DNA of 64,000 bases from IMG/VR virus record IMGVR_UViG_3300017987_000003, positions 1 through 64,000 of that record; one strand, 5' to 3'. Of this stretch, positions 1 through 64,000 are shown piece after piece (within the stretch, counting starts at the first letter, position 1; every line of letters begins with the position of its first letter). The DNA is from a virus. Position numbers and translations under genes: made by a program. A model generated the notes under the pieces. That model did no database searches. It saw nothing but the letters and a program-made list of their open reading frames with translations, and was not told where the DNA came from.

Positions 1-8
1 GGAGGACC

Positions 9-512
9 GTGCGCGGGAAGCGGCATTTCTTTCCCGTTGATGGGTCCAGTCCTATTCCTAAGATTCGTGGCGGTGAGGAAAAGAAGGGCGCGCCCAAGGG
101 TGCGAAGGCTCAGGGTGGCGGGAGTGCTCCCAAGAAAAAAGGAATCCTGGGCAGGATCATGGACAAGATCTCAAGCGCGCTCGGGGGTGGCGGTGGGGCT
201 GCATCCAAGGTTAAGGATGTAAAAGGGCCGTCCAAGAAGTCTGGTGGTGCGAAGAAAACCAGTGGTGGCAAGGGTAAAAAGGGCAAGAAAGAGAAAAAAG
301 CGGAGAGCAAGATCCCAGGCCGCGACGATACTTTGAACCAGACTGATAGTATGATTTTGAAGGCCAGTCGTAGCAAGAGTGGCAAGCGTTTGATGCCTGC
401 GCTCAAGGGGATGCAGGCTGCATTGAGATCTGATGATCCTGTTGCGTTCAAAAAGGCTGAAGCATCTCTGGCCAAGGCCACTAAAAAGCTGGCAAAGAAG
501 AAAGGTCGCTAG
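9..512 (+). CDS. Lys/Gly-rich basic protein
   Basis: Starts with GTG, 3 nt after GGAGG at positions 1-5, so this looks like a true start, although an upstream in-frame extension beyond the window edge cannot be excluded. The 167-aa product is strongly basic and low-complexity: Lys/Gly/Ser-rich for residues 20-100, then a more ordered, helical C-terminal part rich in Ala and Lys. No recognised domain. The composition resembles histone-like or DNA-associated phage head proteins, but that is inference only. The stop abuts the next start, so it is translationally linked to the downstream gene. Confidence 0.6.
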   Translation: MRGKRHFFPVDGSSPIPKIRGGEEKKGAPKGAKAQGGGSAPKKKGILGRIMDKISSALGGGGGAASKVKDVKGPSKKSGGAKKTSGGKGKKGKKEKKAESKIPGRDDTLNQTDSMILKASRSKSGKRLMPALKGMQAALRSDDPVAFKKAEASLAKATKKLAKKKGR

Positions 513-1298
513 ATGCTGAGGCGCCTTACTGACGAACTGGGGTTCGTTCTTTTAGAGTCAGCGGGGCGTTTCAATCTTGACATGCGCGCGTACGAGGATG
601 CGCTTCGTGATGAGATTGATGATTTGTACGCTTGGTCTGAGCGGCGCCATGGCGAAGGGAATGTCGACTTCGACCCCGACAAGGAATTCAAGGTAAGATT
701 TACAGATTCCCTCAAGAATATGCACAAGCTTGGCAGGGGGTTGGCGCGGACCGTGGACAAGATTGGACGCGATGTGAATCTGACGGTTCGTCCGCAGTAC
801 AGCACCGACAACATATATGCGCCAGTGACTCACGCGTATGTGATGGTCCATAAAGGGAGTAAGCCTGCAAAAAATGCCCCTGGTTTTACTTACTTTGGGC
901 CGCGCGAGGTTGACGACGTGTTGGACGCGGGGGATTCTGACTTTTTTGATGATCAGGATGTCGAGATTGCCTATTTCCAACTGGTGAACGAGATTCGTCA
1001 GCCTGGCAGCACGCTCAAGGCTGGGAAGCCTACTACGGTCTACACGGCTCGGCCCGCGAAGGATCGCAGGATTTATCAGGGGGTGAAGGCTGTCCCGTCG
1101 GGTATTTTTGTGACGAATAGTCCAGACCGTGCCGAGGGGTTTGGGCGTGAATTTGGGGGGACCGAGGGTAGGGATTTGTGGAAAATTGTGGTAGATAGTA
1201 AGAATCTCGTGCAGACGCTCAAGTCGGGGCGAACGCGCGATTATCAGATCGTGGGCAAGGGCAAAGTCCCGATCAAGAGTATCGAGCGGTTGGCTTGA
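513..1298 (+). CDS. Unknown protein, possible ADP-ribosyltransferase-like C-terminus
   Basis: 261 aa; the ATG directly follows the TAG of the upstream gene. The N-terminal 100 residues are helical and unrecognised. The C-terminal 100 residues read VYTARP...IYQGV...GIFVTNSPDRAEGFG...LWKIVVDSKNL...YQIVGKGKVPIKSIERL. This arrangement (a YRG-like strand, a GIFVT-S-x-x-A-x-x-FG segment and a closing strand) recalls proteins of the ADP-ribosyltransferase/DarT-like fold that phages package or express to modify host targets. The resemblance is by eye only, no catalytic residues can be assigned, and it could equally be an unrelated virion protein. Confidence 0.55.
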   Translation: MLRRLTDELGFVLLESAGRFNLDMRAYEDALRDEIDDLYAWSERRHGEGNVDFDPDKEFKVRFTDSLKNMHKLGRGLARTVDKIGRDVNLTVRPQYSTDNIYAPVTHAYVMVHKGSKPAKNAPGFTYFGPREVDDVLDAGDSDFFDDQDVEIAYFQLVNEIRQPGSTLKAGKPTTVYTARPAKDRRIYQGVKAVPSGIFVTNSPDRAEGFGREFGGTEGRDLWKIVVDSKNLVQTLKSGRTRDYQIVGKGKVPIKSIERLA

Positions 1299-1313
1299 TG
1301 AAAGGGTAGGACG

Positions 1314-1895
1314 ATGAGCAGAATCAATGATCTGATGGAAAGCATCGAGACGGTGATGGACGAGGAAAAGTGGAGCGCCAAGGTGAAAACCAAGTGGAGT
1401 CCGCCCGAGGGATTTTTCAAGCAGGATGCGGGCAAGATTGCATCAGGTTTGATGAAGGAGTCCAAGGATCAGGCCCAGGCCATGGAGCGTCTCAACTTCT
1501 ACATCAATCGCGCGGGAAAGAATCTTAGTGCGGAGGATAAGGCCCGCTTGGAAGATGCGAAAAAGAAGCTGGCTGCGATGGGGAAGGATGAGAGCAAGGA
1601 ATCCGAGAGCGACGGCTCTGTGGAAGAAAAGGGCGACGCGGAGGCTTTGGCCGAGGCGATCGGCGAGTCGCTGATCAATCGCATGGTCAAAGCGATGTGG
1701 GAGGCGCCCCAATTTCAAAAGTTGCTCAAGGCCAACGAGAAGTATATTGCCAAGCGTGCAGGTTTGGAGGATTCCATACGGATGGGCGTGAAGAATGCGC
1801 TGATCTTGGCGCTGGTTCAGGCTGATGCGTCGCTGAGTGGGGCGCTCAGTGGTCAGGCGAAGAAGGAGACGCGACAGGCTGTCGCCAGCGTGTAG
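1314..1895 (+). CDS. DUF3175-like protein
   Basis: 193 aa. Residues about 19-90 (EKWSAKVKTKW...DAGKIASGLMKES...AMERLNFYINRAGKNLSAEDKARLEDAKKKL) match my memory of the DUF3175 family, in which a KWS motif, an IA-SL segment and the phrase LNFYINRAGKNL are conserved. Function of that family is unknown to me. The middle is an acidic Lys/Glu/Ser linker and the C-terminal 90 residues are a helical, Ala-rich region. AGGACG precedes the ATG. It lies in a run of short genes with unknown roles and is likely expressed with them. Confidence 0.7.
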   Translation: MSRINDLMESIETVMDEEKWSAKVKTKWSPPEGFFKQDAGKIASGLMKESKDQAQAMERLNFYINRAGKNLSAEDKARLEDAKKKLAAMGKDESKESESDGSVEEKGDAEALAEAIGESLINRMVKAMWEAPQFQKLLKANEKYIAKRAGLEDSIRMGVKNALILALVQADASLSGALSGQAKKETRQAVASV

Positions 1896-1903
1896 GAGGC
1901 AAT

Positions 1904-2263
1904 ATGGGTGCTATCAAATGGGAGCCCAGGCCATTTCCTGCGAAGGTTCTACGAGTTGTCGATGGGGATACTCTTGATCTGATGATCGACTGCGGATTTG
2001 GTGTTCATACTCGACAGCGTGTCCGTCTTGCCCGAATTGATACTCCTGAAGTTCGCGGTGAGGAGCGTCCCGAGGGTATCAAGGCGAAGGCATTTGTGGA
2101 GGATTTCCTTCATGGCATTTCACAGGTGCTTGTGACTACTCAAAAGGACAAGGGGAAATTCGGCCGATATATCGGTGAGATCGTGGTCATCCGTGAAGGC
2201 GAAATGATCAACTTGAGCGATCGGCTCCTGAAAGAGGGTCTCGCAGAGGAGTACAAGGGATGA
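1904..2263 (+). CDS. Staphylococcal-nuclease-like (SNase/thermonuclease) protein
   Basis: 119 aa, about the size of one SNase OB-fold domain. Hallmarks seen: VVDGDTLDL near residues 18-26 (calcium-binding Asp), RLARIDTPEVRG near 40-51 (catalytic Arg and the Glu of DTPE), and KGKFGRYIGEI near 84-94 (second catalytic Arg in the GRY motif). The family cleaves phosphodiester bonds in DNA or RNA in a calcium-dependent way. No signal peptide, so it would act in the cytoplasm or be packaged. SD AGGAGG lies 6 nt before the ATG. The stop overlaps the next start (ATGA). Confidence 0.9.
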   Translation: MGAIKWEPRPFPAKVLRVVDGDTLDLMIDCGFGVHTRQRVRLARIDTPEVRGEERPEGIKAKAFVEDFLHGISQVLVTTQKDKGKFGRYIGEIVVIREGEMINLSDRLLKEGLAEEYKG

Positions 2264-2499
2264 AAAAGCTGATCGAGCAGAGGTTGGATCTTCGGAATAT
2301 TCGGAAGAAGATGGCCGACGACAACAAGATTCTCCAGAAGCACAAAAAAGGGATCATCAAGTGGTTCACTTCTGACGGCAGGAGGGATGAGGACGAGGCC
2401 GAGTCGTTCTTCAAGGCCATAGTGAAGGCCAGCAGTGATCTGTTTCGTCAGCGTCGGCGTGCTGTTTTGCAGAATATCGAGGATGGGACGATTCGATAG
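2260..2499 (+). CDS. Small protein with MxxLIE N-terminus
   Basis: 79 aa, ATGA overlap with the nuclease gene. Begins MKKLIEQRLDL, one of eight occurrences in this window of a shared N-terminal motif M(R/K)xLIE(R/K/Q), here followed by a highly charged helical protein (KKMADDNKILQKHKKG; later DEDEAESFFKAIVKAS). No recognised domain. The shared leader hints at a common localisation or packaging signal (inference). Confidence 0.65.
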   Translation: MKKLIEQRLDLRNIRKKMADDNKILQKHKKGIIKWFTSDGRRDEDEAESFFKAIVKASSDLFRQRRRAVLQNIEDGTIR

Positions 2500-2511
2500 A
2501 AGGAGGGTAAG

Positions 2512-2736
2512 ATGCGAGAATTGATCGAGAGGAAATCTGCTGCAAAGAAGTCGGTTGATGGACAGGACATGAGGGAATCATACTATAGCGCTTCGGACGG
2601 AATATATGGGATTGAGGGAGCGCTAAAAAGCAATGTTTTTGACGGCGATTCCAAGTTGCATGGTGCGTTCAAGAAGCTCATGAAAAGCTTTGATGAATTC
2701 GGGAAGCAGCTCAATGCACGCTATGATTGGGATTAG
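2512..2736 (+). CDS. Small protein with MRELIER N-terminus
   Basis: 74 aa, preceded by AAGGAGG 5 nt from the ATG. Starts MRELIERKSAAKK, nearly the same as several other small proteins here (37572, 37847, 63270), followed by an unrelated body containing YYSASDGIYGIEGALK and a helical C-terminus. No recognised family. Four bases separate it from the next gene. Confidence 0.65.
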   Translation: MRELIERKSAAKKSVDGQDMRESYYSASDGIYGIEGALKSNVFDGDSKLHGAFKKLMKSFDEFGKQLNARYDWD

Positions 2737-2739
2737 TCG

Positions 2740-3102
2740 ATGAAAATTCTTACTGCAAAACTGGGCGAATTTCTGGAGGCGATCGAACACAAGTTCGTCG
2801 ACGCCAATGCGAAGCCGAATCTGAAGGCGATTGCCAAGGAACTGAAAAAAGTCCTGTCCAAGGACTACAACGTCCAGGCGTGGAAGGACGATGAGGTTGT
2901 CAACGCGCAGAAGGGGTTCCGTGCGGCCGAGATACGAGTCAGTGGCGCTGGGATCGATGTGCGGTACTGGAAGGATGTCAACAAGCGTGGCGGCGCTCCA
3001 GATGCCCAGGAGCGGTTCAACACGCGATCGAGCGGGGTTGTGCATGTAGGGGATAGTGATGTTCTTGATGCTATCGCGTGGATCAAGAAGAAACTTCGGT
3101 AG
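2740..3102 (+). CDS. Hypothetical protein
   Basis: 120 aa, start ATG four bases after the previous stop, probably translationally coupled. Mixed alpha/beta sequence: N-terminal helices (LGEFLEAIEHKF; AIAKELKKVLSKDYNVQAW) and then strands with GIDVRYWKDVNKRGG. No domain recognised. The N-terminal amphipathic helix is in the same style as the LIE-motif proteins around it, but the motif itself is absent. Confidence 0.6.
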   Translation: MKILTAKLGEFLEAIEHKFVDANAKPNLKAIAKELKKVLSKDYNVQAWKDDEVVNAQKGFRAAEIRVSGAGIDVRYWKDVNKRGGAPDAQERFNTRSSGVVHVGDSDVLDAIAWIKKKLR

Positions 3103-3411
3103 ATGCGGCCTCGTTACAAAGTCCTGGATGATCTCCACAACGTACAGTCTCGGGATCAGACACCGCTGAAGAGGGCGACAGTTTCTTGTCGCAGAACGAG
3201 GCAGAATGTTCGAGCGAAGATCGCGGCGAGGCCGAAGCCATACGGGGCGAAGAGACTCCCGCCGATTGAACCTCCGAAACCGCCCGAGTCCAGGCGTATG
3301 ACCGACACGTCCACGACCTGCGGCGCCAGCTGGGCGGGTGGGTACGGCATTCGTTACGGCACGACGACGTCGGCTTGCAATTGCACTGCGACCACCTGTC
3401 GCTGCTACTAG
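3103..3411 (+). CDS. Doubtful ORF, frame ambiguous
   Basis: The 102-aa frame starts at an ATG directly after the upstream stop. Its first 65 residues are Arg/Pro-rich (RPKPYGAKRLPPIEPPKPPE) and look plausible; its tail (TSTTCGASWAGG...ATTCRCY) is odd and Cys/Thr-rich. From about 3288 the -1 frame reads a better-looking sequence (RVQAYDRHVHDLRRQLGGWV ... LLLDHELQFAETI) that ends at a TGA at 3441-3443. Either a frameshifted or decayed gene, or an overlapping pair. No function assigned. Confidence 0.3.
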   Translation: MRPRYKVLDDLHNVQSRDQTPLKRATVSCRRTRQNVRAKIAARPKPYGAKRLPPIEPPKPPESRRMTDTSTTCGASWAGGYGIRYGTTTSACNCTATTCRCY

Positions 3412-3414
3412 ATC

Positions 3415-3430
3415 ACGAACTCCAGTTCGC
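3415..3430. repeat. 16-bp palindrome copy 1 (ACGAACTCCAGTTCGC)
   Basis: One of nine copies of the palindrome GCGAACTNNAGTTCGC found at gene junctions in this window. This copy lies between the doubtful ORF at 3103 and the first tRNA cluster; its first base is A instead of G. Confidence 0.85.
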
Positions 3431-3439
3431 AGAAACCAT

Positions 3440-3468
3440 TTGACAATCTGAGGATGAGCGACCATATT
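3440..3468 (+). promoter_or_regulatory. Possible sigma70-type promoter upstream of tRNA cluster 1
   Basis: TTGACA at 3440-3445, a 17-nt spacer and CATATT at 3463-3468. The -10 is weak. It points into tRNA-Asp 15 nt further on, which fits an upstream promoter for the tRNA cluster. Confidence 0.35.
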
Positions 3469-3482
3469 GGATGGAGACATTC

Positions 3483-3558
3483 GGGGTGTTCGCGTAGTCT
3501 GGACTATCGCACCTGACTGTCGATCAGGGTTTCACGGGTTCAAATCCCGTACACCTCG
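3483..3558 (+). tRNA. tRNA-Asp(GTC)
   Basis: 76 nt. Acceptor GGGGTGT/ACACCTC, anticodon stem CCTGA/TCAGG with loop CTGTCGA (anticodon GTC), T-arm ACGGGTTCAAATCCCGT. Discriminator G as expected for Asp. Confidence 0.93.
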
Positions 3559-3574
3559 CTGAGGAGAGACGAAC

Positions 3575-3670
3575 ATGGCAGCGGCAAGAACAATAGCCAC
3601 GACAAAGCGCCAACCCGCTGGCGGTAGGCAGGCCGAGCCTCGCCCAGTCGTGGAAGCGGGAAGGCCATAA
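3575..3670 (+). CDS. 31-aa basic peptide ORF between tRNAs
   Basis: ATG with GAGGAG 9 nt upstream, starting 16 nt after tRNA-Asp. The peptide begins MAAARTIATTKRQPAG and is rich in Ala, Arg and Pro. No similarity recognised. Supported only by the ribosome-binding site and position, so it may be spurious. Confidence 0.35.
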   Translation: MAAARTIATTKRQPAGGRQAEPRPVVEAGRP

Positions 3671-3674
3671 GACC

Positions 3675-3818
3675 ATGGGACGTCTGAAACAGATTGCAAA
3701 GAAAAAACGGGCGTCCCAGGGGCAAAAGCCACTGTGTTCGACTGCGATCTTTGACAATCTAAATTCCCCATTTCGAGATTCGGGGACGGCTCCTCAGCGG
3801 ACTCCTTCCTTTCAGTAA
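3675..3818 (+). CDS. 47-aa ORF between tRNAs
   Basis: ATG four bases after the stop of the 31-aa ORF, hence possibly coupled. The product begins MGRLKQIAKKKRASQG and is basic at the N-terminus with a Ser/Pro/Phe-rich C-terminus. No recognised family. Small tRNA-linked ORFs are common in large phages, but coding status here is uncertain. Confidence 0.35.
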   Translation: MGRLKQIAKKKRASQGQKPLCSTAIFDNLNSPFRDSGTAPQRTPSFQ

Positions 3819-3855
3819 TCAGCAGTAGAAAACCAGAGAAGTCGTCTCCGTCATT

Positions 3856-3927
3856 GGCCCGGTAGGCAAATGGTAAGCCGCCAGACTTTCAATCTGGAGA
3901 GTCCGAGTTCGAGCCTCGGTCGGGTCA
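3856..3927 (+). tRNA. tRNA-Glu(TTC)
   Basis: 72 nt. Acceptor GGCCCGG/TCGGGTC, anticodon stem CCAGA/TCTGG with loop CTTTCAA, T-arm CCGAG-TTCGAGC-CTCGG. Confidence 0.92.
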
Positions 3928-3930
3928 CAC

Positions 3931-4002
3931 GCCCCTGAAGCATAAAAAGCGATGTGTCGGCCTTCCAAGCCGAAGAACTCGGGGCAGTACCGAGTAGGGG
4001 CT
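3931..4002 (+). tRNA. tRNA-Gly(TCC), non-canonical D and T loops
   Basis: 72 nt and a full cloverleaf: acceptor GCCCCTG/TAGGGGC, D-stem GCAT/ATGT, anticodon stem TCGGC/GCCGA with loop CTTCCAA, T-stem CTCGG/CCGAG. However, the D-loop AAAAAGCG has no GG pair (G18G19) and the T-loop is GGCAGTA instead of TTCRANY, so the usual D-loop/T-loop elbow contacts are missing. All neighbours are normal in these positions. Similar losses are known from the staphylococcal non-proteogenic tRNA-Gly used for peptidoglycan cross-bridges. Whether this one is translated, non-proteogenic or decaying is open. Confidence 0.8.
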
Positions 4003-4007
4003 CTCAG

Positions 4008-4080
<73 letters not shown>

Positions 4081-4083
4081 CAT

Positions 4084-4164
4084 GGACCGATACCCTAGTG
4101 GTCAAAGGGAGAAGACTTTTAATCTTCTGCGAAAGCTTCCTGGGTTCGAATCCCAGTCGGTCCT
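4084..4164 (+). tRNA. tRNA-Lys(TTT) with enlarged variable loop
   Basis: 81 nt. Acceptor GGACCGA/TCGGTCC, anticodon stem GAAGA/TCTTC with loop CTTTTAA, T-arm CTGGG-TTCGAAT-CCCAG. The variable region is about 12 nt and contains a mini-hairpin GC-GAAA-GC, longer than the usual 5 nt of tRNA-Lys. Confidence 0.88.
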
Positions 4165-4168
4165 TTCA

Positions 4169-4239
4169 GCCTTCATAGCATAGTGGTAGTGCATCGGGTT
4201 GCCAATCCGAGAACGTCGGTTCGAATCCGTCTGAAGGCT
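4169..4239 (+). tRNA. tRNA-Gly(GCC)
   Basis: 71 nt. Acceptor GCCTTCA/TGAAGGC, anticodon stem TCGGG/TCCGA with loop TTGCCAA, normal T-loop TTCGAAT. One mismatch in the T-stem (GTCGG/CCGTC). Confidence 0.88.
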
Positions 4240-4241
4240 CA

Positions 4242-4315
4242 AGAGGCGTAGGCAAGCTGGATAAGCCACGAGGTTTTGATCCTCGGGATAGCGGGTTCAA
4301 ATCCCGTCGCCTCTT
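4242..4315 (+). tRNA. tRNA-Gln(TTG)
   Basis: 74 nt. Acceptor AGAGGCG/CGCCTCT, anticodon stem CGAGG/CCTCG with loop TTTTGAT, T-arm GCGGG-TTCAAAT-CCCGT. Confidence 0.9.
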
Positions 4316-4321
4316 CATTTT

Positions 4322-4394
4322 GGGGTTGTAGCTCAATTGGGAGAGCACCTGCCTTGCAAGCAGGAGGTCGTCGGTTCGATCCCGACCAGCTCCA
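4322..4394 (+). tRNA. tRNA-Ala(TGC)
   Basis: 73 nt. Acceptor GGGGTTG/CAGCTCC, anticodon stem CCTGC/GCAGG with loop CTTGCAA, discriminator A. Confidence 0.93.
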
Positions 4395-4399
4395 CGAGA

Positions 4400-4471
4400 T
4401 GATCCGTAGCTCAGAGGAAGAGCGCACCGCTCCGAACGGTGAGGTCACAGGTTCGAGCCCTGTCGGGTCAG
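4400..4471 (+). tRNA. tRNA-Arg(CCG)
   Basis: 72 nt. Acceptor TGATCCG/CGGGTCA, anticodon stem CACCG/CGGTG with loop CTCCGAA, T-arm ACAGG-TTCGAGC-CCTGT. Confidence 0.9.
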
Positions 4472-4475
4472 TCAT

Positions 4476-4547
4476 GCCTGGTTGGCTTAATGGATGAGCG
4501 CACGGCTACGGACCGTGTTTATGTGGGTTCGATTCCTACACCAGGTG
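4476..4547 (+). tRNA. tRNA-Arg(ACG)
   Basis: 72 nt. Acceptor GCCTGGT/ACCAGGT, anticodon stem CACGG/CCGTG with loop CTACGGA, T-loop TTCGATT. A34 would need deamination to inosine by host TadA. Confidence 0.9.
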
Positions 4548-4548
4548 C

Positions 4549-4620
4549 TGGGATGTAGCTCAACGGCAGAGTGCCTCCTCGACGCGGAGGAAGTTGCAGG
4601 TTCGATCCCTGTCGTCCCAA
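4549..4620 (+). tRNA. tRNA-Val(GAC), C33
   Basis: 72 nt. Acceptor TGGGATG/CGTCCCA, anticodon stem CCTCC/GGAGG with loop TCGACGC (anticodon GAC), T-arm GCAGG-TTCGATC-CCTGT. Position 33, nearly always T, reads C. Confidence 0.85.
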
Positions 4621-4621
4621 C

Positions 4622-4692
4622 TGGCTGGTAGTTCAACGGTAGAACGGGCTCCTTATAAGAGCTTGACGGAGGTTCAATTCCTCCCCGGCCAA
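4622..4692 (+). tRNA. tRNA-Ile(TAT)
   Basis: 71 nt. Acceptor TGGCTGG/CCGGCCA, anticodon stem GGCTC/GAGCT with loop CTTATAA, T-arm GGAGG-TTCAATT-CCTCC. Reads AUA codons. Confidence 0.88.
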
Positions 4693-4693
4693 C

Positions 4694-4765
4694 AGGGGCA
4701 TAATTCAACGGAAGAAATCTGGCCCTACAAGCCAGAAGTTGGGGGTTCAAATCCCTCTGCCCCTA
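4694..4765 (+). tRNA. tRNA-Val(TAC), C33
   Basis: 72 nt. Acceptor AGGGGCA/TGCCCCT, anticodon stem CTGGC/GCCAG with loop CCTACAA. Position 33 is C, as in the neighbouring tRNA-Val(GAC). Confidence 0.85.
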
Positions 4766-4776
4766 TCTGAACGATA

Positions 4777-4850
4777 TCCGAGAGTAGTCCAGTGGTAGGA
4801 CGCCTGATTTGGGATCAGGAGGTCGCAGGTTCGATCCCTGCCTCTCGGAC
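4777..4850 (+). tRNA. tRNA-Pro(TGG)
   Basis: 74 nt. Acceptor TCCGAGA/TCTCGGA, anticodon stem CCTGA/TCAGG with loop TTTGGGA, T-arm GCAGG-TTCGATC-CCTGC. Confidence 0.92.
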
Positions 4851-4853
4851 CAG

Positions 4854-4934
4854 CGGGGCGTAGCCGCGCCTGGTTTCTACCCAGGTAAGCGTAGCTAGGA
4901 GCTGGAAACGGGGGTTCGATTCCCTCCGCCTCGG
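4854..4934 (+). tRNA. tRNA-Arg(TCT)-like, D-arm nearly absent, long variable region
   Basis: 81 nt between a good acceptor (CGGGGCG/CGCCTCG) and T-arm (GGGGG-TTCGATT-CCCTC). The anticodon stem CCTGG/CCAGG with loop TTTCTAC gives TCT. Only six bases (GCCGCG) lie between position 9 and the anticodon stem, so no normal D-arm can form. About 25 nt separate the anticodon stem from the T-stem and could form a weak AGCT/AGCT hairpin. It is a tRNA-like gene with an aberrant core, possibly a pseudogene or a specialised RNA. Confidence 0.6.
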
Positions 4935-4938
4935 CCAT

Positions 4939-5010
4939 TGGCCTGTAGTTTAGTGGAAGAGCGCTGGTTTCCTACACCAGATGTCCTCGGTTCGAGTCCG
5001 AGCAGGCCAG
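4939..5010 (+). tRNA. tRNA-Arg(CCT)
   Basis: 72 nt. Acceptor TGGCCTG/CAGGCCA, anticodon stem CTGGT/ACCAG with loop TTCCTAC, T-arm CTCGG-TTCGAGT-CCGAG. Last gene of cluster 1; the 100 bp after it hold nothing I can identify. Confidence 0.9.
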
Positions 5011-5110
5011 CAGGAGCGCCTGTATGCCTCGTTGTTCCTGATGGGGTCACGCATACGCGCGCGAGGGTGCGCGGGCATGTGGAGGCCGTCTCGCTGTTGC
5101 TGGTTGCGCC

Positions 5111-5584
5111 TCAGCTCCAGTAGCTTAACGCTCCGAATTTGATCTCTATGGATTCAGTTCTTTCGCGAAGGACTTCGATGACTTCTGCATAGACTTCCTT
5201 GAAATTCTTGATGTACAGGTCGATCAGTTCGGGGGTGATTTCTGTGGGCTTGTAGTCATCGAAATCGATATCTGTTGGGAGGTTGTTACTTACGAGGTTT
5301 CCAATCATAAGCATATGCGTGTCTGAAAAGTCGTCCATTGTGAATGGCTCTACGAGATCTTCCTCTCGTTCGTGACCCTCTAAAAGCTCATACAGGTAGG
5401 GGATTTTCTTGCTAGTTTTGCGAGATGTCTGGGTGCCACAGGTTGGGCAGTACTTTGCATCATGGCGTACTATATGCTTCTTGTTTTTGGGGCAGAATCG
5501 GCTGCCTTTTCGCTCTACGAATGTTTCAGGTTTTACTTTTGCCAGAAGGTAGACTCCGACAAAAAATTCATTTGATATGCCCAT
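5111..5584 (-). CDS. Zinc-ribbon protein
   Basis: Start chosen at MGISNEFF (157 aa), because AAGGAG lies 7 nt upstream; a longer frame upstream lacks an SD. Residues about 27-51 hold FCPKNKKHIVRHDAKYCPTCGTQ, a CxxxxxH...CxxC zinc ribbon. The rest is acidic and helical. The function is unknown; phage zinc-ribbon proteins of this size often bind nucleic acid or host RNA polymerase (inference). Last gene of a four-gene minus-strand operon driven by the promoter at 6789-6817. Confidence 0.75.
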   Translation of the reverse strand: MGISNEFFVGVYLLAKVKPETFVERKGSRFCPKNKKHIVRHDAKYCPTCGTQTSRKTSKKIPYLYELLEGHEREEDLVEPFTMDDFSDTHMLMIGNLVSNNLPTDIDFDDYKPTEITPELIDLYIKNFKEVYAEVIEVLRERTESIEIKFGALSYWS

Positions 5585-5595
5585 TTGATTTCTCC

Positions 5596-5772
5596 TTATT
5601 CGCTGTCGTTGAAATCCATCCATTTGTTGAGTTTTTGGAGGGTTTGATCGCTGATTTGTCCATCGCGATAGGGGCCGATATCAGTCCAGATTTCAGTTAG
5701 TAATATTTCGGCATTGACCGCGTCGTTGATGCCATCGGCGATTTCTTTGAGCTTTTCGATTTTGTTTATCAT
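5596..5772 (-). CDS. 58-aa hypothetical protein
   Basis: Small ORF (MINKIEKLKEIADG ... NKWMDFNDSE) with GAGG 7 nt before its ATG. The ATG overlaps the stop of the upstream gene (ATGA), a strong sign that it is real. The N-terminal half is helical. No family recognised. Confidence 0.7.
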   Translation of the reverse strand: MINKIEKLKEIADGINDAVNAEILLTEIWTDIGPYRDGQISDQTLQKLNKWMDFNDSE

Positions 5773-6227
5773 TTGATTTCCTCTTTTATTTGGAGAGTGG
5801 GGCGCTCACCCTCCTCGTTGTAGGTCTTGTAGTCGGGGTGCGGGGTCCGCTCGTCGACTTTTCCGTCCTTGAGCCACTCGAAGATCGCCTTGGCGGCCTT
5901 GGCGGCTTCGTGGCGGTCGAAGCTCATCGTATTTTCGCAGGAGAGATCGGTCAGCCCGTCGGTGTGGCCTTCTTCGTCGCGGTAGCATATGATTCCGTCC
6001 CAAATTCGGTGCTCGGAGAAGAAGACCGTGCGGCCGAGCGGTTTCATCTTGACCAGCTCGATGATTTTGCCCTCGAAGCTAGTCCACTCGCGCAGATTGA
6101 CGACGTAGCCGTTCTCTCTGCCGTTATGGTAGGTTCGTGAGCATCCGTCGGCCTCAGCATCCTCGAAGAGCAGCTCCAGGCAGGCCAGGACGGTGTCGGC
6201 GAGTTTGTGTGCTTTTTCCAATGTCAT
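5769..6227 (-). CDS. Hypothetical protein
   Basis: 152 aa from the second of two adjacent ATGs, 5 nt after AGGAGG; the first ATG at 6230 is too close to the SD. Mixed alpha/beta, acidic, with a C-terminal helix (RHEAAKAAKAIFEWLKDGK). No domain recognised. Codon third positions are markedly GC-rich compared with the tail genes. It lies in the minus-strand early-type operon. Confidence 0.75.
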   Translation of the reverse strand: MTLEKAHKLADTVLACLELLFEDAEADGCSRTYHNGRENGYVVNLREWTSFEGKIIELVKMKPLGRTVFFSEHRIWDGIICYRDEEGHTDGLTDLSCENTMSFDRHEAAKAAKAIFEWLKDGKVDERTPHPDYKTYNEEGERPTLQIKEEIK

Positions 6228-6236
6228 CATATCCTC

Positions 6237-6743
6237 CTAAAGGGTGCTGTGGAACGTTTCTTCTGCGAGCCTGTGCTGGGCCTGCTTTCTGGCATCGTTC
6301 TCGGCCTTGCGGGCGACTTCCTCTTTGACTTGCTCGACGATGGGTTCGTAGTCTATCTGGCCGATATTGTAGTAGCTGAAAAGGTCGCTGAGATGGTCCT
6401 CCCAGTCCTCGGGGAGGGTCTCGATGGCCTCGCGGACGATAGCGAAGAGGTGGTCCTCCAACTCGATCTCGGCGTCGGCCTTGAGGCGCTGCATGCGATC
6501 GATCTCGATCTGAGTGTCGATGACCCGTCGGAGGTTGATGCTGGCCAGGCGGCTCCACCCTTGCATCTTGGGGGTGATCTGGTCGGCTTTGATCGTGTCG
6601 ATCATGAGGTCGGGATGGGCGGCGCGGAAAAACGTGCAGGCGTCATTCTCGTCCTCGGCCTCGATTGTCATCGTCTCGCTGAGGCTTGTTTCCTCGTCCT
6701 CGTAGGTCCCCGTGATCGTCCATGTGATTTGCTTGGCTATCAT
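6237..6743 (-). CDS. Hypothetical protein, first gene of minus-strand operon
   Basis: 168 aa starting MIAKQITWTITGTYED. This start is chosen because AAGGAG lies 7 nt upstream and because a small hairpin (TGGGC-AAGAT-GCCCA) sits just before the SD, as in other early genes of this genome; the longer frame from 6776 would run through that hairpin. N-terminal beta-rich part (TWTITGTYEDEETSLSETMTIEAEDENDA) and helical C-terminus. No recognised domain. Confidence 0.75.
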   Translation of the reverse strand: MIAKQITWTITGTYEDEETSLSETMTIEAEDENDACTFFRAAHPDLMIDTIKADQITPKMQGWSRLASINLRRVIDTQIEIDRMQRLKADAEIELEDHLFAIVREAIETLPEDWEDHLSDLFSYYNIGQIDYEPIVEQVKEEVARKAENDARKQAQHRLAEETFHSTL

Positions 6744-6757
6744 CGCGTTCTCCTTCT

Positions 6758-6772
6758 TGGGCATCTTGCCCA
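6758..6772 (-). promoter_or_regulatory. 5'-UTR hairpin with AAGAT loop
   Basis: Minus strand: TGGGC-AAGAT-GCCCA directly before the Shine-Dalgarno of the 6237-6743 gene. One of seven hairpins with an RNGAT pentaloop found next to SD sequences of early-type genes. Confidence 0.7.
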
Positions 6773-6788
6773 GCATCTTGCATCTCTA

Positions 6789-6817
6789 TTAATAAGGACT
6801 GTGGAGGCGTTTGTCAA
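6789..6817 (-). promoter_or_regulatory. Sigma70-type promoter (TTGACAAACG family)
   Basis: Minus strand: TTGACA (6812-6817), 17-nt spacer, TATTAA (6789-6794). Drives the four-gene operon 6743 to 5111. The sequence following the -35 (AACGCC) is shared with the other promoters of this family. Confidence 0.85.
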
Positions 6818-6876
6818 CGGTATACGGCGAGAAAAGAACAATTGCGAAAACCACAAGGATAACGGGCTCTTAAGGG

Positions 6877-8911
6877 TGAATGCGCTCTGCTCATTTGATT
6901 CTTTTACCTTTTTGGGCTGCATTCCATTCTTCTGTTTCTTATCGATTACCTTGGTTACGCTCTGCTTATGTAATTCTTTCACCTTTTGTGGCTACATTCA
7001 GCTGAGTTGTTTCTTTCATGGGCTGTGGTTGCATTCCCAATCCATGATTCTTTTCGACGGCATGATTTCGATCGAGTGCTCTGTTTCTTTTCGTTTCATT
7101 GCCTACGATCACCTAAGTTGTTTCTATCTGACAACATGGCTGCGCTCCGAAAACCTGTTTCTTTCCAATTTCATGGCTGCGTTCTTCATACCTGTTTCTT
7201 TTTGGACTCTTGGCTACACGCCTCTCTAGTGTTTCTTTCCGGTTGCGTGATTGCGATCCTATTCTATGTTTCTTTCCTACGAATTGTCTACGTTCGTTGA
7301 AGCTGCTTCCTTTACCCTCAATGGCTACATTCTGTGCTTATGTTTCTTGCCCTGAACGTGATTACGCTTCGGTCATGTGTTTCTCTCTGCCGTTGTGTCT
7401 ACGATTCCACTCAATGTTTCTTTTATTCTGAATGTCTGCGATCCGATAACATGTTTCTCTTTTCTTATATGGCTACGTTCCACAAGCCTGTTTCTTTCTA
7501 ATTCCTTGGCTGCGCTCTTCGGATATGTTTCTTTCTCTCCTTATGGCCGCGTTCAAATCGTATGTTTCTTTCATCAGTGCGGGCTACGATCTTTCAGACT
7601 GTTTCTTTTACTTGCTTTGTCTGCGATTGCTCAGTTTGTTTCTTTTCACCAAAGTGTCTACATTCTTCCTTCATGTTTCTTTCGGGCCAGGTGTTTGCGA
7701 TTTTGCCTGTTGTTTCTTTCGCTATTCGTGTCTGCGATCAACTGGCGTACTTCTTTCGAACTGCTTGTCTGCATTCTACTGTCATGTTTTCTTCGGTTCG
7801 TTTGATTGCGATTACTTCACATGTCTCTATCCTTCACTATGTCTGCATTTTCTTATTGTGTTTCTGTCTAACATCATGGTTGCGCTCAAATAGTATGTTT
7901 CTTTCGTCAACCTTGACTGCGATCCCTGAACTTGTTTCTTTTGCGGCGTCTGGCTACATTCCTCGAATTTGATTCTTTTCTACGCTTTGGTTGCGATTCA
8001 CCCCAGTGATTCTTTCTAGAGTTCTGCTTGCGTTTCTGCCTCTCACTTCTTTCCGTCATGATGGCTACGTTCCGTCTAGGTGGTTCTTTTTCCTAAGATG
8101 GCTGCATTCCATTCTCTGTTTCTGTCGATTTGGATGTTTTCATTCGTTCCGTATGCTTCATTCCGAGGGTCTGGTTGCTCTCTATGCTCATGTTTCTTTT
8201 CCACAGGATGGATTCGCTCGTTCTTCATGTTTCTTTCTATATCGATGGCTTATCATGGATTAGGGTTGCATTCGGATTTGATGTTTCTTTCCGTCTCCCT
8301 GGTTGCGATCATTGATCGTGTTTCTTTCCGATGGTGTGTCTTCATTCGGTTATGATGATTCATTCCGAAGGTCTGGTTGCGATCGGATGCTTTGTTTCTG
8401 TTCGCTGTTGTGCCTGCGATCTGGCTTGATGTTTCTCTTCTGTTCAATGTCTGCATTCCCTACCGTGTGTTTCTTTCATAGGATTTGGTTGCGATCCAAT
8501 ACAGTATTTCTTTCCTGTCCTTTGCCTGCGATTCCATCCCTTGGTTCTTTTCTACGAGATGTCTGCATTCTTGGAAGATGTTTCTTTTTGTTGGAATGTC
8601 TGCGATCAGGTGTTATGTTTCTTTCGCCGACCGTGTCTGCGTTCTACTCTGGTGATTCTCTACACCCTTTTGCCTGCGATCAGGTCCAGTGTTTCTTTCG
8701 CTCCATGTGTCTGCGTTCGAAAACGATGTTTCATTTCATCCTCATGTCTGCGATCAGCTTCCATGTTTCTTTTGCCAATGATATCTGCGATCCTTGAACT
8801 TGCTTCTTTCTATGGGCGTGTCTGCGATCTTCGACAGTGTTTCTTTCAACTACCCTGCCTGCGCTCCACTCATATGTTTCTTTCACACCTAATGGCTGTA
8901 CTATTCTATTG
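6877..8911 (-). repeat. TIGR-like array: 54 units of 37 nt, two conserved blocks and two 8-nt variable segments per unit
   Basis: On the plus strand each unit reads TGTTTCTTTC, 8 variable bases, TGKCTRCRWTC, 8 variable bases. On the minus strand (same strand as the Tas-like gene ending 20 nt upstream) the blocks are GAAAGAAACA and GAWYGYAGMCA. I count 54 units between 6896 and 8911, plus a degenerate half unit at about 6877-6895. Spacing is exact except four units (38, 36, 54 and 38 nt), and these account for the full length. About half of the first blocks are exactly TGTTTCTTTY. The variable 8-mers look unrelated to one another. Repeats of this size with two short spacers per unit do not fit CRISPR but fit the tandem interspaced guide RNA (TIGR) layout, whose processed guides are about 36 nt. 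The ORFs read through the array are by-products of periodicity. Confidence 0.9.
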
Positions 8912-8930
8912 TCAAAGATCTGGGTGCTGA

Positions 8931-10109
8931 CTATACCTCGCCGTACAGCTGCCGCAGGCTCTTGCCGTTGGAGTTGATGTAGGGAGGCTCGATGTAGTGG
9001 GTGTGATCTCCATCGCAGTGCTTTGTGAAGGCGAAGGGGACAGGGGGAGGCTCGCCGTAGTAGTCTCGGTAGGCCACATCGTGGAAGTGGCTGAGGAAGA
9101 TCTTCACCGCGTACCTGCGCGCGCGAGCGGTGAGATGGAGAGGCGGCAGCTTGCCCTTGCTGTAGTGCTTGTACGCGACCGTCTTCTCCCCTACAACCTT
9201 GGCCTGCTCTTCTGCGGCTTTGGCGAACAGTCCAGCCTCGTTTCGCTTCACTTCGCGCTGCTTCCGTTCGGCGAAAAGGTGGCCGTAGAAGTCCGCATCC
9301 CTGTTCTGGGTCATGATGAAGGAGCTACCTGCCTTGAAGCAGAGAACTTTCGCCCTGGCGTTCCAGGGGCGCATCTCCTTCTTCTTCCAGCTGATGTCGG
9401 GGTTGAGGCCAGCGTAGTTCCACCAGTGACCAGCGGTGCTCGGTCGGACCAGGACGCCTTGGCCCGCTCTGAGATCCCGAACCTTCACCTCGTGGATGAC
9501 CTTGCAGCTCTTGTCCTTCAGCTGCTCGGGCGGCGTGCCGTCGGGATCCTCCTTCTCGCCTTTGCCGCGTCGTCCAGTGCATCGGAATCGCAGGATACCA
9601 TCCTTCTGCGATCCGCCGATCGGTCGCATCATCCTGTTGCCCTTGCCGTGCTTCCGATCCTGGTCCTTGTCTGTGCAGTAGCAGGCGGTGAGGAAACGTT
9701 CGCGGATGTCGAACGTGGTGAGGAATGCAGCGGACAGGACATCGGCGATTCCGCAGATGCTCTGGAGCCATTCGCCGACGGCATATTCAGCTGCGAAGGT
9801 TCGCAGGGAGCTTTTGACATCGGTCTCGATCCTGTCGAAGTTTCCGTGTGTCCACCGCAGGAGAGCGGTTGGTTCCTGGACTTCCTCGCACCGATCGACC
9901 TGGTGTGCCGCGCGGATCCTCACCTGCTGGTACGCATAGTAGGTATCTACCAAGTACCGCGCTTCGAGGAGCCCCATCAGCTTGGCAGCTTCTTTCATGT
10001 CCTTGGACAATCGGTAGATGGGATCGGCGCTTGTGAACAGACTCCGTGCGTCGGAAGTCTTCGAACTGAGTTTCTTTTTCTTGGGCTGTTTCTTTTTTTT
10101 GTCAGCCAT
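8931..10109 (-). CDS. tasA: Tas-like protein (TasA type: Nop/IS110-like domain without nuclease)
   Basis: 392 aa, SD GGAGGAGG 5 nt before the ATG. Lys-rich N-terminus (residues 1-18), helical region with W86 and W114, then LQSICGIADVLSAAFLTTFDI (115-135), the helix-hairpin-helix-like motif of IS110-family transposases and Nop domains. After an insert rich in charged residues (145-210) come HWWNYAGLNPD (228-238), WNARAKVLCFKAGSSF (249-264), and a C-terminal ARARRYAVKIFLSHFHDVAY (329-347) with GEPPP and HYIEPP. These are the landmarks of Nop-domain proteins related to IS110 transposases. No RuvC (DEDD) or HNH motif is visible, so it would bind rather than cut by itself. It sits directly upstream of the tandem array on the same strand, with a 58-aa acidic ORF before it. 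Together this is best explained as a TIGR-Tas system. A degenerate IS110 transposase is the alternative, made unlikely by the array and the missing N-terminal catalytic domain. Confidence 0.85.
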   Translation of the reverse strand: MADKKKKQPKKKKLSSKTSDARSLFTSADPIYRLSKDMKEAAKLMGLLEARYLVDTYYAYQQVRIRAAHQVDRCEEVQEPTALLRWTHGNFDRIETDVKSSLRTFAAEYAVGEWLQSICGIADVLSAAFLTTFDIRERFLTACYCTDKDQDRKHGKGNRMMRPIGGSQKDGILRFRCTGRRGKGEKEDPDGTPPEQLKDKSCKVIHEVKVRDLRAGQGVLVRPSTAGHWWNYAGLNPDISWKKKEMRPWNARAKVLCFKAGSSFIMTQNRDADFYGHLFAERKQREVKRNEAGLFAKAAEEQAKVVGEKTVAYKHYSKGKLPPLHLTARARRYAVKIFLSHFHDVAYRDYYGEPPPVPFAFTKHCDGDHTHYIEPPYINSNGKSLRQLYGEV

Positions 10110-10155
10110 GTTTTCCTCCTCCGATCATCACGATCGGCATCTTGGGGTTTCTTTG

Positions 10156-10332
10156 TTATTCGGCCTCGCACAGCGGATCGAATATACAGCCAGGCTCAGA
10201 GATCCAGGGCTCTCCCTCTGTATCATCTTCGCTTTCTGTGGCGAGAATTTCTGCGATCTCGGGATCAGACAGATAGGGCTCCTCATACACATTTTGTGGA
10301 TCGTGAGGAAAGGTTTGTATTTGTGGTTCCAT
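10156..10332 (-). CDS. 58-aa acidic protein upstream of tasA
   Basis: Begins MEPQIQTFPHDPQNVYEEP; Glu/Asp/Pro-rich throughout, with a strong SD (GGAGGAAGAG) and a 5'-UTR hairpin. It is the first ORF of the tasA operon, ending 46 nt before tasA. No family recognised. Its position suggests an accessory or regulatory role for the Tas system, but the acidity alone does not prove this. Confidence 0.65.
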   Translation of the reverse strand: MEPQIQTFPHDPQNVYEEPYLSDPEIAEILATESEDDTEGEPWISEPGCIFDPLCEAE

Positions 10333-10344
10333 CTCTTCCTCCTT

Positions 10345-10361
10345 CGCGGGATCGCCCCGCG
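10345..10361 (-). promoter_or_regulatory. 5'-UTR hairpin with GCGAT loop (tasA operon)
   Basis: Minus strand: CGCGGG-GCGAT-CCCGCG, 6 bp and a 5-nt loop, directly before AAGGAGG of the 58-aa ORF. Same architecture as hairpins before the genes at 6743, 39846, 47507, 47706, 52695 and 62621. Confidence 0.75.
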
Positions 10362-10382
10362 TATCATTGCTGCCTGCTGTGA

Positions 10383-10411
10383 GTGTTAAAGGCTTTGGGA
10401 GCGTTTGTCAA
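10383..10411 (-). promoter_or_regulatory. Promoter of the tasA/TIGR operon (TTGACAAACG family)
   Basis: Minus strand: TTGACA (10406-10411), 17-nt spacer, TAACAC (10383-10388). Expected to transcribe the acidic ORF, tasA and, by read-through, the array. Confidence 0.8.
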
Positions 10412-10483
10412 CTTGTTCGCGGCTTTTTTTGTAAAAAGGTGGTAGGATAGAGATCCTCCCTGGGGAAGGATGTGGGTTTTATT

Positions 10484-10531
10484 GGCGGCAGAATCCAATC
10501 TTCTGTGGATTTTCTCTGCCGCCATTTTTTT
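10484..10531 (+). terminator. Rho-independent terminator
   Basis: GGCGGCAGA (10484-10492) pairs with TCTGCCGCC (10515-10523), followed by A and seven T. It points to the plus strand although no plus-strand gene lies upstream for 5 kb, so it may end a small RNA of roughly 60-90 nt from the 10412-10483 gap, which also has the hairpin ATCCTCCC-TG-GGGAAGGAT and otherwise nothing I can identify. It may alternatively insulate the tail operon from antisense transcription of tasA. Confidence 0.7.
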
Positions 10532-10549
10532 GTTGTGTTGGGTTATTTT

Positions 10550-10570
10550 TTTGAGTAGAATTTACTCAAA
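10550..10570. promoter_or_regulatory. Inverted repeat, likely operator of the RHH gene
   Basis: TTTGAGTA-GAATT-TACTCAAA, 8-bp perfect arms ending at the ATG of the ribbon-helix-helix gene. RHH proteins often bind such palindromes to autoregulate, so this is a plausible operator. Confidence 0.5.
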
Positions 10571-10770
10571 TGAGGGTGAACTTCGATATTATTATGGACG
10601 AGTACAAAGCTTTTCAGCGGAATTGCAAAAAGAAGGGTCGTTCAATGAGCGACGTTTTACGTATGTTGATGGTTGGTTGGAATGCCAAAGTGCGCCGAGA
10701 GGAGATGAAAATCCTCCGTGCAAAAGAAGTGGAAGAGGTGAATGATGGGCAAGCAGATCGAACAGGTTAA
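10570..10770 (+). CDS. Ribbon-helix-helix DNA-binding protein
   Basis: 66 aa. Residues 1-38 read RVNFDIIMDEYKAF...KKKGRSMSDVLRMLMVGW: a short beta strand followed by two helices around a G-x-S-xS turn, the Arc/MetJ-type RHH pattern. Such proteins bind DNA as dimers through the strand. No good SD; the start may be leaderless or coupled to the inverted repeat that ends at its first base. It overlaps the next start by 26 nt. Likely regulator at the head of the tail operon (inference). Confidence 0.6.
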   Translation: MRVNFDIIMDEYKAFQRNCKKKGRSMSDVLRMLMVGWNAKVRREEMKILRAKEVEEVNDGQADRTG

Positions 10771-11632
10771 AAGCGACGACGAGCTGGCTCCTGTCGATGA
10801 AGAGGGCGCGAAGATAGAGACCGAGGCTACGAAGGCTCACCATATGGATGTGGGGCCTGGAGTTCTTGCTATCGATCTTCCGTGTGGTTTTATCGATCAG
10901 GAGGGTGGTCTTCATGACACGTTGGTTGTTGGAGAGATGACAGGTTATGAGGAGGATATTTTGGCGGGGAAAGGGGCTATCGTTCCTCGGCTGAATCAGA
11001 TCATAGCCAATTGCACTAAGCGTTTTGGTGATTTGACGGAAAAGCGGGATATTGCCAATGCTGTCACGCAAATGACAGCCTCTGATCGTATGGCTGCATT
11101 GATTGCGATTCGTCGGACGTCCCTGGGTGATCATTACGACATAAAAATCGAGTGTCCGTACCGTGATTGCAGGGAGCAGAGTAGGTTCACGCTGAACTTG
11201 TCCACTATCGATATTGTAAAGATGAAAGATCAAATGGTGCGGACGCGCCAGGATGAGTTGGAGTCGGGGAAGACAGTCGTGTGGCACATTATGAGTGCCG
11301 CAGATGAGACGTGGCTCACGAAACGAACGAAGCGCAAGGAGGACATTCTCACCCTCGCGATGTTGGCTCGTGTTGATGCTATTGATGCTGTGGATGAAGA
11401 TGGGAGTATTGTTCGCCAGGAGGTAGTGCGTGAGGGCAAGGGATACAGAGTAGCGCTGAACCTGCTTAAGTCGCTTTCCATTCGGGAGCGAAATGAGATC
11501 AGGAAGCTTTTTGAGGAATACGAGGGTTCTGTAGACACTGAGGTGGAGTTCGAGTGTCCCGCGTGTCAGCATGAGTGGAAAGCTGATATGGATGTTGGAC
11601 AAGCGGGTTTTTTCTTCCCCTCGGACACGTAG
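10745..11632 (+). CDS. T4 gp26-like baseplate/tail assembly protein, 0-frame product
   Basis: 295 aa from the second of two adjacent ATGs (GAGG 6 nt upstream). Acidic N-terminus; residues about 50-290 resemble the T4-type baseplate hub assembly family (gp26): LPCGFIDQEGGLHDTLVVGEMTGYEED, repeated Cys pairs (CPYRDC; CPACQHEWKADMDVGQAGFFFP). It is the gene before the tape measure, the place where many tailed phages encode a tail-assembly chaperone. Near its end the heptamer T_TTT_TTC at 11608-11614 is in the right phase for -1 frameshifting into the 11614-11814 frame. Confidence 0.75.
   Translation: MGKQIEQVKSDDELAPVDEEGAKIETEATKAHHMDVGPGVLAIDLPCGFIDQEGGLHDTLVVGEMTGYEEDILAGKGAIVPRLNQIIANCTKRFGDLTEKRDIANAVTQMTASDRMAALIAIRRTSLGDHYDIKIECPYRDCREQSRFTLNLSTIDIVKMKDQMVRTRQDELESGKTVVWHIMSAADETWLTKRTKRKEDILTLAMLARVDAIDAVDEDGSIVRQEVVREGKGYRVALNLLKSLSIRERNEIRKLFEEYEGSVDTEVEFECPACQHEWKADMDVGQAGFFFPSDT
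11608..11614 (+). promoter_or_regulatory. -1 ribosomal slippery site U_UUU_UUC
   Basis: Codons GGT TTT TTC give the canonical X_XXY_YYZ heptamer UUUUUUC. A -1 shift after TTC continues CTT CCC CTC into an open frame of 66 codons, while the 0 frame ends 18 nt later. Confidence 0.7.
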
Positions 11633-11814
11633 ATGTCCTGGAATCCGAGGTCTTTTTTCTCGAAGAGTTACAGGGCGGCGACTACGACAGTATAATGGCT
11701 CTTCCGTGGAGTAGGAGGAAGCGGTTTGACGAGAAAAAACAAGACCTGGAACAACGTAAAGCTGAAAAGGCAAAGCAGGCTGCATCTCGCCAGCGATATC
11801 GCAGGAGTCGATAG
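11614..11814 (+). CDS. Frameshift extension of the tail assembly protein (GT-like)
   Basis: Open -1 frame reading LPLGHVDVLESEVFFLEELQ (then an acidic stretch), IMALPWSRRKRFDEKKQDLE and a basic coiled tail ending in RRSR. It has no SD, and its upstream part overlaps the 0-frame gene, so expression by -1 frameshift is the simplest explanation, giving a fusion of about 356 aa. This mirrors lambda G/GT. It ends 27 nt before the tape-measure start and its TAG overlaps a 16-bp palindrome. Independent initiation at the internal ATG (MALPW) is the alternative. Confidence 0.65.
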   Translation, partial: LPLGHVDVLESEVFFLEELQGGDYDSIMALPWSRRKRFDEKKQDLEQRKAEKAKQAASRQRYRRSR

Positions 11815-11829
11815 CGAACTCCAGTTCGC
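11814..11829. repeat. 16-bp palindrome copy 2 (GCGAACTCCAGTTCGC)
   Basis: Perfect palindrome apart from the central CC. Overlaps the last base of the frameshift ORF stop and lies 12 nt before the tape-measure start. Confidence 0.9.
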
Positions 11830-11841
11830 GCGAGGCGATAG

Positions 11842-14800
11842 ATGAATTTCCTGGGCGCAGCGTTTGGTTTTGGTGCCAGGGATGTTGGTCTCAAGGCGGC
11901 AACTACTTCTGCCACGAAGAACCTCGATAAGATCAATAATCTGCTGGATGACCAGGACAAAAAGGGATCCTCTCTGGGTAAAGTGTGGAAGAAGATCGGT
12001 CCCGATACCAAAAAGTTCAATATCGCGTCAATGGCTAGCAATATGAGGACGCTCACGGGAGAGACAGGTAATCTCTCGACTGGTCTGGAGTCCATGGCCG
12101 TGAGTTATGCCCAGGCTGCGAAACCGATTCTCTCATCGATGGCTTTGACAGGGAAAGAGGCACGGAAGATGACTGGCAGGGTCGTCGGCATGGCGATCGG
12201 GCTCAATACAAGTGCTGATGCTGTTGCTGAGACTTTCAAGGCAATTCATGATGCGGGTGGACCTGCGAAGTCGGCGATCGATGCGATGGCGATGTCTGAG
12301 AAGGACTGGGTCAAGGTTACGCAGACGACGGGCGTGACGATGCAAGACTACGCTGGGATGATGGGCGACATGGTGGCGAGTTGGGGGGCATCGGGCAAGC
12401 AGGCCGCAGTCATGACGGATAATATCATGGCGATTGGCAAGGCGGCGAAGATCGGAACATCGGCGATCAAGGGTGCCAAGGGTCAGCTGGATGCGCTTGA
12501 TGCGATCTTTGAGAAATTGCCTCCGACAATGGCTCGTTCGGCAGATGAAGTTCAAAGCCTTATGGAGTCCACCTATAAGCTCGCGGGTGCATTCCGTGAG
12601 ATGGGTGAGACAGAGGAGCAGGCGACAGCTCTTGGTCAGGATACTGCGAAGATGTTTGCGGAGCAGGCTGTCCTGGTCGATAGATTGTATGCGATGGGGG
12701 GCGACCAGAACCTGGATGACTCTCCGTTGTTCAAATTCTTGACTCAGCTGGGTGTGAGCACAGAGGAGGCAAAGGATATTATTGGCACAGGATCTAGGGA
12801 TGTGGTCAAGGGTGTATCCAAGATCAATGAAATCTTTGTCAAGATGGGAGGCGACAAGACACCACAGGTGCAGTACGCGCTTTCCAAATTGAATGAATCC
12901 ATGGGCCAGAGTGCGGCAGGGCTCGGTTGGTTGGCCTCGAATACTGACACGGGAACAAAGTCACTCGCGGCGATGGCGGCGATGACTGTGAAGGGTGAGG
13001 GGGCTCTGAAGAAGTATGGGCAGTCGGCGTACAGTTCGGGTCGGACATTGCAGGACGCGTTCAATTTGGCCCAGGAGTCGTTTGAGTTACAGATACGGAG
13101 GATTGCTCGAACCAACGTGAGGGGCCTTGTCAAGAAGCAGATGCAGGCTTATCGCGAAGTGGGTAAGGAGCTGAGAAATCTCGGGTCTGATGAGACGTGG
13201 GGTCCGTTGATGCATGCTGTTTCGACATTCGATCAGATGGGCGCGCGCGGGGTCTTCTTGGCTTTTGGTGAGCAGCTTGGTCTTAACGCGAAGGAAGCTG
13301 CCAAGATGGGTATCAAGTTTGATTTTGTTTTTGACAAGATCAAAGATATCGGTGGTGCGCTGGGTCCGCTCATGGAGACGCTGGGGATGTTTGGTCCTCT
13401 GGGTATTGCGGCTGGGGGTGTTGTCGGCTTCTTTATGCTGGATGACAAGCAGCGCAACGCGATCATGAAGACCCTTAAGCCGCTATGGGATACGATTGTT
13501 AAGACCTGGGATGAGAAGATTCTTCCAGCGATGAAGGATGCGTACGCTTCGTTTGCTACTTGGATAGGTGAGGAGTGGCCCACTTGGTGGGAGACGAAAA
13601 TTAAACCAGGGATTATTTCTGGCATCAAGGCTTTCACAAAAGAGGGTGGCATTGGGAGTCAGATTTTTGATGCTATGAAGGACGTGTTTGGGGAGATTTG
13701 GAGTGAATTCGGGGTGGGTGGTGTTGCGGCTGTGGGCGGTTTGGCACTGTTGCTCGGGGGTGGGCCTACTGGTTTGATCGGGAGTGCTCTTGGTGGTGCT
13801 CTCAAGGCTGGTTTCAATGTCACGGGTTCATTGGTTTCGAATCTCGTGGATGTTCTTGGGCCGCAGGGAACTGTAGGACTTGCCTTGGTTGCGGCAGGGG
13901 TGGCGGTCGGAACTGCCATCAGTAAAGAATGGGAAGCTGCGGCTGATAGGCAGATGGGTTTGATTACTGAACTTGGTTATGGGACCGCAGGGGAGACGGC
14001 TGCTAAGGCTGGAACTTCCGAGCAGAAAATGAAGACGCTTGCTACGCTTGAGCAAAAACAGATAGATCTGAAGTATAGTGGCATTACGGGGACTGATATT
14101 GGTGACTTCTTCACGAGGACATTGTGGGGGGAGGAGACGCAGCGGGAGCAGGCGCTTGCGAACAATCTCAAGCAGATAGAGATTGTTAGAAGTTCTATTG
14201 AAGAAGACATGGGGGACATGCAGCGCATGACGGATGAGTTGATGTCGGGGGAGGAGTCTTTGGCGAGTGCGGCTATGTTTGAGGCCGAGACGTTAGGCTA
14301 TGTAGCTGATAGCGGCAAGGAGCTTATGACCAATCTTGCTGATGGGATAGACGAAGGTGCTCCATCTGTTAAAGAGGCGGCAGAGGGGGCTCTTACGGGC
14401 GTTCGAAATGTCGTGGAGGCGAAGTCTCCTCCTGCCGAAGGGCCGCTTTCTGCTGCGGCTGGTGATCCTCTCTACAATGGCGGCCTTGGAATGATGATGG
14501 TGCTTGCGGATGGGATTAGTGATGGTGCCGAGATTGTCAAGGATGCGGTTGGGAATGTGCTCGAAGATTCGGTGATTATGACGCTTCAGTCGTATCAGGA
14601 AAAGGTCGGTGAGCTATCCCAGAAGAAGTCTCTCCTTCGTAGTGTGGCCCAGCAGATGGTTCGTGATTTCGGCGGGAAGTTGAGCCTGGGGACCGTGCAG
14701 ATGGAGGGCGGAAACTTGAGCGCGAAAGAGACGTTTGAGGCTGCCCTGGAGATACCTGGTCTTGGTGGTGTGATTGCGGCGGTTGTGTCTGACGGTCATC

Positions 14801-14907
14801 AGACGCGAGTATTGCTGAAGAAGATCCAAGAGGATACGCATGTGATTGCCCAGTCCAAGGTGATACAGAGCAGTGGGCCGTCTGCGAGTCCTATTTTGCC
14901 CGATTAG
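11842..14907 (+). CDS. Tail tape measure protein
   Basis: 1021 aa, the first large gene after the chaperone and before baseplate genes, which is the usual tape-measure position. Long helical N-terminal part with repeated Ala/Met/Lys-rich segments, hydrophobic blocks around residues 500-540 (LGPLMETLGMFGPLGIAAGGVVGFFML) and 620-700 (VAAVGGLALLLGGGPTGLIG and later LALVAAGVAVGTAI), and a C-terminal motif ADGIDEGAPSVKEAA...KSPPAEGPL common in tape measures. It sets tail length and takes part in DNA ejection through the membrane. By the usual scale of about 0.15 nm per residue the tail would be near 150 nm (family knowledge, not measured). Confidence 0.9.
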   Translation: MNFLGAAFGFGARDVGLKAATTSATKNLDKINNLLDDQDKKGSSLGKVWKKIGPDTKKFNIASMASNMRTLTGETGNLSTGLESMAVSYAQAAKPILSSMALTGKEARKMTGRVVGMAIGLNTSADAVAETFKAIHDAGGPAKSAIDAMAMSEKDWVKVTQTTGVTMQDYAGMMGDMVASWGASGKQAAVMTDNIMAIGKAAKIGTSAIKGAKGQLDALDAIFEKLPPTMARSADEVQSLMESTYKLAGAFREMGETEEQATALGQDTAKMFAEQAVLVDRLYAMGGDQNLDDSPLFKFLTQLGVSTEEAKDIIGTGSRDVVKGVSKINEIFVKMGGDKTPQVQYALSKLNESMGQSAAGLGWLASNTDTGTKSLAAMAAMTVKGEGALKKYGQSAYSSGRTLQDAFNLAQESFELQIRRIARTNVRGLVKKQMQAYREVGKELRNLGSDETWGPLMHAVSTFDQMGARGVFLAFGEQLGLNAKEAAKMGIKFDFVFDKIKDIGGALGPLMETLGMFGPLGIAAGGVVGFFMLDDKQRNAIMKTLKPLWDTIVKTWDEKILPAMKDAYASFATWIGEEWPTWWETKIKPGIISGIKAFTKEGGIGSQIFDAMKDVFGEIWSEFGVGGVAAVGGLALLLGGGPTGLIGSALGGALKAGFNVTGSLVSNLVDVLGPQGTVGLALVAAGVAVGTAISKEWEAAADRQMGLITELGYGTAGETAAKAGTSEQKMKTLATLEQKQIDLKYSGITGTDIGDFFTRTLWGEETQREQALANNLKQIEIVRSSIEEDMGDMQRMTDELMSGEESLASAAMFEAETLGYVADSGKELMTNLADGIDEGAPSVKEAAEGALTGVRNVVEAKSPPAEGPLSAAAGDPLYNGGLGMMMVLADGISDGAEIVKDAVGNVLEDSVIMTLQSYQEKVGELSQKKSLLRSVAQQMVRDFGGKLSLGTVQMEGGNLSAKETFEAALEIPGLGGVIAAVVSDGHQTRVLLKKIQEDTHVIAQSKVIQSSGPSASPILPD

Positions 14908-14915
14908 GAGAATAG

Positions 14916-15299
14916 ATGCCTAAAGTTGATCCAGAGCCGAGAACGGATATTTTGAAGTCGGGGGCGCATTCTCCGATGCAATTTATGAAGGAGCATTTGA
15001 TCTTCGACTCAGAGCGGGATTCTCTGGTGCGATTTCGCGGGCCGTTTATCATGCCCTCATGGATTGGGGTGGAGGATAATGAGTTTGATTACGTGGTTCA
15101 GGAAAATTGGATCACCTTGTATCATATTGCGAAAGAAGCATACGATGATCCACTGTTGATGTTTGTGATTGCAGCGCGGAATCATCTCGACTTGCCAGAT
15201 GCCCAGCTTTACAAGGGACAAATTCTCAAAATTCCGCACGCGGACTGGGTGGAAAGCAAATTGCTGCCGCAGGGTAGGCAACTGAGGAGCAATGCGTAA
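14916..15299 (+). CDS. LysM-like baseplate protein (gp53-type)
   Basis: 127 aa, AGGAG 5 nt upstream. The C-terminal half reads DYVVQENWITLYHIAKEAYDDPLLMFVIAARNHLDLPD...YKGQILKIPH, a LysM-like module in which a strand is followed by two helices and a closing G-x-x-L-x-IP strand. T4 gp53 and P2 gpX-like baseplate proteins have this fold and link the baseplate to the tail tube. The stop overlaps the next start (TAATG). Confidence 0.75.
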   Translation: MPKVDPEPRTDILKSGAHSPMQFMKEHLIFDSERDSLVRFRGPFIMPSWIGVEDNEFDYVVQENWITLYHIAKEAYDDPLLMFVIAARNHLDLPDAQLYKGQILKIPHADWVESKLLPQGRQLRSNA

Positions 15300-16621
15300 T
15301 GGCTCTTTTTTCCGATCCTGTAGCGCAGGCTATTATCACCGATCCCGACAGTGGGGACGAGTGGAAATGGACGGCGCCGGAATATCCATTCCTGATCGGA
15401 TGCTCTCTTAATTATCAGCGTGGGCGTATTGCGATGTTCACTTTGAGTTTTGATGTCCCTTATGATTACGGCCTTGAAATGATGAAGCTGCCGAGTCCGT
15501 TCAAGCAGGGGAACCTGGTCAAGGCGAGGATTGGATATGGGACTGGCTTGTGGACCCCGTGGGCTGCGGGCTTTTTGAAGGCGGGGGGTGATGGCATCAC
15601 TCTTGATGCGAACGGTCTTTCTGGCCAGATCTCTGTGCAGGGTGTAGCTGAGAGCTATGGGTACACGGTGGATAAGGAGCTTCTCCGCAAGGCAGGGTGG
15701 GATCCTGTTGCGATTCTGTCTGCGTGTGCGGAGGGTATGGGCCTCAAGCCGATTATTTCTGCGGGGTCCAGCTCGGAGTTGAGTGCCTACAAATTGATCG
15801 GTGATCGGCGTGGGAAGGCAATACGGGAGAAGACCTTTGATTTTTCCAGCAGTCTGCTCAATCTTTCATATTTCGAGGTTGTGAAGCGAATTTGCAACGA
15901 TTGGAATCTGGTTTATTGGATTGGTCCCGAGGTGGGATCGGCCGATCCTGGCAGGAATTTGTTTGTTTACACGCCAGCGGAGACGTCAAAGGGGGTCGAT
16001 CAGGATGCGAATATTCGTACCTACATGATCAGGGGTGTTATTGACGAAGCGAACTTGACCTATCCGTGTTTTGCGTGGAGCCCCGAGGGTGATGGTGCTG
16101 TGGCGTGGCTCGCATCGCAGCCTGATTCTGCCGCTCATGGCGTAGATATAGGCTGGACGGATACGGACACGGGCGAAATTAAAGAGGATACGATATCTCC
16201 CAAGGAACAGCCTGTGGCGATATGGGGGGTAGTGGCTGACGATGATCCAACGGACGTGAATGTGGATGGGATCAAAGGCGATGAGTCCAAGGCGGACGGA
16301 TCGAAAGGTGCTTTCGCGAGTATGCCTGTGGCTTCTGGGGGCGAGGAACGTCAGAAGAAGCAGATGCAGCATCGTCAACGGCAGGGGAATGCTGCCCAGC
16401 GTGGGACGATTACGGCTCTTGGGATTCCTGACGAAAGGGCTGGGAATTTGTGCAAGTTGCGCGGTGCTGGCGGGATATACGACGGCACTTACGAGGTGGA
16501 TAAGGTGACCCAGGTTTTCGCTCCAGGAAGTTGGGAGATGACGTTGACTGTGCATCGCGAGGGTCAGGTTCTCAAGACGGGTGAGCAAGCGGAAACATCA
16601 GAGGGGCAGATGGCGTCATAA
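15299..16621 (+). CDS. Baseplate hub protein (gp27/gpD-like)
   Basis: 440 aa. Contains MFTLSFDVPYDYG, a strand-rich first third (GNLVKARIGYGTG), GLSGQISVQGVAESYGYTVDKELLRK, and the phrase YFEVVKRICNDWNLVYWIGPE, the type of sequence seen in late-control gpD and T4 gp27 hub proteins (two tube-like beta domains and a helical insertion). C-terminal RGTITALGIPDERAGNLCKLRGAGGIYDGTYEVDKVTQVF resembles the closing strands of such hubs. It forms the trimeric ring that holds the spike encoded next. Confidence 0.75.
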   Translation: MALFSDPVAQAIITDPDSGDEWKWTAPEYPFLIGCSLNYQRGRIAMFTLSFDVPYDYGLEMMKLPSPFKQGNLVKARIGYGTGLWTPWAAGFLKAGGDGITLDANGLSGQISVQGVAESYGYTVDKELLRKAGWDPVAILSACAEGMGLKPIISAGSSSELSAYKLIGDRRGKAIREKTFDFSSSLLNLSYFEVVKRICNDWNLVYWIGPEVGSADPGRNLFVYTPAETSKGVDQDANIRTYMIRGVIDEANLTYPCFAWSPEGDGAVAWLASQPDSAAHGVDIGWTDTDTGEIKEDTISPKEQPVAIWGVVADDDPTDVNVDGIKGDESKADGSKGAFASMPVASGGEERQKKQMQHRQRQGNAAQRGTITALGIPDERAGNLCKLRGAGGIYDGTYEVDKVTQVFAPGSWEMTLTVHREGQVLKTGEQAETSEGQMAS

Positions 16622-17601
16622 TGGTTGCTGGAAAAACCAGGGATGCGCTTCAGATGATAACCGACCCGATCGGGTGGTTGAAGAATGTCCTTGCGGATAT
16701 GACGAGGGGACTGGAGTGGTTTGCTGGGCGTTACTACGGCCTTTACGACGGGAAGGTAATAGACAACGCGGATCCCGAGGGGCGCGGGCGTGTGCGCGCT
16801 GTGTGCCCTGCTATACGGCTCACGAAGGCGGAGGATGTCAGCAATGACTTCTGGATGTTGCCTTCGATGCCTGGTCTGGGGACTGATCCTGAAACGGGTC
16901 AGTCTACAGGGGTTTTCCATCCGCCTGATGTAGGGACGAATGTTTGGGTTATGTTCCGATATGGAAACCCTGAGTTTCCTGTTTATATCGGCGGCTTTAT
17001 GACGAAGAATAATGCGTCGGATACTTTTTCCAGTGAGGATGCGCTGAAGAAGGGGATTCGCACGAAGACTGGTCATTACTTGCGGATGAATGATGATCCC
17101 GAGGATTTGAATTTGACGATCGGGCGTGGCGACGGTGATGGTGTGGAAACGCCAATGTTCTTGTCGTTTACGAAAGAGGGCCATACGATGTTGACCAATA
17201 TCCTCGGGTCGACCCTCTATATGAATGGTGAAAAACCTGAGACAACGTTGATGACTGCTAACGAGGAAGGCCAAGTCACGGCGATGCTTATGCTGGGGGA
17301 TGACAAGATTACTATGGCAACGAAGAGTGGAGGTGCCTACGGGATCAATGGAAAAGATCATACTGTAACTGGGGACAACATGATCGCGGATTGTTCAAAG
17401 GAGTTTGTGGCCAATTCGGGATCTGTTAAGCTGGGCAAAAATGCGATGGAGCCAGCGGTACGAGGGATGAAATTTATGCAGTGGAGCTTGTTGCATCAGC
17501 ATACGGTTGTGGTTCCAGCGCCTGGCTCAATAACTGGGCCAGGGCCGTTGCCTCCTCCGATGCTGTATAATGAGCTGTCGGAGAAAGTTTTTGTGGCGTG
17601 A
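16621..17601 (+). CDS. Baseplate spike protein with gp5/gpV OB-fold
   Basis: 326 aa, TAATG overlap with the hub gene. Residues about 35-125 (YYGLYDGKVIDN, GRGRVRAVCPAI, FWMLPSMPG, GVFHPPDVGTNVWVMFRYGNPEFPVYIGGF) match the gp5/gpV/VgrG N-terminal OB-fold that docks onto the hub. The C-terminal half is repetitive beta sequence (TMLTNILGSTLYMNGE; GQVTAMLMLGDDKITMATKSGG), as expected for the triple beta-helix spike. No lysozyme domain seen. Confidence 0.85.
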   Translation: MVAGKTRDALQMITDPIGWLKNVLADMTRGLEWFAGRYYGLYDGKVIDNADPEGRGRVRAVCPAIRLTKAEDVSNDFWMLPSMPGLGTDPETGQSTGVFHPPDVGTNVWVMFRYGNPEFPVYIGGFMTKNNASDTFSSEDALKKGIRTKTGHYLRMNDDPEDLNLTIGRGDGDGVETPMFLSFTKEGHTMLTNILGSTLYMNGEKPETTLMTANEEGQVTAMLMLGDDKITMATKSGGAYGINGKDHTVTGDNMIADCSKEFVANSGSVKLGKNAMEPAVRGMKFMQWSLLHQHTVVVPAPGSITGPGPLPPPMLYNELSEKVFVA

Positions 17602-17604
17602 AAA

Positions 17605-17967
17605 ATGACGAGTAAGTGCAAAATACCGACGCCCCCTCTGCTCTCGCTAGCAATACCTATTCCTGCGATTCCGTTTGGGATCCCACCGCTCCCTACGTTG
17701 CCATCGTTGCCCGATCTTCCGTCCATTCCTGGGATCAGCCTTTCGCTTCCGAGCTTGTCTCTGGCGATACCGATCCCTGCGATTCCGTTTGGATTGCCCC
17801 CACTTCCAAGTTTGCCGTCGTTACCTGATATTGCTGGGATCAGTCTTTCGCTTCCGAGTTTATCGTTGGCGATACCTATTCCCGCGATTCCATTCGGGCT
17901 TCCGCCGTTCCCGAGTCTTCCCGAGTTGCCCGAGATCCCGTCATGTCCGTTGGATGCGGCGGCATAA
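17605..17967 (+). CDS. Pro/Leu/Ser repeat protein, candidate spike-tip protein
   Basis: 120 aa, directly after the spike gene where a PAAR or gp5.4-like tip is expected. It contains three repeats of LSLAIPIPAIPFG(I/L)PP (about 36-41 residues apart) linked by LPSLPSLPDL-type segments, begins MTSKCKIP and ends with SCPLDAAA. There is no PAAR HxH metal site. The regular IP/LP pattern could form an extended or polyproline-like needle. Note that the DNA itself is repetitive. The function is inferred from position only. Confidence 0.65.
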   Translation: MTSKCKIPTPPLLSLAIPIPAIPFGIPPLPTLPSLPDLPSIPGISLSLPSLSLAIPIPAIPFGLPPLPSLPSLPDIAGISLSLPSLSLAIPIPAIPFGLPPFPSLPELPEIPSCPLDAAA

Positions 17968-17973
17968 AAGAGT

Positions 17974-17989
17974 GCGAACTCCAGTTCGC
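17974..17989. repeat. 16-bp palindrome copy 3 (GCGAACTCCAGTTCGC)
   Basis: Between the Pro-rich protein and the gp25-like gene, 17 nt before the latter start. Confidence 0.9.
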
Positions 17990-18006
17990 AATGATAGGAT
18001 AGAGTG

Positions 18007-18441
18007 ATGACAGCAGTGAACCAGGTCCCTTCTGTATTGAATTCAAAGATTGTGTTGAGTCTAAAGTTCCCTTTCCAGTTGGGGTCGACAGGGTTTCCTG
18101 AGATGGCTGATCCGAAGAAGGTGACATTTTATCACATCACCTCATTGCTCCTAACTGCAAAAAATGAGAGAGTAATGAATCCAGACTTTGGGGTGAGTAT
18201 TCACTCCTACGTCTTTGATAATTTGACGCCGATTACAATGGCACGGATTTCGTCTGTTGTGTCAAGGAGTATTGAAATGTGGGTGCCAGGGGCGCGAGTG
18301 GAAAAGGTGGTTCCGACAATTCATAAGAATGAGGATGGGACGCAGTCTACGATTATCCTCGATATTCGGTACCGAGTGGCGAATCAATCGGTGCAGATGC
18401 AGGTCCCTGTTCCAGTAGGGACGATTCAGGCTGCTGCATAA
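18007..18441 (+). CDS. Baseplate wedge protein gp25/gpW-like
   Basis: 144 aa; ATG chosen over a GTG three bases upstream. The motif FGVSIHSYVFDNLTPITMARISSVVSRSIEMWVPGARVEKV followed by a strand DIRYRVANQSVQMQVPVPV is characteristic of the gp25/gpW family (the conserved EPR region is here replaced by VEKV). The family joins the sheath and wedge in contractile tails, so this gene supports a myovirus-type tail. Confidence 0.85.
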   Translation: MTAVNQVPSVLNSKIVLSLKFPFQLGSTGFPEMADPKKVTFYHITSLLLTAKNERVMNPDFGVSIHSYVFDNLTPITMARISSVVSRSIEMWVPGARVEKVVPTIHKNEDGTQSTIILDIRYRVANQSVQMQVPVPVGTIQAAA

Positions 18442-18451
18442 GGAGCGGTAA

Positions 18452-20707
18452 ATGGCAACGGATCCTTATAATCCCCTGGTACAAGATCTCGTTCCTCTGA
18501 ACGAGGTGAAGTATGCGGCCAGGGACTATCCGAGTATTTTTGACTCACTTCTCCGTCGTCTGAAGGTTGAGTACGAAGGCGTTTACAACGACTACGCGAC
18601 TACGACGCAGGGCATCATGTTTGTCGAGCTGATGGCTTACGCGACGGCGCAGTTGCAGTGGTATTTGGATCGTACCGCGAGTGATTGTTTCCTGGAGACT
18701 GCGCGCACGCGCGCGGCCGTAGCGCGGTTGGTCAAGCAGATCGGCTACAAGATGGGGGCTGCGGCAGCGGCTTCGACTGTCCTTACGTTGACTTTCCCTG
18801 ATGGTACGACGGGGCCGTTTGTGATGCCTGCGCGCTGGCAGTACCAGGGGCCTGATGGGTTGATCTTCGAATCGTATGCGGCTTATAACCAGCCAGTGGC
18901 GTTGGCTCCTGGGGCGACAATCAGTGTTCCTGTGCGACAGGGTGAGACAAGGCTTCTTAGCTACACGGCCGACGGAGAAAAGAATCAGCAGTACCGCTTG
19001 ACCAATATTGGTACAGATCGATATCTCGGGGACGGTACTGTAGATGCATGGTTCGACGGTTCTCTTTGGACGGAATCTGAATTCCTGGAGTTTGAGAAAA
19101 CTAACCAGTACGAGGTTGGCTACAACGACGATCCTCCGATTGTGCAGTGTGGGGATGGGATTGCTGGGAATATTCCTCCTGTCGGGGCCGATGTTAAAAT
19201 CCGTTTTCTCATCATTGATGGTGAGAAAGGGAACGTGAAGGCGAACACTATCACCTCCTCCATTGATTCTTTGTTGATCAGTGGCGAGGAGGTGACTTTC
19301 ACAGTTACGAATGTGGAAGGTGCGACGGGCGGAGAAGAGCCAGAGGATCCCGAGCGGGCCAAGAGGCTGGCGCCGTTTGCGTTTGCCGCTCGTGGTGCGG
19401 CGATCACTGAGCAGGACTACGAGGCGCTCTCAAGCAGTTATACTGATCCGACCTATGGCTCGGTGGCGAAAGCATATGCGTTCAATCCTCGCACGGCCTA
19501 TGATGATGTTGTTTTTAACGGATATACCGATCAGATTGAGCAGTATCTGGATAACTATCTGAATGGTGGTGGTTCATTCACTGGCATGATTGCGCTGGAG
19601 GCACAGCTGAATGCAGATGCTGTGGCGTTATCTCCGTTGATCACGGCCATGACTTCGGATCTTGCAAATCTCGAAACATTACGTGGGGATTTGGAGACGC
19701 AAGTAGGGACATCTCTGACGCAGACTGCGACGGCGAAATCGTCATCATCAACTGCGGAGGCTGCGGCGGATCTTTCTGTTTCTAATTGTGCCGACGCCAG
19801 TCTGGAGCTGAACAATCTAATTACGTATGTCCAGAGTCTTAGTTTACCTGCTGGTGAAGAGGCTGAGATTATTCGTAGGATCAATGTGGCTCTTCAGTCT
19901 ATCGGGTTGGCGAGTGATAATTCATTGGCTGCACAGACGGCTGGCGGGACTGCTGCGACAGCACTTGCAACGACGATTAATGACTTCCTGAATCCTGCGT
20001 ATGAGTCGATTACGGTGGTGGCGACGGCGCCTGCGTTTTCTATTCCATCTATCATCGCGGATATGACGGCTGATTTGACGGCGATCACTGATCTTGTTGA
20101 GGGGGTAGGTGGGTTGCAGGCTCAGATTGCAGCCATGGTTGGAGAAGCCCAGACTTTGGAGGATCTCATCCTTCCAGAGCTGGTGTTGATGCATGATCGA
20201 ATTGGGGAGTTGTTCGATGCGGATTGTATGAGTAATTATGTGCAAGTTCCAATCTTGAGTCTTGATGTGGACGGTAACTATTCAGCTCCTTCTGTTGGGT
20301 TGATGACGGGGCTCCAGACTTACCTGACCCAGATCAAGGAAGTGACGCAGCATGTTGAAGTAATTGATGGTAGTTCGATTCTGGTGCCTGCCGCGATAGC
20401 GATCCTGTTGGAGGTTAACAAGGATGCGTATATCGAGGCGGAGGTTGTTTCGGATGTGGTTGCTACAGTTGTAGGGATGCTGAAGGGTCGTGACTTCAAC
20501 GATCCGATGTACTTATCTGAATTGTACGAAAACGTAATGGACACTTCGGACGGAATTATCCGCGCGAATGTTGAAATTACTGGTCCCTCATTGATTCCAT
20601 CAGTTATTGATAATGAGGGCAATCTGGTGCCTGCTCCGAATCAGGTGATTGTGTATGGCTCTCTCTTGATCACTGACAAGGACGGGAACACTTTGTATCC
20701 GAGGTAA
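18452..20707 (+). CDS. Baseplate wedge protein gpJ/gp6-like
   Basis: 751 aa, AGGAG 8 nt upstream. N-terminal ARDYPSIFDSLLRRLK...TTQGIMFVELMAYATAQLQWYLDRTASDCFLETARTRAAVARLVKQIGY is the typical start of baseplate J/gp6 proteins. GATGGEEPEDPERAKRLAPFAFAARGAAITEQDYEALSSSY (about 288-329) is the second hallmark. A long Ala/Thr/Asp-rich coiled insertion (about 370-600) makes it longer than P2 gpJ. Forms the wedge dimer around the hub. Confidence 0.88.
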   Translation: MATDPYNPLVQDLVPLNEVKYAARDYPSIFDSLLRRLKVEYEGVYNDYATTTQGIMFVELMAYATAQLQWYLDRTASDCFLETARTRAAVARLVKQIGYKMGAAAAASTVLTLTFPDGTTGPFVMPARWQYQGPDGLIFESYAAYNQPVALAPGATISVPVRQGETRLLSYTADGEKNQQYRLTNIGTDRYLGDGTVDAWFDGSLWTESEFLEFEKTNQYEVGYNDDPPIVQCGDGIAGNIPPVGADVKIRFLIIDGEKGNVKANTITSSIDSLLISGEEVTFTVTNVEGATGGEEPEDPERAKRLAPFAFAARGAAITEQDYEALSSSYTDPTYGSVAKAYAFNPRTAYDDVVFNGYTDQIEQYLDNYLNGGGSFTGMIALEAQLNADAVALSPLITAMTSDLANLETLRGDLETQVGTSLTQTATAKSSSSTAEAAADLSVSNCADASLELNNLITYVQSLSLPAGEEAEIIRRINVALQSIGLASDNSLAAQTAGGTAATALATTINDFLNPAYESITVVATAPAFSIPSIIADMTADLTAITDLVEGVGGLQAQIAAMVGEAQTLEDLILPELVLMHDRIGELFDADCMSNYVQVPILSLDVDGNYSAPSVGLMTGLQTYLTQIKEVTQHVEVIDGSSILVPAAIAILLEVNKDAYIEAEVVSDVVATVVGMLKGRDFNDPMYLSELYENVMDTSDGIIRANVEITGPSLIPSVIDNEGNLVPAPNQVIVYGSLLITDKDGNTLYPR

Positions 20708-20710
20708 GAT

Positions 20711-26602
<5,892 letters not shown>

Positions 26603-26616
26603 GGGGAGAATAGACT

Positions 26617-29600
26617 GTGCCTGGACCAAGTGACTCCAATAGTTATGGTTTTTTCGGACAGGGATACTGGGGTCGAAAGGTCTTCTGGGAGAAGATTCCT
26701 GTTCAACATCGCGATCTGGATACAGCGGGTCATTTAGAGGGTCTCTTGAGGACGTGGGGGGACGAATGTGAGTCGTTTCTTCAGCAGATTTCCAGCCTTC
26801 CTCGACAGCGGGAACCGTATGAAGTCCGTGCACGCGAGGGTGAGCAGGAGTGGTTTTATTTCACTGAGGCATTGGAATATGAGGATGACTTCTGGGGCAA
26901 TGTTATTCGTTTAGTCGGTGAGAAGCTCTATGCTGATATGCCGAACCATGACGAGGATGATACGCCCACGACGGATGCTGATGAGCTGGCTGAATGGTGG
27001 GCGTGGTGGCCATATGCTCCGATTTCGAAGATAGCTCGCTGGTGGGATTGCACATGGGCAGATGTGCCATATCACGTTGTTCGGGTACGGACTAGGAGTT
27101 TTGATTGGCCAGAAACGCCTTATGCAGCGGCCACATCTCAGGCGAACGAGGTGTGGTTGAGTGGCGGCGATCTTCGTATTTATTTTGATTATTTTTCGGA
27201 TAGTGTTGTCTGGCGTGACGATTGGACAAGTGTTGGTAGTGGAGATGGTTCTGCGACGCCTGATATTGGGTTTCCGTATCTCCCCGTGCGGCTTGAGGCT
27301 AATGATACGGGGGCGGCTCCTTGGTTGACTGCAAATGCGAAAGTGCGAGTGCGTTTGGATCTGGTGACGGCGGGAGAAAACATTGATCTTTATGACGTTC
27401 CTGATGGGACAGCGACAGAGACTGGAAATCTGTATCCTCAGACGATCGCGGCTACGAACACGGGCGCTACGATCAGCTTTGCGTTCTCGGGTAATGTGGT
27501 AACGATCACGGATACTTCATCTCCGTTTACAGCGGGCATGGTGGGTAAAACGATTCGGATCACTGGCACAACTTCTAACGATGGTGTGTTTGTGATAGGG
27601 ACCTTTATTGATGCTCAGAACGTCACATATACAAACGCGAGTGGTGCTGCTGAGGCGGGAGCGGTAGGAAATACTTGGGAGGTTGGCTCGGGCATAATCA
27701 ATACGGCGACTTCCTACGGCACTATCAATTATCAGACGGGAAAAGTTGTCCTCAATACAACGGGCGACACTACTGTGCCAGGCAGTGATATCGTATCAAA
27801 GTGGTATGTGCGGGGATATTACGTCCCGTTTTATCCCCCGAGGATTATCGATCGGTTGGCGCGGGACTTTGGATTTGACAATGACAAGAACGACCCCGAG
27901 GATGTGCAGCGGTCAACGATTGCCAATATTACGAAGTATCATGGATTGAAAGCTACCCAGGATTCTTATCGAATTAGGGGGGAGATCAGTCTGTTTACCG
28001 TGCATGCGCGCGCGCTATGGTTTATGTGTGACTCTGGCCTGTGGTCTTCTTTGACATCGGAACATCAGTTTTCTTATCACGGTGAACTCTATACAGATGT
28101 GGATCCGCGCTATCTTCGTTTTGATGATATCGCTGCTGATCAGGAGTTTTGGGATCCAGATAGTTCTTCGTGGGAAACGTTGGTGGACAACGCCGTGATG
28201 TATGAGGATAGTTCGACAGATGGTTTTTCGATCGCTTTGGGTTATGCTCTGGATGTCACACAGGGGTCCTACGGCCGTGTGGCGCCCCCTCCTCACCCTT
28301 CCTCGGCGACCTTGAGGGATGCGGCAGGCGTGATGTCTGCGGCGCTCCTGACGGACGCTGAGGCCCTTTCATACGGTTTTGAAGCTGGCTATCGTGTGGT
28401 GGTCCGCATGATGCGGTGTCAGGAGTATGCATTCAATTGGTCTAAGGGGCCGTTCGGGATCACCGAATATGATAAGGCGGCTGGCGTGGTGCCAGCATTG
28501 GCTGATCCAGTTTTTTGGATTGATGCTGTTGAGGTTCCGTGGACTTTCAAAACTGCTGGCCCCACAATTGATGAGGATATTGGGGAATGGACCGTTATTG
28601 TTGGTGTGGGCAAGGACTCTTCTGGTACTCCTTATCCGGGTCCGACAGTTGGTCATGGCGATATTATCGGGGTGAACACAGGGACGCGTACTTTTACGCT
28701 ATATGGAGATCACACGAGCACGATCCAGCCTGGCGAAACGGTGTCCGTGATTCGGTCAACTGGGAATGATGGATCTTATGTTGTGGCGGCGGTCACTCTG
28801 GTTGGCTCTGATACTGCCGTGCAGGTTGTTGGCGTGGTTCCGAGTGCGGTTGTTGATGGCGAGATGACATGGCTTGATGCTGCCGTTCGGTATTATCCTG
28901 CTGTTGATATTGGGAATTGTTGTTTTTGTCGATCCTATAAGATGCGGGTGGAGATTGAGCCGACTGCCGATGCTTATGATTTCTACGATACGAATGCGAA
29001 GTTGGATGCGGCGATCGACAGGATAAAGAACAAGATTGCTCCTCCGAGGGAGGGAGGAGTTGCGCGGCTTCGGTCTTCTATTATCCCTGTGCATGCGCGT
29101 GTGGTGGATTGGGCGATTACGAAGAGCTGGACCCTGGAGAATGTGTCCAACGGTAATACGATTGACGAAGAATTGATCGGTGAATTCTTGTCTGATGATC
29201 TTGCAGATGTGAGTGATGTGAATGTGGGCGCCAGCACTTTCACGATCAATGGAGATCAGCGGAGGCATTTGGTGGCTGGCGAGGGCATTAGTATACGAGG
29301 GTCTACAGCGAATGACGGTTGGTACACAATCAACAGTGTTACTCTGAATGCGAACGGTGAGGATACGGACGTGGAGGTGACCACTCCGATTGCTAGTGCG
29401 GTGGCCGATGGAAGTCTGTATCCTCTGCCGACGAAGATTCTGATGACGGTTGATCAGCGCGGAGATATGGGTGCTGCTCAGACGCAGCAGATGACAGTGT
29501 ATGACCAGGTGGGCGCTGTGGCTTGGACTAAAACTGAAACGACAAATGTAAGTGATCCTAATACGTGGTATAACGTAGTGAGCGATGTGGATTTGTTGGC

Positions 29601-29715
29601 GGTTGGTAACCCAATTGGCAACAATTCTCCTGTCAAAATTGAAGCGATCGATACGGGAGGAATCACATACGGGGATGTGCGGTTCACCTTTACTGTTTCG
29701 AAGTATTCGAGGTAG
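26617..29715 (+). CDS. Large baseplate/tail protein
   Basis: 1032 aa starting with GTG (MPGPSDSNSYGFFGQGYWGR) 8 nt after GGGGAG. The N-terminal 200 residues are Trp-rich and acidic (ADELAEWWAWWPYAPISKIARWWDC). The body has two similar Ig-like insertions: ATISFAFSGNVVTITDTSSPFTAG near 280 and DIIGVNTGTRTFTLYGDHTSTIQPGE near 690. A third related element is at about 870 (VNVGASTFTINGDQRRHLVAGEGI). No family recognised with certainty. Position after the wedge and fibre genes suggests a baseplate or fibre-connector protein. Confidence 0.7.
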   Translation: MPGPSDSNSYGFFGQGYWGRKVFWEKIPVQHRDLDTAGHLEGLLRTWGDECESFLQQISSLPRQREPYEVRAREGEQEWFYFTEALEYEDDFWGNVIRLVGEKLYADMPNHDEDDTPTTDADELAEWWAWWPYAPISKIARWWDCTWADVPYHVVRVRTRSFDWPETPYAAATSQANEVWLSGGDLRIYFDYFSDSVVWRDDWTSVGSGDGSATPDIGFPYLPVRLEANDTGAAPWLTANAKVRVRLDLVTAGENIDLYDVPDGTATETGNLYPQTIAATNTGATISFAFSGNVVTITDTSSPFTAGMVGKTIRITGTTSNDGVFVIGTFIDAQNVTYTNASGAAEAGAVGNTWEVGSGIINTATSYGTINYQTGKVVLNTTGDTTVPGSDIVSKWYVRGYYVPFYPPRIIDRLARDFGFDNDKNDPEDVQRSTIANITKYHGLKATQDSYRIRGEISLFTVHARALWFMCDSGLWSSLTSEHQFSYHGELYTDVDPRYLRFDDIAADQEFWDPDSSSWETLVDNAVMYEDSSTDGFSIALGYALDVTQGSYGRVAPPPHPSSATLRDAAGVMSAALLTDAEALSYGFEAGYRVVVRMMRCQEYAFNWSKGPFGITEYDKAAGVVPALADPVFWIDAVEVPWTFKTAGPTIDEDIGEWTVIVGVGKDSSGTPYPGPTVGHGDIIGVNTGTRTFTLYGDHTSTIQPGETVSVIRSTGNDGSYVVAAVTLVGSDTAVQVVGVVPSAVVDGEMTWLDAAVRYYPAVDIGNCCFCRSYKMRVEIEPTADAYDFYDTNAKLDAAIDRIKNKIAPPREGGVARLRSSIIPVHARVVDWAITKSWTLENVSNGNTIDEELIGEFLSDDLADVSDVNVGASTFTINGDQRRHLVAGEGISIRGSTANDGWYTINSVTLNANGEDTDVEVTTPIASAVADGSLYPLPTKILMTVDQRGDMGAAQTQQMTVYDQVGAVAWTKTETTNVSDPNTWYNVVSDVDLLAVGNPIGNNSPVKIEAIDTGGITYGDVRFTFTVSKYSR

Positions 29716-29718
29716 AAA

Positions 29719-32325
29719 ATGACGGTTGAAAATTTTTCTATAAGCAACGAAAAAGTAAAACTCAGATACAAAGAGCGCTACCTTACAGAGGGGTCGAACG
29801 AGAAGTCTCTTGCGCTTGCTCGCGGGTGTTATCGTGGGTTTTTGCCACGAAAATCTGCGGTGGCCGACATGCAGATCTGGCTGGCCGTGGATCCATTGTC
29901 TCTTGGGTTTGATGAGGATTCATTCGCTATCTATTCTGAGCGCAATGACGGCGCTCCGAATTATGATGGTTGGAGCGTATCCATCCGCGAGGTGGCTGAT
30001 GTCGCGTTGAATCTCTCGGGGTCTGCCCTGGATCCTATTCCTCTTGGTGTGACTTATCTTTATGTATATACAGTGGCCAATTATGTCCCTGGTTCCGTGA
30101 CAACGGCCACATATGATGTGGCAGATGAAGATCCGTCCAATATTGCATCGTCGAACTACAATCCTGATGCGATTTTAATCGGGCGTATACCTGTTACTCC
30201 TGGTGCGGTTGTTATTGATTTCGATATTACCAATCCTGTTGTATATGCGGATGTGGTTGCCGCTAGGAAGTTGCCGACGCCGACGCCTGTCAATGACGCT
30301 TCAACATTGACACCTGGCGACGATCTCTGGGGATATATTGATAGTGTCAGCTTGTGGGCTGTTCCAACGGTTGATCAGAAAGACGCGCTGGATGGTGCTA
30401 GTTCTCCAAATGCGGCGAATCCCTTTGCTACTATGGACGATGTTGCGAGGAAGTATTTTGCGGAGCCAGCGATGCAGAATACTACTATTTTCAACATTAC
30501 TCCTGGTCAGAAGGTTCCCCTGTCGGGACGTTGGTATATTGGGGATGGAGGCATTGGTGATGCTGCTCGCTACTTTAATCTGACGGACAACGACTCCAAT
30601 GGAACGGCTGCTTTCGGGGACGGTGGCGTTGTTTATGTGGGTATAGTTTACAATACTGCTGGTACGTCAATTCTCAATCCGTCTGTTGATGCGGATGCCC
30701 AGGGTTTTTATAATAATCCGCAGATATATATTGTGAGCGAATCTTCTGTTGCGGCATCTTCCAGTATCAGTATTAATGTATACGGATACAAGCGGGCGCA
30801 GCTAACTACGATAGATCAGACGCCTGTCCAGGCGCTTCCTACAACGCGCGTGACTCATACCCAGATGGTTCGTCCTCCAGAATTTTCGAATCCTCCAGCG
30901 TGGTTTCAGACTAACAATCCTGATTACGGCAATCTCACCCGAGGGCTGGAACTCTTGCATAAGCGCAACAGGGGGCCAGCGCATCCATTGTGGACGGACT
31001 CGAAAGTTTCGGGGCGTCTGATTGATAGCGATGATGTTCCAGACGGATGCATGACTAATGAAGGGTATTATCCTGTTGGTTTTGGTTCTTTTCGCCATGT
31101 AACTTCTGCCCGAGATGATGAGGGCAATGTAATAGTATACATGGCTGAGGCTCTTGGGGGATCTTATAGTGCGTGCTATAACATTGTTGAGTTTTTCGAC
31201 CAAACCAAGACTGCTGTCGTTTACGATATAGCGACTATATTACCGGCTGCAAGTGTGGGATGGTGGTACATTACTGGAATGTGTTGCGATAACAATCGCC
31301 TCTATATTCGTGTGCGCGATACAGATTTTATTGGAACGGCAGATCATTATGTGTTTTGTTTCAATATCGGATCTGCTGGTGGTTTGACGCTTAATTCGAG
31401 TTGGCCTGCTGCGGGGCTTTACATTGATACATATGCTGGCCCTCCCAATGTTACTCACCCTGATTCTGATGATATAATTCTTGCAGCTCCAGGCAAGTTG
31501 GCCACGGTCAACGGCGACAATGATCTCCAGGCGGCAGCTCCAAGCACAGCGGGCGTTGTGATTATCGATGCGAGTAATGGTACGATTTTGACTCAGGGGT
31601 GCGGGGATATTGGATCGCTTGGTCTTGGGACGCCTGTTTATGCCTGCGGTCCATTGGTATCGACTGGGGAAGATTCAGTTCCGTATTCTGTTTATTACGG
31701 ACTGTATTCGTCAGTTGCCGGTGAGTTTGTCGGTGTTCACGGCGTTAAGATCTCAGATGCGACTACATCTTGGAAGACCAGTTGGTGGGCACCTGTAAAT
31801 ACGCCGTCCAATCTTGCGTCTGCACACGTTGCGTCGATGGTATGGGACGGTATGTATTTGAACATAGTTATGACAGATTTTGTTGTGCCAGGTGCGCTTG
31901 CTCGAACATGGGTCCAGATGCCCAGTGTCAGACAAAATGGACCAGTCCTCACCGATATATATGCAATCGATACGAGTGCCAATCTTGATATGATGCTGGG
32001 ACCAGCTGGCTATGATGGGAAGAATAGTTGGATTGTTTACTGGGATGACGACACTGCCGAAGTCAAATTGCATAAATTGTCTCATCAGCGAATCAATGCT
32101 GAGATGAGTGGACTCGGTGGGTCGTGGATACAGCCGTATTCGGAGTTGAAAAAGGACCAGGCTTCTTGGATGTGGCCCTATTCTTATTCTGCGGGGGATG
32201 TTCTTTTTTGGTGGCAGAATAGAGCACACTTTGATGGGATGAATCTTTGGTACGCACCAGAATGGGAGCCAGGCGAACTGTGGGCTGGCGTCCTTTTTAA
32301 ATTGTCGCTGTTAAAATCGAGGTAG
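29719..32325 (+). CDS. Large tail/fibre protein, beta-rich
   Basis: 868 aa. N-terminus (MTVENFSISNEKVKLRYKERYL) resembles attachment domains of phage baseplate-linked proteins. The middle and C-terminus are rich in Gly, Trp and Tyr, with repeated strands such as NLVVYMAEALGG-like and GWWYITGMCCDNNRLYIRVRD, suggesting a beta-propeller or beta-sandwich receptor module. No clear family. It closes the run of large tail genes, ahead of a Lys-rich small protein. Confidence 0.68.
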   Translation: MTVENFSISNEKVKLRYKERYLTEGSNEKSLALARGCYRGFLPRKSAVADMQIWLAVDPLSLGFDEDSFAIYSERNDGAPNYDGWSVSIREVADVALNLSGSALDPIPLGVTYLYVYTVANYVPGSVTTATYDVADEDPSNIASSNYNPDAILIGRIPVTPGAVVIDFDITNPVVYADVVAARKLPTPTPVNDASTLTPGDDLWGYIDSVSLWAVPTVDQKDALDGASSPNAANPFATMDDVARKYFAEPAMQNTTIFNITPGQKVPLSGRWYIGDGGIGDAARYFNLTDNDSNGTAAFGDGGVVYVGIVYNTAGTSILNPSVDADAQGFYNNPQIYIVSESSVAASSSISINVYGYKRAQLTTIDQTPVQALPTTRVTHTQMVRPPEFSNPPAWFQTNNPDYGNLTRGLELLHKRNRGPAHPLWTDSKVSGRLIDSDDVPDGCMTNEGYYPVGFGSFRHVTSARDDEGNVIVYMAEALGGSYSACYNIVEFFDQTKTAVVYDIATILPAASVGWWYITGMCCDNNRLYIRVRDTDFIGTADHYVFCFNIGSAGGLTLNSSWPAAGLYIDTYAGPPNVTHPDSDDIILAAPGKLATVNGDNDLQAAAPSTAGVVIIDASNGTILTQGCGDIGSLGLGTPVYACGPLVSTGEDSVPYSVYYGLYSSVAGEFVGVHGVKISDATTSWKTSWWAPVNTPSNLASAHVASMVWDGMYLNIVMTDFVVPGALARTWVQMPSVRQNGPVLTDIYAIDTSANLDMMLGPAGYDGKNSWIVYWDDDTAEVKLHKLSHQRINAEMSGLGGSWIQPYSELKKDQASWMWPYSYSAGDVLFWWQNRAHFDGMNLWYAPEWEPGELWAGVLFKLSLLKSR

Positions 32326-32328
32326 GAA

Positions 32329-32850
32329 ATGCCGATAAAAAAGAAAAAGAAAAAGGAAAAGAGTCCGCAGGATGAATCGGTGGAGATCATCCGTGTTCTT
32401 GGTGTGTTGCACGATGAGCTAGCTCCTTTCCTTGGCGTTCGTCGTATGCATAAGGAACGAATGAAGAAGCTGGTCGGCCGCGTCAATGATCGGCTTGCTC
32501 TGTTGGCTGATTTCAAGACGCGTAAGGGGGCTGCGTTTGCAGAGAGCAATCCTGATGATAGTGCCGAACTCGATGTTGCTGTGGAGTCTTTGACCGCTTT
32601 AAAAGATGGTCTGGAGCCGCTTTCGGCTGGACTGGAAGATGGCAGTGAGGAAGTGGGCAAGATTGTTCCAATGCCAGCAGCAGAGGAGATCGAGATTCCC
32701 GATGACAAGAAGGAAGCTTTTGCGAATGCCAAGTCATATCGCAAAGCAAGAAGGTTGACTGCGGAAGATTGGATGGCCCACCAGGAGAATCAAAAAATTG
32801 ATGCTTTTACCGAAAAAGTGCTCGCTGTAGTGGCAAGTGAGGTAGAATAG
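32329..32850 (+). CDS. Helical protein with poly-Lys N-terminus
   Basis: 173 aa. Residues 3-14 are almost all Lys/Glu (KKKKKKEKSP); the rest is strongly helical and acidic, with potential coiled coils (LHDELAPFLGVRRMHKERMKKLVGRVNDRLALLADF and a C-terminal helix). Separated from the preceding gene by 3 nt and from the next by 4 nt. No recognised family. Confidence 0.65.
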   Translation: MPIKKKKKKEKSPQDESVEIIRVLGVLHDELAPFLGVRRMHKERMKKLVGRVNDRLALLADFKTRKGAAFAESNPDDSAELDVAVESLTALKDGLEPLSAGLEDGSEEVGKIVPMPAAEEIEIPDDKKEAFANAKSYRKARRLTAEDWMAHQENQKIDAFTEKVLAVVASEVE

Positions 32851-32854
32851 ATCC

Positions 32855-33637
32855 ATGGCTTTTGGAGTTATAGGTGCCGTAGTTGAAGCTATGATGTTTG
32901 GCCCCGAGGGGATGGACTATAAGGCTATTTCGATTGCGGGTGTGAATCCTGTTGATCAGTCTATAATGTTGCCCGAAAGAACCTTCCAATTTTGGCCCGA
33001 GTCGATCCAGGATACGATTGATATTGGTTGGAACTTCAAAGATATTCCAGGCATGTCGCATGCGCTCGCGCAATGGGCAAGTAACGGCGGTCGGACGATT
33101 ACATTTGAAGTTCATTTTCACAGGTTTATGAAGCCTGTAGCTTCGGTGGACCAGAACATTTTTGAGCGTGTTCTTGATCCGTTCAAGCTCAATACTCCTA
33201 GCTCGGAATATTTGAAAGATAATCGTCCTCACAACGTAGACATCGCGGCAGAGATCAAGTATCTGCGCGCGTTTTGCTATCCGAGCTACAAGGATGTTGA
33301 GGGGTATCGGACGTCGTTTCCTCCGCCTATTGGCATGCTGGCGGTCCCAGGAATGCGCTTGAGCGACAGTGATAATAGTGATGTAATTTATGTGATCATG
33401 ACTGGGTGTGATGTCACATATATGCTTGCATTTCCTGATGGTACTCCTCGGCGTGCTTCGGTGTCGCTGACTTTTCGTCAGGTGGTGCAGGATCCTGTGA
33501 ACAAGGTGATTGTTCCTGCTGGTTTTGATCAAAACTCTCCGTTCGAGTTCGACGGGAGCGTTTGGGATACGATAGAGTCTGATCCGCCAGCGCGAGGGGG
33601 CAATCGGCCCAAGAATGGACTAGACGGATGGGGATGA
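32855..33637 (+). CDS. Probable baseplate/tail-tube connecting protein
   Basis: 260 aa. Sequence pattern SIMLPERTFQFWPESIQDTIDIGWNFKDIPGMSHALAQWASNGGRTITFEVHFHRFM, then CYPSYK, PPPIGMLAVPGMR, VIYVIMTGCDVTYMLAFPDGTPRRASVSLTFRQVV, resembles tail-tube-like adaptor proteins of contractile phages (a W-x-P/IPG motif before an RT-I-F-x-x-x-F strand and an AxVSLTF end strand). The T4 counterparts would be gp48/gp54. Similarity judged by eye only. The stop overlaps the next start (ATGA). Confidence 0.6.
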   Translation: MAFGVIGAVVEAMMFGPEGMDYKAISIAGVNPVDQSIMLPERTFQFWPESIQDTIDIGWNFKDIPGMSHALAQWASNGGRTITFEVHFHRFMKPVASVDQNIFERVLDPFKLNTPSSEYLKDNRPHNVDIAAEIKYLRAFCYPSYKDVEGYRTSFPPPIGMLAVPGMRLSDSDNSDVIYVIMTGCDVTYMLAFPDGTPRRASVSLTFRQVVQDPVNKVIVPAGFDQNSPFEFDGSVWDTIESDPPARGGNRPKNGLDGWG

Positions 33638-33942
33638 AAGCAGAAGATGGTCGCGTAGTTGAGCGCAAGGAAACGAAGTCTCGTGAGCCCAAGCCAGGAG
33701 ATGACTGGAGGGATCGTGAGGGTGTGGATTTCCCCAAGCGTGAGATGCGCTCGTTGGCAGGCGGGGATGAGGATGAGCCGAATCCCGATGAGTTGATTAT
33801 GGTGATGATGCCGAGGGAGACATGGGACGCATTTCTGGGGTTGGCTGCAAAGCATGGTGGTTCTGCGGCTCAGGCGATAAGCACGGCCTTGAAATTGCTG
33901 GAGAAAGCCCTCGAAGAAGCGGAGAATGCTGATGGCTCTTGA
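33634..33942 (+). CDS. Hypothetical small charged protein
   Basis: 102 aa, ATGA overlap with the preceding gene. Highly charged first half, then DELIMVMMPRETWDAFLGLAAKHGGSAAQAISTALKLLEKALEEAE, a strand-helix-helix arrangement that could be RHH-like but lacks the typical Arg/Lys in the strand. Function unknown. Confidence 0.65.
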   Translation: MKAEDGRVVERKETKSREPKPGDDWRDREGVDFPKREMRSLAGGDEDEPNPDELIMVMMPRETWDAFLGLAAKHGGSAAQAISTALKLLEKALEEAENADGS

Positions 33943-34153
33943 TGCTGGAGATGCTGTGGAAGGAACGGGGCTTGCTGGTGCGATTGCTGCGGCTCGCAAG
34001 GAAGCCTATGGAAAGAAGTACTCGGTGAAGGATGATGCAGCGGGGATCAATCTGGAGGCTGCTGCGATCATCGACTATCTCGTGGCGAATACTGAGGTGC
34101 TTGTGATCGATGTGGAAGCTGGAGAAAGTGTAGCATCTGGTACAATTTCATAA
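33932..34153 (+). CDS. Hypothetical small protein
   Basis: 73 aa from the second ATG (MALDAGDAVEGTG), because GGAGA is 8 nt before it; an ATG 6 bases earlier is too close. Ala/Gly-rich helix (GLAGAIAAARKEAYGKKYS) followed by a strand region (LVIDVEAGESVASGTIS). Overlaps the end of the previous gene by 11 nt. Confidence 0.6.
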   Translation: MALDAGDAVEGTGLAGAIAAARKEAYGKKYSVKDDAAGINLEAAAIIDYLVANTEVLVIDVEAGESVASGTIS

Positions 34154-34155
34154 CC

Positions 34156-34171
34156 GCGAACTCCAGTTCGC
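34156..34171. repeat. 16-bp palindrome copy 5 (GCGAACTCCAGTTCGC)
   Basis: Two bases after the stop of the preceding gene and 18 nt before the lipoprotein gene; the SD-like GGAGAGAGG follows directly. Confidence 0.9.
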
Positions 34172-34189
34172 GGAGAGAGGTAGAGACTG

Positions 34190-34618
34190 ATGCATTTCCG
34201 CGAAAAGTTAATGTTTGTTATTTTTACTTTTATCATCTTTTGCTGTACTCCAGCGGTGCGGGATCCCAAGGTTTATAGGGCCGAGATTGATTTCATGGAG
34301 GCTGCTGCTACGGAGCAAGTCGAGCGTGGGATTACTCTTATCGGCGAGTATTGCACATGCGAATCGGTGGGAGGTGTTCGGGGTTTTGTGGCCGCGTCCT
34401 GTCAGGATCTCGCCGAGACGATCCTCGTTGTTCAGTATCGGATGAAGTATCACACGGAGTTTATGCGATATTTGGGAGGAGTGAGCACACGGAGACCGCC
34501 CAAGGATCCACCAGAGGTTCCTGATACGAATACGCTCTGTCCTGATGCTCCAGTTGAGGTGCCCGTGCGGGATCCGAAGGCGTTAGATGATTTGCCAGAT
34601 GGAGGACTTGATGGGTGA
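34190..34618 (+). CDS. Putative lipoprotein, possible outer spanin-like
   Basis: 142 aa. Basic N-terminus (MHFREK), hydrophobic stretch LMFVIFTFIIF and a lipobox IIFC-C-T give a lipoprotein signal cleaved before Cys18 or 19. The mature part has three Cys in CTCES...SC and a Pro/Asp-rich tail. The next gene encodes a single-TM, coiled-coil protein and overlaps it by 8 nt, an arrangement seen in two-component spanins, but the mature part is longer than typical outer spanins. Export or lysis role is inference. Confidence 0.65.
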   Translation: MHFREKLMFVIFTFIIFCCTPAVRDPKVYRAEIDFMEAAATEQVERGITLIGEYCTCESVGGVRGFVAASCQDLAETILVVQYRMKYHTEFMRYLGGVSTRRPPKDPPEVPDTNTLCPDAPVEVPVRDPKALDDLPDGGLDG

Positions 34619-35225
34619 GCGAACGAGTATTGCAGCAAAGGCGGCATCGCTGAAGAAGGCGGGCTTTTCTCCAGCGATCACGATTGTCATCATCGTTCTC
34701 AGCATGCCTGGCTTCTGGGGGTTGTTCGATGACACGGATGACAAGGCTTTGAACGCTATTGAGATGGCGTATCCCGTGTTGGCGAACGAGGTGGAGCATA
34801 TCAAAAAGCAGGCAGATCGACAGCGCGAAGCTGATCAGAAACTGTATGATGAGATTCGTGCGTTGCGACAGAGAATTGATATGATGATGATGGGTGCCGT
34901 TGGGTTTTCTGGTGATTTTGCTTTGGAGGGTGCGCCGAGTGCTCCTCCTTCGGTGGCGTTGACGCCTCCTCCTGTGTTGTTTCCGACGGCGCTGGACGGT
35001 GACGCAGATGGTGACGGCGATGAAGATGAGGTGCCAGTAAGCGAGGATCTTCCTGCTGTCGGGACGCCATCGTCGCTGAAATCTGTGACATCCATTTCCA
35101 CGACAAGCAAGGAGCCGAAGACGCTCGATGGATTGATTCAGCAGCAGAAGGTAATTCCAAGGCGAAAACCGCTGCCTCTTTTGAAGGATTTGTTGGGTAG
35201 TTCGGGCGGGAAGGATTCCAAATGA
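34611..35225 (+). CDS. Membrane protein with one TM and coiled coil
   Basis: 204 aa from MGERTSIAAKAASLKKAG, overlapping the lipoprotein gene. TM segment FSPAITIVIIVLSMPGFWGLF at about 19-39, then a heptad-like helix (LANEVEHIKKQADRQREADQKLYDEIRALRQRIDMM) and a Pro/Asp-rich low-complexity C-terminus. An N-terminal TM plus periplasmic coiled coil fits an inner spanin or a virion membrane protein. No endolysin gene was seen nearby. Confidence 0.65.
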   Translation: MGERTSIAAKAASLKKAGFSPAITIVIIVLSMPGFWGLFDDTDDKALNAIEMAYPVLANEVEHIKKQADRQREADQKLYDEIRALRQRIDMMMMGAVGFSGDFALEGAPSAPPSVALTPPPVLFPTALDGDADGDGDEDEVPVSEDLPAVGTPSSLKSVTSISTTSKEPKTLDGLIQQQKVIPRRKPLPLLKDLLGSSGGKDSK

Positions 35226-35602
35226 AGTGGGATGAATTACTGAAAAATATGGTGAAGAGTGCTGGTGTCGTGGGTATGAAGAAGGCGGAGCAGGCCATGA
35301 ACCGTCTCCAAGGTGAGATGGATGAGCCATGGAAGCGTGCGATCATGGACATGGTTGGGGACGCGGTTGAGAAATACGGCTGGGAGGGCGTGGAGCGTGT
35401 CCAGGAGGTGGTTGATCAAGTGGCGGCTGGCAAGGCTCCTGATCTGTCTTTCGCCTCCCTGAAGGCCCGCAGTGACGTTCTGGCGTTTATGCAAAATGCA
35501 GAGGCTGACGAAAAATCCAAGGCTAGGGACTTCTTCTCGGTTGTGGGACAGGCTTTGGGTGTGGTATTAAAAGTAGTGATCCGTGGATTGATAAAGGGAT
35601 AG
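35222..35602 (+). CDS. Hypothetical helical protein
   Basis: 126 aa, ATGA overlap with the TM protein. Mostly amphipathic helices (WDELLKNMVKSAGVVGMKKAEQAMNRL) and a hydrophobic C-terminal segment VVGQALGVVLKVVIRGLIKG that could insert in a membrane. No family recognised. Confidence 0.65.
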   Translation: MKWDELLKNMVKSAGVVGMKKAEQAMNRLQGEMDEPWKRAIMDMVGDAVEKYGWEGVERVQEVVDQVAAGKAPDLSFASLKARSDVLAFMQNAEADEKSKARDFFSVVGQALGVVLKVVIRGLIKG

Positions 35603-35605
35603 CAG

Positions 35606-36199
35606 ATGAGGAAACTGATTGAACGTCTGTCATTGATTGCCGAGGACTATTATGCGGCAAAATCGGGGAGGATTTCCGATTATATTGATGGGTGGCAGGT
35701 CAGGGGTGACAAAGCATACGAAGATTCTATGCCTATCATGATTGATGTTTCTCAGCTGTGGCCATATCGAGAGTATACATGGACGCGAGAGACTGCCCGT
35801 TCTGGGTATGCGCGAGTTGGTGGTAAAAAGTCTGATCTTCCTGGGGAATTGAAATGGGATGCTATGAAGTCCGACCTGAAGAAGAATGGTTGGGATCGGA
35901 CGGAGCCGTTGTACTTTGAGATCGGTCGTTCTCGGGGGGCAAAGGTTGGTGAAGGAAATCACAGGCTTGCTCTGGCTAAGGAGATTGGAATTCGGAAGGT
36001 TCCTGTGGTTTTTTTGTTTAAGGTTGGCAGTGTCACGAAGAGCAAGAAGCGCGACTCAAAAGTTGATATTTCGAAGGCTGCCGTTCGGGATGTTGTCAAG
36101 AGAGATGCCAAGAAGCCAGTTGCCAAGCAGGAGTATAAGCGTGGTGAGGATCCTGGAATGGATGACATCCTTGATCTTCTGCTGGGGAAGGGTGCGTAA
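35606..36199 (+). CDS. ParB-like nuclease-fold protein with LIE-motif leader
   Basis: 197 aa, starts MRKLIERLSLIAEDYY, a variant of the shared leader. Residues about 100-140 read EPLYFEIGRSRGAKVGEGNHRLALAKEIGIRKVPVVFLF, the ParB/sulfiredoxin-like signature (GEGNHRLALA corresponds to the GxxRxxA box, followed by a VPV strand). Such phage proteins are often DNA-binding or NTP-binding; no HTH is present, so a ParB partition role is unlikely. The C-terminal 50 residues are Lys-rich. TAATG overlap with the next gene. Confidence 0.7.
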   Translation: MRKLIERLSLIAEDYYAAKSGRISDYIDGWQVRGDKAYEDSMPIMIDVSQLWPYREYTWTRETARSGYARVGGKKSDLPGELKWDAMKSDLKKNGWDRTEPLYFEIGRSRGAKVGEGNHRLALAKEIGIRKVPVVFLFKVGSVTKSKKRDSKVDISKAAVRDVVKRDAKKPVAKQEYKRGEDPGMDDILDLLLGKGA

Positions 36200-36690
36200 T
36201 GCCAAAGTGGGTATCAGGTCCTGACGGGGAGAAAGCCTGGAAGAAGGCGAAGGGGATTGTTGGCAAGGAGTACGGCGCTGGGCTTGAGAAGAGCAATCCC
36301 GATAAGTTCTATTCCTTGGTGACTACCATTTACAAGAATGTCTGCAAGAGCCCCGATTATGATTGCGGGATCGGTGAGGGGATTCAGCGTGGAGTTGGTA
36401 GGCTGCGAGGGCTGACGGAGCAGTTGGCTGTTTTTTGCGAGGCGATTTCTAGCAAGAAGATCCGCGAGGCCGAGCAGATGAAAGGCTGGCACGAGCAGGA
36501 CGCGAAGTACCTACGCAGGGAAGCCAGCAAGCAAAAGGGAACGCAGGCCAAACAGACGATCAAGGCGGCCGATATGCATGATGCGGCGGCTGAGGCTTTT
36601 CGTGTAGTTTTGAATAGCAAGTCGGCCAAGGATTTGAAACGGGCGAAAGAGGCGCGGAAGGCAGCGCTATTGTTTGCGAGGAATCGATGA
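36199..36690 (+). CDS. Hypothetical protein
   Basis: 163 aa, TAATG overlap. N-terminal MPKWVSGPDGEKAWKKAKGIVGKEYG...FYSLVTTIYKNVCK recalls short phage head-associated proteins that begin with a W-x-x-A-K pattern. The C-terminal 90 residues are helical and basic (HEQDAKYLRREASKQKG; DLKRAKEARKAALLF). Function unknown. Next start overlaps (ATGA). Confidence 0.65.
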   Translation: MPKWVSGPDGEKAWKKAKGIVGKEYGAGLEKSNPDKFYSLVTTIYKNVCKSPDYDCGIGEGIQRGVGRLRGLTEQLAVFCEAISSKKIREAEQMKGWHEQDAKYLRREASKQKGTQAKQTIKAADMHDAAAEAFRVVLNSKSAKDLKRAKEARKAALLFARNR

Positions 36691-37226
36691 CCATATTGAG
36701 AGAATTGAGTGAACGGCTGGCGACTTTTGTCAATATTGGGAATCCGAAGGCGCGTGCGATAGCCGTATATGATCTGGCTACGAAGGTCAGGAATTTCGGT
36801 GGCGATCTGGCGATGCGGCTCGCGGACAAAAGTGATCCGTATGGTGAGATGGCATCGCGGCATCCAAAGGTGAAGAGCACGGGCAAGAAGAAGATTTCGG
36901 CGATGGAGGCTTTTTCCAAGGCGGTGTTTGACACCGAGAAGTCGATCGACATCTCCCCGCGCGTGCGCGGGCGCTTGCGTGAGGAGCGCATCTTTGCGGC
37001 GATGATGCTGCTGGGGAGGTCGTTTGAAGAGATCAATGCGCTGACCGACGAGCAGATTGACGAGTTGATGGAGAAGTCGCAGCCGAAACTGAACAAGTAC
37101 GATCCTGGTAGTTTGTTGGGGTGGACCGTCCATCTCCTCAGCAAGGAGGGGCTTGACGATGCGGCCGACGAGGTTCGAAAGGTTTCTCGCCATGTTTCGC
37201 AGGCTTGGCAGCAGAGAGAACGATAG
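36687..37226 (+). CDS. Hypothetical protein
   Basis: 179 aa, ATGA overlap. Starts MTILRELSERLATFVNIG, which loosely resembles the LIE-motif leaders. All-helical, with a charged middle (KSIDISPRVRGRLREERIFAAMMLLGRSFEEINALTDEQIDELMEK). No recognised domain. Last gene before a promoter of the TTGACAAAC family. Confidence 0.65.
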   Translation: MTILRELSERLATFVNIGNPKARAIAVYDLATKVRNFGGDLAMRLADKSDPYGEMASRHPKVKSTGKKKISAMEAFSKAVFDTEKSIDISPRVRGRLREERIFAAMMLLGRSFEEINALTDEQIDELMEKSQPKLNKYDPGSLLGWTVHLLSKEGLDDAADEVRKVSRHVSQAWQQRER

Positions 37227-37255
37227 TTGACAAACCGCCCCGTGGGGCGTAAGGT
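37227..37255 (+). promoter_or_regulatory. Promoter of TTGACAAAC family with palindromic spacer
   Basis: TTGACA at 37227-37232, 17-nt spacer containing CGCCCC-GT-GGGGCG, TAAGGT at 37250-37255. The ATG of the next gene is only 6 nt after the -10, so the mRNA would be almost leaderless. Confidence 0.65.
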
Positions 37256-37261
37256 GTGGAT

Positions 37262-37561
37262 ATGAAAGAGCTAATCGAAAAAAAGAAGGGTCGTCCTGTA
37301 AAAGGGGCTGGTAGTGCGCGTGGGACCAAGAAAGAAGTGCGTCAGGCTATCGAGATGCATACTCCTTTCAAGATTGATGGTGTGAGTGAACATGCGGGAA
37401 CGTTGATGTATTCTGTGTCGATTCCGCGTAGCGTTCACAATAAGGCTAGGATTTATGTTCATCCTGATGGAGAGGCTTCGTTTAGTTCCGAAGTCGAGCT
37501 TCCTCGCCAAAAGGATATTCGTGATCTTGGAGCGCTCATGCGTATAGTTGGTATCAAGTAG
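37262..37561 (+). CDS. Small protein with MKELIEK leader
   Basis: 99 aa from ATG (MKELIEKKKGRPVKG); a GTG two codons upstream is also possible. No clear SD, and the promoter -10 ends 6 nt before the ATG, pointing to leaderless translation. Body: basic linker, then beta-rich part (TLMYSVSIPRSVHNKARIYVHPDGEASFSSEVELP). No domain recognised. Confidence 0.65.
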   Translation: MKELIEKKKGRPVKGAGSARGTKKEVRQAIEMHTPFKIDGVSEHAGTLMYSVSIPRSVHNKARIYVHPDGEASFSSEVELPRQKDIRDLGALMRIVGIK

Positions 37562-37571
37562 GAGAGCTTTC

Positions 37572-37847
37572 ATGAAAGAGCTGATTGAAAAGGCGACTCG
37601 TGGAGAAAAGATTGACGACGAGGAGACGATCGCGAAGCGTGTAAAGGATGAGCTGAAGGCGGCCAAAGTTCGTCGTGTGAGTCGTGCCACTGATGAATTG
37701 TATATCGATGCTGGGATTGATGAGGCATCAGTTTTTTTTGATCCCAAAACAAACAAAGCATCTGTTAGGATGGTAATCGTTCGGGAGGCGGATGCAGATG
37801 GGAAGGCGATTGCTGCCCTTCTGAAAAAACATGGAGTACCCTACTAA
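37572..37847 (+). CDS. Small protein with MKELIEK leader
   Basis: 91 aa starting MKELIEKATRGEKIDD, AGGAG 8 nt upstream. Its C-terminal part (ELYIDAGIDEASVFFDPKTNKASVRMVIV) has the same strand-turn-strand feel as the preceding protein, so the two may be diverged copies. TAATG overlap with the next gene. Confidence 0.68.
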   Translation: MKELIEKATRGEKIDDEETIAKRVKDELKAAKVRRVSRATDELYIDAGIDEASVFFDPKTNKASVRMVIVREADADGKAIAALLKKHGVPY

Positions 37848-38239
37848 TGCGTGAACTCATTGAAAGAAAAATCCAGGAGGCCAAGACTGGCTGGTCCCCG
37901 AAGTTGGACGCCGAGGGATGGCAGCTTTATGAGCCCGAGACAAAAGCTGAGCGGACCAAAACTGCGAAGGCTGTCACGGCATTGAATAGTGCGATGGCGA
38001 AATTCAAGAAGGCTGTTCGCAAGAAGCTCTCGAAGATTGCGGAGTATGACACGAAGGTGGTGGGGCCGATCGCTGGCGAGTTGTTCGATGCTATTGTGGC
38101 GCCGGTCCATGCGAAATTCGATTCTGTTGGGGCTGACGATACGCCTTCTCGTGAGATCTCGACTCTCGCGGCCATTCAGATGGTGAAGGATATTTACGGA
38201 AAGACTGGCTGGACTAAGCTCGGCGATCATATCGGTTGA
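37847..38239 (+). CDS. Small helical protein with MRELIER leader
   Basis: 130 aa, TAATG overlap. MRELIERKIQEAKTGW leader, then a helical, Lys-rich body (TKTAKAVTALNSAMAKFKKAVRKKLSKIAEYD). The N-terminus ends in a QEA like the consensus of T4-type capsid-targeting peptides (xxEA), which is suggestive only. Confidence 0.68.
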   Translation: MRELIERKIQEAKTGWSPKLDAEGWQLYEPETKAERTKTAKAVTALNSAMAKFKKAVRKKLSKIAEYDTKVVGPIAGELFDAIVAPVHAKFDSVGADDTPSREISTLAAIQMVKDIYGKTGWTKLGDHIG

Positions 38240-38252
38240 GCGGGAGGTTGAG

Positions 38253-38852
38253 ATGAGAAGAGATTTTGTCGAAGAACTCGGTGCATTCATTGGCATAGAA
38301 CCGCTGATGGAAGGCGAGGAATACGACCAGGCAAAGACGATGCTCAACAAGGGTATCATGCCTGACGGTGAGAAATGGCCTCGTGGAAAGCCCAAGATCT
38401 TCGTTGGTTTTGACGGTGATATTCTGATGAAGCGACTCAAGCGCTCTGACGATGGCTCCGTTGTTTCGTTCGATCTGGAACTGAAGCCTGGGAAGGGTGG
38501 GGGTGCTGGTGCGACGATTGAGGCGGCGGCATCGAACCACTACTTCAACCTGGCAGGAACGGATGCCAAGCATATCAAGGGTATGCGAGGTGCGTTTGAG
38601 GCGGCGGTGAAGTCTGACACGAAGGGCCTGGGTCGTGATCTCCACAAATGGTTCAAGGATCCTGATAATTGGGTCTGGCGCATTGTGGGGTGGGGTGATC
38701 GAAAGCAGTGGACGGTCAAGAAGCTGACCATTTCCTCGATAACAACCAGCGGGACGATGATTGATCCGACGCGGCGCAAATGGCCGAGTGGCAGGACGGA
38801 GATCTGGGTGCCGCTCAAGGTCACGGTGCAGGCTCAGATGAGGAGGAAGTAA
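38253..38852 (+). CDS. Hypothetical protein
   Basis: 199 aa, GGGAGG 5 nt upstream. N-terminal helix (MRRDFVEELGAFIGIEPLME) followed by an alpha/beta body with FVGFDGDILMKRLKRSDDGSVVSFDLELKPG and a C-terminal strand region (TEIWVPLKVTVQAQ). Resembles structural or decoration proteins in composition; no family recognised. Confidence 0.65.
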   Translation: MRRDFVEELGAFIGIEPLMEGEEYDQAKTMLNKGIMPDGEKWPRGKPKIFVGFDGDILMKRLKRSDDGSVVSFDLELKPGKGGGAGATIEAAASNHYFNLAGTDAKHIKGMRGAFEAAVKSDTKGLGRDLHKWFKDPDNWVWRIVGWGDRKQWTVKKLTISSITTSGTMIDPTRRKWPSGRTEIWVPLKVTVQAQMRRK

Positions 38853-38854
38853 TC

Positions 38855-39382
38855 ATGGCGAAGGGTGAATTTGGCAAGGTCACTGTCGAGCGTGAATATA
38901 CAAAAAGGTCTCCGACCCTCTATACTCTCGTGGTCAAGGATGCGAAGGGAAAAGTGCTGAAGAAGTCCGATCGTCAGATGGACATTTCAGTGTGGCTCTC
39001 GAAGCACGGGTACAAGGGGATTCATCATTACCTCAAGAAGAACGAGGGAGAGGATGGCAATACGATGAAGGAAATTATCGAGAAAAAGCTGGAAGAGAAG
39101 CGAAAGGTCGGTCCCGACGACTATTCCAAGCCAGACCCCAAGGAGGCCAAGCGCCTCATAAAGTTCATGGATAAGATCGACGAGGTGGGGAGGTGGGCCG
39201 ACGAGAAGTACAGCCGATTCAAGAAGAACAAAAATCTGTTTGACATGCCCGACGGTGACGGCGAGATGGTGGCGGATCTCTTCCAGAAGATTACGGATAC
39301 GACTGACGAATTGCTGACGACGCTGGAGTTCCAGAAGATGGTGCTCCAGGGTCGTGATCCGCAGACGGGGAGGAAGATGTAA
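38855..39382 (+). CDS. Hypothetical two-part protein with internal MKEIIEK motif
   Basis: 175 aa, AGGAGG 8 nt before the ATG. Residues 1-65 form a beta-rich unit (GKVTVEREYTKRSPTLYTLVVKDAKGKVL). Residue 71 onward begins MKEIIEKKLEEKRKVG, the leader otherwise found only at N-termini, preceded by GAGGGAGAGG, so either two genes fused or an internal start at 39065 also yields a 105-aa protein. The second part is helical. TAATG overlap with the next gene. Confidence 0.65.
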   Translation: MAKGEFGKVTVEREYTKRSPTLYTLVVKDAKGKVLKKSDRQMDISVWLSKHGYKGIHHYLKKNEGEDGNTMKEIIEKKLEEKRKVGPDDYSKPDPKEAKRLIKFMDKIDEVGRWADEKYSRFKKNKNLFDMPDGDGEMVADLFQKITDTTDELLTTLEFQKMVLQGRDPQTGRKM

Positions 39383-39747
39383 TGACACTCTCGGTATCAA
39401 CACAAGTTGCTCCAGTCGGGACGAAGTTGGTCAAGGAGACGGATGCCAACGCAACGGCACAGACCTCTGTGACGGGTGCGGCTGGGACGATCTACATGAT
39501 CGATGTTGACAACACTGGGAATCCAGCTGATGTGGCCTATCTGAAGATCTACGATGATGCGGCTCCGACCGTGGGGACCACTGATCCCGACTTCATCTTA
39601 AAGGTTCCTGTCAATCAGCGGCGCCAGATAGTCTGCCCTGACGGTCTCGATTTCGCGGACCTTTCGTTTGCGGTGGTTACGGCCCCTGGTACGCCAGGAA
39701 CGACGGCGCCGACCAACCCCGTGATCGTGCAGATGGTCACGTCATAG
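39382..39747 (+). CDS. Small beta-rich structural-type protein
   Basis: 121 aa, TAATG overlap. Sequence rich in Thr, Val, Ala and Asp with no long helix (TQVAPVGTKLVKETDANATAQ...GTIYMIDVDNTGNPADVAYLKIYDDAAP). This looks like a single Ig-like or jelly-roll phage decoration or fibre-tip domain. Last gene of the operon; 30 bp later the next promoter starts. Confidence 0.65.
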   Translation: MTLSVSTQVAPVGTKLVKETDANATAQTSVTGAAGTIYMIDVDNTGNPADVAYLKIYDDAAPTVGTTDPDFILKVPVNQRRQIVCPDGLDFADLSFAVVTAPGTPGTTAPTNPVIVQMVTS

Positions 39748-39776
39748 AACGGCTACCGCTTCGTCGCGTCTCCTAG

Positions 39777-39804
39777 TTGACAAACGCACACAATGCTTTA
39801 TAGT
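39777..39804 (+). promoter_or_regulatory. Promoter of TTGACAAACG family
   Basis: TTGACA (39777-39782), 16-nt spacer starting AACGC, TATAGT (39799-39804). Confidence 0.85.
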
Positions 39805-39814
39805 ACTCCTGATG

Positions 39815-39831
39815 GTCGGGGTGATCTCGGC
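39815..39831 (+). promoter_or_regulatory. 5'-UTR hairpin with GTGAT loop
   Basis: GTCGGG-GTGAT-CTCGGC, 6 bp with two G-T pairs, followed 3 nt later by AGGAGG of the 39846 gene. Confidence 0.7.
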
Positions 39832-39845
39832 AGAAGGAGGAGTTC

Positions 39846-40058
39846 ATGACTAGAGACGAGGTGGCGGCCCTGGTCCACCGTGTGGCGCGGGAGGTTGTTG
39901 GGGGCCTGGGCATTGTAGATCCTGAGAGGGTCGACGACAGGGCCGTTGGGCTGGCCTACGATCGCTTGTGGGAGGTGGACAAGCTCGCGGTTGAGCTGCA
40001 TACCGATCGGTTCAAGGTGAAGTCGGCTCTTCAATTGGCTGCGAGGGATTGTGCATGA
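39846..40058 (+). CDS. Hypothetical small helical protein
   Basis: 70 aa (MTRDEVAALVHRVAREVVGG ... ALQLAARDCA), first gene after a promoter and RNGAT hairpin with a strong SD. All-helical with no family recognised. ATGA overlap with the next gene suggests coupling. Confidence 0.7.
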   Translation: MTRDEVAALVHRVAREVVGGLGIVDPERVDDRAVGLAYDRLWEVDKLAVELHTDRFKVKSALQLAARDCA

Positions 40059-40624
40059 AGCGTTTTGACAGGCGCCCGATGGACCGTTTTGTGCGAGTGA
40101 TTCCTTCGAAGATCTCTCCTTGTGTGTTTTTGGATGACAAGCCTCCTCTAGAAGAGATGATGACCCGTGCCGAGGCGTTATATTTGTATGAGATCTGGAT
40201 TGATCCGTTGGAGCATCGCTACAAGGATCCGTGTTTTATTCATACCGAGTATGGGGCAGTGCGGGTCAAGGCGGACCCTGTAATTCCTGACAAGGATCAG
40301 GTCTTGTTACGGAAGCTTGTAGTGCTTGTTGAGCATCCGTCGTCGAATCCTCACGAGCGAGAGAATGCGAAGAAACGGATCGAGGAGATTGGTGTCCGCT
40401 TAGAGGAAGAGATGGATCTGGAGTTTTTGAATATCGATCGCAAGGAGCTGTATCTCGACAACTTTGAAATATTGTGCGAGGGGAGATGTGGTTTACTCCA
40501 GGGGGATATGCACGAGGCATTGTTTGTCTATGCTCGGACGTCTGAGGAAGCGGATGAATGGATGAATGTGGCGCAATTCTCGGCCGATAACTATGTGAAG
40601 ATCCCGAGGAGGTTGACGGCATGA
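40055..40624 (+). CDS. Hypothetical protein with DUF2786-like helical motif
   Basis: 189 aa from the ATG that overlaps the upstream stop. Residues about 88-123 (LLRKLVVLVEHPSSNPHERENAKKRIEEIGVRLEEE) share the pattern L-x-LV-HP-x-x-x-HERENA-x-x-RI-EI with the gene at 58002, and recall the N-terminal motif of DUF2786 proteins. The C-terminus has FEILCEGRCGLLQGDMHEALFVYAR. Function unknown. Confidence 0.65.
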   Translation: MKRFDRRPMDRFVRVIPSKISPCVFLDDKPPLEEMMTRAEALYLYEIWIDPLEHRYKDPCFIHTEYGAVRVKADPVIPDKDQVLLRKLVVLVEHPSSNPHERENAKKRIEEIGVRLEEEMDLEFLNIDRKELYLDNFEILCEGRCGLLQGDMHEALFVYARTSEEADEWMNVAQFSADNYVKIPRRLTA

Positions 40625-42576
40625 AGGATGAAATAATTCTCAAGGAAAAAGTCGCCGAAGAGATGCCACGGGAGTCCAGGGAGGAGGATCCATCTGTCGG
40701 AAAATGGTACTGGATTACTGATGATGACGGCGATCGATGGCTTGGTTGCGTTACGCATATGGGCTCGAACTATGTCAAGATGACAAGTACTTATGGGGGG
40801 GATAGACGGATCCATTTTGACAACTTTTGGAAGTGGTGTGAGTACGTTCCAGATGCGTTGGAAATTGTCCACGAGAAGACGGAGGAGTGTCGGGCGAGGA
40901 TTGGCGAACTGACGAATGAAGTGCAACTGCTCACATCGAGACTTGGCGTGGCTCCGTCCTTGGCGCTATCGGAGAGATCTGACACGGAGGCTCTGGCGGT
41001 TCGAGCGGGTGAGCCGATGCCAGAATATCGCGAAGCTCTGGTGAAGGCCAAGAAGGATAAGTTGCCTGCGTTGTTTGAAGAGATCAAGAAGACCAGCGAG
41101 AAAATGGAGAGGTGGCTCAAGGCCGAGGCGATCCCTCTGAAGGCTGCTCGTGACAAGATGGATTCTCTTATCAACAGTGTGGATCGTCGAATTCTTGCGG
41201 TCGATTTGTACGCGGGGTTGAGCGAGGAGGCGGCGCTCGTTCGGGATGGCGAGCCAGCGGAGATGACCGAGCCTATTCGTTTGTTGCAGCGCAGGCATTA
41301 TATGGACGAAGAATGTCTGGCTCAATATCGACATGGCGGCATGGAATTCAAGGACATCGAGGCTTTCGATGGGTGGCTTGCTTCAGACGAGAATCGAGAG
41401 CGAATCCTACCATTTCCACGGTGTATGGTGGCGTTCCAGGTTCGTCGTAAGAGAAAGGAGCGTCATGGCTCTTCGCTATCTGACTTCATCAGGATTATGG
41501 AATTGGAGAAGCTTGACACTGTGACTTTTCTTTATATTCGCAACGGTGATCAGGTTTGGCGTGTAAATACGAAGATTGATTTCGGCGAGAGGCTGTTTCC
41601 CGACAGCGATCGTCAGCTCATTTCTAGCGGAAATAAATTATGGGCGAAGGTTGATTGGAAGGGAGTAAAAGGCTTTATATCCGATGATAGGTATCGATAT
41701 TTACGGGAGGAAGATGCGCGTAATCTTTGGGCGTGGCGGGCGGAAAAAAAGAAGTGGGATGCGGAGGAAGCAGCAGGGATGGGCAGGGATGATCATAGTT
41801 TTTTTCCTCCGAGCCGTCCTGACAGACAGAGCGAGGATTATCGAGCGTTTGTTCCTGATGATCTCTATTACGATGATATGATGACGAAGCTCAGTAATGA
41901 TATCGAAGAGCACAATCGAGTTGTGATGATTCTCCAGGGCTTGATTGATCGCTCGGAGGTTTTGCATCCTCATCCACCCTGGAAGATCTGGACGGCGGAT
42001 GGTTTTCAGCAGGCGATTCGATTGGTTTACGATCAGGATCGAGCGTTGGTTGCTGGGGAGAAGCCCGATTTTGAAGCATATCGCAAGAAGTTGAACGAGT
42101 CGCTCGGGGTGGGATCTATTACGATCGGTCAGGAGAGGGCGTGGATGATCAAGGAGGCAAAACGGGAGAATGCGCGGAGGGATAGAAATTGGCGCAGGAG
42201 GGATGAGCGGTATGTTAAATTGTACTCACCGTATGGCAATCCTGGCCCTGGGTATTTGGCCGAGGTTGTGAAGTTTATGCCTCGTGCGAGGAAGTGTACC
42301 TACCACTGGAAGCGCGACCGCCTTACCTATGATTACAGTTCATGGGGGCGCGAGAAGGATCCGCACATTCATGCGCAGATTACTTGCAAGGATACAGACT
42401 TGATAAACGTGAGTGCATACAAGCCTGGGGATTTCAGGAGGTTTTTTGACGATCCGAGGACGCGCGCTGAGTATCTGGAGTGGGCTCCCATGCTGCTGAT
42501 GGCCGAGGAGTACCACGCTGGCAACAGGACGGTCGGCACTGGAAAGGGGTCTAAGGAGGATAATGATGGGGATTGA
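40621..42576 (+). CDS. Large hypothetical phage protein
   Basis: 651 aa, ATGA overlap. N-terminal SH3-like strand region (GKWYWITDDDGDRWLGCVTHMGSNYVKMTS), then a long coiled-coil section (about 80-190: EIVHEKTEECRARIGELTNEVQLL ... AARDKMDSLINSVDRRILAV), a central domain with FPRCMVAFQVRRKRKERHG and repeated Trp/Asp-rich segments, and a C-terminal beta region (GYLAEVVKFMPRARKCTYHWKRDRLTYDY). Such long conserved hypothetical genes in early regions are typical for jumbo phages. No enzymatic motif identified. Confidence 0.65.
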   Translation: MKDEIILKEKVAEEMPRESREEDPSVGKWYWITDDDGDRWLGCVTHMGSNYVKMTSTYGGDRRIHFDNFWKWCEYVPDALEIVHEKTEECRARIGELTNEVQLLTSRLGVAPSLALSERSDTEALAVRAGEPMPEYREALVKAKKDKLPALFEEIKKTSEKMERWLKAEAIPLKAARDKMDSLINSVDRRILAVDLYAGLSEEAALVRDGEPAEMTEPIRLLQRRHYMDEECLAQYRHGGMEFKDIEAFDGWLASDENRERILPFPRCMVAFQVRRKRKERHGSSLSDFIRIMELEKLDTVTFLYIRNGDQVWRVNTKIDFGERLFPDSDRQLISSGNKLWAKVDWKGVKGFISDDRYRYLREEDARNLWAWRAEKKKWDAEEAAGMGRDDHSFFPPSRPDRQSEDYRAFVPDDLYYDDMMTKLSNDIEEHNRVVMILQGLIDRSEVLHPHPPWKIWTADGFQQAIRLVYDQDRALVAGEKPDFEAYRKKLNESLGVGSITIGQERAWMIKEAKRENARRDRNWRRRDERYVKLYSPYGNPGPGYLAEVVKFMPRARKCTYHWKRDRLTYDYSSWGREKDPHIHAQITCKDTDLINVSAYKPGDFRRFFDDPRTRAEYLEWAPMLLMAEEYHAGNRTVGTGKGSKEDNDGD

Positions 42577-42961
42577 GTCTTTGATTGGAAAGAGAAGAGC
42601 GCAAAATATCAGGTGGGCCTTGGCGTTCATTCGCGAGGATGATTGGTTGTTTGACTACATCGAAGAGTTGCGCTCTGTGCGCACGTTGACGCTTGCAAAT
42701 GGAACGGTGGTGCGCGTAGGGGATGTGCTTGTTACAGAGCGTGGGTATGTTTGGCTCATTACGGCGATCGGGGAGCGGTTGGCGATGGGTAGGATCATCG
42801 AACGGAACGGCGAGCCTGCGAAGCATGATAGTTATACCCACGAACAACTGCTCGATTTGGCTGGTACACTGCTGCCCAATAAAGGTGAGCACTACTGGCG
42901 CCTTTGGTCGGAGGCATATCCCGATCGGCCTGTTCCGTCTGGGTCGAAAATTTCCTCTTGA
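42566..42961 (+). CDS. Hypothetical protein, paralogue of 59329
   Basis: 131 aa from the second of two ATGs (AGGAGG 6 nt upstream). The segment VRVGDVLVTERGYVWLITAIGERLAMGRII is shared in pattern with the gene at 59329 (IREGDVLVRDRTAITYVMKVTAIGEKAALVKPL), and both end with a W-x-x-W-(A/S)-x-x-YP motif. Probably a small beta-barrel (SH3/KOW-like) domain. Function unknown. Confidence 0.65.
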   Translation: MGIESLIGKRRAQNIRWALAFIREDDWLFDYIEELRSVRTLTLANGTVVRVGDVLVTERGYVWLITAIGERLAMGRIIERNGEPAKHDSYTHEQLLDLAGTLLPNKGEHYWRLWSEAYPDRPVPSGSKISS

Positions 42962-43005
42962 CTTCCTGGGAAAGCATCTCCATCATTAGGGGCAGGAGAC
43001 GAAAA

Positions 43006-43122
43006 ATGGAAAAGCGTATCAAAAAAAGAAATCCGATGATTCGTAACGCGACCCCTACCACTGTGACCGCTCGGTTATGGTGTTCGTCCCTTCATTTGTA
43101 TTCATCCCTACTCTTTAGTTAA
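43006..43122 (+). CDS. 38-aa basic ORF before tRNA cluster 2
   Basis: ATG 7 nt after AGGAG. The peptide starts MEKRIKKRNPMIRNATP and ends in a hydrophobic, Ser/Leu-rich stretch (SSLHLYSSLLFS). It fills the gap before tRNA-Ser. No family recognised; only SD and position support it. Confidence 0.35.
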   Translation: MEKRIKKRNPMIRNATPTTVTARLWCSSLHLYSSLLFS

Positions 43123-43139
43123 GCCGCCTCCCTCAGTTC

Positions 43140-43228
43140 GGGGGATTGGCTGAATTGGCAAAGCGGCGCCCTGGAACGGCGTAGCCTGCGTTTTTGATGC
43201 AGTCCAGGTTCGAATCCTGGATCCTCCG
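43140..43228 (+). tRNA. tRNA-Ser(GGA)
   Basis: 89 nt, class II. Acceptor GGGGGAT/ATCCTCC, anticodon stem GCGCC/GGCGT with loop CTGGAAC, long variable arm, T-arm CCAGG-TTCGAAT-CCTGG, discriminator G. Confidence 0.9.
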
Positions 43229-43230
43229 CA

Positions 43231-43246
43231 GCGAACTGGAGTTCGC
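43231..43246. repeat. 16-bp palindrome copy 6 (GCGAACTGGAGTTCGC)
   Basis: Centre GG instead of CC, i.e. the opposite orientation of the common form. Lies 2 nt after tRNA-Ser and 3 nt before an ATG. Confidence 0.9.
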
Positions 43247-43249
43247 GGG

Positions 43250-43489
43250 ATGACGAGAACGATGAAAAAGAAGAATGCCAGATACAAACAGTGCTTGATC
43301 GGTCGGGAGACCGCTCGGTGGACCGCGTGGATCCCCGAGGCGCTGGCACGTGTCGGCAAGGTGATTGTGCCGAAGGGTGAAGGGCCTGCGTTGGTTTTGG
43401 AGGCTTACAGGGGCATTGCGCTTCGTCACGATGAATTGATGGATTTCTCGGAGGAGTACAAACATCACCGAGGAAGGACGGATATTTAA
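43250..43489 (+). CDS. Hypothetical protein between tRNAs
   Basis: 79 aa (or 75 aa from MKKKNARYK at 43262). Sequence includes CLIGRETARWTAWIPEALARVGKVIVPKGEGPALVLEAYRGIALRHDEL, similar in style to small phage KOW/SH3-like proteins found next to tRNAs. The gene ends 2 bases before the next tRNA gene. SD weak (GCGGG). Confidence 0.6.
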   Translation: MTRTMKKKNARYKQCLIGRETARWTAWIPEALARVGKVIVPKGEGPALVLEAYRGIALRHDELMDFSEEYKHHRGRTDI

Positions 43490-43491
43490 AA

Positions 43492-43576
43492 TGAGGATTG
43501 ACAGAGTTGGAATTGTGCCCGCCTCGAAAGCGGTGGCCGTCGTAATGGCGCGGGGGTTCGAATCCCTCATCCTCAG
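43492..43576 (+). tRNA. tRNA-Ser(CGA)
   Basis: 85 nt, class II. Acceptor TGAGGAT/ATCCTCA, anticodon stem CCCGC/GCGGT-type with loop CTCGAAA, T-arm GGGGG-TTCGAAT-CCCTC, discriminator G. Confidence 0.88.
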
Positions 43577-43578
43577 CT

Positions 43579-43654
43579 GTGGCCGTAGCTCAAGTTTTGG
43601 TAGAGCGCGGGATTGTGGCTCCCGTGGTTGGGGATTCGAATTCCCTCGGTCACT
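43579..43654 (+). tRNA. tRNA-His(GTG), no encoded G-1/C73
   Basis: 76 nt. Acceptor GTGGCCG/CGGTCAC, anticodon stem CGGGA/TCCCG with loop TTGTGGC. The base before position 1 is T and the discriminator is T, so the G-1:C73 pair that marks bacterial tRNA-His is not encoded. Confidence 0.85.
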
Positions 43655-43659
43655 CAACA

Positions 43660-43749
43660 GGAGGACTGGCAGAATTGGCATTGCGTCGGTCTTGAAAACC
43701 GTGGCTGTCCGTAAGCGCGGGCATGTGGGTTCGAATCCCACGTCCTCCT
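43660..43749 (+). tRNA. tRNA-Ser(TGA)
   Basis: 90 nt, class II. Acceptor GGAGGAC/GTCCTCC, anticodon stem TCGGT/ACCGT with loop CTTGAAA, T-arm GTGGG-TTCGAAT-CCCAC. The discriminator reads T rather than G. Confidence 0.87.
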
Positions 43750-43753
43750 CTGA

Positions 43754-43828
43754 AGTCTCGGTGGCCGAGAGGCAAGGCATTCGGTTGCAACCCGAAATGG
43801 ACGTCGGTTCGACTCCGATCCGAGACTC
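43754..43828 (+). tRNA. tRNA-Cys(GCA)
   Basis: 75 nt. Acceptor AGTCTCG/CGAGACT, anticodon stem TTCGG/CCGAA with loop TTGCAAC, T-loop TTCGACT. Confidence 0.87.
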
Positions 43829-43830
43829 AA

Positions 43831-43915
43831 GGAAGACTGCGCGAACGGTAAGCGACCGCACTGCTAATGCGAGGTCATCTGAAAGGGTGTGGGGGTTCGA
43901 ATCCTCCGTCTTCCG
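43831..43915 (+). tRNA. tRNA-Ser(GCT)
   Basis: 85 nt, class II. Acceptor GGAAGAC/GTCTTCC, anticodon stem CGCA/TGCG with loop CTGCTAA, discriminator G. Confidence 0.88.
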
Positions 43916-43921
43916 CCGTAG

Positions 43922-43992
43922 GGGTGAGTGGTGTAATGGCAACACGCGTGGCCCCAGACCACGTTCTCAGGGTTCGAATCCTTGCTCACCTG
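43922..43992 (+). tRNA. tRNA-Trp(CCA), C33
   Basis: 71 nt. Acceptor GGGTGAG/CTCACCT, anticodon stem CGTGG/CCACG with loop CCCCAGA: anticodon CCA with C at position 33. T-arm CAGGG-TTCGAAT-CCTTG. Confidence 0.82.
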
Positions 43993-44061
43993 CCAGAAAA
44001 ATGATTTTGCGCTGCAAGATTCGGCTCTGGCGGGTGGTACAATGGTGGCAGGAGGTAAGAG

Positions 44062-44226
44062 ATGGAGTGGAAAAACATGACGGAAGAGGAGAAGTTGAAA
44101 TTGGCCGAGCAGACACAATCTGTATTGAAAACGATGACGAAAGAAGAAGAGGAGCGATTGAAGTCCTTGTTCAACATCGAGGAGGAAGATGCGCCCATGG
44201 TCCAACGGCAGAGGCATCAGATTTAA
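44062..44226 (+). CDS. 54-aa acidic helical ORF overlapping tRNA-Leu
   Basis: ATG 6 nt after AGGAGG. Sequence MEWKNMTEEEKLKLAEQTQS ... KTMTKEEEERLKSLFNIEEED is a typical small phage helical protein. The frame runs 36 nt into the tRNA-Leu(TAA) gene and its stop codon is the TAA anticodon itself, so the mRNA and tRNA sequences overlap. Confidence 0.55.
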   Translation: MEWKNMTEEEKLKLAEQTQSVLKTMTKEEEERLKSLFNIEEEDAPMVQRQRHQI

Positions 44227-44263
44227 GATCTGAGGGTTCCAGGTTCGAATCCTGGTGGGCGTA
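44191..44263 (+). tRNA. tRNA-Leu(TAA), short variable loop
   Basis: 73 nt. Acceptor GCGCCCA/TGGGCGT, anticodon stem TCAGA/TCTGA with loop TTTAAGA, variable loop only about 5 nt, T-arm CCAGG-TTCGAAT-CCTGG, discriminator A. Bacterial tRNA-Leu normally has a long variable arm. Confidence 0.85.
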
Positions 44264-44267
44264 CCGA

Positions 44268-44340
44268 GCGACTGTGGCCCAACGGCAGAGGCGTCGGTTT
44301 CAAGAACCGAAAGTTGGTGGTTCGAATCCACTCAGTCGTA
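44268..44340 (+). tRNA. tRNA-Leu(CAA), short variable loop
   Basis: 73 nt. Acceptor GCGACTG/CAGTCGT, anticodon stem TCGGT/ACCGA with loop TTCAAGA, class I variable loop, discriminator A. D-loop AACGGCAGAG as in the previous gene. Confidence 0.86.
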
Positions 44341-44345
44341 CTCAT

Positions 44346-44418
44346 GGGAGGGTACCCCAACGGCAGAGGGGTCCGGTTGAGGGCCGGTTCAGTGAGGGTT
44401 CGAATCCCTCCTCTCCCA
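44346..44418 (+). tRNA. tRNA-Leu(GAG), short variable loop
   Basis: 73 nt. Acceptor GGGAGGG/CTCTCCC, anticodon stem TCCGG/CCGGT (outer T-T mismatch) with loop TTGAGGG, class I, discriminator A. Confidence 0.82.
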
Positions 44419-44426
44419 CAAAATAT

Positions 44427-44497
44427 GGCTTCGTAGCTGAGGGGTTTAGCACTGGCCTGAAGAGCCGGAGACACTGGGTCGACTCCAGTCGAAGCCA
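44427..44497 (+). tRNA. tRNA-Phe(GAA)
   Basis: 71 nt. Acceptor GGCTTCG/CGAAGCC, anticodon stem CTGGC/GCCGG with loop CTGAAGA, discriminator A. Confidence 0.88.
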
Positions 44498-44499
44498 CC

Positions 44500-44580
44500 G
44501 AGATATCAATTTGTCACATTTTGATATCAAATTGATACATGCAATAGCATGCGATTATATGCTGGAGCATGTCGTTATAT
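44500..44580. repeat. Inverted repeat plus 20-bp tandem repeat between tRNAs
   Basis: GATATCAATTTG near 44501 pairs with CAAATTGATA near 44528. It is followed by two imperfect 20-bp direct repeats, AGCATGCGATTATATGC and AGCATGTCGTTATATGC (about 44547-44582). AT-rich compared with the surrounding tRNAs. May be an operator or a remnant of a recombination event. Confidence 0.6.
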
Positions 44581-44654
44581 GCCCGCGTAGGCCAATTGGC
44601 AGAGTCGTTCGGTTCAGGACCGAAATGTTGGTGGTTCGAGTCCACTCGCGGGTA
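44581..44654 (+). tRNA. tRNA-Leu(CAG), short variable loop
   Basis: 74 nt. Acceptor GCCCGCG/CGCGGGT, anticodon stem TTCGG/CCGAA with loop TTCAGGA, variable loop ATGTT, discriminator A followed by CCA. Confidence 0.86.
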
Positions 44655-44658
44655 CCAT

Positions 44659-44745
44659 GGGAAGTGATTTAAGGCAGGCTGGGCCTGCGATGGGCTGTAA
44701 CCCCGTTCCTCCACGAGGCGAGTGGTTCGATTCCACCGCTTCCCA
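44659..44745 (+). tRNA. tRNA-Tyr(GTA) with enlarged D-arm
   Basis: 87 nt, class II. Acceptor GGGAAGT/GCTTCCC, anticodon stem ATGGG/CCCGT with loop CTGTAAC, variable arm TCCTCCACGAGGCGA, T-loop TTCGATT. The D region is about 22 nt and holds a hairpin GCAGG-CTGGG-CCTGC. The outermost T-stem pair is A-C. Confidence 0.82.
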
Positions 44746-45225
44746 CTACATGAAGATCTTTTTGAGCGTAGCGCGTAGGATGCTCTTGTCGGTTCCTTTG
44801 TTGAGCGCCAGGGCGTCTGTGACCTGTTGCTCGATCGGTTCGTCTCCAAGGCAATAGTAGTTCTGGGTATCTCCCGTGGCAGGACTTGTGGCGAGTTCGA
44901 GAAGAAGGGCGAGATCCAGGATGTCAGACTCGATTTCGAATATTAGAGCTGCACGTGCTTCTTCTCTGGTTTGGTAGATGGAGAGATCATCGTAGTCGAA
45001 TCGGTATGGTACTTTTTCTTTGTTGATGGGGTCGTCGATTACGATTCCTTCTGCCGCGAGGTATGTTCCAACGGAGGGGATCTCTCTCTCTGTGACTTTG
45101 GTGACCTCTAGCGTCTGGATTGCTCCTTCTCCTGTGTTTGACTGCAAGTCGGTGGCGTAGGCTGTTATCCCAGGCTTCAGCCAGTCCATGTTTCTTTCTT
45201 CGTCAGCCGTGTGTCGTTTGATCAT
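44746..45225 (-). CDS. Hypothetical protein
   Basis: 159 aa, AAGGAG 6 nt before the ATG. First half beta-rich (WLKPGITAYATDLQS ... ATQTLEVTKVTEREIPSVGTYLAAEGIVIDD), followed by SIYQTREEARAALIFEIESDILDLALLLEL, a pattern often seen in small phage regulators that couple a barrel with a helical tail. Its stop codon is adjacent to tRNA-Tyr on the other strand. Last gene of the minus-strand helicase operon. Confidence 0.7.
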   Translation of the reverse strand: MIKRHTADEERNMDWLKPGITAYATDLQSNTGEGAIQTLEVTKVTEREIPSVGTYLAAEGIVIDDPINKEKVPYRFDYDDLSIYQTREEARAALIFEIESDILDLALLLELATSPATGDTQNYYCLGDEPIEQQVTDALALNKGTDKSILRATLKKIFM

Positions 45226-45235
45226 TTTTTCTCCT

Positions 45236-45901
45236 TTACTCGGTGAATTCGATATAGTGTTTTTTTAGGCATTTGCGGACAATATTTGTGGCTTCGTCGC
45301 TTCCTAGCATCCTTTTCAATCCACGCATTGACCACCATGTTGCAACATCGCGGAGCTTCTTGACGTTCATGTTTTTCAGAGGCACCATGATGTTCTTTGG
45401 GAGTCTTGCGTCCTCGATCGATATATTTTGGAACGCATCCATTCCTTTTTTTCGAAGATTGATGACTCGGTATCCTGGGTCCGACTCCATCAGACGTCGA
45501 TGCTCTCGGAGTTGTTCTTCTCGTTCTTTCTTGTACTTCTCACGAAAAAACAAAGACCCCAGTTTTTTTACTGTGTTGACACTGATTTTGTGTTTTCTGG
45601 CAAGTCCTGCCTGTGTTTCTCCGTCGCGTAGTCCTTTCTCAATGACCTTTTCCGATGGCATTGGGTTGCAATTGACTGGGTGACAAAATTTCCTCTGGCT
45701 TTTCCCGAGAGCTGTGAATTTTTTCCCGCACTTCAGGCATGATCGCTCTTCGGGTGTATGTGCTCTTGTTTTATTATGTATCTTTTTGCTGATCCTGGAG
45801 AGGTAGTCGGCGGCATCGTACATCCCCTCGCGGTTGGCGATAGGGATCAGATCTTTCAGCTGGTCGTGTAGAGAATCCTGTCTCTGTGGTTTGCGGCTCA
45901 T
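45236..45901 (-). CDS. Putative zinc-finger/HTH DNA-binding protein
   Basis: 221 aa. Residues about 54-75 form a C-x2-C...C-x-H/C zinc site (CLKCGKKFTALGKSQRKFCHPVNC). It is followed by EKVIEKGLRDGETQAGLARKHKISVNTVKKLGSLF, a clear helix-turn-helix of the resolvase or sigma-like type. The C-terminus is basic and helical. A transcription regulator or nucleic-acid-binding role is inferred. Its start overlaps the end of the helicase gene, so the two are co-translated. Confidence 0.7.
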   Translation of the reverse strand: MSRKPQRQDSLHDQLKDLIPIANREGMYDAADYLSRISKKIHNKTRAHTPEERSCLKCGKKFTALGKSQRKFCHPVNCNPMPSEKVIEKGLRDGETQAGLARKHKISVNTVKKLGSLFFREKYKKEREEQLREHRRLMESDPGYRVINLRKKGMDAFQNISIEDARLPKNIMVPLKNMNVKKLRDVATWWSMRGLKRMLGSDEATNIVRKCLKKHYIEFTE

Positions 45902-47340
45902 TACATTTTCCCGTTTTCGATGAAATCCTTGACCGTCGGCGAGATGTAGAGCTTCTCGGTGCCGCGCGTGATGGCGACGTAGATCAGGTTCATTTCATCG
46001 GGGTTGATGATTCTGAGTTCGGGATGGTCCTTGTGCGTGTCGATCATAGATGTGAAGTCTGGCGCCAGCTGTACCACTGGGAATTCCATCCCCTTGGCTT
46101 TGTGGCCCGTGGTGTAGGTCACCTTTGAGAATTTGGCGCCAACATCTCGGTGTTTCACTTCGTTGACGATTGTCGGGATCCGTGCTCCGAATTCCTCGAC
46201 CAGCTGGCAGGCCGCCTCCAGCTCCTTGCTCTTGACCTTGCCAGCGTACTCCAGAAGATCCTCGAAGGTCTCGAAGGATTTGATGAGCGGATCCTTGGCC
46301 ATCTCGGGTTCGTCATTGTAGACGTGGTAGGCATCCAGGACGGATTGGAATCGGTAGTTTCGGTAGTCTCCGCCCACGAACCCGATTGATTTCTTGCTGA
46401 ATTGGCACTCTGCGGATGCAGCTCGGAAGATGTGCATGTTCCCGCGTGCGAGCAGCGTGTGCTTGTCTGGTCGGCCGCTTGTCAGGACTTCTGTGGTCAG
46501 CGAGTCCAGGCCCCGTAGTTCGTTTTTCTCGCCTTTGAACCGCTTCAGCAGCGTGCTGGCGAGGGCTGCGACATCGGGGCCGAAGCGGAAGCTTTGCGAG
46601 AGGTACAAATTCTCGGCTCCCTTGACCAGCTTCAGGGCATCGATCGCGCCTCTCCATCCGTAGATGGCCTGATGGGGATCGCCCACTACGATTTTCTTGC
46701 AGTGTTGGTTTTTGACGATATCCCAGACGCAGGGCGTGGTGTCTTGTGCCTCGTCGAGCAGGATGTAGTCGAATCGCAGCTCTGGACCCGAGAGCTGGTA
46801 GAGCTTCAGGTAGCCGTCGTGGGTCATCGGGAGGGTGCGTGGTCTCAGGCTTTTCATGCTGTCCCAGATCATGTCGGCCATTTCGACGAAGGGTGGTATC
46901 TCCTCAGCATCTTGGTAGTAGTCGCGGATCTCGTCGCCGATATGATGGCTGTCGATTTCGGGATCAGGAGACGCCAGAAAATGCTTGACGACGGAGGATG
47001 CGAAGTTTGCCAGGACGATGTTGGTCTCCAGTAGTTTGGCGATTCCCCAGAGGGGCACACTGCCGCGCAGGAGACCCGCATCTCGGTAGGCGCCTCCGCA
47101 GGCTTGGTACGCGAGCGAGTGTGTAGTACGGCTCGTCACGTTCACAGGCATTTTGCGCTCGGCTTCGAGTTGTATTGCCTTATTGAATGCGGCGTACAGG
47201 ATCCTGTCGGCGGGCCGATCCTCCGCGTACTTTTGGAGAGTGAAGGTCTTGCCCGTCCCTGCAAAGGCCGTCACGAGCAAGGATCCCCCTCGACCTGGCG
47301 TTGAATCAATAATCGCTTTTTGTTCATCTGTCAGTTTCAT
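45901..47340 (-). CDS. UvrD/PcrA-like superfamily 1 DNA helicase
   Basis: 479 aa, shorter than cellular UvrD (about 720) and close to phage and F-box-type helicases. Motifs seen: Q-motif LTDEQKAII (2-10), Walker A AFAGTGKT (25-32), Ia FNKAIQLEA, Walker B ILLDEAQDTTP (about 195-205), III VVGDPHQAIYGWRGA, IV LSQSFRFG, V TTGHKAKGMEFPVVQL and VI VAITRGTEKLYI. It unwinds DNA 3'-5' in the family. Probably used in phage replication or recombination. ATGA overlap with the upstream 56-aa ORF. Confidence 0.93.
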   Translation of the reverse strand: MKLTDEQKAIIDSTPGRGGSLLVTAFAGTGKTFTLQKYAEDRPADRILYAAFNKAIQLEAERKMPVNVTSRTTHSLAYQACGGAYRDAGLLRGSVPLWGIAKLLETNIVLANFASSVVKHFLASPDPEIDSHHIGDEIRDYYQDAEEIPPFVEMADMIWDSMKSLRPRTLPMTHDGYLKLYQLSGPELRFDYILLDEAQDTTPCVWDIVKNQHCKKIVVGDPHQAIYGWRGAIDALKLVKGAENLYLSQSFRFGPDVAALASTLLKRFKGEKNELRGLDSLTTEVLTSGRPDKHTLLARGNMHIFRAASAECQFSKKSIGFVGGDYRNYRFQSVLDAYHVYNDEPEMAKDPLIKSFETFEDLLEYAGKVKSKELEAACQLVEEFGARIPTIVNEVKHRDVGAKFSKVTYTTGHKAKGMEFPVVQLAPDFTSMIDTHKDHPELRIINPDEMNLIYVAITRGTEKLYISPTVKDFIENGKM

Positions 47341-47507
47341 TCGTCTTCCTCGGTGTTGTCTTCGCAGTCAGGGCAGATGTCTCCGTAGGGGGCTGGTCGA
47401 TCATGCCATCCTGATTTGTCAATTTTTTTGATTACTTCGTCTGCATTGTTGCCATGGATTGTGGTAGTCTTTCCGCAGACGCAACATTTGAGTTTGATGT
47501 GTTTCAT
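47337..47507 (-). CDS. 56-aa double-CxxC zinc protein
   Basis: MKHIKLKCCVCGKTTTIHGNN ... YGDICPDCEDNTEEDE: two CxxC pairs 36 residues apart, a zinc-ribbon pattern, and an acidic end. First gene of the minus-strand helicase operon, with a promoter and RNGAT hairpin upstream and GGAGCG as SD. Its stop overlaps the helicase start. Confidence 0.7.
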   Translation of the reverse strand: MKHIKLKCCVCGKTTTIHGNNADEVIKKIDKSGWHDRPAPYGDICPDCEDNTEEDE

Positions 47508-47521
47508 CCAGTCGCTCCATT

Positions 47522-47538
47522 CTCGGGATCTCCCCGAG
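47522..47538 (-). promoter_or_regulatory. 5'-UTR hairpin with GAGAT loop
   Basis: Minus strand: CTCGGG-GAGAT-CCCGAG, 6 perfect pairs, 3 nt before the SD of the 47337-47507 gene. Confidence 0.75.
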
Positions 47539-47557
47539 CATCATTTGGCCTGCTGGA

Positions 47558-47586
47558 ACATTAAAGCCTGTGGGCGCGTTAGTCAA
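47558..47586 (-). promoter_or_regulatory. Minus-strand promoter of the helicase operon
   Basis: TTGACT (47581-47586), 17-nt spacer starting AACGC, TAATGT (47558-47563). Confidence 0.78.
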
Positions 47587-47623
47587 CTTGATATTGCTGG
47601 AAAAACTTTCTGGCGAGAAAGGG

Positions 47624-47651
47624 TTGACAAACCCCTCAAAGAGCTTAACAT
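47624..47651 (+). promoter_or_regulatory. Divergent plus-strand promoter
   Basis: TTGACA (47624-47629), 16-nt spacer starting AACC, TAACAT (47646-47651). Drives the long plus-strand operon starting at 47706. Confidence 0.78.
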
Positions 47652-47672
47652 GGCAACAGGAACCTGGAGATG

Positions 47673-47689
47673 CCTGGCAAGATGTCAGG
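47673..47689 (+). promoter_or_regulatory. 5'-UTR hairpin with AAGAT loop
   Basis: CCTGGC-AAGAT-GTCAGG, directly followed by AGGAGG of the 47706 gene. Confidence 0.75.
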
Positions 47690-47705
47690 AGGAGGAATTG
47701 CATCG

Positions 47706-47921
47706 ATGTCGACAGAAAAGATCAAAGAGAGGCGCGTTCTGGTGCATGGCAAGTTCAAGGGGACGGTCGTTGGAAGTCGTAACCGCCTGGGCCATGGATT
47801 CTGCTACATCGTTGAGTTTGACCAGCCTGGCGGCCCACTGGGATCGAACTTCGGTCCTCAGTATGTCAGGGTGAAGGATGCCAAGCCGCTGGACGAAAGA
47901 GAGGTCGCAAATGGCAACTAA
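47706..47921 (+). CDS. Hypothetical small beta-rich protein
   Basis: 71 aa (MSTEKIKERRVLVHGKFKGTVVGSRNRLGHGFCYIVEFDQPGG), start chosen by the strong SD and hairpin. The sequence looks like a single SH3/KOW-like barrel (VHGKFKGTVVG ... YVRVKDAKPL). First gene of a long operon. Overlaps the next gene by 11 nt. Confidence 0.7.
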   Translation: MSTEKIKERRVLVHGKFKGTVVGSRNRLGHGFCYIVEFDQPGGPLGSNFGPQYVRVKDAKPLDEREVANGN

Positions 47922-48159
47922 TGAGTGGTTCGAAATGACAGACGGTTGTATCGAGAGAAAGAACGGCGAGACTATCGTTTACGATGAGGAGGGGAACGAG
48001 ATGTTCCGCCTCGACTGGGAGGCCGGTATCAATCAGGTGGTCAAGCTCAAGGCTGTCTTTGACAAGGCGTACCGTGTTGGTAGGGTGGTCGGACAGGACG
48101 AGAAGATCAACGAGATGCGCCGGGTGCTGGAGATCCCGGCAGGAGCATTCAGGGAGTAG
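47911..48159 (+). CDS. Hypothetical protein
   Basis: 82 aa from MATNEWFEMTDG. Strand-rich start (CIERKNGETIVYDEEGNEMFRLDW), then helices with DKAYRVGRVVGQDEKINEMRRVLEIP. No family recognised. GAGG lies 6 nt before the ATG within the previous gene. Confidence 0.68.
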   Translation: MATNEWFEMTDGCIERKNGETIVYDEEGNEMFRLDWEAGINQVVKLKAVFDKAYRVGRVVGQDEKINEMRRVLEIPAGAFRE

Positions 48160-48161
48160 GC

Positions 48162-48593
48162 ATGGTTCGAGAAATCGATACAAAAACATGGATCCGTATC
48201 CAGGAGAAATTGGCAGCATATGTGCGTACGCGCACGCGCGAGTGGATAACAGATCCAGACAATGGAAGTACTCCGACGGTACGTGAATTGGCGCGGCGAT
48301 ATCGGATTCCCCAGGCGGACATCCAGGATATGATCGAGGGGCACGAAGACCTCGATCTGATTATCGGGGTGCAGATTCCTGGCATGGGGTGTTTTGAAGA
48401 GGAGCATATCGGCGACTATCAGGCTGAGTGGATTGGGGAGCATCTTTTTGAGGCTGACATGGATGTTGAGATCGAGGGGAAGCGGGCGAAGCTTCTGCGA
48501 CCGTACAGTGATATCAAGGGAGGCTGGATCGTCGATCCGCCGATCGAGGGATTTAGGTACTGGAACGAGGATGCGATGAAGGTGGTGAAGTGA
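48162..48593 (+). CDS. Hypothetical protein with HTH-like segment
   Basis: 143 aa. Residues about 28-62 (DPDNGSTPTVRELARRYRIPQADIQDMIEGHEDLDLI) look like a helix-turn-helix. The C-terminal half is a small beta-rich region with YSDIKGGWIVDPPIEGFRYW. Candidate DNA-binding regulator, unproven. The stop overlaps the next start (TGATG). Confidence 0.68.
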   Translation: MVREIDTKTWIRIQEKLAAYVRTRTREWITDPDNGSTPTVRELARRYRIPQADIQDMIEGHEDLDLIIGVQIPGMGCFEEEHIGDYQAEWIGEHLFEADMDVEIEGKRAKLLRPYSDIKGGWIVDPPIEGFRYWNEDAMKVVK

Positions 48594-48781
48594 TGGCTGT
48601 TAGAAACATTGAGGTACATCGGGCGCATTGTTGTCGATTTCATGGTTGCAAGTATGGGGCTGAGGATTGCCCTGTGGTGAGCGGGGGAACAGGGCAGTTC
48701 TATCCTTGTGAGGTGTGCCGTATGTATGGGATCCTTACCATTGGGCCTTTGAAAAAACGCCCTCATCGAGGCGTGTGTTAA
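48593..48781 (+). CDS. Small Cys/His protein, copy 1 of a duplicated gene
   Basis: 62 aa, starts MAVRNIEVHRAHCCRFHGCKYG, then AEDCPV...CEVCRMYGIL. The first 28 residues are almost identical in DNA and protein to the gene at 49075, showing a recent tandem duplication around the gene at 48785. This copy is shorter and lacks the final CPHCG pair. His/Cys spacing suggests zinc binding. Confidence 0.7.
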   Translation: MAVRNIEVHRAHCCRFHGCKYGAEDCPVVSGGTGQFYPCEVCRMYGILTIGPLKKRPHRGVC

Positions 48782-48784
48782 GGG

Positions 48785-49075
48785 ATGAAAGGGATGACTA
48801 AGAAGGAGTTTTTATTGCGTGTTAGCAAGATGCGATGCCCGCAACTCCATGAGGGGGTTGATTCCGATTGTATTTTTCTTAATAGGTGCTGGTTTGTGGA
48901 AGATGAAACCGAGGAAGAATTAAAGAATCGATTTTGGCTGCCTGGTGTGCGATTATCAAGTAGACAATACCGACGAAATGACGCGAGTGTACTTGAAGCT
49001 TACTACAGGCGAGAGACTAAGACACGTGAGCGTTATGTACGGTGGCTCGCCGAATGTCAGGAAAGCGAGAAGTGA
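48785..49075 (+). CDS. Hypothetical protein between duplicated zinc genes
   Basis: 96 aa (or 93 aa from MTKKEFLLR at 48794). Contains KMRCPQLHEGVDSDCIFLNRCWFVEDETEEELKNRFWLPG, Arg-rich C-terminus ending CQESEK. No family recognised. Codon use is more AT-rich than in neighbours. The stop overlaps the next start (TGATG). Confidence 0.65.
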   Translation: MKGMTKKEFLLRVSKMRCPQLHEGVDSDCIFLNRCWFVEDETEEELKNRFWLPGVRLSSRQYRRNDASVLEAYYRRETKTRERYVRWLAECQESEK

Positions 49076-49335
49076 TGGCTGTTAGAAACATTGAGGTACA
49101 TCGGGCGCATTGTTGTCGGCTTCATGGTTGCAAGTACGGGGCTGAGGATTGCCCTGTTGCGATGGGAGAGTTTGTACAATTTTCCCTTTGTGAGGTGTGC
49201 TGTCAGGATGGAATTCTTACCATGTCAGAGCTGAGGGCTGTGACCCTTGGATCTTTGAAAACGTGCCCTCATTGTGGGCATGTGTTGAGGGATCAGGAAA
49301 AAGCCGAGCATCAAGAAAGCGAGGGTGAAGTTTGA
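49075..49335 (+). CDS. Small zinc protein, copy 2 of a duplicated gene
   Basis: 86 aa, MAVRNIEVHRAHCCRLHGCKYG, followed by CEVCCQDGILTMSELRAVTLGSLKTCPHCGHVLRDQ. Adds a complete CxxC...CPHCG zinc ribbon compared with copy 1. The 5' 85 nt are nearly identical to 48593 onward. Function unknown. Confidence 0.72.
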   Translation: MAVRNIEVHRAHCCRLHGCKYGAEDCPVAMGEFVQFSLCEVCCQDGILTMSELRAVTLGSLKTCPHCGHVLRDQEKAEHQESEGEV

Positions 49336-49505
49336 AATGGATATGCAAAAAGATATGTTCTTGGTTTGGCCATAGTTTCGATCCAATTGATCTACTCATG
49401 TTTGAACTAAAGTGCGCGGCTCTGAACTCGCGGCAGTTAGATCCAAGGATAACTTGTAGGAGGTGCGGTCTTGTAATCAGAAAGCGAGGGTGTTGTGATG
49501 AGTGA
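49332..49505 (+). CDS. 57-aa Cys-rich protein starting with TTG
   Basis: TTG start overlapping the previous stop (TTGA), GAGGGTGAAG just upstream. Sequence KWICKKICSWFGHSFDPIDL ... TCRRCGLVIRKRGCCDE matches the pattern of DUF1660-like phage proteins (an ICKxxxxxxGHxF start and a C-terminal CRRCG). Two CxxC-type pairs imply zinc binding. Confidence 0.62.
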   Translation: MKWICKKICSWFGHSFDPIDLLMFELKCAALNSRQLDPRITCRRCGLVIRKRGCCDE

Positions 49506-49911
49506 GAGATGTATGATTTGCGGTGCTGCTCTGACAACTGGAGGCTGTCCTAATTGTTTGGATGCCACACATGTGAGATTACGGGGGCCAGCCAAAGAGC
49601 CCAGTGTGCCGTGCCAGTCTTGTGCGCTCCTTACCACTGCCCTCGCCGAGCGGGACAAGGAGATCGAGCGGTTGCGAATGGCACTACAAACACTGTTGCC
49701 TGGAGTTGAGCGTGTAAACGAAACAAGCGTTGAAGCACATCTCGCTACTGGTAGGTTTTATCTCAATGTTGCCGGGAACGTAACAATAGTTGAAGGAGAC
49801 GTGTGTCGAGATCCGAGAAGAGGGATGGTGTGGACGTCGGACGATATTCAAGAAATTGAAGAGAAGTTCAATGCGCCGATACGTGCTGCGCTGAAGGAAA
49901 GCGAGGGGTGA
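49498..49911 (+). CDS. Zinc-ribbon/coiled-coil protein
   Basis: 137 aa from MSERCMICGAALTTGGCPNCLD: a zinc ribbon (CMIC...CPNC) followed by a short linker with CQSC, a coiled coil (LAERDKEIERLRMALQTL) and a C-terminal region ending in a helical segment. Overlaps the previous gene by 8 nt and the next by TGATG. Function unknown. Confidence 0.7.
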   Translation: MSERCMICGAALTTGGCPNCLDATHVRLRGPAKEPSVPCQSCALLTTALAERDKEIERLRMALQTLLPGVERVNETSVEAHLATGRFYLNVAGNVTIVEGDVCRDPRRGMVWTSDDIQEIEEKFNAPIRAALKESEG

Positions 49912-50135
49912 TGGCATTACCGAGTGATCGACAACAGGCGTACAAGCTGCGTATCGAGAATCGTCGATTTGAAGCTGAGAACAAAAAACTCAAGGCTGAG
50001 ATTGAGCGCTTGCACACTGGTGCTTTGAAGATGGCGAGGATAATCGCGGCGGACCGCAACAATTGGTCCGAGGTCGGGGTTTCCTTCGACAAAACGCCAG
50101 AGGATATTTTGGCCGAATTTGACATGGAGAGGTGA
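49911..50135 (+). CDS. Small coiled-coil protein
   Basis: 74 aa: SDRQQAYKLRIENRRFEAEN-KKLKAEIERLHTGALKMARIIAAD is a continuous coiled coil, followed by a short acidic tail (TPEDILAEFDMER). TGATG overlap with the preceding gene. No family recognised. Confidence 0.68.
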   Translation: MALPSDRQQAYKLRIENRRFEAENKKLKAEIERLHTGALKMARIIAADRNNWSEVGVSFDKTPEDILAEFDMER

Positions 50136-50136
50136 C

Positions 50137-51120
50137 ATGGATTTCAAGAAAATGGCTCAGGACAATATGATCCTGAAAATACGGGTTGGATCTCATCTTT
50201 TCGGGACGAGTACTCCCGACAGCGATGAGGACTATTTCGGTGTGTTTATGCCGTGCGACGAGACGATCTTTGGGTTTCAGAGATGTGACGAAGTGGATCT
50301 CGGCGTGGTGGACAAGGACGACACAGGGCGCAACACGGCGGAGGCGGTCGACTTCAAGATCCACGATTACCGAAAGTTTGTGAAGACGGTGATGGAGAAT
50401 AATCCAAATTTCATGCACGCGATCTTTGTGAACGAGGAGAACATCTTGTTCAAGGACGAACTGGGGTTCGCGGATCGGTTGCTGGCGCTGAAGCATCGAA
50501 TCGTCCACAAGGGGGCGTATCGGCGATTCATAAAGTACGCTGATTCTCAGCTGCACAAGATGCGGATCAAACCCGCGAACTATGCTGCGCTGGAGCGCGG
50601 GTTGGAGCTGTTGGAAGAAGAGTTCGATCCAGATAACGTGCTGGCTGATGTCACGGCGAGGTACACTGGAACGGACCTGATATTTGTTGACCAGGGCAAG
50701 GGAAAGCACGTCAAGTGTGGGGATCTGTTTATAGAGCGTGGAACCTTTGTGAAAAAGGCCAAGAAGATGATTCGGCATCGGCTGGCTAACGCGACGAGCA
50801 GGCACGTGCTTTTCACGAAATACGGCTACGATACAAAGTTCGCGTCGAATCTGATCCATCTTTTGATGACGGGCAGGGAGATCATGGAGACTGGCAGGAT
50901 CAAGTTTCCATTGACCTACGCCAACCACGTTCTCGATGTGAAGCAGGGCAAGTACTCGGTGGATGAGATTGAGAAGTGGGCCGAGCAGCTGAAGGAGGAG
51001 GCTCGGGTGGCTTACGAGGAGACCGAGGTACGGGCGAAGCCAGCTGCCGATCTTGAGAAGTTCGCCATGCGCGAGCTGTATAAATGGTCGCAACTGACAA
51101 CGAAACTCAAGGAGGAGTAA
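50137..51120 (+). CDS. RlaP-type nucleotidyltransferase
   Basis: 327 aa from MDFKKMAQDN (GAGAGG 4 nt upstream). Residues 14-40 (KIRVGSHLFGTSTPDSDEDYFGVFMP) carry the Pol-beta-type NTase signature G-S-x-x-FG-x-x-x-x-x-SDxDxxGV; the two Asp after S are the metal ligands. The family (RlaP) is known from phages and from operons with RNA ligases and is thought to act in RNA repair or end modification. A conserved His/Lys-rich helical C-terminal region follows (AKKMIRHRLANATSRHVLF). No ligase gene is visible in this window. Confidence 0.88.
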   Translation: MDFKKMAQDNMILKIRVGSHLFGTSTPDSDEDYFGVFMPCDETIFGFQRCDEVDLGVVDKDDTGRNTAEAVDFKIHDYRKFVKTVMENNPNFMHAIFVNEENILFKDELGFADRLLALKHRIVHKGAYRRFIKYADSQLHKMRIKPANYAALERGLELLEEEFDPDNVLADVTARYTGTDLIFVDQGKGKHVKCGDLFIERGTFVKKAKKMIRHRLANATSRHVLFTKYGYDTKFASNLIHLLMTGREIMETGRIKFPLTYANHVLDVKQGKYSVDEIEKWAEQLKEEARVAYEETEVRAKPAADLEKFAMRELYKWSQLTTKLKEE

Positions 51121-51317
51121 TGGATCCGAACGAGACATTGAGACAGATGCGGCGTTTGGCGAAGCGCATCGTCGAGGATCGTGGTCGGCTTGCTCGGGGG
51201 TGGATCACGGAGATGCCGTTAGATGATGTTGTCCAATTGGCCGAGTGGTTTGAGAGCTTGGACGAGTGGATGTCGCGGGGAGGATTCCCGCCAGAGGAAT
51301 GGAAGGGAGGAGCGTGA
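51120..51317 (+). CDS. Hypothetical small protein
   Basis: 65 aa (MDPNETLRQMRRLAKRIVED ... PPEEWKGGA), TAATG overlap with the NTase gene. Helical with several Trp; typical of small early phage proteins. No family recognised. Confidence 0.65.
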   Translation: MDPNETLRQMRRLAKRIVEDRGRLARGWITEMPLDDVVQLAEWFESLDEWMSRGGFPPEEWKGGA

Positions 51318-51619
51318 TGAAAGCTATGTTTATGGTCATGGTCGAGCCGTCTCCTGCTATTCTTGTCCGAGGGGAGGGAGGAGCAGGTCCTCTTCCGTTG
51401 CCTAAAGAGACGATGGATGGTGACGAGAGTTACGAGGCCAAGGTTGCTGCGGCGATCATGAGTTGGTTGGTCATGGGCTATGATGCTTATGAAAAATTCA
51501 AAGAGGTTGTGCGTTTTGCGATGAAATCCACGCGGGAGTCTGGGATTACAGAATGGAGTATCACTAGTGATGATATTGACGAGTGGGTGGTATTAGGCAT
51601 GAAGCCGACACGGACATAA
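51317..51619 (+). CDS. Hypothetical protein
   Basis: 100 aa from MKAMFMVMVEPSPAILV, TGATG overlap. N-terminal strand region, Gly/Pro-rich loop, then helices with KVAAAIMSWLVMGYDAYEKFKEVVRFAMKS and a C-terminal WSITSDDIDEWVVLG. No family recognised. Confidence 0.65.
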   Translation: MKAMFMVMVEPSPAILVRGEGGAGPLPLPKETMDGDESYEAKVAAAIMSWLVMGYDAYEKFKEVVRFAMKSTRESGITEWSITSDDIDEWVVLGMKPTRT

Positions 51620-51633
51620 AGAGGAGCGTGAGG

Positions 51634-52035
51634 ATGAAGTGGAAGAAAAAAGGAAAGTATCGCCGTGCTCAGTCAGGCGAAGTTCTTTTTCGTATTCTTG
51701 AGGATGGTGGTCAGTGTTTCTTGAGCTGGCGAGAACCTTCTGGTTCTTGGGGTGGTGGAGAGTCTTTTTCAAGTCGAGCAGAGGCTGAGTTGGTTGCCGA
51801 AAGAGTGGCTATTGCTTGTTTGAAGATCGCGATTAAGAATCAGGAGATTCTCAACAAAAGGCGCGAGGCTGCGGAGAGACTTTCTAATATAGATCCAGCT
51901 GACAAAGCACTGATGCGACTGTTTGATTTATATAAGACTTCTGATTTGAAGACGCGTGAATCTATGCGTCAGGAGATTCCAGACGTTGTAGAAGCCTTTG
52001 ACAGTATAATTGCTGAGGAAAAAGGAGGGGTGTGA
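51634..52035 (+). CDS. Hypothetical protein
   Basis: 133 aa from MKWKKKGKYRRAQSGEVLF (GAGCGTGAGG upstream). Basic N-terminus with strand pattern (CFLSWREPSGSWGGGESFSSRAEAELVAERVAIAC) and helical, charged C-terminus. No family recognised. TGATG overlap with the next gene. Confidence 0.65.
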   Translation: MKWKKKGKYRRAQSGEVLFRILEDGGQCFLSWREPSGSWGGGESFSSRAEAELVAERVAIACLKIAIKNQEILNKRREAAERLSNIDPADKALMRLFDLYKTSDLKTRESMRQEIPDVVEAFDSIIAEEKGGV

Positions 52036-52400
52036 TGTCGAGGAGAATGAAATCAGTTTTGATGAGGATCGGGGGAGTGGTTATTGGATGTGGAATTGGA
52101 CCGTTATCCCTGTGGCTTGGTTGGCCCGAGTCGATCATCTGGATTCTGATGGCTGTATCGCTGATGTTTTACTGCTTCAGCATGATCATCCTGTTTGGAT
52201 TGCCGCTGCCGCCAGCGAAGGGATCGATATGCTACATTTGTGGTGCTGAGGCCGAGTATGCGATCCATCACTCTTGGTCGCCTCCCTCGGTCATCAATCC
52301 TCCAGAGGCGATTTCGGTCTGCGAGAATCACAGGGATGCGAGCGCGGCCAGGGGCAGGATATGGGCGGATGGAAAATTTCACTATCTAAATAGGAGTTGA
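52035..52400 (+). CDS. Membrane protein with Cys/His C-terminal domain
   Basis: 121 aa. Two TM segments: MRIGGVVIGCGIGPLSLWLG and IIWILMAVSLMFYCFSMIILFG (about 10-29 and 34-55). They are followed by a soluble C-terminal part with CYICGAEAEYAIHHSWSPPS...SVCENHRDA, an HNH/zinc-finger-like CxxC...HH...CxxH arrangement. Possible membrane-bound zinc protein; an inactive HNH-like fold is speculation. Last gene before a 294-bp regulatory gap. Confidence 0.68.
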   Translation: MSRRMKSVLMRIGGVVIGCGIGPLSLWLGWPESIIWILMAVSLMFYCFSMIILFGLPLPPAKGSICYICGAEAEYAIHHSWSPPSVINPPEAISVCENHRDASAARGRIWADGKFHYLNRS

Positions 52401-52410
52401 ATAGCCCAAA

Positions 52411-52426
52411 ACGAACTCCAGTTCGC
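52411..52426. repeat. 16-bp palindrome copy 7 (ACGAACTCCAGTTCGC)
   Basis: Same first-base variant (A) as copy 1. Located 10 nt after the stop of the membrane protein; no start codon with SD follows closely. Confidence 0.88.
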
Positions 52427-52588
52427 GATTGGCACTGGTGACTAAGTCTGCGTAATCTAAAAGGAATGTCGAATGTTGAAAACAGGGCTTGACTCGGCGC
52501 GTATAATTACCCCATATTGCTCTCCCGTCAATATTCAAAAAATCATCCAAGCTCGAACCAAGGGAACACGGAGAGGGTATTATAGGGG

Positions 52589-52647
52589 TTAACAAACCCA
52601 AAAAAGGCCGTAACAGGGTTGACAAACGCTGAGAGAGGATTTATGAT
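52589..52647 (+). promoter_or_regulatory. Tandem promoters of TTGACAAACG family
   Basis: P1: TTAACA (52589-52594), 16-nt spacer, TAACAG (52611-52616). P2: TTGACA (52619-52624), 17-nt spacer starting AACGC, TATGAT (52642-52647). P2 is the better match. The preceding 52427-52588 stretch also contains a perfect TATAAT without a well-spaced -35, and nothing else I recognise. Confidence 0.75.
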
Positions 52648-52665
52648 CCTAGCAACCTGGAGATA

Positions 52666-52682
52666 CCGACCGAGATGGTCGG
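52666..52682 (+). promoter_or_regulatory. 5'-UTR hairpin with GAGAT loop
   Basis: CCGACC-GAGAT-GGTCGG, 6 perfect pairs, overlapping the start of GGAGGAGG, the SD of the 52695 gene. Confidence 0.78.
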
Positions 52683-52694
52683 AGGAGGTTCAAG

Positions 52695-52931
52695 ATGGCC
52701 AAGGTAAGAATATTTGATAGGCGTGACGAGGACGAGAAGGAGCTTTTCGTCTCTGTCGAATTCGAACAAGTCGACATACTGGAGTCGGGAAACCTCGGTG
52801 CCCTTGGGCGCGAGAAGGAGACGGCTCTTCTCACGGCACTGGGGAAGGTCACGGCGCTGGAGGCGGAGCTAGTCTCGGCCAAGCGCGCCCTCCTGCTGCA
52901 ATTGCAGGTTGTTCGTGCAGAAAACGAATAG
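52695..52931 (+). CDS. Hypothetical small protein
   Basis: 78 aa (MAKVRIFDRRDEDEKELFVSVEFEQVDILESG ... LLLQLQVVRAENE): beta strands followed by a long helix. First gene after the tandem promoters and RNGAT hairpin, with a very strong SD, so probably highly expressed early. No family recognised. Confidence 0.7.
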   Translation: MAKVRIFDRRDEDEKELFVSVEFEQVDILESGNLGALGREKETALLTALGKVTALEAELVSAKRALLLQLQVVRAENE

Positions 52932-52942
52932 GGGAGCGTACG

Positions 52943-53587
52943 TTGAAACTGAAAAACAACACTGACTTCCCTGATTGGTTCCTGCGGAGGATGATCTCAT
53001 GGGTCTGCAAGAACGGGCATATCGGGTGGTCGACGAAGAAGATCCGAGGGGGCGTTGAGGTCCGCAATCGCAACAAGCGGTACGCGAGCAGTTCTGGGTG
53101 TGCATGGCCGAGGGGCGAGCGGATGGTTTTGTCGATCGGTACGCTCGATGTCTTCCGTCCTTACCTTCTCGATGAGAATGGGAAGCACATCAAGAACGAT
53201 GACGGCCATGGTTTCAAAGTTGCGGACGAACCAGATCGGGCGGCGCGAATCCGTACGCTGGTGGAGCTGACCGCGCACGAGGTCACGCATCTCGCGCAGT
53301 GGGAGAAGACTTCGGATAAGGGCAGGTACTCTGAGAAGGAGGCGGATCGGGTAGCTAGATGGGTGCTGGAGGATTTCAAAAAGGAGGAGGCTGCATTGAC
53401 GGCGGCTTGGATGGAGCCACCGAAATACGCGACAAAGCCAAAAAAGGAGAAGCCGACGATCAAGGAGAGGAACGCGGCGAAGGCCAGGGCCAACCTAAAG
53501 ACCTGGGAGCGCAAGCTGAAGCTGGCGAAAACCAAATGGAAGAAATACGAACAACAGGTTCGTCGGTACGAGAAGGAGGGGTATTGA
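52943..53587 (+). CDS. SprT/zincin-like metallopeptidase
   Basis: 214 aa, TTG start 7 nt after GGGGAG. The motif LVELTAHEVTHLAQW at about 110-124 is a HExxH zinc site, followed by SEKEADRVARWVLE (about 134-147) supplying the third ligand (E). The N-terminal 60 residues form the strand region preceding the active-site helix. The Lys-rich coiled C-terminus (about 155-214) is unusual. Compare the second HExxH protein at 61844. Substrate unknown. Confidence 0.78.
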   Translation: MKLKNNTDFPDWFLRRMISWVCKNGHIGWSTKKIRGGVEVRNRNKRYASSSGCAWPRGERMVLSIGTLDVFRPYLLDENGKHIKNDDGHGFKVADEPDRAARIRTLVELTAHEVTHLAQWEKTSDKGRYSEKEADRVARWVLEDFKKEEAALTAAWMEPPKYATKPKKEKPTIKERNAAKARANLKTWERKLKLAKTKWKKYEQQVRRYEKEGY

Positions 53588-53862
53588 TGAAAACCGTATG
53601 GATTCCTGGCGAGGCGTATTGCCACGCCCTCGAATGCATTGATCCTGAGAAATCGGATCTGATGGGCGAGGCGATCCAGACTCGGAACTACAAGCGTGGT
53701 AGGTCGAGCCACTTGGTGAAGGCCACTACAGAGCTGGCAAAGTGGTTCAGAGGCGAGGCTGAGTTCTGGAGTGGCCACGGGGTAGATCCTGATAGCAAAT
53801 GGCGCGTGCGACCATGCAGGGTTGCTGCCAAGCGCATCGAGAAGGCGCTGGAGGAGAGATGA
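53587..53862 (+). CDS. Hypothetical protein
   Basis: 91 aa from MKTVWIPGEAYCHALECIDPEK, TGATG overlap. Basic helical C-terminus (KWRVRPCRVAAKRIEKALEER). No family recognised. ATGA overlap with the next gene. Confidence 0.66.
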   Translation: MKTVWIPGEAYCHALECIDPEKSDLMGEAIQTRNYKRGRSSHLVKATTELAKWFRGEAEFWSGHGVDPDSKWRVRPCRVAAKRIEKALEER

Positions 53863-54143
53863 AGTTTTATTGTGTGACATATCGAGACGAGTCTGCGCCA
53901 GAGGGTATCGGGTTCGACATTTTTCGATCGAAGGCTGCTGCTAAGTCGTGCGCGGCTGAAATTCGCAGGATTTGCAGGAAGCAGGCGAGGGATTTGCAGG
54001 CCCAGGTGGAAGGTAAGGAGTTGGATTATTCACCTTCCATAGTCGACGAGGAATATACCGACATCGAGGTTGTGGAGATTCCCGAAGGTCTGACGCCGAA
54101 GGAGATGATTTTCTGGGCGCTCAAATGGCAAGTTGTTTGTTGA
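53859..54143 (+). CDS. Hypothetical protein
   Basis: 94 aa from MKFYCVTYRDESAPEGIGFDIFRSKAAAKSCAAEIRR, ATGA overlap. Beta-alpha-beta pattern with a helix after a GIGF turn. No family recognised. Confidence 0.66.
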   Translation: MKFYCVTYRDESAPEGIGFDIFRSKAAAKSCAAEIRRICRKQARDLQAQVEGKELDYSPSIVDEEYTDIEVVEIPEGLTPKEMIFWALKWQVVC

Positions 54144-54154
54144 GGAGGAATATT

Positions 54155-54604
54155 ATGGATGAAACTTTGGTGGAATGGCGCAAACACAAGCGTGAGGCGG
54201 TTCATGATTACGATCGGAAGCTGGAGCTGACGAAGGATGGGATCCCGTGTCCGACTACTGCTCAGATCGGTCTCAAGCTGGTGGAAGCAGGGGATGCGAT
54301 ATCAATCTCGTTGCTGGGTGGTATGTCGCACGGCAGCGTGGCATTCACAAAGGACCAGAACAAGGCGTTCGAACGGTGGTTCCCGACGGACGATTCGGAG
54401 CCGACTAATGAGTTGGAGCGGGCCGGATCGTTCCGCAATCTGATGCGGCATGTCGAGGCACACGGGGTGCGCTTGATGGGATTCCTTGCAGGCCGTAGAC
54501 TATTGGAACCTGGTCGTGATCCCGTCCTTACGCTCGCGGAGATGCTGGAGGATTACCTGGAGGAGCCCGTTGTGGATTTGACAGAGGAAGAAGAGACAAC
54601 ATGA
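54155..54604 (+). CDS. Hypothetical protein
   Basis: 149 aa from MDETLVEWRKHKREAVHDYD, GAGGAGGAAT 6 nt upstream. Mixed charged sequence with GMSHGSVAFTKDQNKAFERWFPTDD and acidic C-terminus (DLTEEEETT). No domain recognised. ATGA overlap with the YkgJ-like gene. Confidence 0.66.
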   Translation: MDETLVEWRKHKREAVHDYDRKLELTKDGIPCPTTAQIGLKLVEAGDAISISLLGGMSHGSVAFTKDQNKAFERWFPTDDSEPTNELERAGSFRNLMRHVEAHGVRLMGFLAGRRLLEPGRDPVLTLAEMLEDYLEEPVVDLTEEEETT

Positions 54605-54897
54605 GGTGTTTGCGTTGTGGATACTGCTGCAAGCGGTCCTGGGTGGTCATCGTTATTGATCCTGCTCTAGGGCCTATTGATAGCAACCTGAAAGCGATAG
54701 ATCTCATTCAGGATGGTCCTTGTCCTCACCTTCGAGGAGATAAGCCAGGAGAGCATTCTTGTGCAGTCCATGATGAGCCGTGGTACAAGGAGACACCTTG
54801 TTTTAGTCATGGTCAAATCGAACGATCGCTAAATGATGAGTGTCGGATGGGTGCTTACATCCTATCCAGGGAAAGTGAGGAAGAAGATGACAATTAG
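54601..54897 (+). CDS. YkgJ-like Cys-cluster protein
   Basis: 98 aa. N-terminal MRCLRCGYCCKRSW and central CPHLRGDKPGEHSCAVHDEPWYKETPC give the C-x2-C-x2-CC...CPxL...C...H-x-x-RP/PxxC pattern of YkgJ proteins, proposed zinc or iron-sulphur chelators. Function of the family is unresolved. It overlaps both neighbours. Confidence 0.75.
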   Translation: MRCLRCGYCCKRSWVVIVIDPALGPIDSNLKAIDLIQDGPCPHLRGDKPGEHSCAVHDEPWYKETPCFSHGQIERSLNDECRMGAYILSRESEEEDDN

Positions 54898-55321
54898 TTC
54901 AGATGGGATATTGTTTTTTGGCATCGAGCTGGGTGACGATTATGACAACGAGTGGCCGTGGGAACAGGTAGGAGATGAGGAAGAGTGGGAGGCTTTTGTC
55001 GCGGAGAAGCTGGGGGTGAAGAAGCCCGATGTTCCCTACGAGGGGAACGAGGCAGTTCACAGTGCGTATTGGGATGCCAAGCGTGACATTATCAAGCCGC
55101 TGGATTGCGAGATCGGTCTCCATTGCAGCTACGATCATGGGATGCTGTATGTAGCTTTGAAGTCCAAGAATTTGACGGCCAGTCGCGGGTCTCCCCAGGT
55201 GGTCACGGAGGATTTCATGAAGATCACGTCCGAGGACATCCAGAAGCTGAAGGAGTTTTGCAAGCTGGCGGAGATCGAGTGGCAGGAGCCGAAGTGGTAT
55301 TTGACCAGTTTGTACGGGTAG
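54887..55321 (+). CDS. Hypothetical acidic protein
   Basis: 144 aa from MTISSDGILFFGIELGDDYDNEWPWEQVGDEEEWEAFVAEKLG; strongly acidic with many Trp and Tyr, then CEIGLHCSYDHGMLYVALKSKN and a helical C-terminus. Small acidic early proteins sometimes mimic nucleic acids or act as inhibitors, but nothing specific is recognised. SD GAGGAAGAAG upstream. Confidence 0.66.
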   Translation: MTISSDGILFFGIELGDDYDNEWPWEQVGDEEEWEAFVAEKLGVKKPDVPYEGNEAVHSAYWDAKRDIIKPLDCEIGLHCSYDHGMLYVALKSKNLTASRGSPQVVTEDFMKITSEDIQKLKEFCKLAEIEWQEPKWYLTSLYG

Positions 55322-55328
55322 AAATCTA

Positions 55329-55679
55329 ATGAGGCATGAAATTCGAGTCGAGGAATACACGCGAGATGCCGACGGGAAGGTTCTTGTGCAAGTGACCATG
55401 TCCGAGTTGGCGGGGGCGGGTATGTTTCGCATTGTGAGCCTGGGTCAAACGGTCGAAGAGGCGATGCTTGAATTGGCTCACCGTTTGCGTTTGGTTGCTG
55501 ACGATGCGGATGATATCGCGGACAAAATATTCGATCAATACAGGGTGGAGAATGACGAAAAGGCGAACTCCAGTTCGCAGGAAGGAAAAGAAGAAAATGG
55601 ACCTAACCTTAGATTGCTCAAATGTGACGGTGGAGCCGTGGGGGATGAAGCATGTCCGAGTGACGATGGAGGAGATTGA
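55329..55679 (+). CDS. Hypothetical protein whose tail is encoded by a palindrome insertion
   Basis: 116 aa. The first 78 residues look natural (MRHEIRVEEYTRDADGKVLVQVTMSELAGAG...DDADDIADKIFDQYRVEND). Then the palindrome at 55563 supplies ANSSS, and the frame runs on for 83 nt over the next gene. The C-terminus is therefore probably an artefact of the element entering near the original stop. No SD of note. Confidence 0.6.
   Translation: MRHEIRVEEYTRDADGKVLVQVTMSELAGAGMFRIVSLGQTVEEAMLELAHRLRLVADDADDIADKIFDQYRVENDEKANSSSQEGKEENGPNLRLLKCDGGAVGDEACPSDDGGD
55563..55578. repeat. 16-bp palindrome copy 8 (GCGAACTCCAGTTCGC), within an ORF
   Basis: The only copy that lies wholly inside a reading frame. 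It sits 18 nt before the ATG of the next gene, with the SD GGAAGGA between. Confidence 0.9.
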
Positions 55680-55839
55680 CGAGAATGACATCGATAGCGC
55701 GGGCGAGGAATTGCTCGGTGCGATCGACTCCGATAAGATTGTGGCCAAAGTGGATGTGGATGATTTCTGCTCGGAGTACGAGGTTGAGGTGGCGGACTGG
55801 CTGAAAAACCATGGGTATACGGTTGAGGAGATTGAATAG
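55597..55839 (+). CDS. Hypothetical acidic protein
   Basis: 80 aa from MDLTLDCSNVTVEPWGMKHVRVTMEEIDENDIDSAG, GGAAGGA 10 nt upstream. Strongly acidic with a C-terminal SEYEVEVADWLKNHGYTVEEIE helix. The reading frame is distinct from the overlapping tail of the preceding gene. No family recognised. Confidence 0.66.
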   Translation: MDLTLDCSNVTVEPWGMKHVRVTMEEIDENDIDSAGEELLGAIDSDKIVAKVDVDDFCSEYEVEVADWLKNHGYTVEEIE

Positions 55840-55917
55840 CAGTTGAATAACGCGTTGCACTGTGGCAATATGCCCTGGTGATACTCGACGCTGATGTCGG
55901 GGAGGAATGAGGAGTAG

Positions 55918-56646
55918 ATGGTACGTTACAAAATTCACACAAGGTCAACACATAGTCGAAGGAGTTACAATAATGAGATGAGGGGTGAGGAGGTGCAATC
56001 GCTTCTGACCAAGGTTCATTTCATGATGTCTATTGCGCTCGCGGTGACAGCGGTGTTTGCCTGGGTGTGCATTGGGCGCGACTTGTTCAGCATCGATCCC
56101 GAGACACAAAAGATGATGATGAGCGAGTATTGGATCGGCGCGCTGGTCGCTGAGATCGTGGTGGTTCTCATCTTGATATTCGGGATCGACCATTTGCACA
56201 ACGGGGTGGCGGGGCTGCTGTTTTTCTTTTATGCGGCTCTGAATGGCGTGACAATCGCTCCTGTCGTGGCGGCTTATACGGAGGGGTCGGTGGCTCTTGC
56301 CTTTGTGGTAACGGGCGGCACTTTTCTGGCGATGAGCATCTACGGTGCGACGACGAAGAAGGATCTGGATAGCATCGGGGCGTTTTTGTTCATGGGCTTG
56401 TGTGGGTTGATCCTGGCGATGCTCATGAATTTTTTGTTTCGTAACGAATTGATGGATTTTCTCATCAGTTGTGCGGCGGTGCTGATATTCACTGGGCTGA
56501 CAGCCTGGGACACGCAGAAAATAAAAAGTGGCAAGATCCCAGGGGGTCGTGCGGGGAACAAGGTGGTGTTCGGGGCGCTGATGTTGTACCTGGATTTCAT
56601 CAACCTTTTCTTGCATCTCTTGCGATTGCTTGGCCAGAAAAAGTAG
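55918..56646 (+). CDS. Bax inhibitor-1 (BI-1/YbhL/YccA)-like membrane protein
   Basis: 242 aa with seven predicted hydrophobic segments, for example HFMMSIALAVTAVFAWVCIG, AEIVVVLILIFGI, GLLFFFYAALNGVTIAPVVAAY and AFLFMGLCGLILAMLMNFL. The C-terminal LTAWDTQKIKSG...NKVVFGALMLYLDFINLFLHLLRLLG is the BI-1 family signature: the LYLDFINLF-LxLLRLLG motif and the Asp in TAWDTQ involved in calcium leak in bacterial BsYetJ. ATG 5 nt after GGAG. Such proteins regulate calcium or membrane homeostasis; a phage copy could modulate host death or lysis (inference). Confidence 0.9.
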   Translation: MVRYKIHTRSTHSRRSYNNEMRGEEVQSLLTKVHFMMSIALAVTAVFAWVCIGRDLFSIDPETQKMMMSEYWIGALVAEIVVVLILIFGIDHLHNGVAGLLFFFYAALNGVTIAPVVAAYTEGSVALAFVVTGGTFLAMSIYGATTKKDLDSIGAFLFMGLCGLILAMLMNFLFRNELMDFLISCAAVLIFTGLTAWDTQKIKSGKIPGGRAGNKVVFGALMLYLDFINLFLHLLRLLGQKK

Positions 56647-56652
56647 GTAACA

Positions 56653-56907
56653 ATGGAATTCAAGACGAAAGATGCTGAGACTGCGTATAGGGAGATGCTG
56701 ACAGATGTATCCGAGCGTGCGATACGGATGTATGCGGATGTGAAGCGCATGAATTTGGAACCTCATCTAGCATTCTCATTGAATATGGCGGTTGAGCAAT
56801 TTCAGTATGCGGGGCTTGCTAAGGCGATCGAAGTTGGGACGAGCGTGGATGCGACATGGGCAGGTTTGAGTGGGAGCATTGCGCTTGCTTCTATGAGAGG
56901 GGATTAG
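56653..56907 (+). CDS. Hypothetical small protein
   Basis: 84 aa (MEFKTKDAETAYREMLTDVSERAIR ... SGSIALASMRGD). Helical and Ala-rich, 6 nt after the BI-1-like gene and 3 nt before the next. No family recognised. Confidence 0.65.
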   Translation: MEFKTKDAETAYREMLTDVSERAIRMYADVKRMNLEPHLAFSLNMAVEQFQYAGLAKAIEVGTSVDATWAGLSGSIALASMRGD

Positions 56908-56910
56908 CTG

Positions 56911-57240
56911 ATGTCGAGACGCGAGAGGTTGTCGGATAAATATCGGCGTGAGAATGCTGTTGATCCAGCCGAGAATCAGACGGCCATCTACGATTCTTAT
57001 GGCGAATCGGATGGGACGTATGTGGTTGGCGAATTGGTTGATGTGAGGCTTCCGACGGGTGATTGGGTGCTGGGCGCGATAGTCATGATTGACCGTTTTC
57101 TGTCGTCTTCTGGAAGTGAATTGTATGTGAAAATCGTTGTGGTGAAGGGAAATAAAATGTGGGGGGTCGAGGTTAGAAGTCCTCGTGACATTAGGCTCAA
57201 GCATCGAATGCGCCCGTTGAAAGCGTGGCTGAAATACTAG
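56911..57240 (+). CDS. Hypothetical small barrel-type protein
   Basis: 109 aa. A SH3/KOW-like strand pattern occupies most of it (TYVVGELVDVRLPTGDWVLGAIVMIDR...ELYVKIVVVKGNKMWGVEVRSPRDIRL). No family certain. It is linked to the small genes on both sides. Confidence 0.66.
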   Translation: MSRRERLSDKYRRENAVDPAENQTAIYDSYGESDGTYVVGELVDVRLPTGDWVLGAIVMIDRFLSSSGSELYVKIVVVKGNKMWGVEVRSPRDIRLKHRMRPLKAWLKY

Positions 57241-57248
57241 GAGAGAGC

Positions 57249-57821
57249 ATGACAAAGGATAACGGTATCATTCCCATTCCTGGCTTGGTCGAAGAAGAGG
57301 AAAGGGACAAGAAATTGGATCTGGAGCGTTTGAATACGCTGTTGGACACGACCGCAGGGGCGCTTCAGGAGGCCGCTCCTGCCGATCTCAGCCCCGTTGA
57401 GCGGTCATTGCAGCTGGCGCGCGCAAAGAGGCTATCGGGCGAGCTGAAGGGGCATATCGAGGCCCTGTGTGCCGATGTGCCCGAGACGCACATGGTTCGC
57501 GTGAGGAATCACGATGGTATCAGTGAGCAGCATGAAGTCACGTTTCCGATCTACGCCAAGGGGGATAAGCCTGGTGAATACAGGAAGATTGATAGTGAGA
57601 TGACGGAGATTTCTTTCTCCTCGGAAAAAAACCCGCATTTCGTGGATCATCACGAAGTGACCAAGAGGCGTATCAATTTTTTAAATGGTGCTGGCGCCGA
57701 CTACTGGCTCGGGCGCGGGAAGTACAAGCTGGACGAGGAGACGTTCGTCAGCGAGACGACTCGCATCGCGTGGGAGATCCTACAGCTCGCTGGGGTGGGT
57801 GAAGATGAAGCTGGATCGTGA
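57249..57821 (+). CDS. Hypothetical protein
   Basis: 190 aa from MTKDNGIIPIPGLVEEEERDK, GGAGAG 5 nt upstream. A long N-terminal coiled coil (LDLERLNTLLDTTAGALQEAAPADLSPVERSLQLARAKRLSGEL), then a globular part with THMVRVRNHDGISEQHEVTFPIYAKGDKPGEY and ADYWLGRGKYKLDEETFVSETTRIAWEILQ. No recognised domain. Confidence 0.66.
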   Translation: MTKDNGIIPIPGLVEEEERDKKLDLERLNTLLDTTAGALQEAAPADLSPVERSLQLARAKRLSGELKGHIEALCADVPETHMVRVRNHDGISEQHEVTFPIYAKGDKPGEYRKIDSEMTEISFSSEKNPHFVDHHEVTKRRINFLNGAGADYWLGRGKYKLDEETFVSETTRIAWEILQLAGVGEDEAGS

Positions 57822-58005
57822 TGTCTTGATTGTAAATGCCCAGATCCGCGATCCGAAATTGCTGAAGCATATTCGACGCGGTTGGATTAAGAATGTGAGC
57901 ATGAGCGATCGAGGTGTCCTGACGTTTTTGCCAAGTTTTCCGTGGTGGTATCGGTGGTGGTTTGGTATGAGACGCTGGTTCCAGGAGGCGATAAGGGGGA
58001 AATGA
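57805..58005 (+). CDS. Small Trp-rich basic protein
   Basis: 66 aa from MKLDRDVLIVNAQIRDPKLLKHIRRG; the C-terminus FPWWYRWWFGMRRWFQEAIRGK is strikingly Trp/Arg-rich and could bind membranes or nucleic acid. GGTGGGTGAAG upstream. Overlaps the preceding gene by 17 nt and the next by ATGA. Confidence 0.66.
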   Translation: MKLDRDVLIVNAQIRDPKLLKHIRRGWIKNVSMSDRGVLTFLPSFPWWYRWWFGMRRWFQEAIRGK

Positions 58006-58529
58006 ACCGAGCGACGCGTCAGAAGTTGTCGGCGCTTCGGGCGCTGGTTGATCATCCTGGGACGCCAGAACATGAACGTGAAAATGCTGAGGTTCGGATT
58101 CGTGAGATCGAGGAGCGGGTAAAGAAGGAGAAGGCTGTTGGTCAGCGCAGGGCGATGCCTACTTCGATGGCGAAGATGGCCGAGCGCATTTCTCGGCAGG
58201 GGCTGGCGAGGTTTAAAAATCGGGTACGGGGAACAGATCTCGAATCCATGATGCCCGAGCCAGAGTTTTATGAGGATTGGCCATTTGGATGGACGGGACC
58301 GAGGGAGAAGTTGAAAGAGGTTGAGATGGGAGATGGCTTCAGGGGAGAGCGTATTATTGGATGGAAGTGTCCCGATTGTGGGGGGCATGTGACTAGGATT
58401 GTTACGGGGAAAAAGTTGATTCAGTTTATGGGGAATCCTCGTGGTTTGAGAGATTATATTGAGCGTATTGTCAGCGCCGAGACCAATCACTTGTGTGTTG
58501 ATTGTTGGAAGAAATGGGATAAGCAATGA
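58002..58529 (+). CDS. Zinc-ribbon protein with DUF2786-like helix
   Basis: 175 aa from MNRATRQKLSALRALVDHPGTPEHERENAEVRIREIEERV (residues 1-40, same pattern as the gene at 40055). The C-terminal half has WKCPDCGGHVTRIVTGKKL ... NHLCVDCWKKW, a CxxC-x(n)-CxxC zinc ribbon. Likely nucleic-acid-binding; no closer assignment. Confidence 0.7.
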   Translation: MNRATRQKLSALRALVDHPGTPEHERENAEVRIREIEERVKKEKAVGQRRAMPTSMAKMAERISRQGLARFKNRVRGTDLESMMPEPEFYEDWPFGWTGPREKLKEVEMGDGFRGERIIGWKCPDCGGHVTRIVTGKKLIQFMGNPRGLRDYIERIVSAETNHLCVDCWKKWDKQ

Positions 58530-58762
58530 GTGTTCATGCAGCGGAGCAGCGGATGCGTGTGATGCAGGGGCGGATCGTCGATGCCGCCATGGTCTACTCG
58601 ACTATTCTGGAGGGAAGCAAGCAGGAAGTGCAGAGCTATCTGCGGGAGAACTTACAGACTGAGGATTTGCGTGTCGAGGTGTTCATTCGTGGAAACAATC
58701 GGAGAAGTTATGGGCAATGGGTCGAGGTTCGCAACCTGGAGAAGTTTGATGAGGAGAAGTAA
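58526..58762 (+). CDS. Hypothetical small protein
   Basis: 78 aa (MSVHAAEQRMRVMQGRIVDAAMVYSTILEG ... VRNLEKFDEEK), ATGA overlap. An N-terminal helix is followed by two strands (LRVEVFIRGNNRRSYGQWVEV). No family recognised. Confidence 0.65.
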   Translation: MSVHAAEQRMRVMQGRIVDAAMVYSTILEGSKQEVQSYLRENLQTEDLRVEVFIRGNNRRSYGQWVEVRNLEKFDEEK

Positions 58763-58763
58763 A

Positions 58764-59075
58764 ATGCGGAGCCATGTTCCATTGTGGGTGTTGTCGATCG
58801 TGTCCGTTGTTATAATTTTGATGTCGGGCTATTCTTTTTTTCTTATTCGTAAACATAAAAATATGCTGTGGAAAGAGATCGAGAATCTGGGCCGTGTGAA
58901 TTTAGAATTAAACGATGAGAATTCATATCTGTTGGAGCGAGAGCATTTGTACGATTGTGATATTCCTTGTGACGAGTTGAATCGATTGTACGAGGCGGCG
59001 GTGCGGGATTCGCGTGCCTGGAAGGAGCAGGCGGCCAATTGTGTCCATGAGACGATCAGGGTGAGGGCCAATTAA
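58764..59075 (+). CDS. Single-TM protein with coiled coil, spanin-like topology
   Basis: 103 aa from MRSHVPLWVLSIVSVVIILMSGYSFFLI (one TM, residues 7-27), then RKHKNMLWKEIENLGRVNLELNDENSYLLEREHLYDCDIPCDELNRLYEAAVRD, a charged coiled coil with two Cys. N-in topology with a periplasmic coiled coil resembles Rz-type inner spanins; no Rz1-like partner is embedded. TAATG overlap with the next gene. Confidence 0.66.
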   Translation: MRSHVPLWVLSIVSVVIILMSGYSFFLIRKHKNMLWKEIENLGRVNLELNDENSYLLEREHLYDCDIPCDELNRLYEAAVRDSRAWKEQAANCVHETIRVRAN

Positions 59076-59332
59076 TGGACGAGAACAAGCTGAAAAAATT
59101 GAGGGAGATCGAGTATAGGGTGCCAGGGTGCTGCGGGCTCTGTGTTAGTTTTCGTGGCAACTGGTCGACGGGATGGGGGACTTGCACCCAGCATCGGTAC
59201 CAGCACAAGAAGCACGCGGGGGACAAGCGTCAGATGAGCGTCTGCATCTACGGGCGTTGTGACGAGTTTTTCGAGGGAGACAAAATGGATCTCGGCAGTT
59301 TTGTTGAGTTCCTGGAGGTGCTAGGAGCATGA
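59075..59332 (+). CDS. Cys-rich small protein
   Basis: 85 aa with CCGLCVSFRGNWSTGWGTCTQHRYQHKKH...SVCIYGRCDEF: CxxC-type and C-x(n)-C pairs plus His, consistent with metal binding. TAATG overlap on one side and ATGA on the other. No family recognised. Confidence 0.68.
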   Translation: MDENKLKKLREIEYRVPGCCGLCVSFRGNWSTGWGTCTQHRYQHKKHAGDKRQMSVCIYGRCDEFFEGDKMDLGSFVEFLEVLGA

Positions 59333-59640
59333 GGACACTGACTCTGCCGAGTGACGAGTTGCCTGGTCCGACGGCGCCCCCGTTGGTGGTGATACGAGAA
59401 GGTGATGTGCTGGTTCGGGACAGGACCGCTATCACGTATGTCATGAAAGTGACGGCCATTGGAGAGAAGGCCGCGTTGGTGAAGCCTCTAGGATGGTTTT
59501 TCTTCAGAAGCGAAGAGGGTGACGTGTCGCAGATGCACCGTCCCTACAGCATTTCCAGTGCGAAAGAGCAACGTCTCACGAGCATGGCGCAGTGGCGTCA
59601 CTGGGCAGACGTGTATCCGGGAAAGGAACAACCGCAATGA
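59329..59640 (+). CDS. Hypothetical protein, paralogue of 42566
   Basis: 103 aa, ATGA overlap. The segment VIREGDVLVRDRTAITYVMKVTAIGEKAALVKPLGWF and the end MAQWRHWADVYPGK correspond to the motif pair of the 42566 gene. Probably a small beta-barrel domain. Function unknown. Confidence 0.66.
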   Translation: MRTLTLPSDELPGPTAPPLVVIREGDVLVRDRTAITYVMKVTAIGEKAALVKPLGWFFFRSEEGDVSQMHRPYSISSAKEQRLTSMAQWRHWADVYPGKEQPQ

Positions 59641-60275
59641 GAGCGTTGACACTTTGGCCAGAGTGGATCTGGTGTATTGATCATTTGGGAAAACGTGTGG
59701 AGAATAGAACGTGGAAGCCTCCCGAGAAATTTATTGGCCATCGGATCGCGCTGCACGCGGGCGCGCATATAGGTGGGCGAGCAGGACGTGCGGCTACTGC
59801 TTCTGGCCTTCGGGCTGTGGGATCGATGGCAGTCCGTGAGGGCTGGAGTTGGATGCTAGGGGATGAGCTGGACTACATGACTTTTGCTCCTGGGGATCCA
59901 GGGATGATGCAGTGTAAACTTCAAGAGCAGTGCAATACTCATGTTCCTGATTGTTCGCGTCCTTGGGATATGTATGTGAGCAAGAAGGATCGCGAGCTGT
60001 CCTCGTCGTGCAAGCCAGTGGTGAGAAAGGCTATTGTTGGGACGGCGCGGCTGGCGAAGGTGTCAGAAGGGGACTATGTGCCGTGGGGTGTGCCTGGGAT
60101 GGTTCACTGGCATTTTTCGGATGTTCTGATCTTTGGTAATCCGATCGCGGCCAGTGGGAAGCAGAAATTGTGGAATGTGGACGAGAATCAGGCTTTGAAT
60201 ATCGCTTTGGAACATCAGTTCTTGATTGAGCAGTTCGGAGACTCTATTATTGGTATTTTGGAAAGGGGAAGGTGA
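59637..60275 (+). CDS. ASCH/PUA-like domain protein
   Basis: 212 aa from MRALTLWPEWIWCIDHLGKRVENRTWKPPEKFIGHRIALHAGAHIG. The start RALTLWPEWxWxI-x-x-GKRVENR-x-W and the later AIVGTARLAKV...WHFSDVLIF-NPI are the ASCH-domain pattern (a PUA-like barrel that binds RNA or acts on nucleosides; some members are amidohydrolases). An inserted Cys-containing loop (CKLQEQCNTHVPDC) is unusual. Overlaps neighbours by ATGA and TGATG. Confidence 0.78.
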   Translation: MRALTLWPEWIWCIDHLGKRVENRTWKPPEKFIGHRIALHAGAHIGGRAGRAATASGLRAVGSMAVREGWSWMLGDELDYMTFAPGDPGMMQCKLQEQCNTHVPDCSRPWDMYVSKKDRELSSSCKPVVRKAIVGTARLAKVSEGDYVPWGVPGMVHWHFSDVLIFGNPIAASGKQKLWNVDENQALNIALEHQFLIEQFGDSIIGILERGR

Positions 60276-60553
60276 TGGGGACATATCGAAATTTGAAGAG
60301 GAGAAAACTCAATCCCTGGTTCTGCGTCGTGTGTGATCTGATGGCGGGAACAGCAAAGTTGCCGTTAGCGATCGATGATGATCCGCATCCTGACGTTCAT
60401 CTTTTGGACATAATGATACTGGATTCTACTGAATCTGCGCGTTTGTATGTCCGTGCGCCATCTGCTCGGGCTGCCAAGGCGACGGCGAAGCGTCAGTTGT
60501 TGGCCTATATGCAGACGCGGGAAAAGAGAAAAAAGGATGCGGTAGCGGCATGA
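60275..60553 (+). CDS. Hypothetical small protein
   Basis: 92 aa from MGTYRNLKRRKLNPWFCVVCDLMAGTAK, TGATG overlap. Middle VHLLDIMILDSTESARLYVRAPSARAAKATAKRQLLAYMQ has a strand followed by an Ala/Lys helix. ATGA overlap with the next gene. Confidence 0.65.
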   Translation: MGTYRNLKRRKLNPWFCVVCDLMAGTAKLPLAIDDDPHPDVHLLDIMILDSTESARLYVRAPSARAAKATAKRQLLAYMQTREKRKKDAVAA

Positions 60554-60720
60554 CTGACTACCCTTATATCTGGTATTGGAAGAGCAAATTGCCAGAGCGC
60601 AAGGGCCAGAGGTGTCGCGTGCTTGTTCGTGGCAAGATGAACAGTATTGCTGTTGAGTTTGAGAGTGATGGATATCGGGTTGTGACAAGTCGGTATGCGG
60701 TGAGGAAGGCGAAGAAATAA
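60550..60720 (+). CDS. 56-aa hypothetical protein
   Basis: MTDYPYIWYWKSKLPERKGQ ... RYAVRKAKK, a basic beta-rich peptide (CRVLVRGKMNSIAVEFESDGYRVVTS) that looks like a small phage barrel. Flanked by ATGA and TAATG overlaps, which support coding. Confidence 0.66.
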   Translation: MTDYPYIWYWKSKLPERKGQRCRVLVRGKMNSIAVEFESDGYRVVTSRYAVRKAKK

Positions 60721-61313
60721 TGGGAAAGTTCAATGTAATTTTGTCGGATTGTCCCTGGCAGTACGATGACAAAGCTGGGAAGCGTGGGGCCGATAAACAT
60801 TACGCTACATTGAGTATGAAGGAATTGATGTTTCTTCGTGTGGGCGATTTGGCGGCCGAGAATTGTGCTCATTTCATGTGGGTGACGGGGCCATTTATGT
60901 TGGAGGGTATCCGTCTTCTCAGGGCCTGGGGTTTTCGGTATCGCAATATTGCATTCACTTGGATCAAGACGAATCGAAAATCGGGGACATTGTTTACTGG
61001 CATGGGCCACTATACGCGATCGAATCCTGAATTTGTTTTGCTAGGGATAAAGGGCAAGATGGAGCGGAAATCCGCGAGTGTTCATTCCGTGATTATGGCG
61101 CCGATGATTTCGCATTCGGCGAAGCCTCCCGAGATCCGCGACAGGATTGTTGAGTTGTTTGGCGATGTGCCTCGTTTGGAGATGTTTGCCAGGGCTCCAT
61201 GGGAGGGATGGGAGCAGACGGGGTTGGAACTAGACAATCTGGACGTGCGAGAATATATTGAGAAGGTGGCTCCTGCGCGAAAGGGCCTATCGGTATTTGG
61301 AAAGCGAACTTGA
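60720..61313 (+). CDS. MT-A70 family N6-adenine methyltransferase
   Basis: 197 aa, TAATG overlap. Begins KFNVILSDCPWQYDD with the DPPW catalytic motif in the variant DCPW (residues 9-12), and HYATLSMKELMFLRVGDLAAENCAHFMWVTGPFMLEG as in phage MT-A70 enzymes. The C-terminus has SNPEFVLLGIKG, SHSAKPPEIRDRIVELFGDVPRLEMFARAPWEGWEQTG, the usual HSxKP and FARxxxxGW motifs. Methylates adenine N6 in DNA, probably to protect the phage genome. Its stop codon lies inside the palindrome at 61304. Confidence 0.92.
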   Translation: MGKFNVILSDCPWQYDDKAGKRGADKHYATLSMKELMFLRVGDLAAENCAHFMWVTGPFMLEGIRLLRAWGFRYRNIAFTWIKTNRKSGTLFTGMGHYTRSNPEFVLLGIKGKMERKSASVHSVIMAPMISHSAKPPEIRDRIVELFGDVPRLEMFARAPWEGWEQTGLELDNLDVREYIEKVAPARKGLSVFGKRT

Positions 61314-61319
61314 GTTCGC
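61304..61319. repeat. 16-bp palindrome copy 9 (GCGAACTTGAGTTCGC)
   Basis: Overlaps the TGA stop of the methyltransferase (the central TGA). AGGAGGAT for the next gene follows directly. Confidence 0.88.
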
Positions 61320-61328
61320 AAGGAGGAT

Positions 61329-61658
61329 ATGATGACGGGCAGAAATCTGGTGTTATATGTGTGGGTGTTTTTGACCTCGTGTTGGACCACTCTTGCTGTT
61401 CAGGGTTGTCATGATAGATGCGAGCCCGAGGCGATGCGGTGCAACGGTGATCGGGTCGAGATTTGCAATACTGAAGAGGATTGGGAAGTGGCATCGAAGG
61501 GCAAGTGTGACGAGATCGAAGATTTTGGTCTGGGCCTCGAATGGACATGCTGTGTCGATCCCAGTGATGGGTTGCCATCGTGTTTGCCGAAGGACGAATG
61601 TGATAATCCTGAAGATGGGTTTGATATGGATGCGAGCGTCGGGGATGGTGGTGTTTGA
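61329..61658 (+). CDS. Secreted Cys-rich protein
   Basis: 109 aa (or from the second Met at 61332). Signal peptide NLVLYVWVFLTSCWTTLAVQG with a Cys just after it (QGC, a weak lipobox), then a Cys-rich mature part CHDRCEPEAMRCNGDRVEICNTEEDW...CDEIEDFG...CCVDPSDGLPSCLPKDECDNPEDG and an acidic tail. Similar Cys-rich exported domains occur in myxobacterial and other deltaproteobacterial proteins. AGGAGG 5 nt upstream. TGATG overlap with the next gene. Confidence 0.68.
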   Translation: MMTGRNLVLYVWVFLTSCWTTLAVQGCHDRCEPEAMRCNGDRVEICNTEEDWEVASKGKCDEIEDFGLGLEWTCCVDPSDGLPSCLPKDECDNPEDGFDMDASVGDGGV

Positions 61659-61840
61659 TGTCGTGGGCTAGTGAGGTCAGGGTTGATGTGGAGCGAGCGG
61701 GGACGAAAGGCAACCTTATCCTGAAGAAGCCTGGCAAGAAGTATCACATGAAGTGCGTGGGTTGTCGAAAGACATCGACATTTCGTGTGGGGAAGGTTCG
61801 TCCGAAGGCGTGTCCGAAATGTGGAAAGAAAGGGAGGTAG
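61658..61840 (+). CDS. Small zinc-ribbon protein
   Basis: 60 aa from MSWASEVRVDVERAG; CVGCRKTSTFRVGKVRPKACPKCGKKG gives two CxxC pairs 17 residues apart, a typical zinc ribbon of the rubredoxin or TFIIS type. Basic. Nucleic-acid binding is likely but unproven. Confidence 0.72.
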   Translation: MSWASEVRVDVERAGTKGNLILKKPGKKYHMKCVGCRKTSTFRVGKVRPKACPKCGKKGR

Positions 61841-61843
61841 CTG

Positions 61844-62470
61844 ATGCGAGTAACAGGAAAAGAAGTCAGAGATTTCTGGAAGTACATGTCCAAGAAGTAC
61901 AATTTCGACATTGTGACGAAGGGCGATGCCGAGGAGATGAGAATCATTGGCTGGGCGCTCGATCTGATGGACATTCAGAGCCAGAAAGAGTTCATGAAGA
62001 AGTACACGACGACCGTCGTCCTTGGCGAATGGCGCTGTGTATACGTTCCGTTCGAGATTGGCAAGGGGTCACAGGCTCAACTGATCGCGCAGATTGAAAT
62101 CTGCGTCCATGAATGTCAGCATGTTGTACAGGCCGATCGTGAGAGAGCGCAGCCCATAAAGTATCTCACAAGTGACGCGAGCCGTGCGTACTACGAGGCG
62201 GATGCGTATGGGGCGAGCATGGAGATGCACTACTTCTTGACTGGCAAGCTTCTGAGTCCGAGATCTCTGGCCAACGATCTCAAGGCGTATACCATCGGTG
62301 CTGGCGACCGGCGCATTGCCGAGAAGCATCTTGTGGTTACGGCAAAGGTTGTAAAAAGGGGTGGCGTGATGACGGGCGTTTCGAAGGTGTCGATTGCCTG
62401 GTGGAAGCGGAGAAAGAAAAATACTGTGAAATTCAGAAAGATCTCTCCAATACGCATCTCTCCAATGTAA
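61844..62470 (+). CDS. HExxH-type metallopeptidase-like protein
   Basis: 208 aa, starts MRVTGKEVRDFWKYM. The motif IEICVHECQHVVQ at about 83-95 is a HExxH zinc site (HECQH), and YEADAYGASMEMHYFLTG (about 115-132) would give the third ligand. The basic C-terminus (WWKRRKKNTVKFRK) could bind nucleic acid. Compare the other HExxH gene at 52943. Substrate unknown. Last gene before a 150-bp regulatory gap. Confidence 0.75.
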   Translation: MRVTGKEVRDFWKYMSKKYNFDIVTKGDAEEMRIIGWALDLMDIQSQKEFMKKYTTTVVLGEWRCVYVPFEIGKGSQAQLIAQIEICVHECQHVVQADRERAQPIKYLTSDASRAYYEADAYGASMEMHYFLTGKLLSPRSLANDLKAYTIGAGDRRIAEKHLVVTAKVVKRGGVMTGVSKVSIAWWKRRKKNTVKFRKISPIRISPM

Positions 62471-62532
62471 GTGCCCGAAATCTTGGGCCTATTCCTGCCT
62501 GGAATGAAATCGAAAAAAGTCGGGTCAGGGGG

Positions 62533-62562
62533 TTGACAAACGCCTCTGGAGTGGGCAACTAT
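62533..62562 (+). promoter_or_regulatory. Promoter of TTGACAAACG family
   Basis: TTGACA (62533-62538), 18-nt spacer starting AACGC, AACTAT (62557-62562). The -35 is perfect, the -10 weaker. Confidence 0.7.
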
Positions 62563-62590
62563 GTGAGTGCGAGGCAGGCAAACCAAGATG

Positions 62591-62607
62591 GTCAGGAAGA
62601 TCCTGGC
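62591..62607 (+). promoter_or_regulatory. 5'-UTR hairpin with AAGAT loop
   Basis: GTCAGG-AAGAT-CCTGGC, directly followed by AGGAGG of the 62621 gene. Arm sequences are the swap of those at 47673. Confidence 0.77.
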
Positions 62608-62620
62608 AGGAGGTTGAAGA

Positions 62621-63136
62621 ATGAAGAACGCAACAACAATCGCAATAACAAAGGTCGTGTCGGGACGCAGCAAGGCTGCCAAGGAAGCGCGCAAGGCGCT
62701 GGAGCCTGGCGAGTATGACATTGACACCACGGTCCACATCACGGGCACCCTGAAGGTCGGCGAGGATCACACGATCGCACCGACGGCCTCCTTGCTCAAT
62801 CAGGAATTTTTGGCCCTGGTCCTCCACCACGCGGGCATCACGCGCGACGCGGCAGCGAACGTCATCAAGAAGGTTGCGGACGATTACCTGGTCAACTGGA
62901 CGGGCAGCGACGAGGACAAGGCGAGCGCCAAGGAAGAGCGCAAGGCGCTGGTTGCGGCTTTTGATCCCGAAGGCAAGATCGAAGGCATCTTTGCCGAGTT
63001 CAAGGACACGCTGCCGCAGATCCCGAGCAAGGGCAAAGTGACATGGAAGGGCAACGCCGAGGAGGTCGCCGCCGACGCTCCTGCGGAGATCGAGATTGGC
63101 GACCTTGCCGAGGCCGCTGAAAAAGAAACCGCCTAA
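62621..63136 (+). CDS. Hypothetical abundant-type early protein
   Basis: 171 aa, strong SD and hairpin. Codons are GC-rich and C-ending, unlike the AT-richer neighbours, suggesting high expression or different origin. Sequence: strands (TTIAITKVVSGRSKAAKEARKALEPGEYDIDTTVHITGTLKVG), then helices (FLALVLHHAGITRDAAANVIKKVADDYLVNW) and an acidic, Ala-rich tail (EIEIGDLAEAAEKETA). Resembles no family I know. It is alone in its transcription unit, between a promoter and a terminator. Confidence 0.7.
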   Translation: MKNATTIAITKVVSGRSKAAKEARKALEPGEYDIDTTVHITGTLKVGEDHTIAPTASLLNQEFLALVLHHAGITRDAAANVIKKVADDYLVNWTGSDEDKASAKEERKALVAAFDPEGKIEGIFAEFKDTLPQIPSKGKVTWKGNAEEVAADAPAEIEIGDLAEAAEKETA

Positions 63137-63196
63137 TTACATCCAACCCCATCCAGGAGGGTAACGGTTTGGCCGACCCTCCTCGGCCAGTAGAGA

Positions 63197-63230
63197 AGGG
63201 ATCGATCTGATGGTCGGTCCCTTTGTCCTT
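63197..63230 (+). terminator. Rho-independent terminator
   Basis: AGGGATCGATC (63197-63207), loop TGAT, GGTCGGTCCCT (63212-63222), 11 pairs including two or three G-T, followed by TTTGTCCTTGT. It ends the transcript of the 62621 gene. Confidence 0.6.
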
Positions 63231-63269
63231 GTGTGCTCCAGGATGGTCTGCTAGGATCAACTTGAGAAA

Positions 63270-63689
63270 ATGCGTGAGCTAATAGAACAGAGGAGGGCGC
63301 AGATGAAGACTCTCCCCGCGATGGATTCGGACTTCGAGAGTTCGAATGTTCATTCAATAGGCTATGATGAGCCAACAATGACTCTATTTGTTCGGTTCTG
63401 GCAGTTGAGCAAAAGCAAACGTTCTCAGATCCCTGGTCCAGTCTACAAATATTTCAATGTGGAGAAGAAGGTCTATTTGCAGATGTACTATGCTGCCAGC
63501 AAAGGGAAATTTGTGTGGGAGCGTCTGCGGAATAGATATCGGTATGCCATGATGGGCCGTCGCGGATGGCGTGGTCCGATGACGAAAGTAAACCGTCCGA
63601 ATGCCAAGAATCCTGCTCGTCAGGAGAGGAGAATGGCTCCTCCCAAGAAGCGCAGATCGGGTTCCAAGAGACCAGCTGCCGCCAGGTAG
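63270..63689 (+). CDS. KTSC-domain protein with MRELIEQ leader
   Basis: 139 aa. Starts MRELIEQRRAQMKTLP, the shared leader. Residues about 30-80 (SIGYDEPTMTLFVRFW...VYKYFNVEKKVYLQMYYAASKGKFVWERLRNRYRY) match the KTSC domain, in which a YD-x-x-x-x-L-x-V-x-F strand is followed by YxYxxVP and an S-x-G-x-Y/F-xx-xIR helix. KTSC domains occur next to lysyl-tRNA synthetase or in small phage proteins, with unknown role. C-terminus is Lys/Arg-rich. Confidence 0.75.
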   Translation: MRELIEQRRAQMKTLPAMDSDFESSNVHSIGYDEPTMTLFVRFWQLSKSKRSQIPGPVYKYFNVEKKVYLQMYYAASKGKFVWERLRNRYRYAMMGRRGWRGPMTKVNRPNAKNPARQERRMAPPKKRRSGSKRPAAAR

Positions 63690-63704
63690 TTCGGACTCTA
63701 ACAG

Positions 63705-63732
63705 TTGACAAACTCTCTTTATGCCTTAATCA
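63705..63732 (+). promoter_or_regulatory. Promoter of TTGACAAAC family
   Basis: TTGACA (63705-63710), 16-nt spacer starting AACTC, TAATCA (63727-63732). Confidence 0.7.
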
Positions 63733-63744
63733 TTGTCATAAGAG

Positions 63745-63765
63745 GATTATCCAGCGAGGATAATC
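63745..63765 (+). promoter_or_regulatory. 5'-UTR hairpin, 8-bp stem with AGCGA loop
   Basis: GATTATCC-AGCGA-GGATAATC, 8 perfect pairs followed by AAGGAGG. Stem and loop sequence differ from the RNGAT group but the position before the SD is the same. Confidence 0.65.
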
Positions 63766-63777
63766 AAGGAGGTGGCA

Positions 63778-64000
63778 ATGAGATGGTTTTTGATTGCATC
63801 TATTTTGGTATTGGGATGTGGCGGTGAATATCCTTTATTGGAGGAGGAGGACGCAGGGGGTGTACAATGGGGAGGACAGAGTATGGGGGATGGAGGGGGA
63901 GATAGTGACACAGAAAGTGGAGAAGAGAATACCGAGGATGATGCGGGCGCTGACGTAAAAGATGGAGGATTAGATGATGACACTGATGCTGACGTTGATA
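63778..64000 (+). CDS. Asp/Gly-rich lipoprotein, runs off the window
   Basis: At least 74 aa; no stop within the window. Signal MRWFLIASILVLGC with lipobox LVLGC, mature part starting CGGEYPLLEEEDAGG and then DTESGEENTEDDAGADVKDGGLDDDTDADVD, an Asp/Glu/Gly-rich low-complexity region reminiscent of calcium-binding thrombospondin-like repeats of Myxococcota. A surface-exposed role is inferred. AAGGAGG 5 nt upstream. Confidence 0.65.
   Translation, partial: MRWFLIASILVLGCGGEYPLLEEEDAGGVQWGGQSMGDGGGDSDTESGEENTEDDAGADVKDGGLDDDTDADVD

What the first reader, a model, noticed from the sequence alone, without database searches (positions are those of the whole stretch)
6877..10332. Phage TIGR-Tas system: tandem array of dual short spacers next to a Nop/IS110-like protein
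Seen: 54 units of 37 nt, each with two different conserved blocks (plus strand TGTTTCTTTC and TGKCTRCRWTC) separated by two 8-nt variable segments, about 108 variable 8-mers in total. A 392-aa protein with IS110/Nop-like motifs (GIADVLSAAFL, HWWNYAGL, KVLCFKAGSSF, ARARRYAVKIFL) ends 20 nt from the array on the same strand. Known: TIGR-Tas systems combine a Nop-domain Tas protein with arrays processed into about 36-nt guides carrying two short spacers. Inference: this is a TasA-type (nuclease-less) system in a large phage, with an unusually long array.
Basis: partly seen in the sequence, partly recalled or inferred. Interest (0 to 1): 0.97.

Follow-up and report, generated by a model that had tools for sequence, protein, structure and literature searches.

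The report
Phage TIGR-TasA RNA-guided DNA-binding system
A large, uncharacterised phage carries a genuine, long TIGR-Tas locus: one nuclease-free RNA-binding protein plus about 53 tandem guides, each able to specify both strands of a short DNA target; it is a new member of a recently described family, and the matching changes between neighbouring repeats show what each guide RNA looks like.

Summary
On the minus strand, tasA (8931-10109) is followed by a tandem array (8903-6877) of about 53 clear 37-nt units: an 11-nt edge repeat (GAWYGYARMCA), an 8-nt spacer A, a 10-nt loop repeat (RAAAGAAACA) and an 8-nt spacer B. The 392-aa protein passes NCBI's curated TIGR-Tas model (131.7 bits, cut-off 100). 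It is about 40-45% identical to TasA proteins fetched here from other phage contigs, and its predicted fold matches TasR and TasH, then IS110. It has no nuclease domain, so it is TasA-type. New evidence: edge positions 8 and 4 covary between adjacent edges (50/51 paired) but not within one edge. The same holds across 1,596 edge pairs in 102 related arrays. Each guide therefore runs from mid-edge to mid-edge, closed by a short stem, and guides are kept functional as RNA. Unusual details are the 37-nt unit and an ~85-aa cysteine-containing insertion. The array is long but not a record: related arrays exceed 100 units. No target was found; exact spacer-pair matches occur at chance level. The likely role is RNA-guided DNA binding without cleavage.

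The parts
8931..10109 (-). tasA: 392-aa solo Nop-domain Tas protein, no nuclease domain
   Evidence: NF052498.1 131.7 bits; PHROG 4285; AF2 core pLDDT >90; Foldseek best hits TasR/TasH
9447..9704 (-). ~85-aa insertion (residues ~136-221) with 4 Cys, between 'DI' and 'RPSTAGHWW'; predicted with low confidence; a sub-set of relatives carries shorter Cys-containing inserts at the same place
   Evidence: alignments; pLDDT <50 in most of it
6877..8903 (-). TIGR dual-repeat array, ~53 clear units of 37 nt: edge GAWYGYARMCA (11) - spacer A (8) - loop RAAAGAAACA (10) - spacer B (8)
8893..8903 (-). 5'-terminal, diverged/truncated edge repeat (TAGTACAGCCA)
   Evidence: array starts of relatives
8862..8898 (-). 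first inferred mature guide (mid-edge to mid-edge, 37 nt), CAGCCA-TTAGGTGT-GAAAGAAACA-TATGAGTG-GAGCG, as example of the guide unit
   Evidence: covariation
8202..8268 (-). decayed stretch inside the array
8117..8201 (-). old internal segmental duplication of 8319-8403 (78% identity), sharing a rare edge form and one spacer A with a single change
   Evidence: self-matches; units
6877..6887 (-). 3'-terminal edge repeat (GAGCGCATTCA); array ends here
10156..10332 (-). 58-aa acidic ORF between the promoter-like site and tasA (MEPQIQTFPHDPQ...), start preceded by a GGAGG-type site; probable same transcript
   Evidence: sequence, translation
10383..10411 (-). promoter-like site TTGACA-17-TAACAC, of the type found about 20 times in this phage; likely start of the tasA-array transcript
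   Evidence: 5 exact TTGACAAACGC in window, 0.03 expected; genome list

Best explanation
This is a TIGR-TasA system of a ~195-kb (or larger) tailed phage. SHOWN from sequence: a solo Nop-domain Tas protein, an adjacent array of about 53 dual-spacer units, and compensatory changes between the 3' half of each edge repeat and the 5' half of the next. INFERRED from those plus the published family: a phage promoter at 10411 transcribes tasA and the array together; the precursor is cut in the middle of each edge repeat into 37-nt tigRNAs whose two ends are held by a short stem (edge 8:4, more loosely 9:3); a TasA dimer binds one tigRNA, one protomer holding the edge and the other the loop; spacers A and B (8 nt each) pair with opposite strands of a ~16-bp target (top strand 5'-A-rc(B)-3'). 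Having no nuclease, the complex stays bound and bends DNA, blocking transcription or replication or acting as an architectural clamp. Most likely role (inferred, about 0.45): silencing of competing mobile elements or phages in the same host; host or self gene control is the main alternative.
For: Family: NF052498.1 above curated cut-off; all 56 aligned relatives also match it; profile hits TasR 9mty 3e-26, TasH 1e-13, IS621 4e-6; Foldseek best hits TasR/TasH. Array. Guide unit: edge_i col 8 x edge_i+1 col 4 = 36 C-G, 13 T-A, 1 G-U, 1 mismatch (50/51 paired, 40.8 expected), no signal within one edge (39 versus 40.6) or to the next-but-one edge; the count of structure pairs 78.6% of cells paired versus 58.0+-3.4 shuffled and at most 51% when slid, 0/500 shuffles; 102 related 36-nt arrays, 1,596 edge pairs: 1,533 versus 1,437+-5.5 and 1,543 versus 1,442+-4.7 in within-array shuffles. 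Edge assignment: several relatives' arrays end with a truncated edge, GARCG. Geometry, tigRNA cutting and dimer: PMC12045711.
Against: No small-RNA data. No target for any spacer pair: the phage's own 195 kb has no 0- or 1-mismatch site in the known geometry, and 2,113 pairs against 1.89 Mb of related loci give exact matches only at chance. No intrinsic terminator was found after the array. The second stem pair (9:3) is often A-C (13 of 51), so the closing stem may be a single strong pair. Part of the covariation could be shared ancestry of a few founder units rather than repeated selection.
Confidence: 0.9

Rival explanations
1. Same RNP, but aimed at host or the phage's own genes: a guide library that represses host transcription units or times phage genes, rather than rival elements.
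For: Nuclease-free effector, and the promoter type is shared with many other genes of this phage. One exact 16/16 match to the phage's own DUF932-type gene (genome 82934) exists.
Against: That match uses two spacers that flank an edge, not a loop, so they would sit on two different guides; about 0.05 expected over the geometries tried. Correctly paired spacers show no excess of own-genome matches.
Confidence: 0.25
2. TasA bends DNA to assist recombination or integration (an RNA-guided architectural factor), as suggested by Faure et al. for TasA.
For: The ~180-degree DNA bend in TasR and relatedness to IS110 recombinases (PMC12045711).
Against: About 53 different guides are more than a site-specific integration aid needs; no recombination partner was identified next to tasA; neighbouring genes are not conserved in relatives.
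Confidence: 0.1
3. A decaying, non-functional remnant of a TIGR locus.
For: One decayed stretch (8202-8268) and variable repeats compared with most relatives.
Against: Intact 392-aa ORF; 49 of 51 closing pairs at 4:8 are Watson-Crick and a 50th is G-U; two contigs carry the same intact locus.
Confidence: 0.05
4. An IS110-type transposase with its own repeats, or a CRISPR-like array.
For: PHROG 4285 is labelled 'transposase'; 38 of the 56 relatives also weakly match the IS110 model.
Against: No RuvC/DEDD domain; dual 10/11-nt repeats with 8-nt spacers, no 25-36-nt repeat; our protein matches only the TIGR-Tas model.
Confidence: 0.01

Closest known systems
TIGR-TasA, dual-repeat type (Faure et al. 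2025, PMC12045711; e.g. Flavonifractor plautii FpTIGR)
   Same: Solo Nop-domain protein next to an array of two alternating short repeats and two short spacers; edge/loop logic; phage setting
   Different: 37-nt unit with an 11-nt edge and 8-nt spacers (FpTIGR: 36-nt guide, 9-nt spacers); ~53 units against the usual 5-15; ~85-aa insertion in TasA
TIGR-TasH (Salicola phage CGphi29; TasH entries PDB 21kl, 9vzx, 9w02-9w04)
   Same: Phage-borne, 16 nt of spacer in total, same fold
   Different: No HNH domain here, hence no cleavage expected
TIGR-TasR (PDB 9mty)
   Same: Best fold and profile match; closing pair between edge halves
   Different: No RuvC; repeats GA...CA instead of UG...CCA; 8- instead of 9-nt spacers
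IMG/VR relative L190 (IMGVR_UViG_3300009285_000883)
   Same: Sister TasA in the tree (support 98/97), 37-nt units with GANCGCAGNCA edges on both sides of tas
   Different: 310-aa TasA without the insertion; two shorter arrays
IMG/VR relative L100 (IMGVR_UViG_3300027821_000007)
   Same: 37-nt unit, edge GAGCGCAGCCG; Cys-containing insert in TasA
   Different: ~103 units; not sister in the tree, so the 37-nt form probably arose more than once
IS110 / IS621 / ISCro4 bridge-RNA recombinases
   Same: Distant fold and sequence similarity of the RNA-binding part
   Different: No catalytic domains, no bridge-RNA/transposon anatomy

Membership tests
TIGR-Tas | Nop-domain Tas protein | tested here: met
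   NF052498.1 131.7 bits > 100; TasR/TasH profile and fold matches
TIGR-Tas | Adjacent array of two alternating 8-12-nt repeats with two short spacers | tested here: met
   11/10-nt repeats, 8/8-nt spacers, ~53 units, 27 nt from the tas stop codon
TIGR-Tas | Array begins with a 5'-truncated edge and ends with a 3'-truncated edge followed by a terminator | tested here: inconclusive
   Diverged edge at 8903 and edge end at 6877 fit; no terminator-like site found on the minus strand
TIGR-Tas | Box C/box D motifs shared by edge and loop | tested here: met
   Both repeats start GA and end CA, as in relatives
TIGR-Tas | Edge halves of one guide pair (covariation) | tested here: met
   50/51 at 4:8 across adjacent edges, none within an edge; 102 relatives
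TIGR-Tas | ~36-nt processed tigRNAs bound to Tas | not testable with these tools
   needs small-RNA sequencing
TIGR-Tas | Tandem spacer targeting of opposite DNA strands | tested here: inconclusive
   no target found; matches at chance
TasA subtype | No RuvC or HNH nuclease domain | tested here: met
   no Pfam domain; only ~30 aa before the coiled-coil
IS110 transposase | N-terminal DEDD/RuvC and C-terminal Tnp catalytic domains | tested here: not met
   no Pfam match; 392 aa accounted for by Nop core plus insertion
CRISPR-Cas | single 25-36-nt repeat, cas genes | tested here: not met
   array anatomy; PADLOC no hit for the effector; neighbouring genes not scanned for cas

The most novel reading that the evidence does not exclude
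Phage TasA loci are inherited, slowly drifting libraries of 50-100+ nuclease-free guides. Each guide is maintained as a mid-edge-to-mid-edge RNA module with its own closing stem, and arrays change by internal gain and loss of units and point mutation rather than end-polarised spacer capture. This phage carries a variant with 37-nt guides and an added Cys-containing (possibly zinc-binding) TasA domain that may give the complex a new effector or contact function.
Probability: 0.35. Interest if true: 0.75.

Novelty: new member of a known kind. Interest (0 to 1): 0.55.

Why it matters
TIGR-Tas was described in 2025; the role of nuclease-free TasA and the way arrays grow are listed as open by its discoverers. 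This locus has variable repeats, which makes it a natural experiment: the covariation identifies guide ends without RNA-seq. The related loci collected here (122 arrays parsed, several sets of close relatives with different arrays) make array evolution and target hunting directly testable. The extra TasA domain and 37-nt guides are concrete handles for comparing TasA variants.

Tried and rejected
(1) Exact own-genome match of spacers ACAGGCAA/CCTGGCCC at 82934: first looked like a self-target in the known geometry, but it was found while edge and loop were still swapped. With the correct pairing the two spacers belong to neighbouring guides; treated as chance. (2) Target search of all pairs in related phage loci: chance level. 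(3) A transition bias in spacer changes as a sign of G-U tolerance: ts/tv in spacers (91/55) is like the background of the same contigs, dropped. (4) tblastn against the phage and plasmid collections found no relatives; relatives came only from IMG/VR and GTDB contigs. (5) Conserved neighbour genes around tas: none convincing. (6) Rfam: no match.

Full report
1. What is there. On the minus strand, an intact 392-aa ORF (8931-10109) is followed 27 nt past its stop codon by a tandem array running from 8903 to 6877. A two-block profile chain gives 53 clear units plus a decayed stretch at about 8202-8268. Almost all units are exactly 37 nt: an 11-nt repeat GAWYGYARMCA, 8 variable nt, a 10-nt repeat RAAAGAAACA, 8 variable nt. 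The 37-nt phasing is far beyond chance (45 loop pairs at +37 versus at most 3 in 300 Markov resamples). A second IMG/VR contig carries the same locus at 99.98% identity.

2. The protein. NCBIfam's curated TIGR_Tas_endo model (NF052498.1) scores 131.7 bits against a cut-off of 100; PHROG 4285, labelled 'transposase', matches at 9e-24; Pfam and PADLOC give nothing. A DNA pattern for the WRYAGLGV motif, then alignment-based scans, brought in TasA relatives from viral contigs (292 and 445 relatives in two overlapping scans, 80 kept each) and 13 from bacterial or archaeal contigs. Ours is about 40-45% identical to most of them, and all 56 aligned members match the TIGR-Tas model. The family profile hits TasR (9mty, 3e-26), TasH (1e-13) and IS621 (4e-6) among solved structures. 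AlphaFold2 gives a confident core (221 residues at pLDDT 90 or more) and Foldseek's only credible matches are TasR and TasH, then IS110 recombinases. No nuclease domain fits: about 30 residues precede the coiled-coil. It is a TasA.

3. Edge and loop. In several relatives' arrays the repeat found truncated at the 3' end is the CGAG-type repeat (GARCG...), which by the published description is the edge repeat (PMC12045711). The A-rich repeat is the loop. So here GAWYGYARMCA is the edge and RAAAGAAACA the loop, and a guide is [edge 3' half]-A-loop-B-[next edge 5' half].

4. Covariation between neighbouring edges. Repeats vary from unit to unit in this array. Edge position 8 and position 4 of the NEXT edge form 36 C-G, 13 T-A, 1 G-U and 1 mismatch (50 of 51 paired; 40.8 expected). 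The same two positions within one edge show nothing (39 versus 40.6), nor does the edge after next. Positions 9 and 3 pair in 29 of 51 (16.9 expected). On the 49-unit alignment the two-pair helix has 78.6% paired cells versus 58.0+-3.4 in shuffles and at most 51% when slid. The effect is general: in 102 related 36-nt arrays with 1,596 edge pairs, positions 3:8 pair 1,533 times (1,437+-5.5 in within-array shuffles) and 4:7 1,543 times (1,442+-4.7); double changes are 129/263 and 134/241 across edges against 36/388 and 38/372 within an edge. Faure et al. reported covariation of edge consensus sequences between arrays and placed the pairs between the two edges of one tigRNA in a structure; the unit-by-unit signal was not mentioned in the text read here. 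It shows that the RNA unit runs from mid-edge to mid-edge and that guides are kept as RNA. Shared ancestry of founder units may contribute.

5. What is unusual. (a) The unit is 37 nt because the edge has one extra base (GAACG-C-AG..CA); of 122 arrays parsed, 115 are 36 nt, and the C-inserted 11-nt edge was seen only in L100 and, by a later pattern search, in L190. L190's TasA is sister to ours (98/97) while L100 sits elsewhere, so the form probably arose twice (the bootstrap had not fully settled). (b) An insertion of ~85 residues with four Cys lies between the coiled-coil part and the W-x-Y-A-G motif; other TasA proteins carry shorter Cys-containing inserts at the same point, some with CxxC...C...C. 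Metal binding is a guess, and its model is low-confidence. (c) ~53 units is long against the published 5-15, but here the median was 18 and four arrays exceed 100.

6. Array evolution. An internal duplication (8319-8403 and 8117-8201, 78%) shows growth by segmental copying. Between related phages, arrays are collinear with whole units missing or replaced throughout, not at one end, and homologous spacers differ by 1-6%, at or below the flanking DNA's divergence (the unit aligner favours similar units, so this is a lower bound). This does not look like CRISPR-type end-polarised capture.

7. Targets. The published 8-nt 3' overhang implies a target reading 5'-A-rc(B)-3'. No correctly paired spacers match the phage's own 195 kb with 0 or 1 mismatch in that geometry. 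An exact 16/16 match to a DUF932-type gene at genome 82934 uses spacers flanking an edge, hence two different guides, and is probably chance. Across 2,113 pairs and 1.89 Mb of related loci, exact matches equal controls. Host and targets remain unknown.

8. Setting. The record is a 194,905-bp virus contig with 28 tRNA genes in the window, a head protein distantly related to T4-like/huge-phage major capsid proteins and a terminase of low identity to known phages. A promoter-like motif (TTGACAAAC, 17-nt spacing) occurs about 20 times; one copy lies upstream of a 58-aa acidic ORF and tasA, another just beyond the array.

9. Verdict. A bona fide TIGR-TasA locus; new member of a known kind with two modest structural novelties. 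RNA-guided, nuclease-free DNA binding is the likely biochemistry; interference with other mobile elements is the likeliest but unproven role.

Noticed in passing
L100 (array 6003-9834), L123, L126, L131: TIGR arrays of more than 100 units next to TasA genes in viral contigs, much longer than the 5-15 usually reported.
   Followed up: partly
L098-L103, L112-L114, L118, L121, L129, L159, L171, L176: A Cys-containing insert (some CxxC...C...C) in TasA between the coiled-coil part and the WxYAG motif, scattered over the tree: possible zinc-binding knob.
   Followed up: partly
L078/L083/L088/L089/L094; L073/L084/L085/L087; L037/L046; L048/L050: Close relatives with collinear arrays differing by internal unit gain/loss and point changes in spacers; good material for studying TIGR array evolution.
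   Followed up: partly
genome 82934 (L004:18934-18949): Exact 16-bp match, in A-rc(B) order, of two spacers that flank one edge repeat (ACAGGCAA / CCTGGCCC), inside a DUF932-type gene; probably chance.
   Followed up: yes
window 10156-10332 (-): 58-aa very acidic ORF between the promoter-like site and tasA; could be an accessory or antagonist of TasA.
   Followed up: no
whole genome; window 6789-6817, 10383-10411: Phage-wide promoter-like motif TTGACAAAC with a -10-like box at 17 nt, about 20 copies.
   Followed up: partly
window 3483-5011 and 43140-44746: Two dense tRNA clusters, 28 tRNA genes in 64 kb.
   Followed up: no
L008:4520-7213 (portal, 897 aa); L005:4678-7551 (helicase, 957 aa): HNH-endonuclease match inside the portal gene and a split helicase match, suggesting inteins.
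   Followed up: no
window 25943-26575; L008:16758-19355; L009 several: Collagen-like G-x-T/P-G repeat proteins in the structural region.
   Followed up: no
L176-L188: Relatives of this TasA on contigs assigned to bacteria (Acidobacteriota, Halomonas, Propionivibrio, Eubacterium and others) and one Woesearchaeota archaeon, probably in prophages or misbinned viruses.
   Followed up: no
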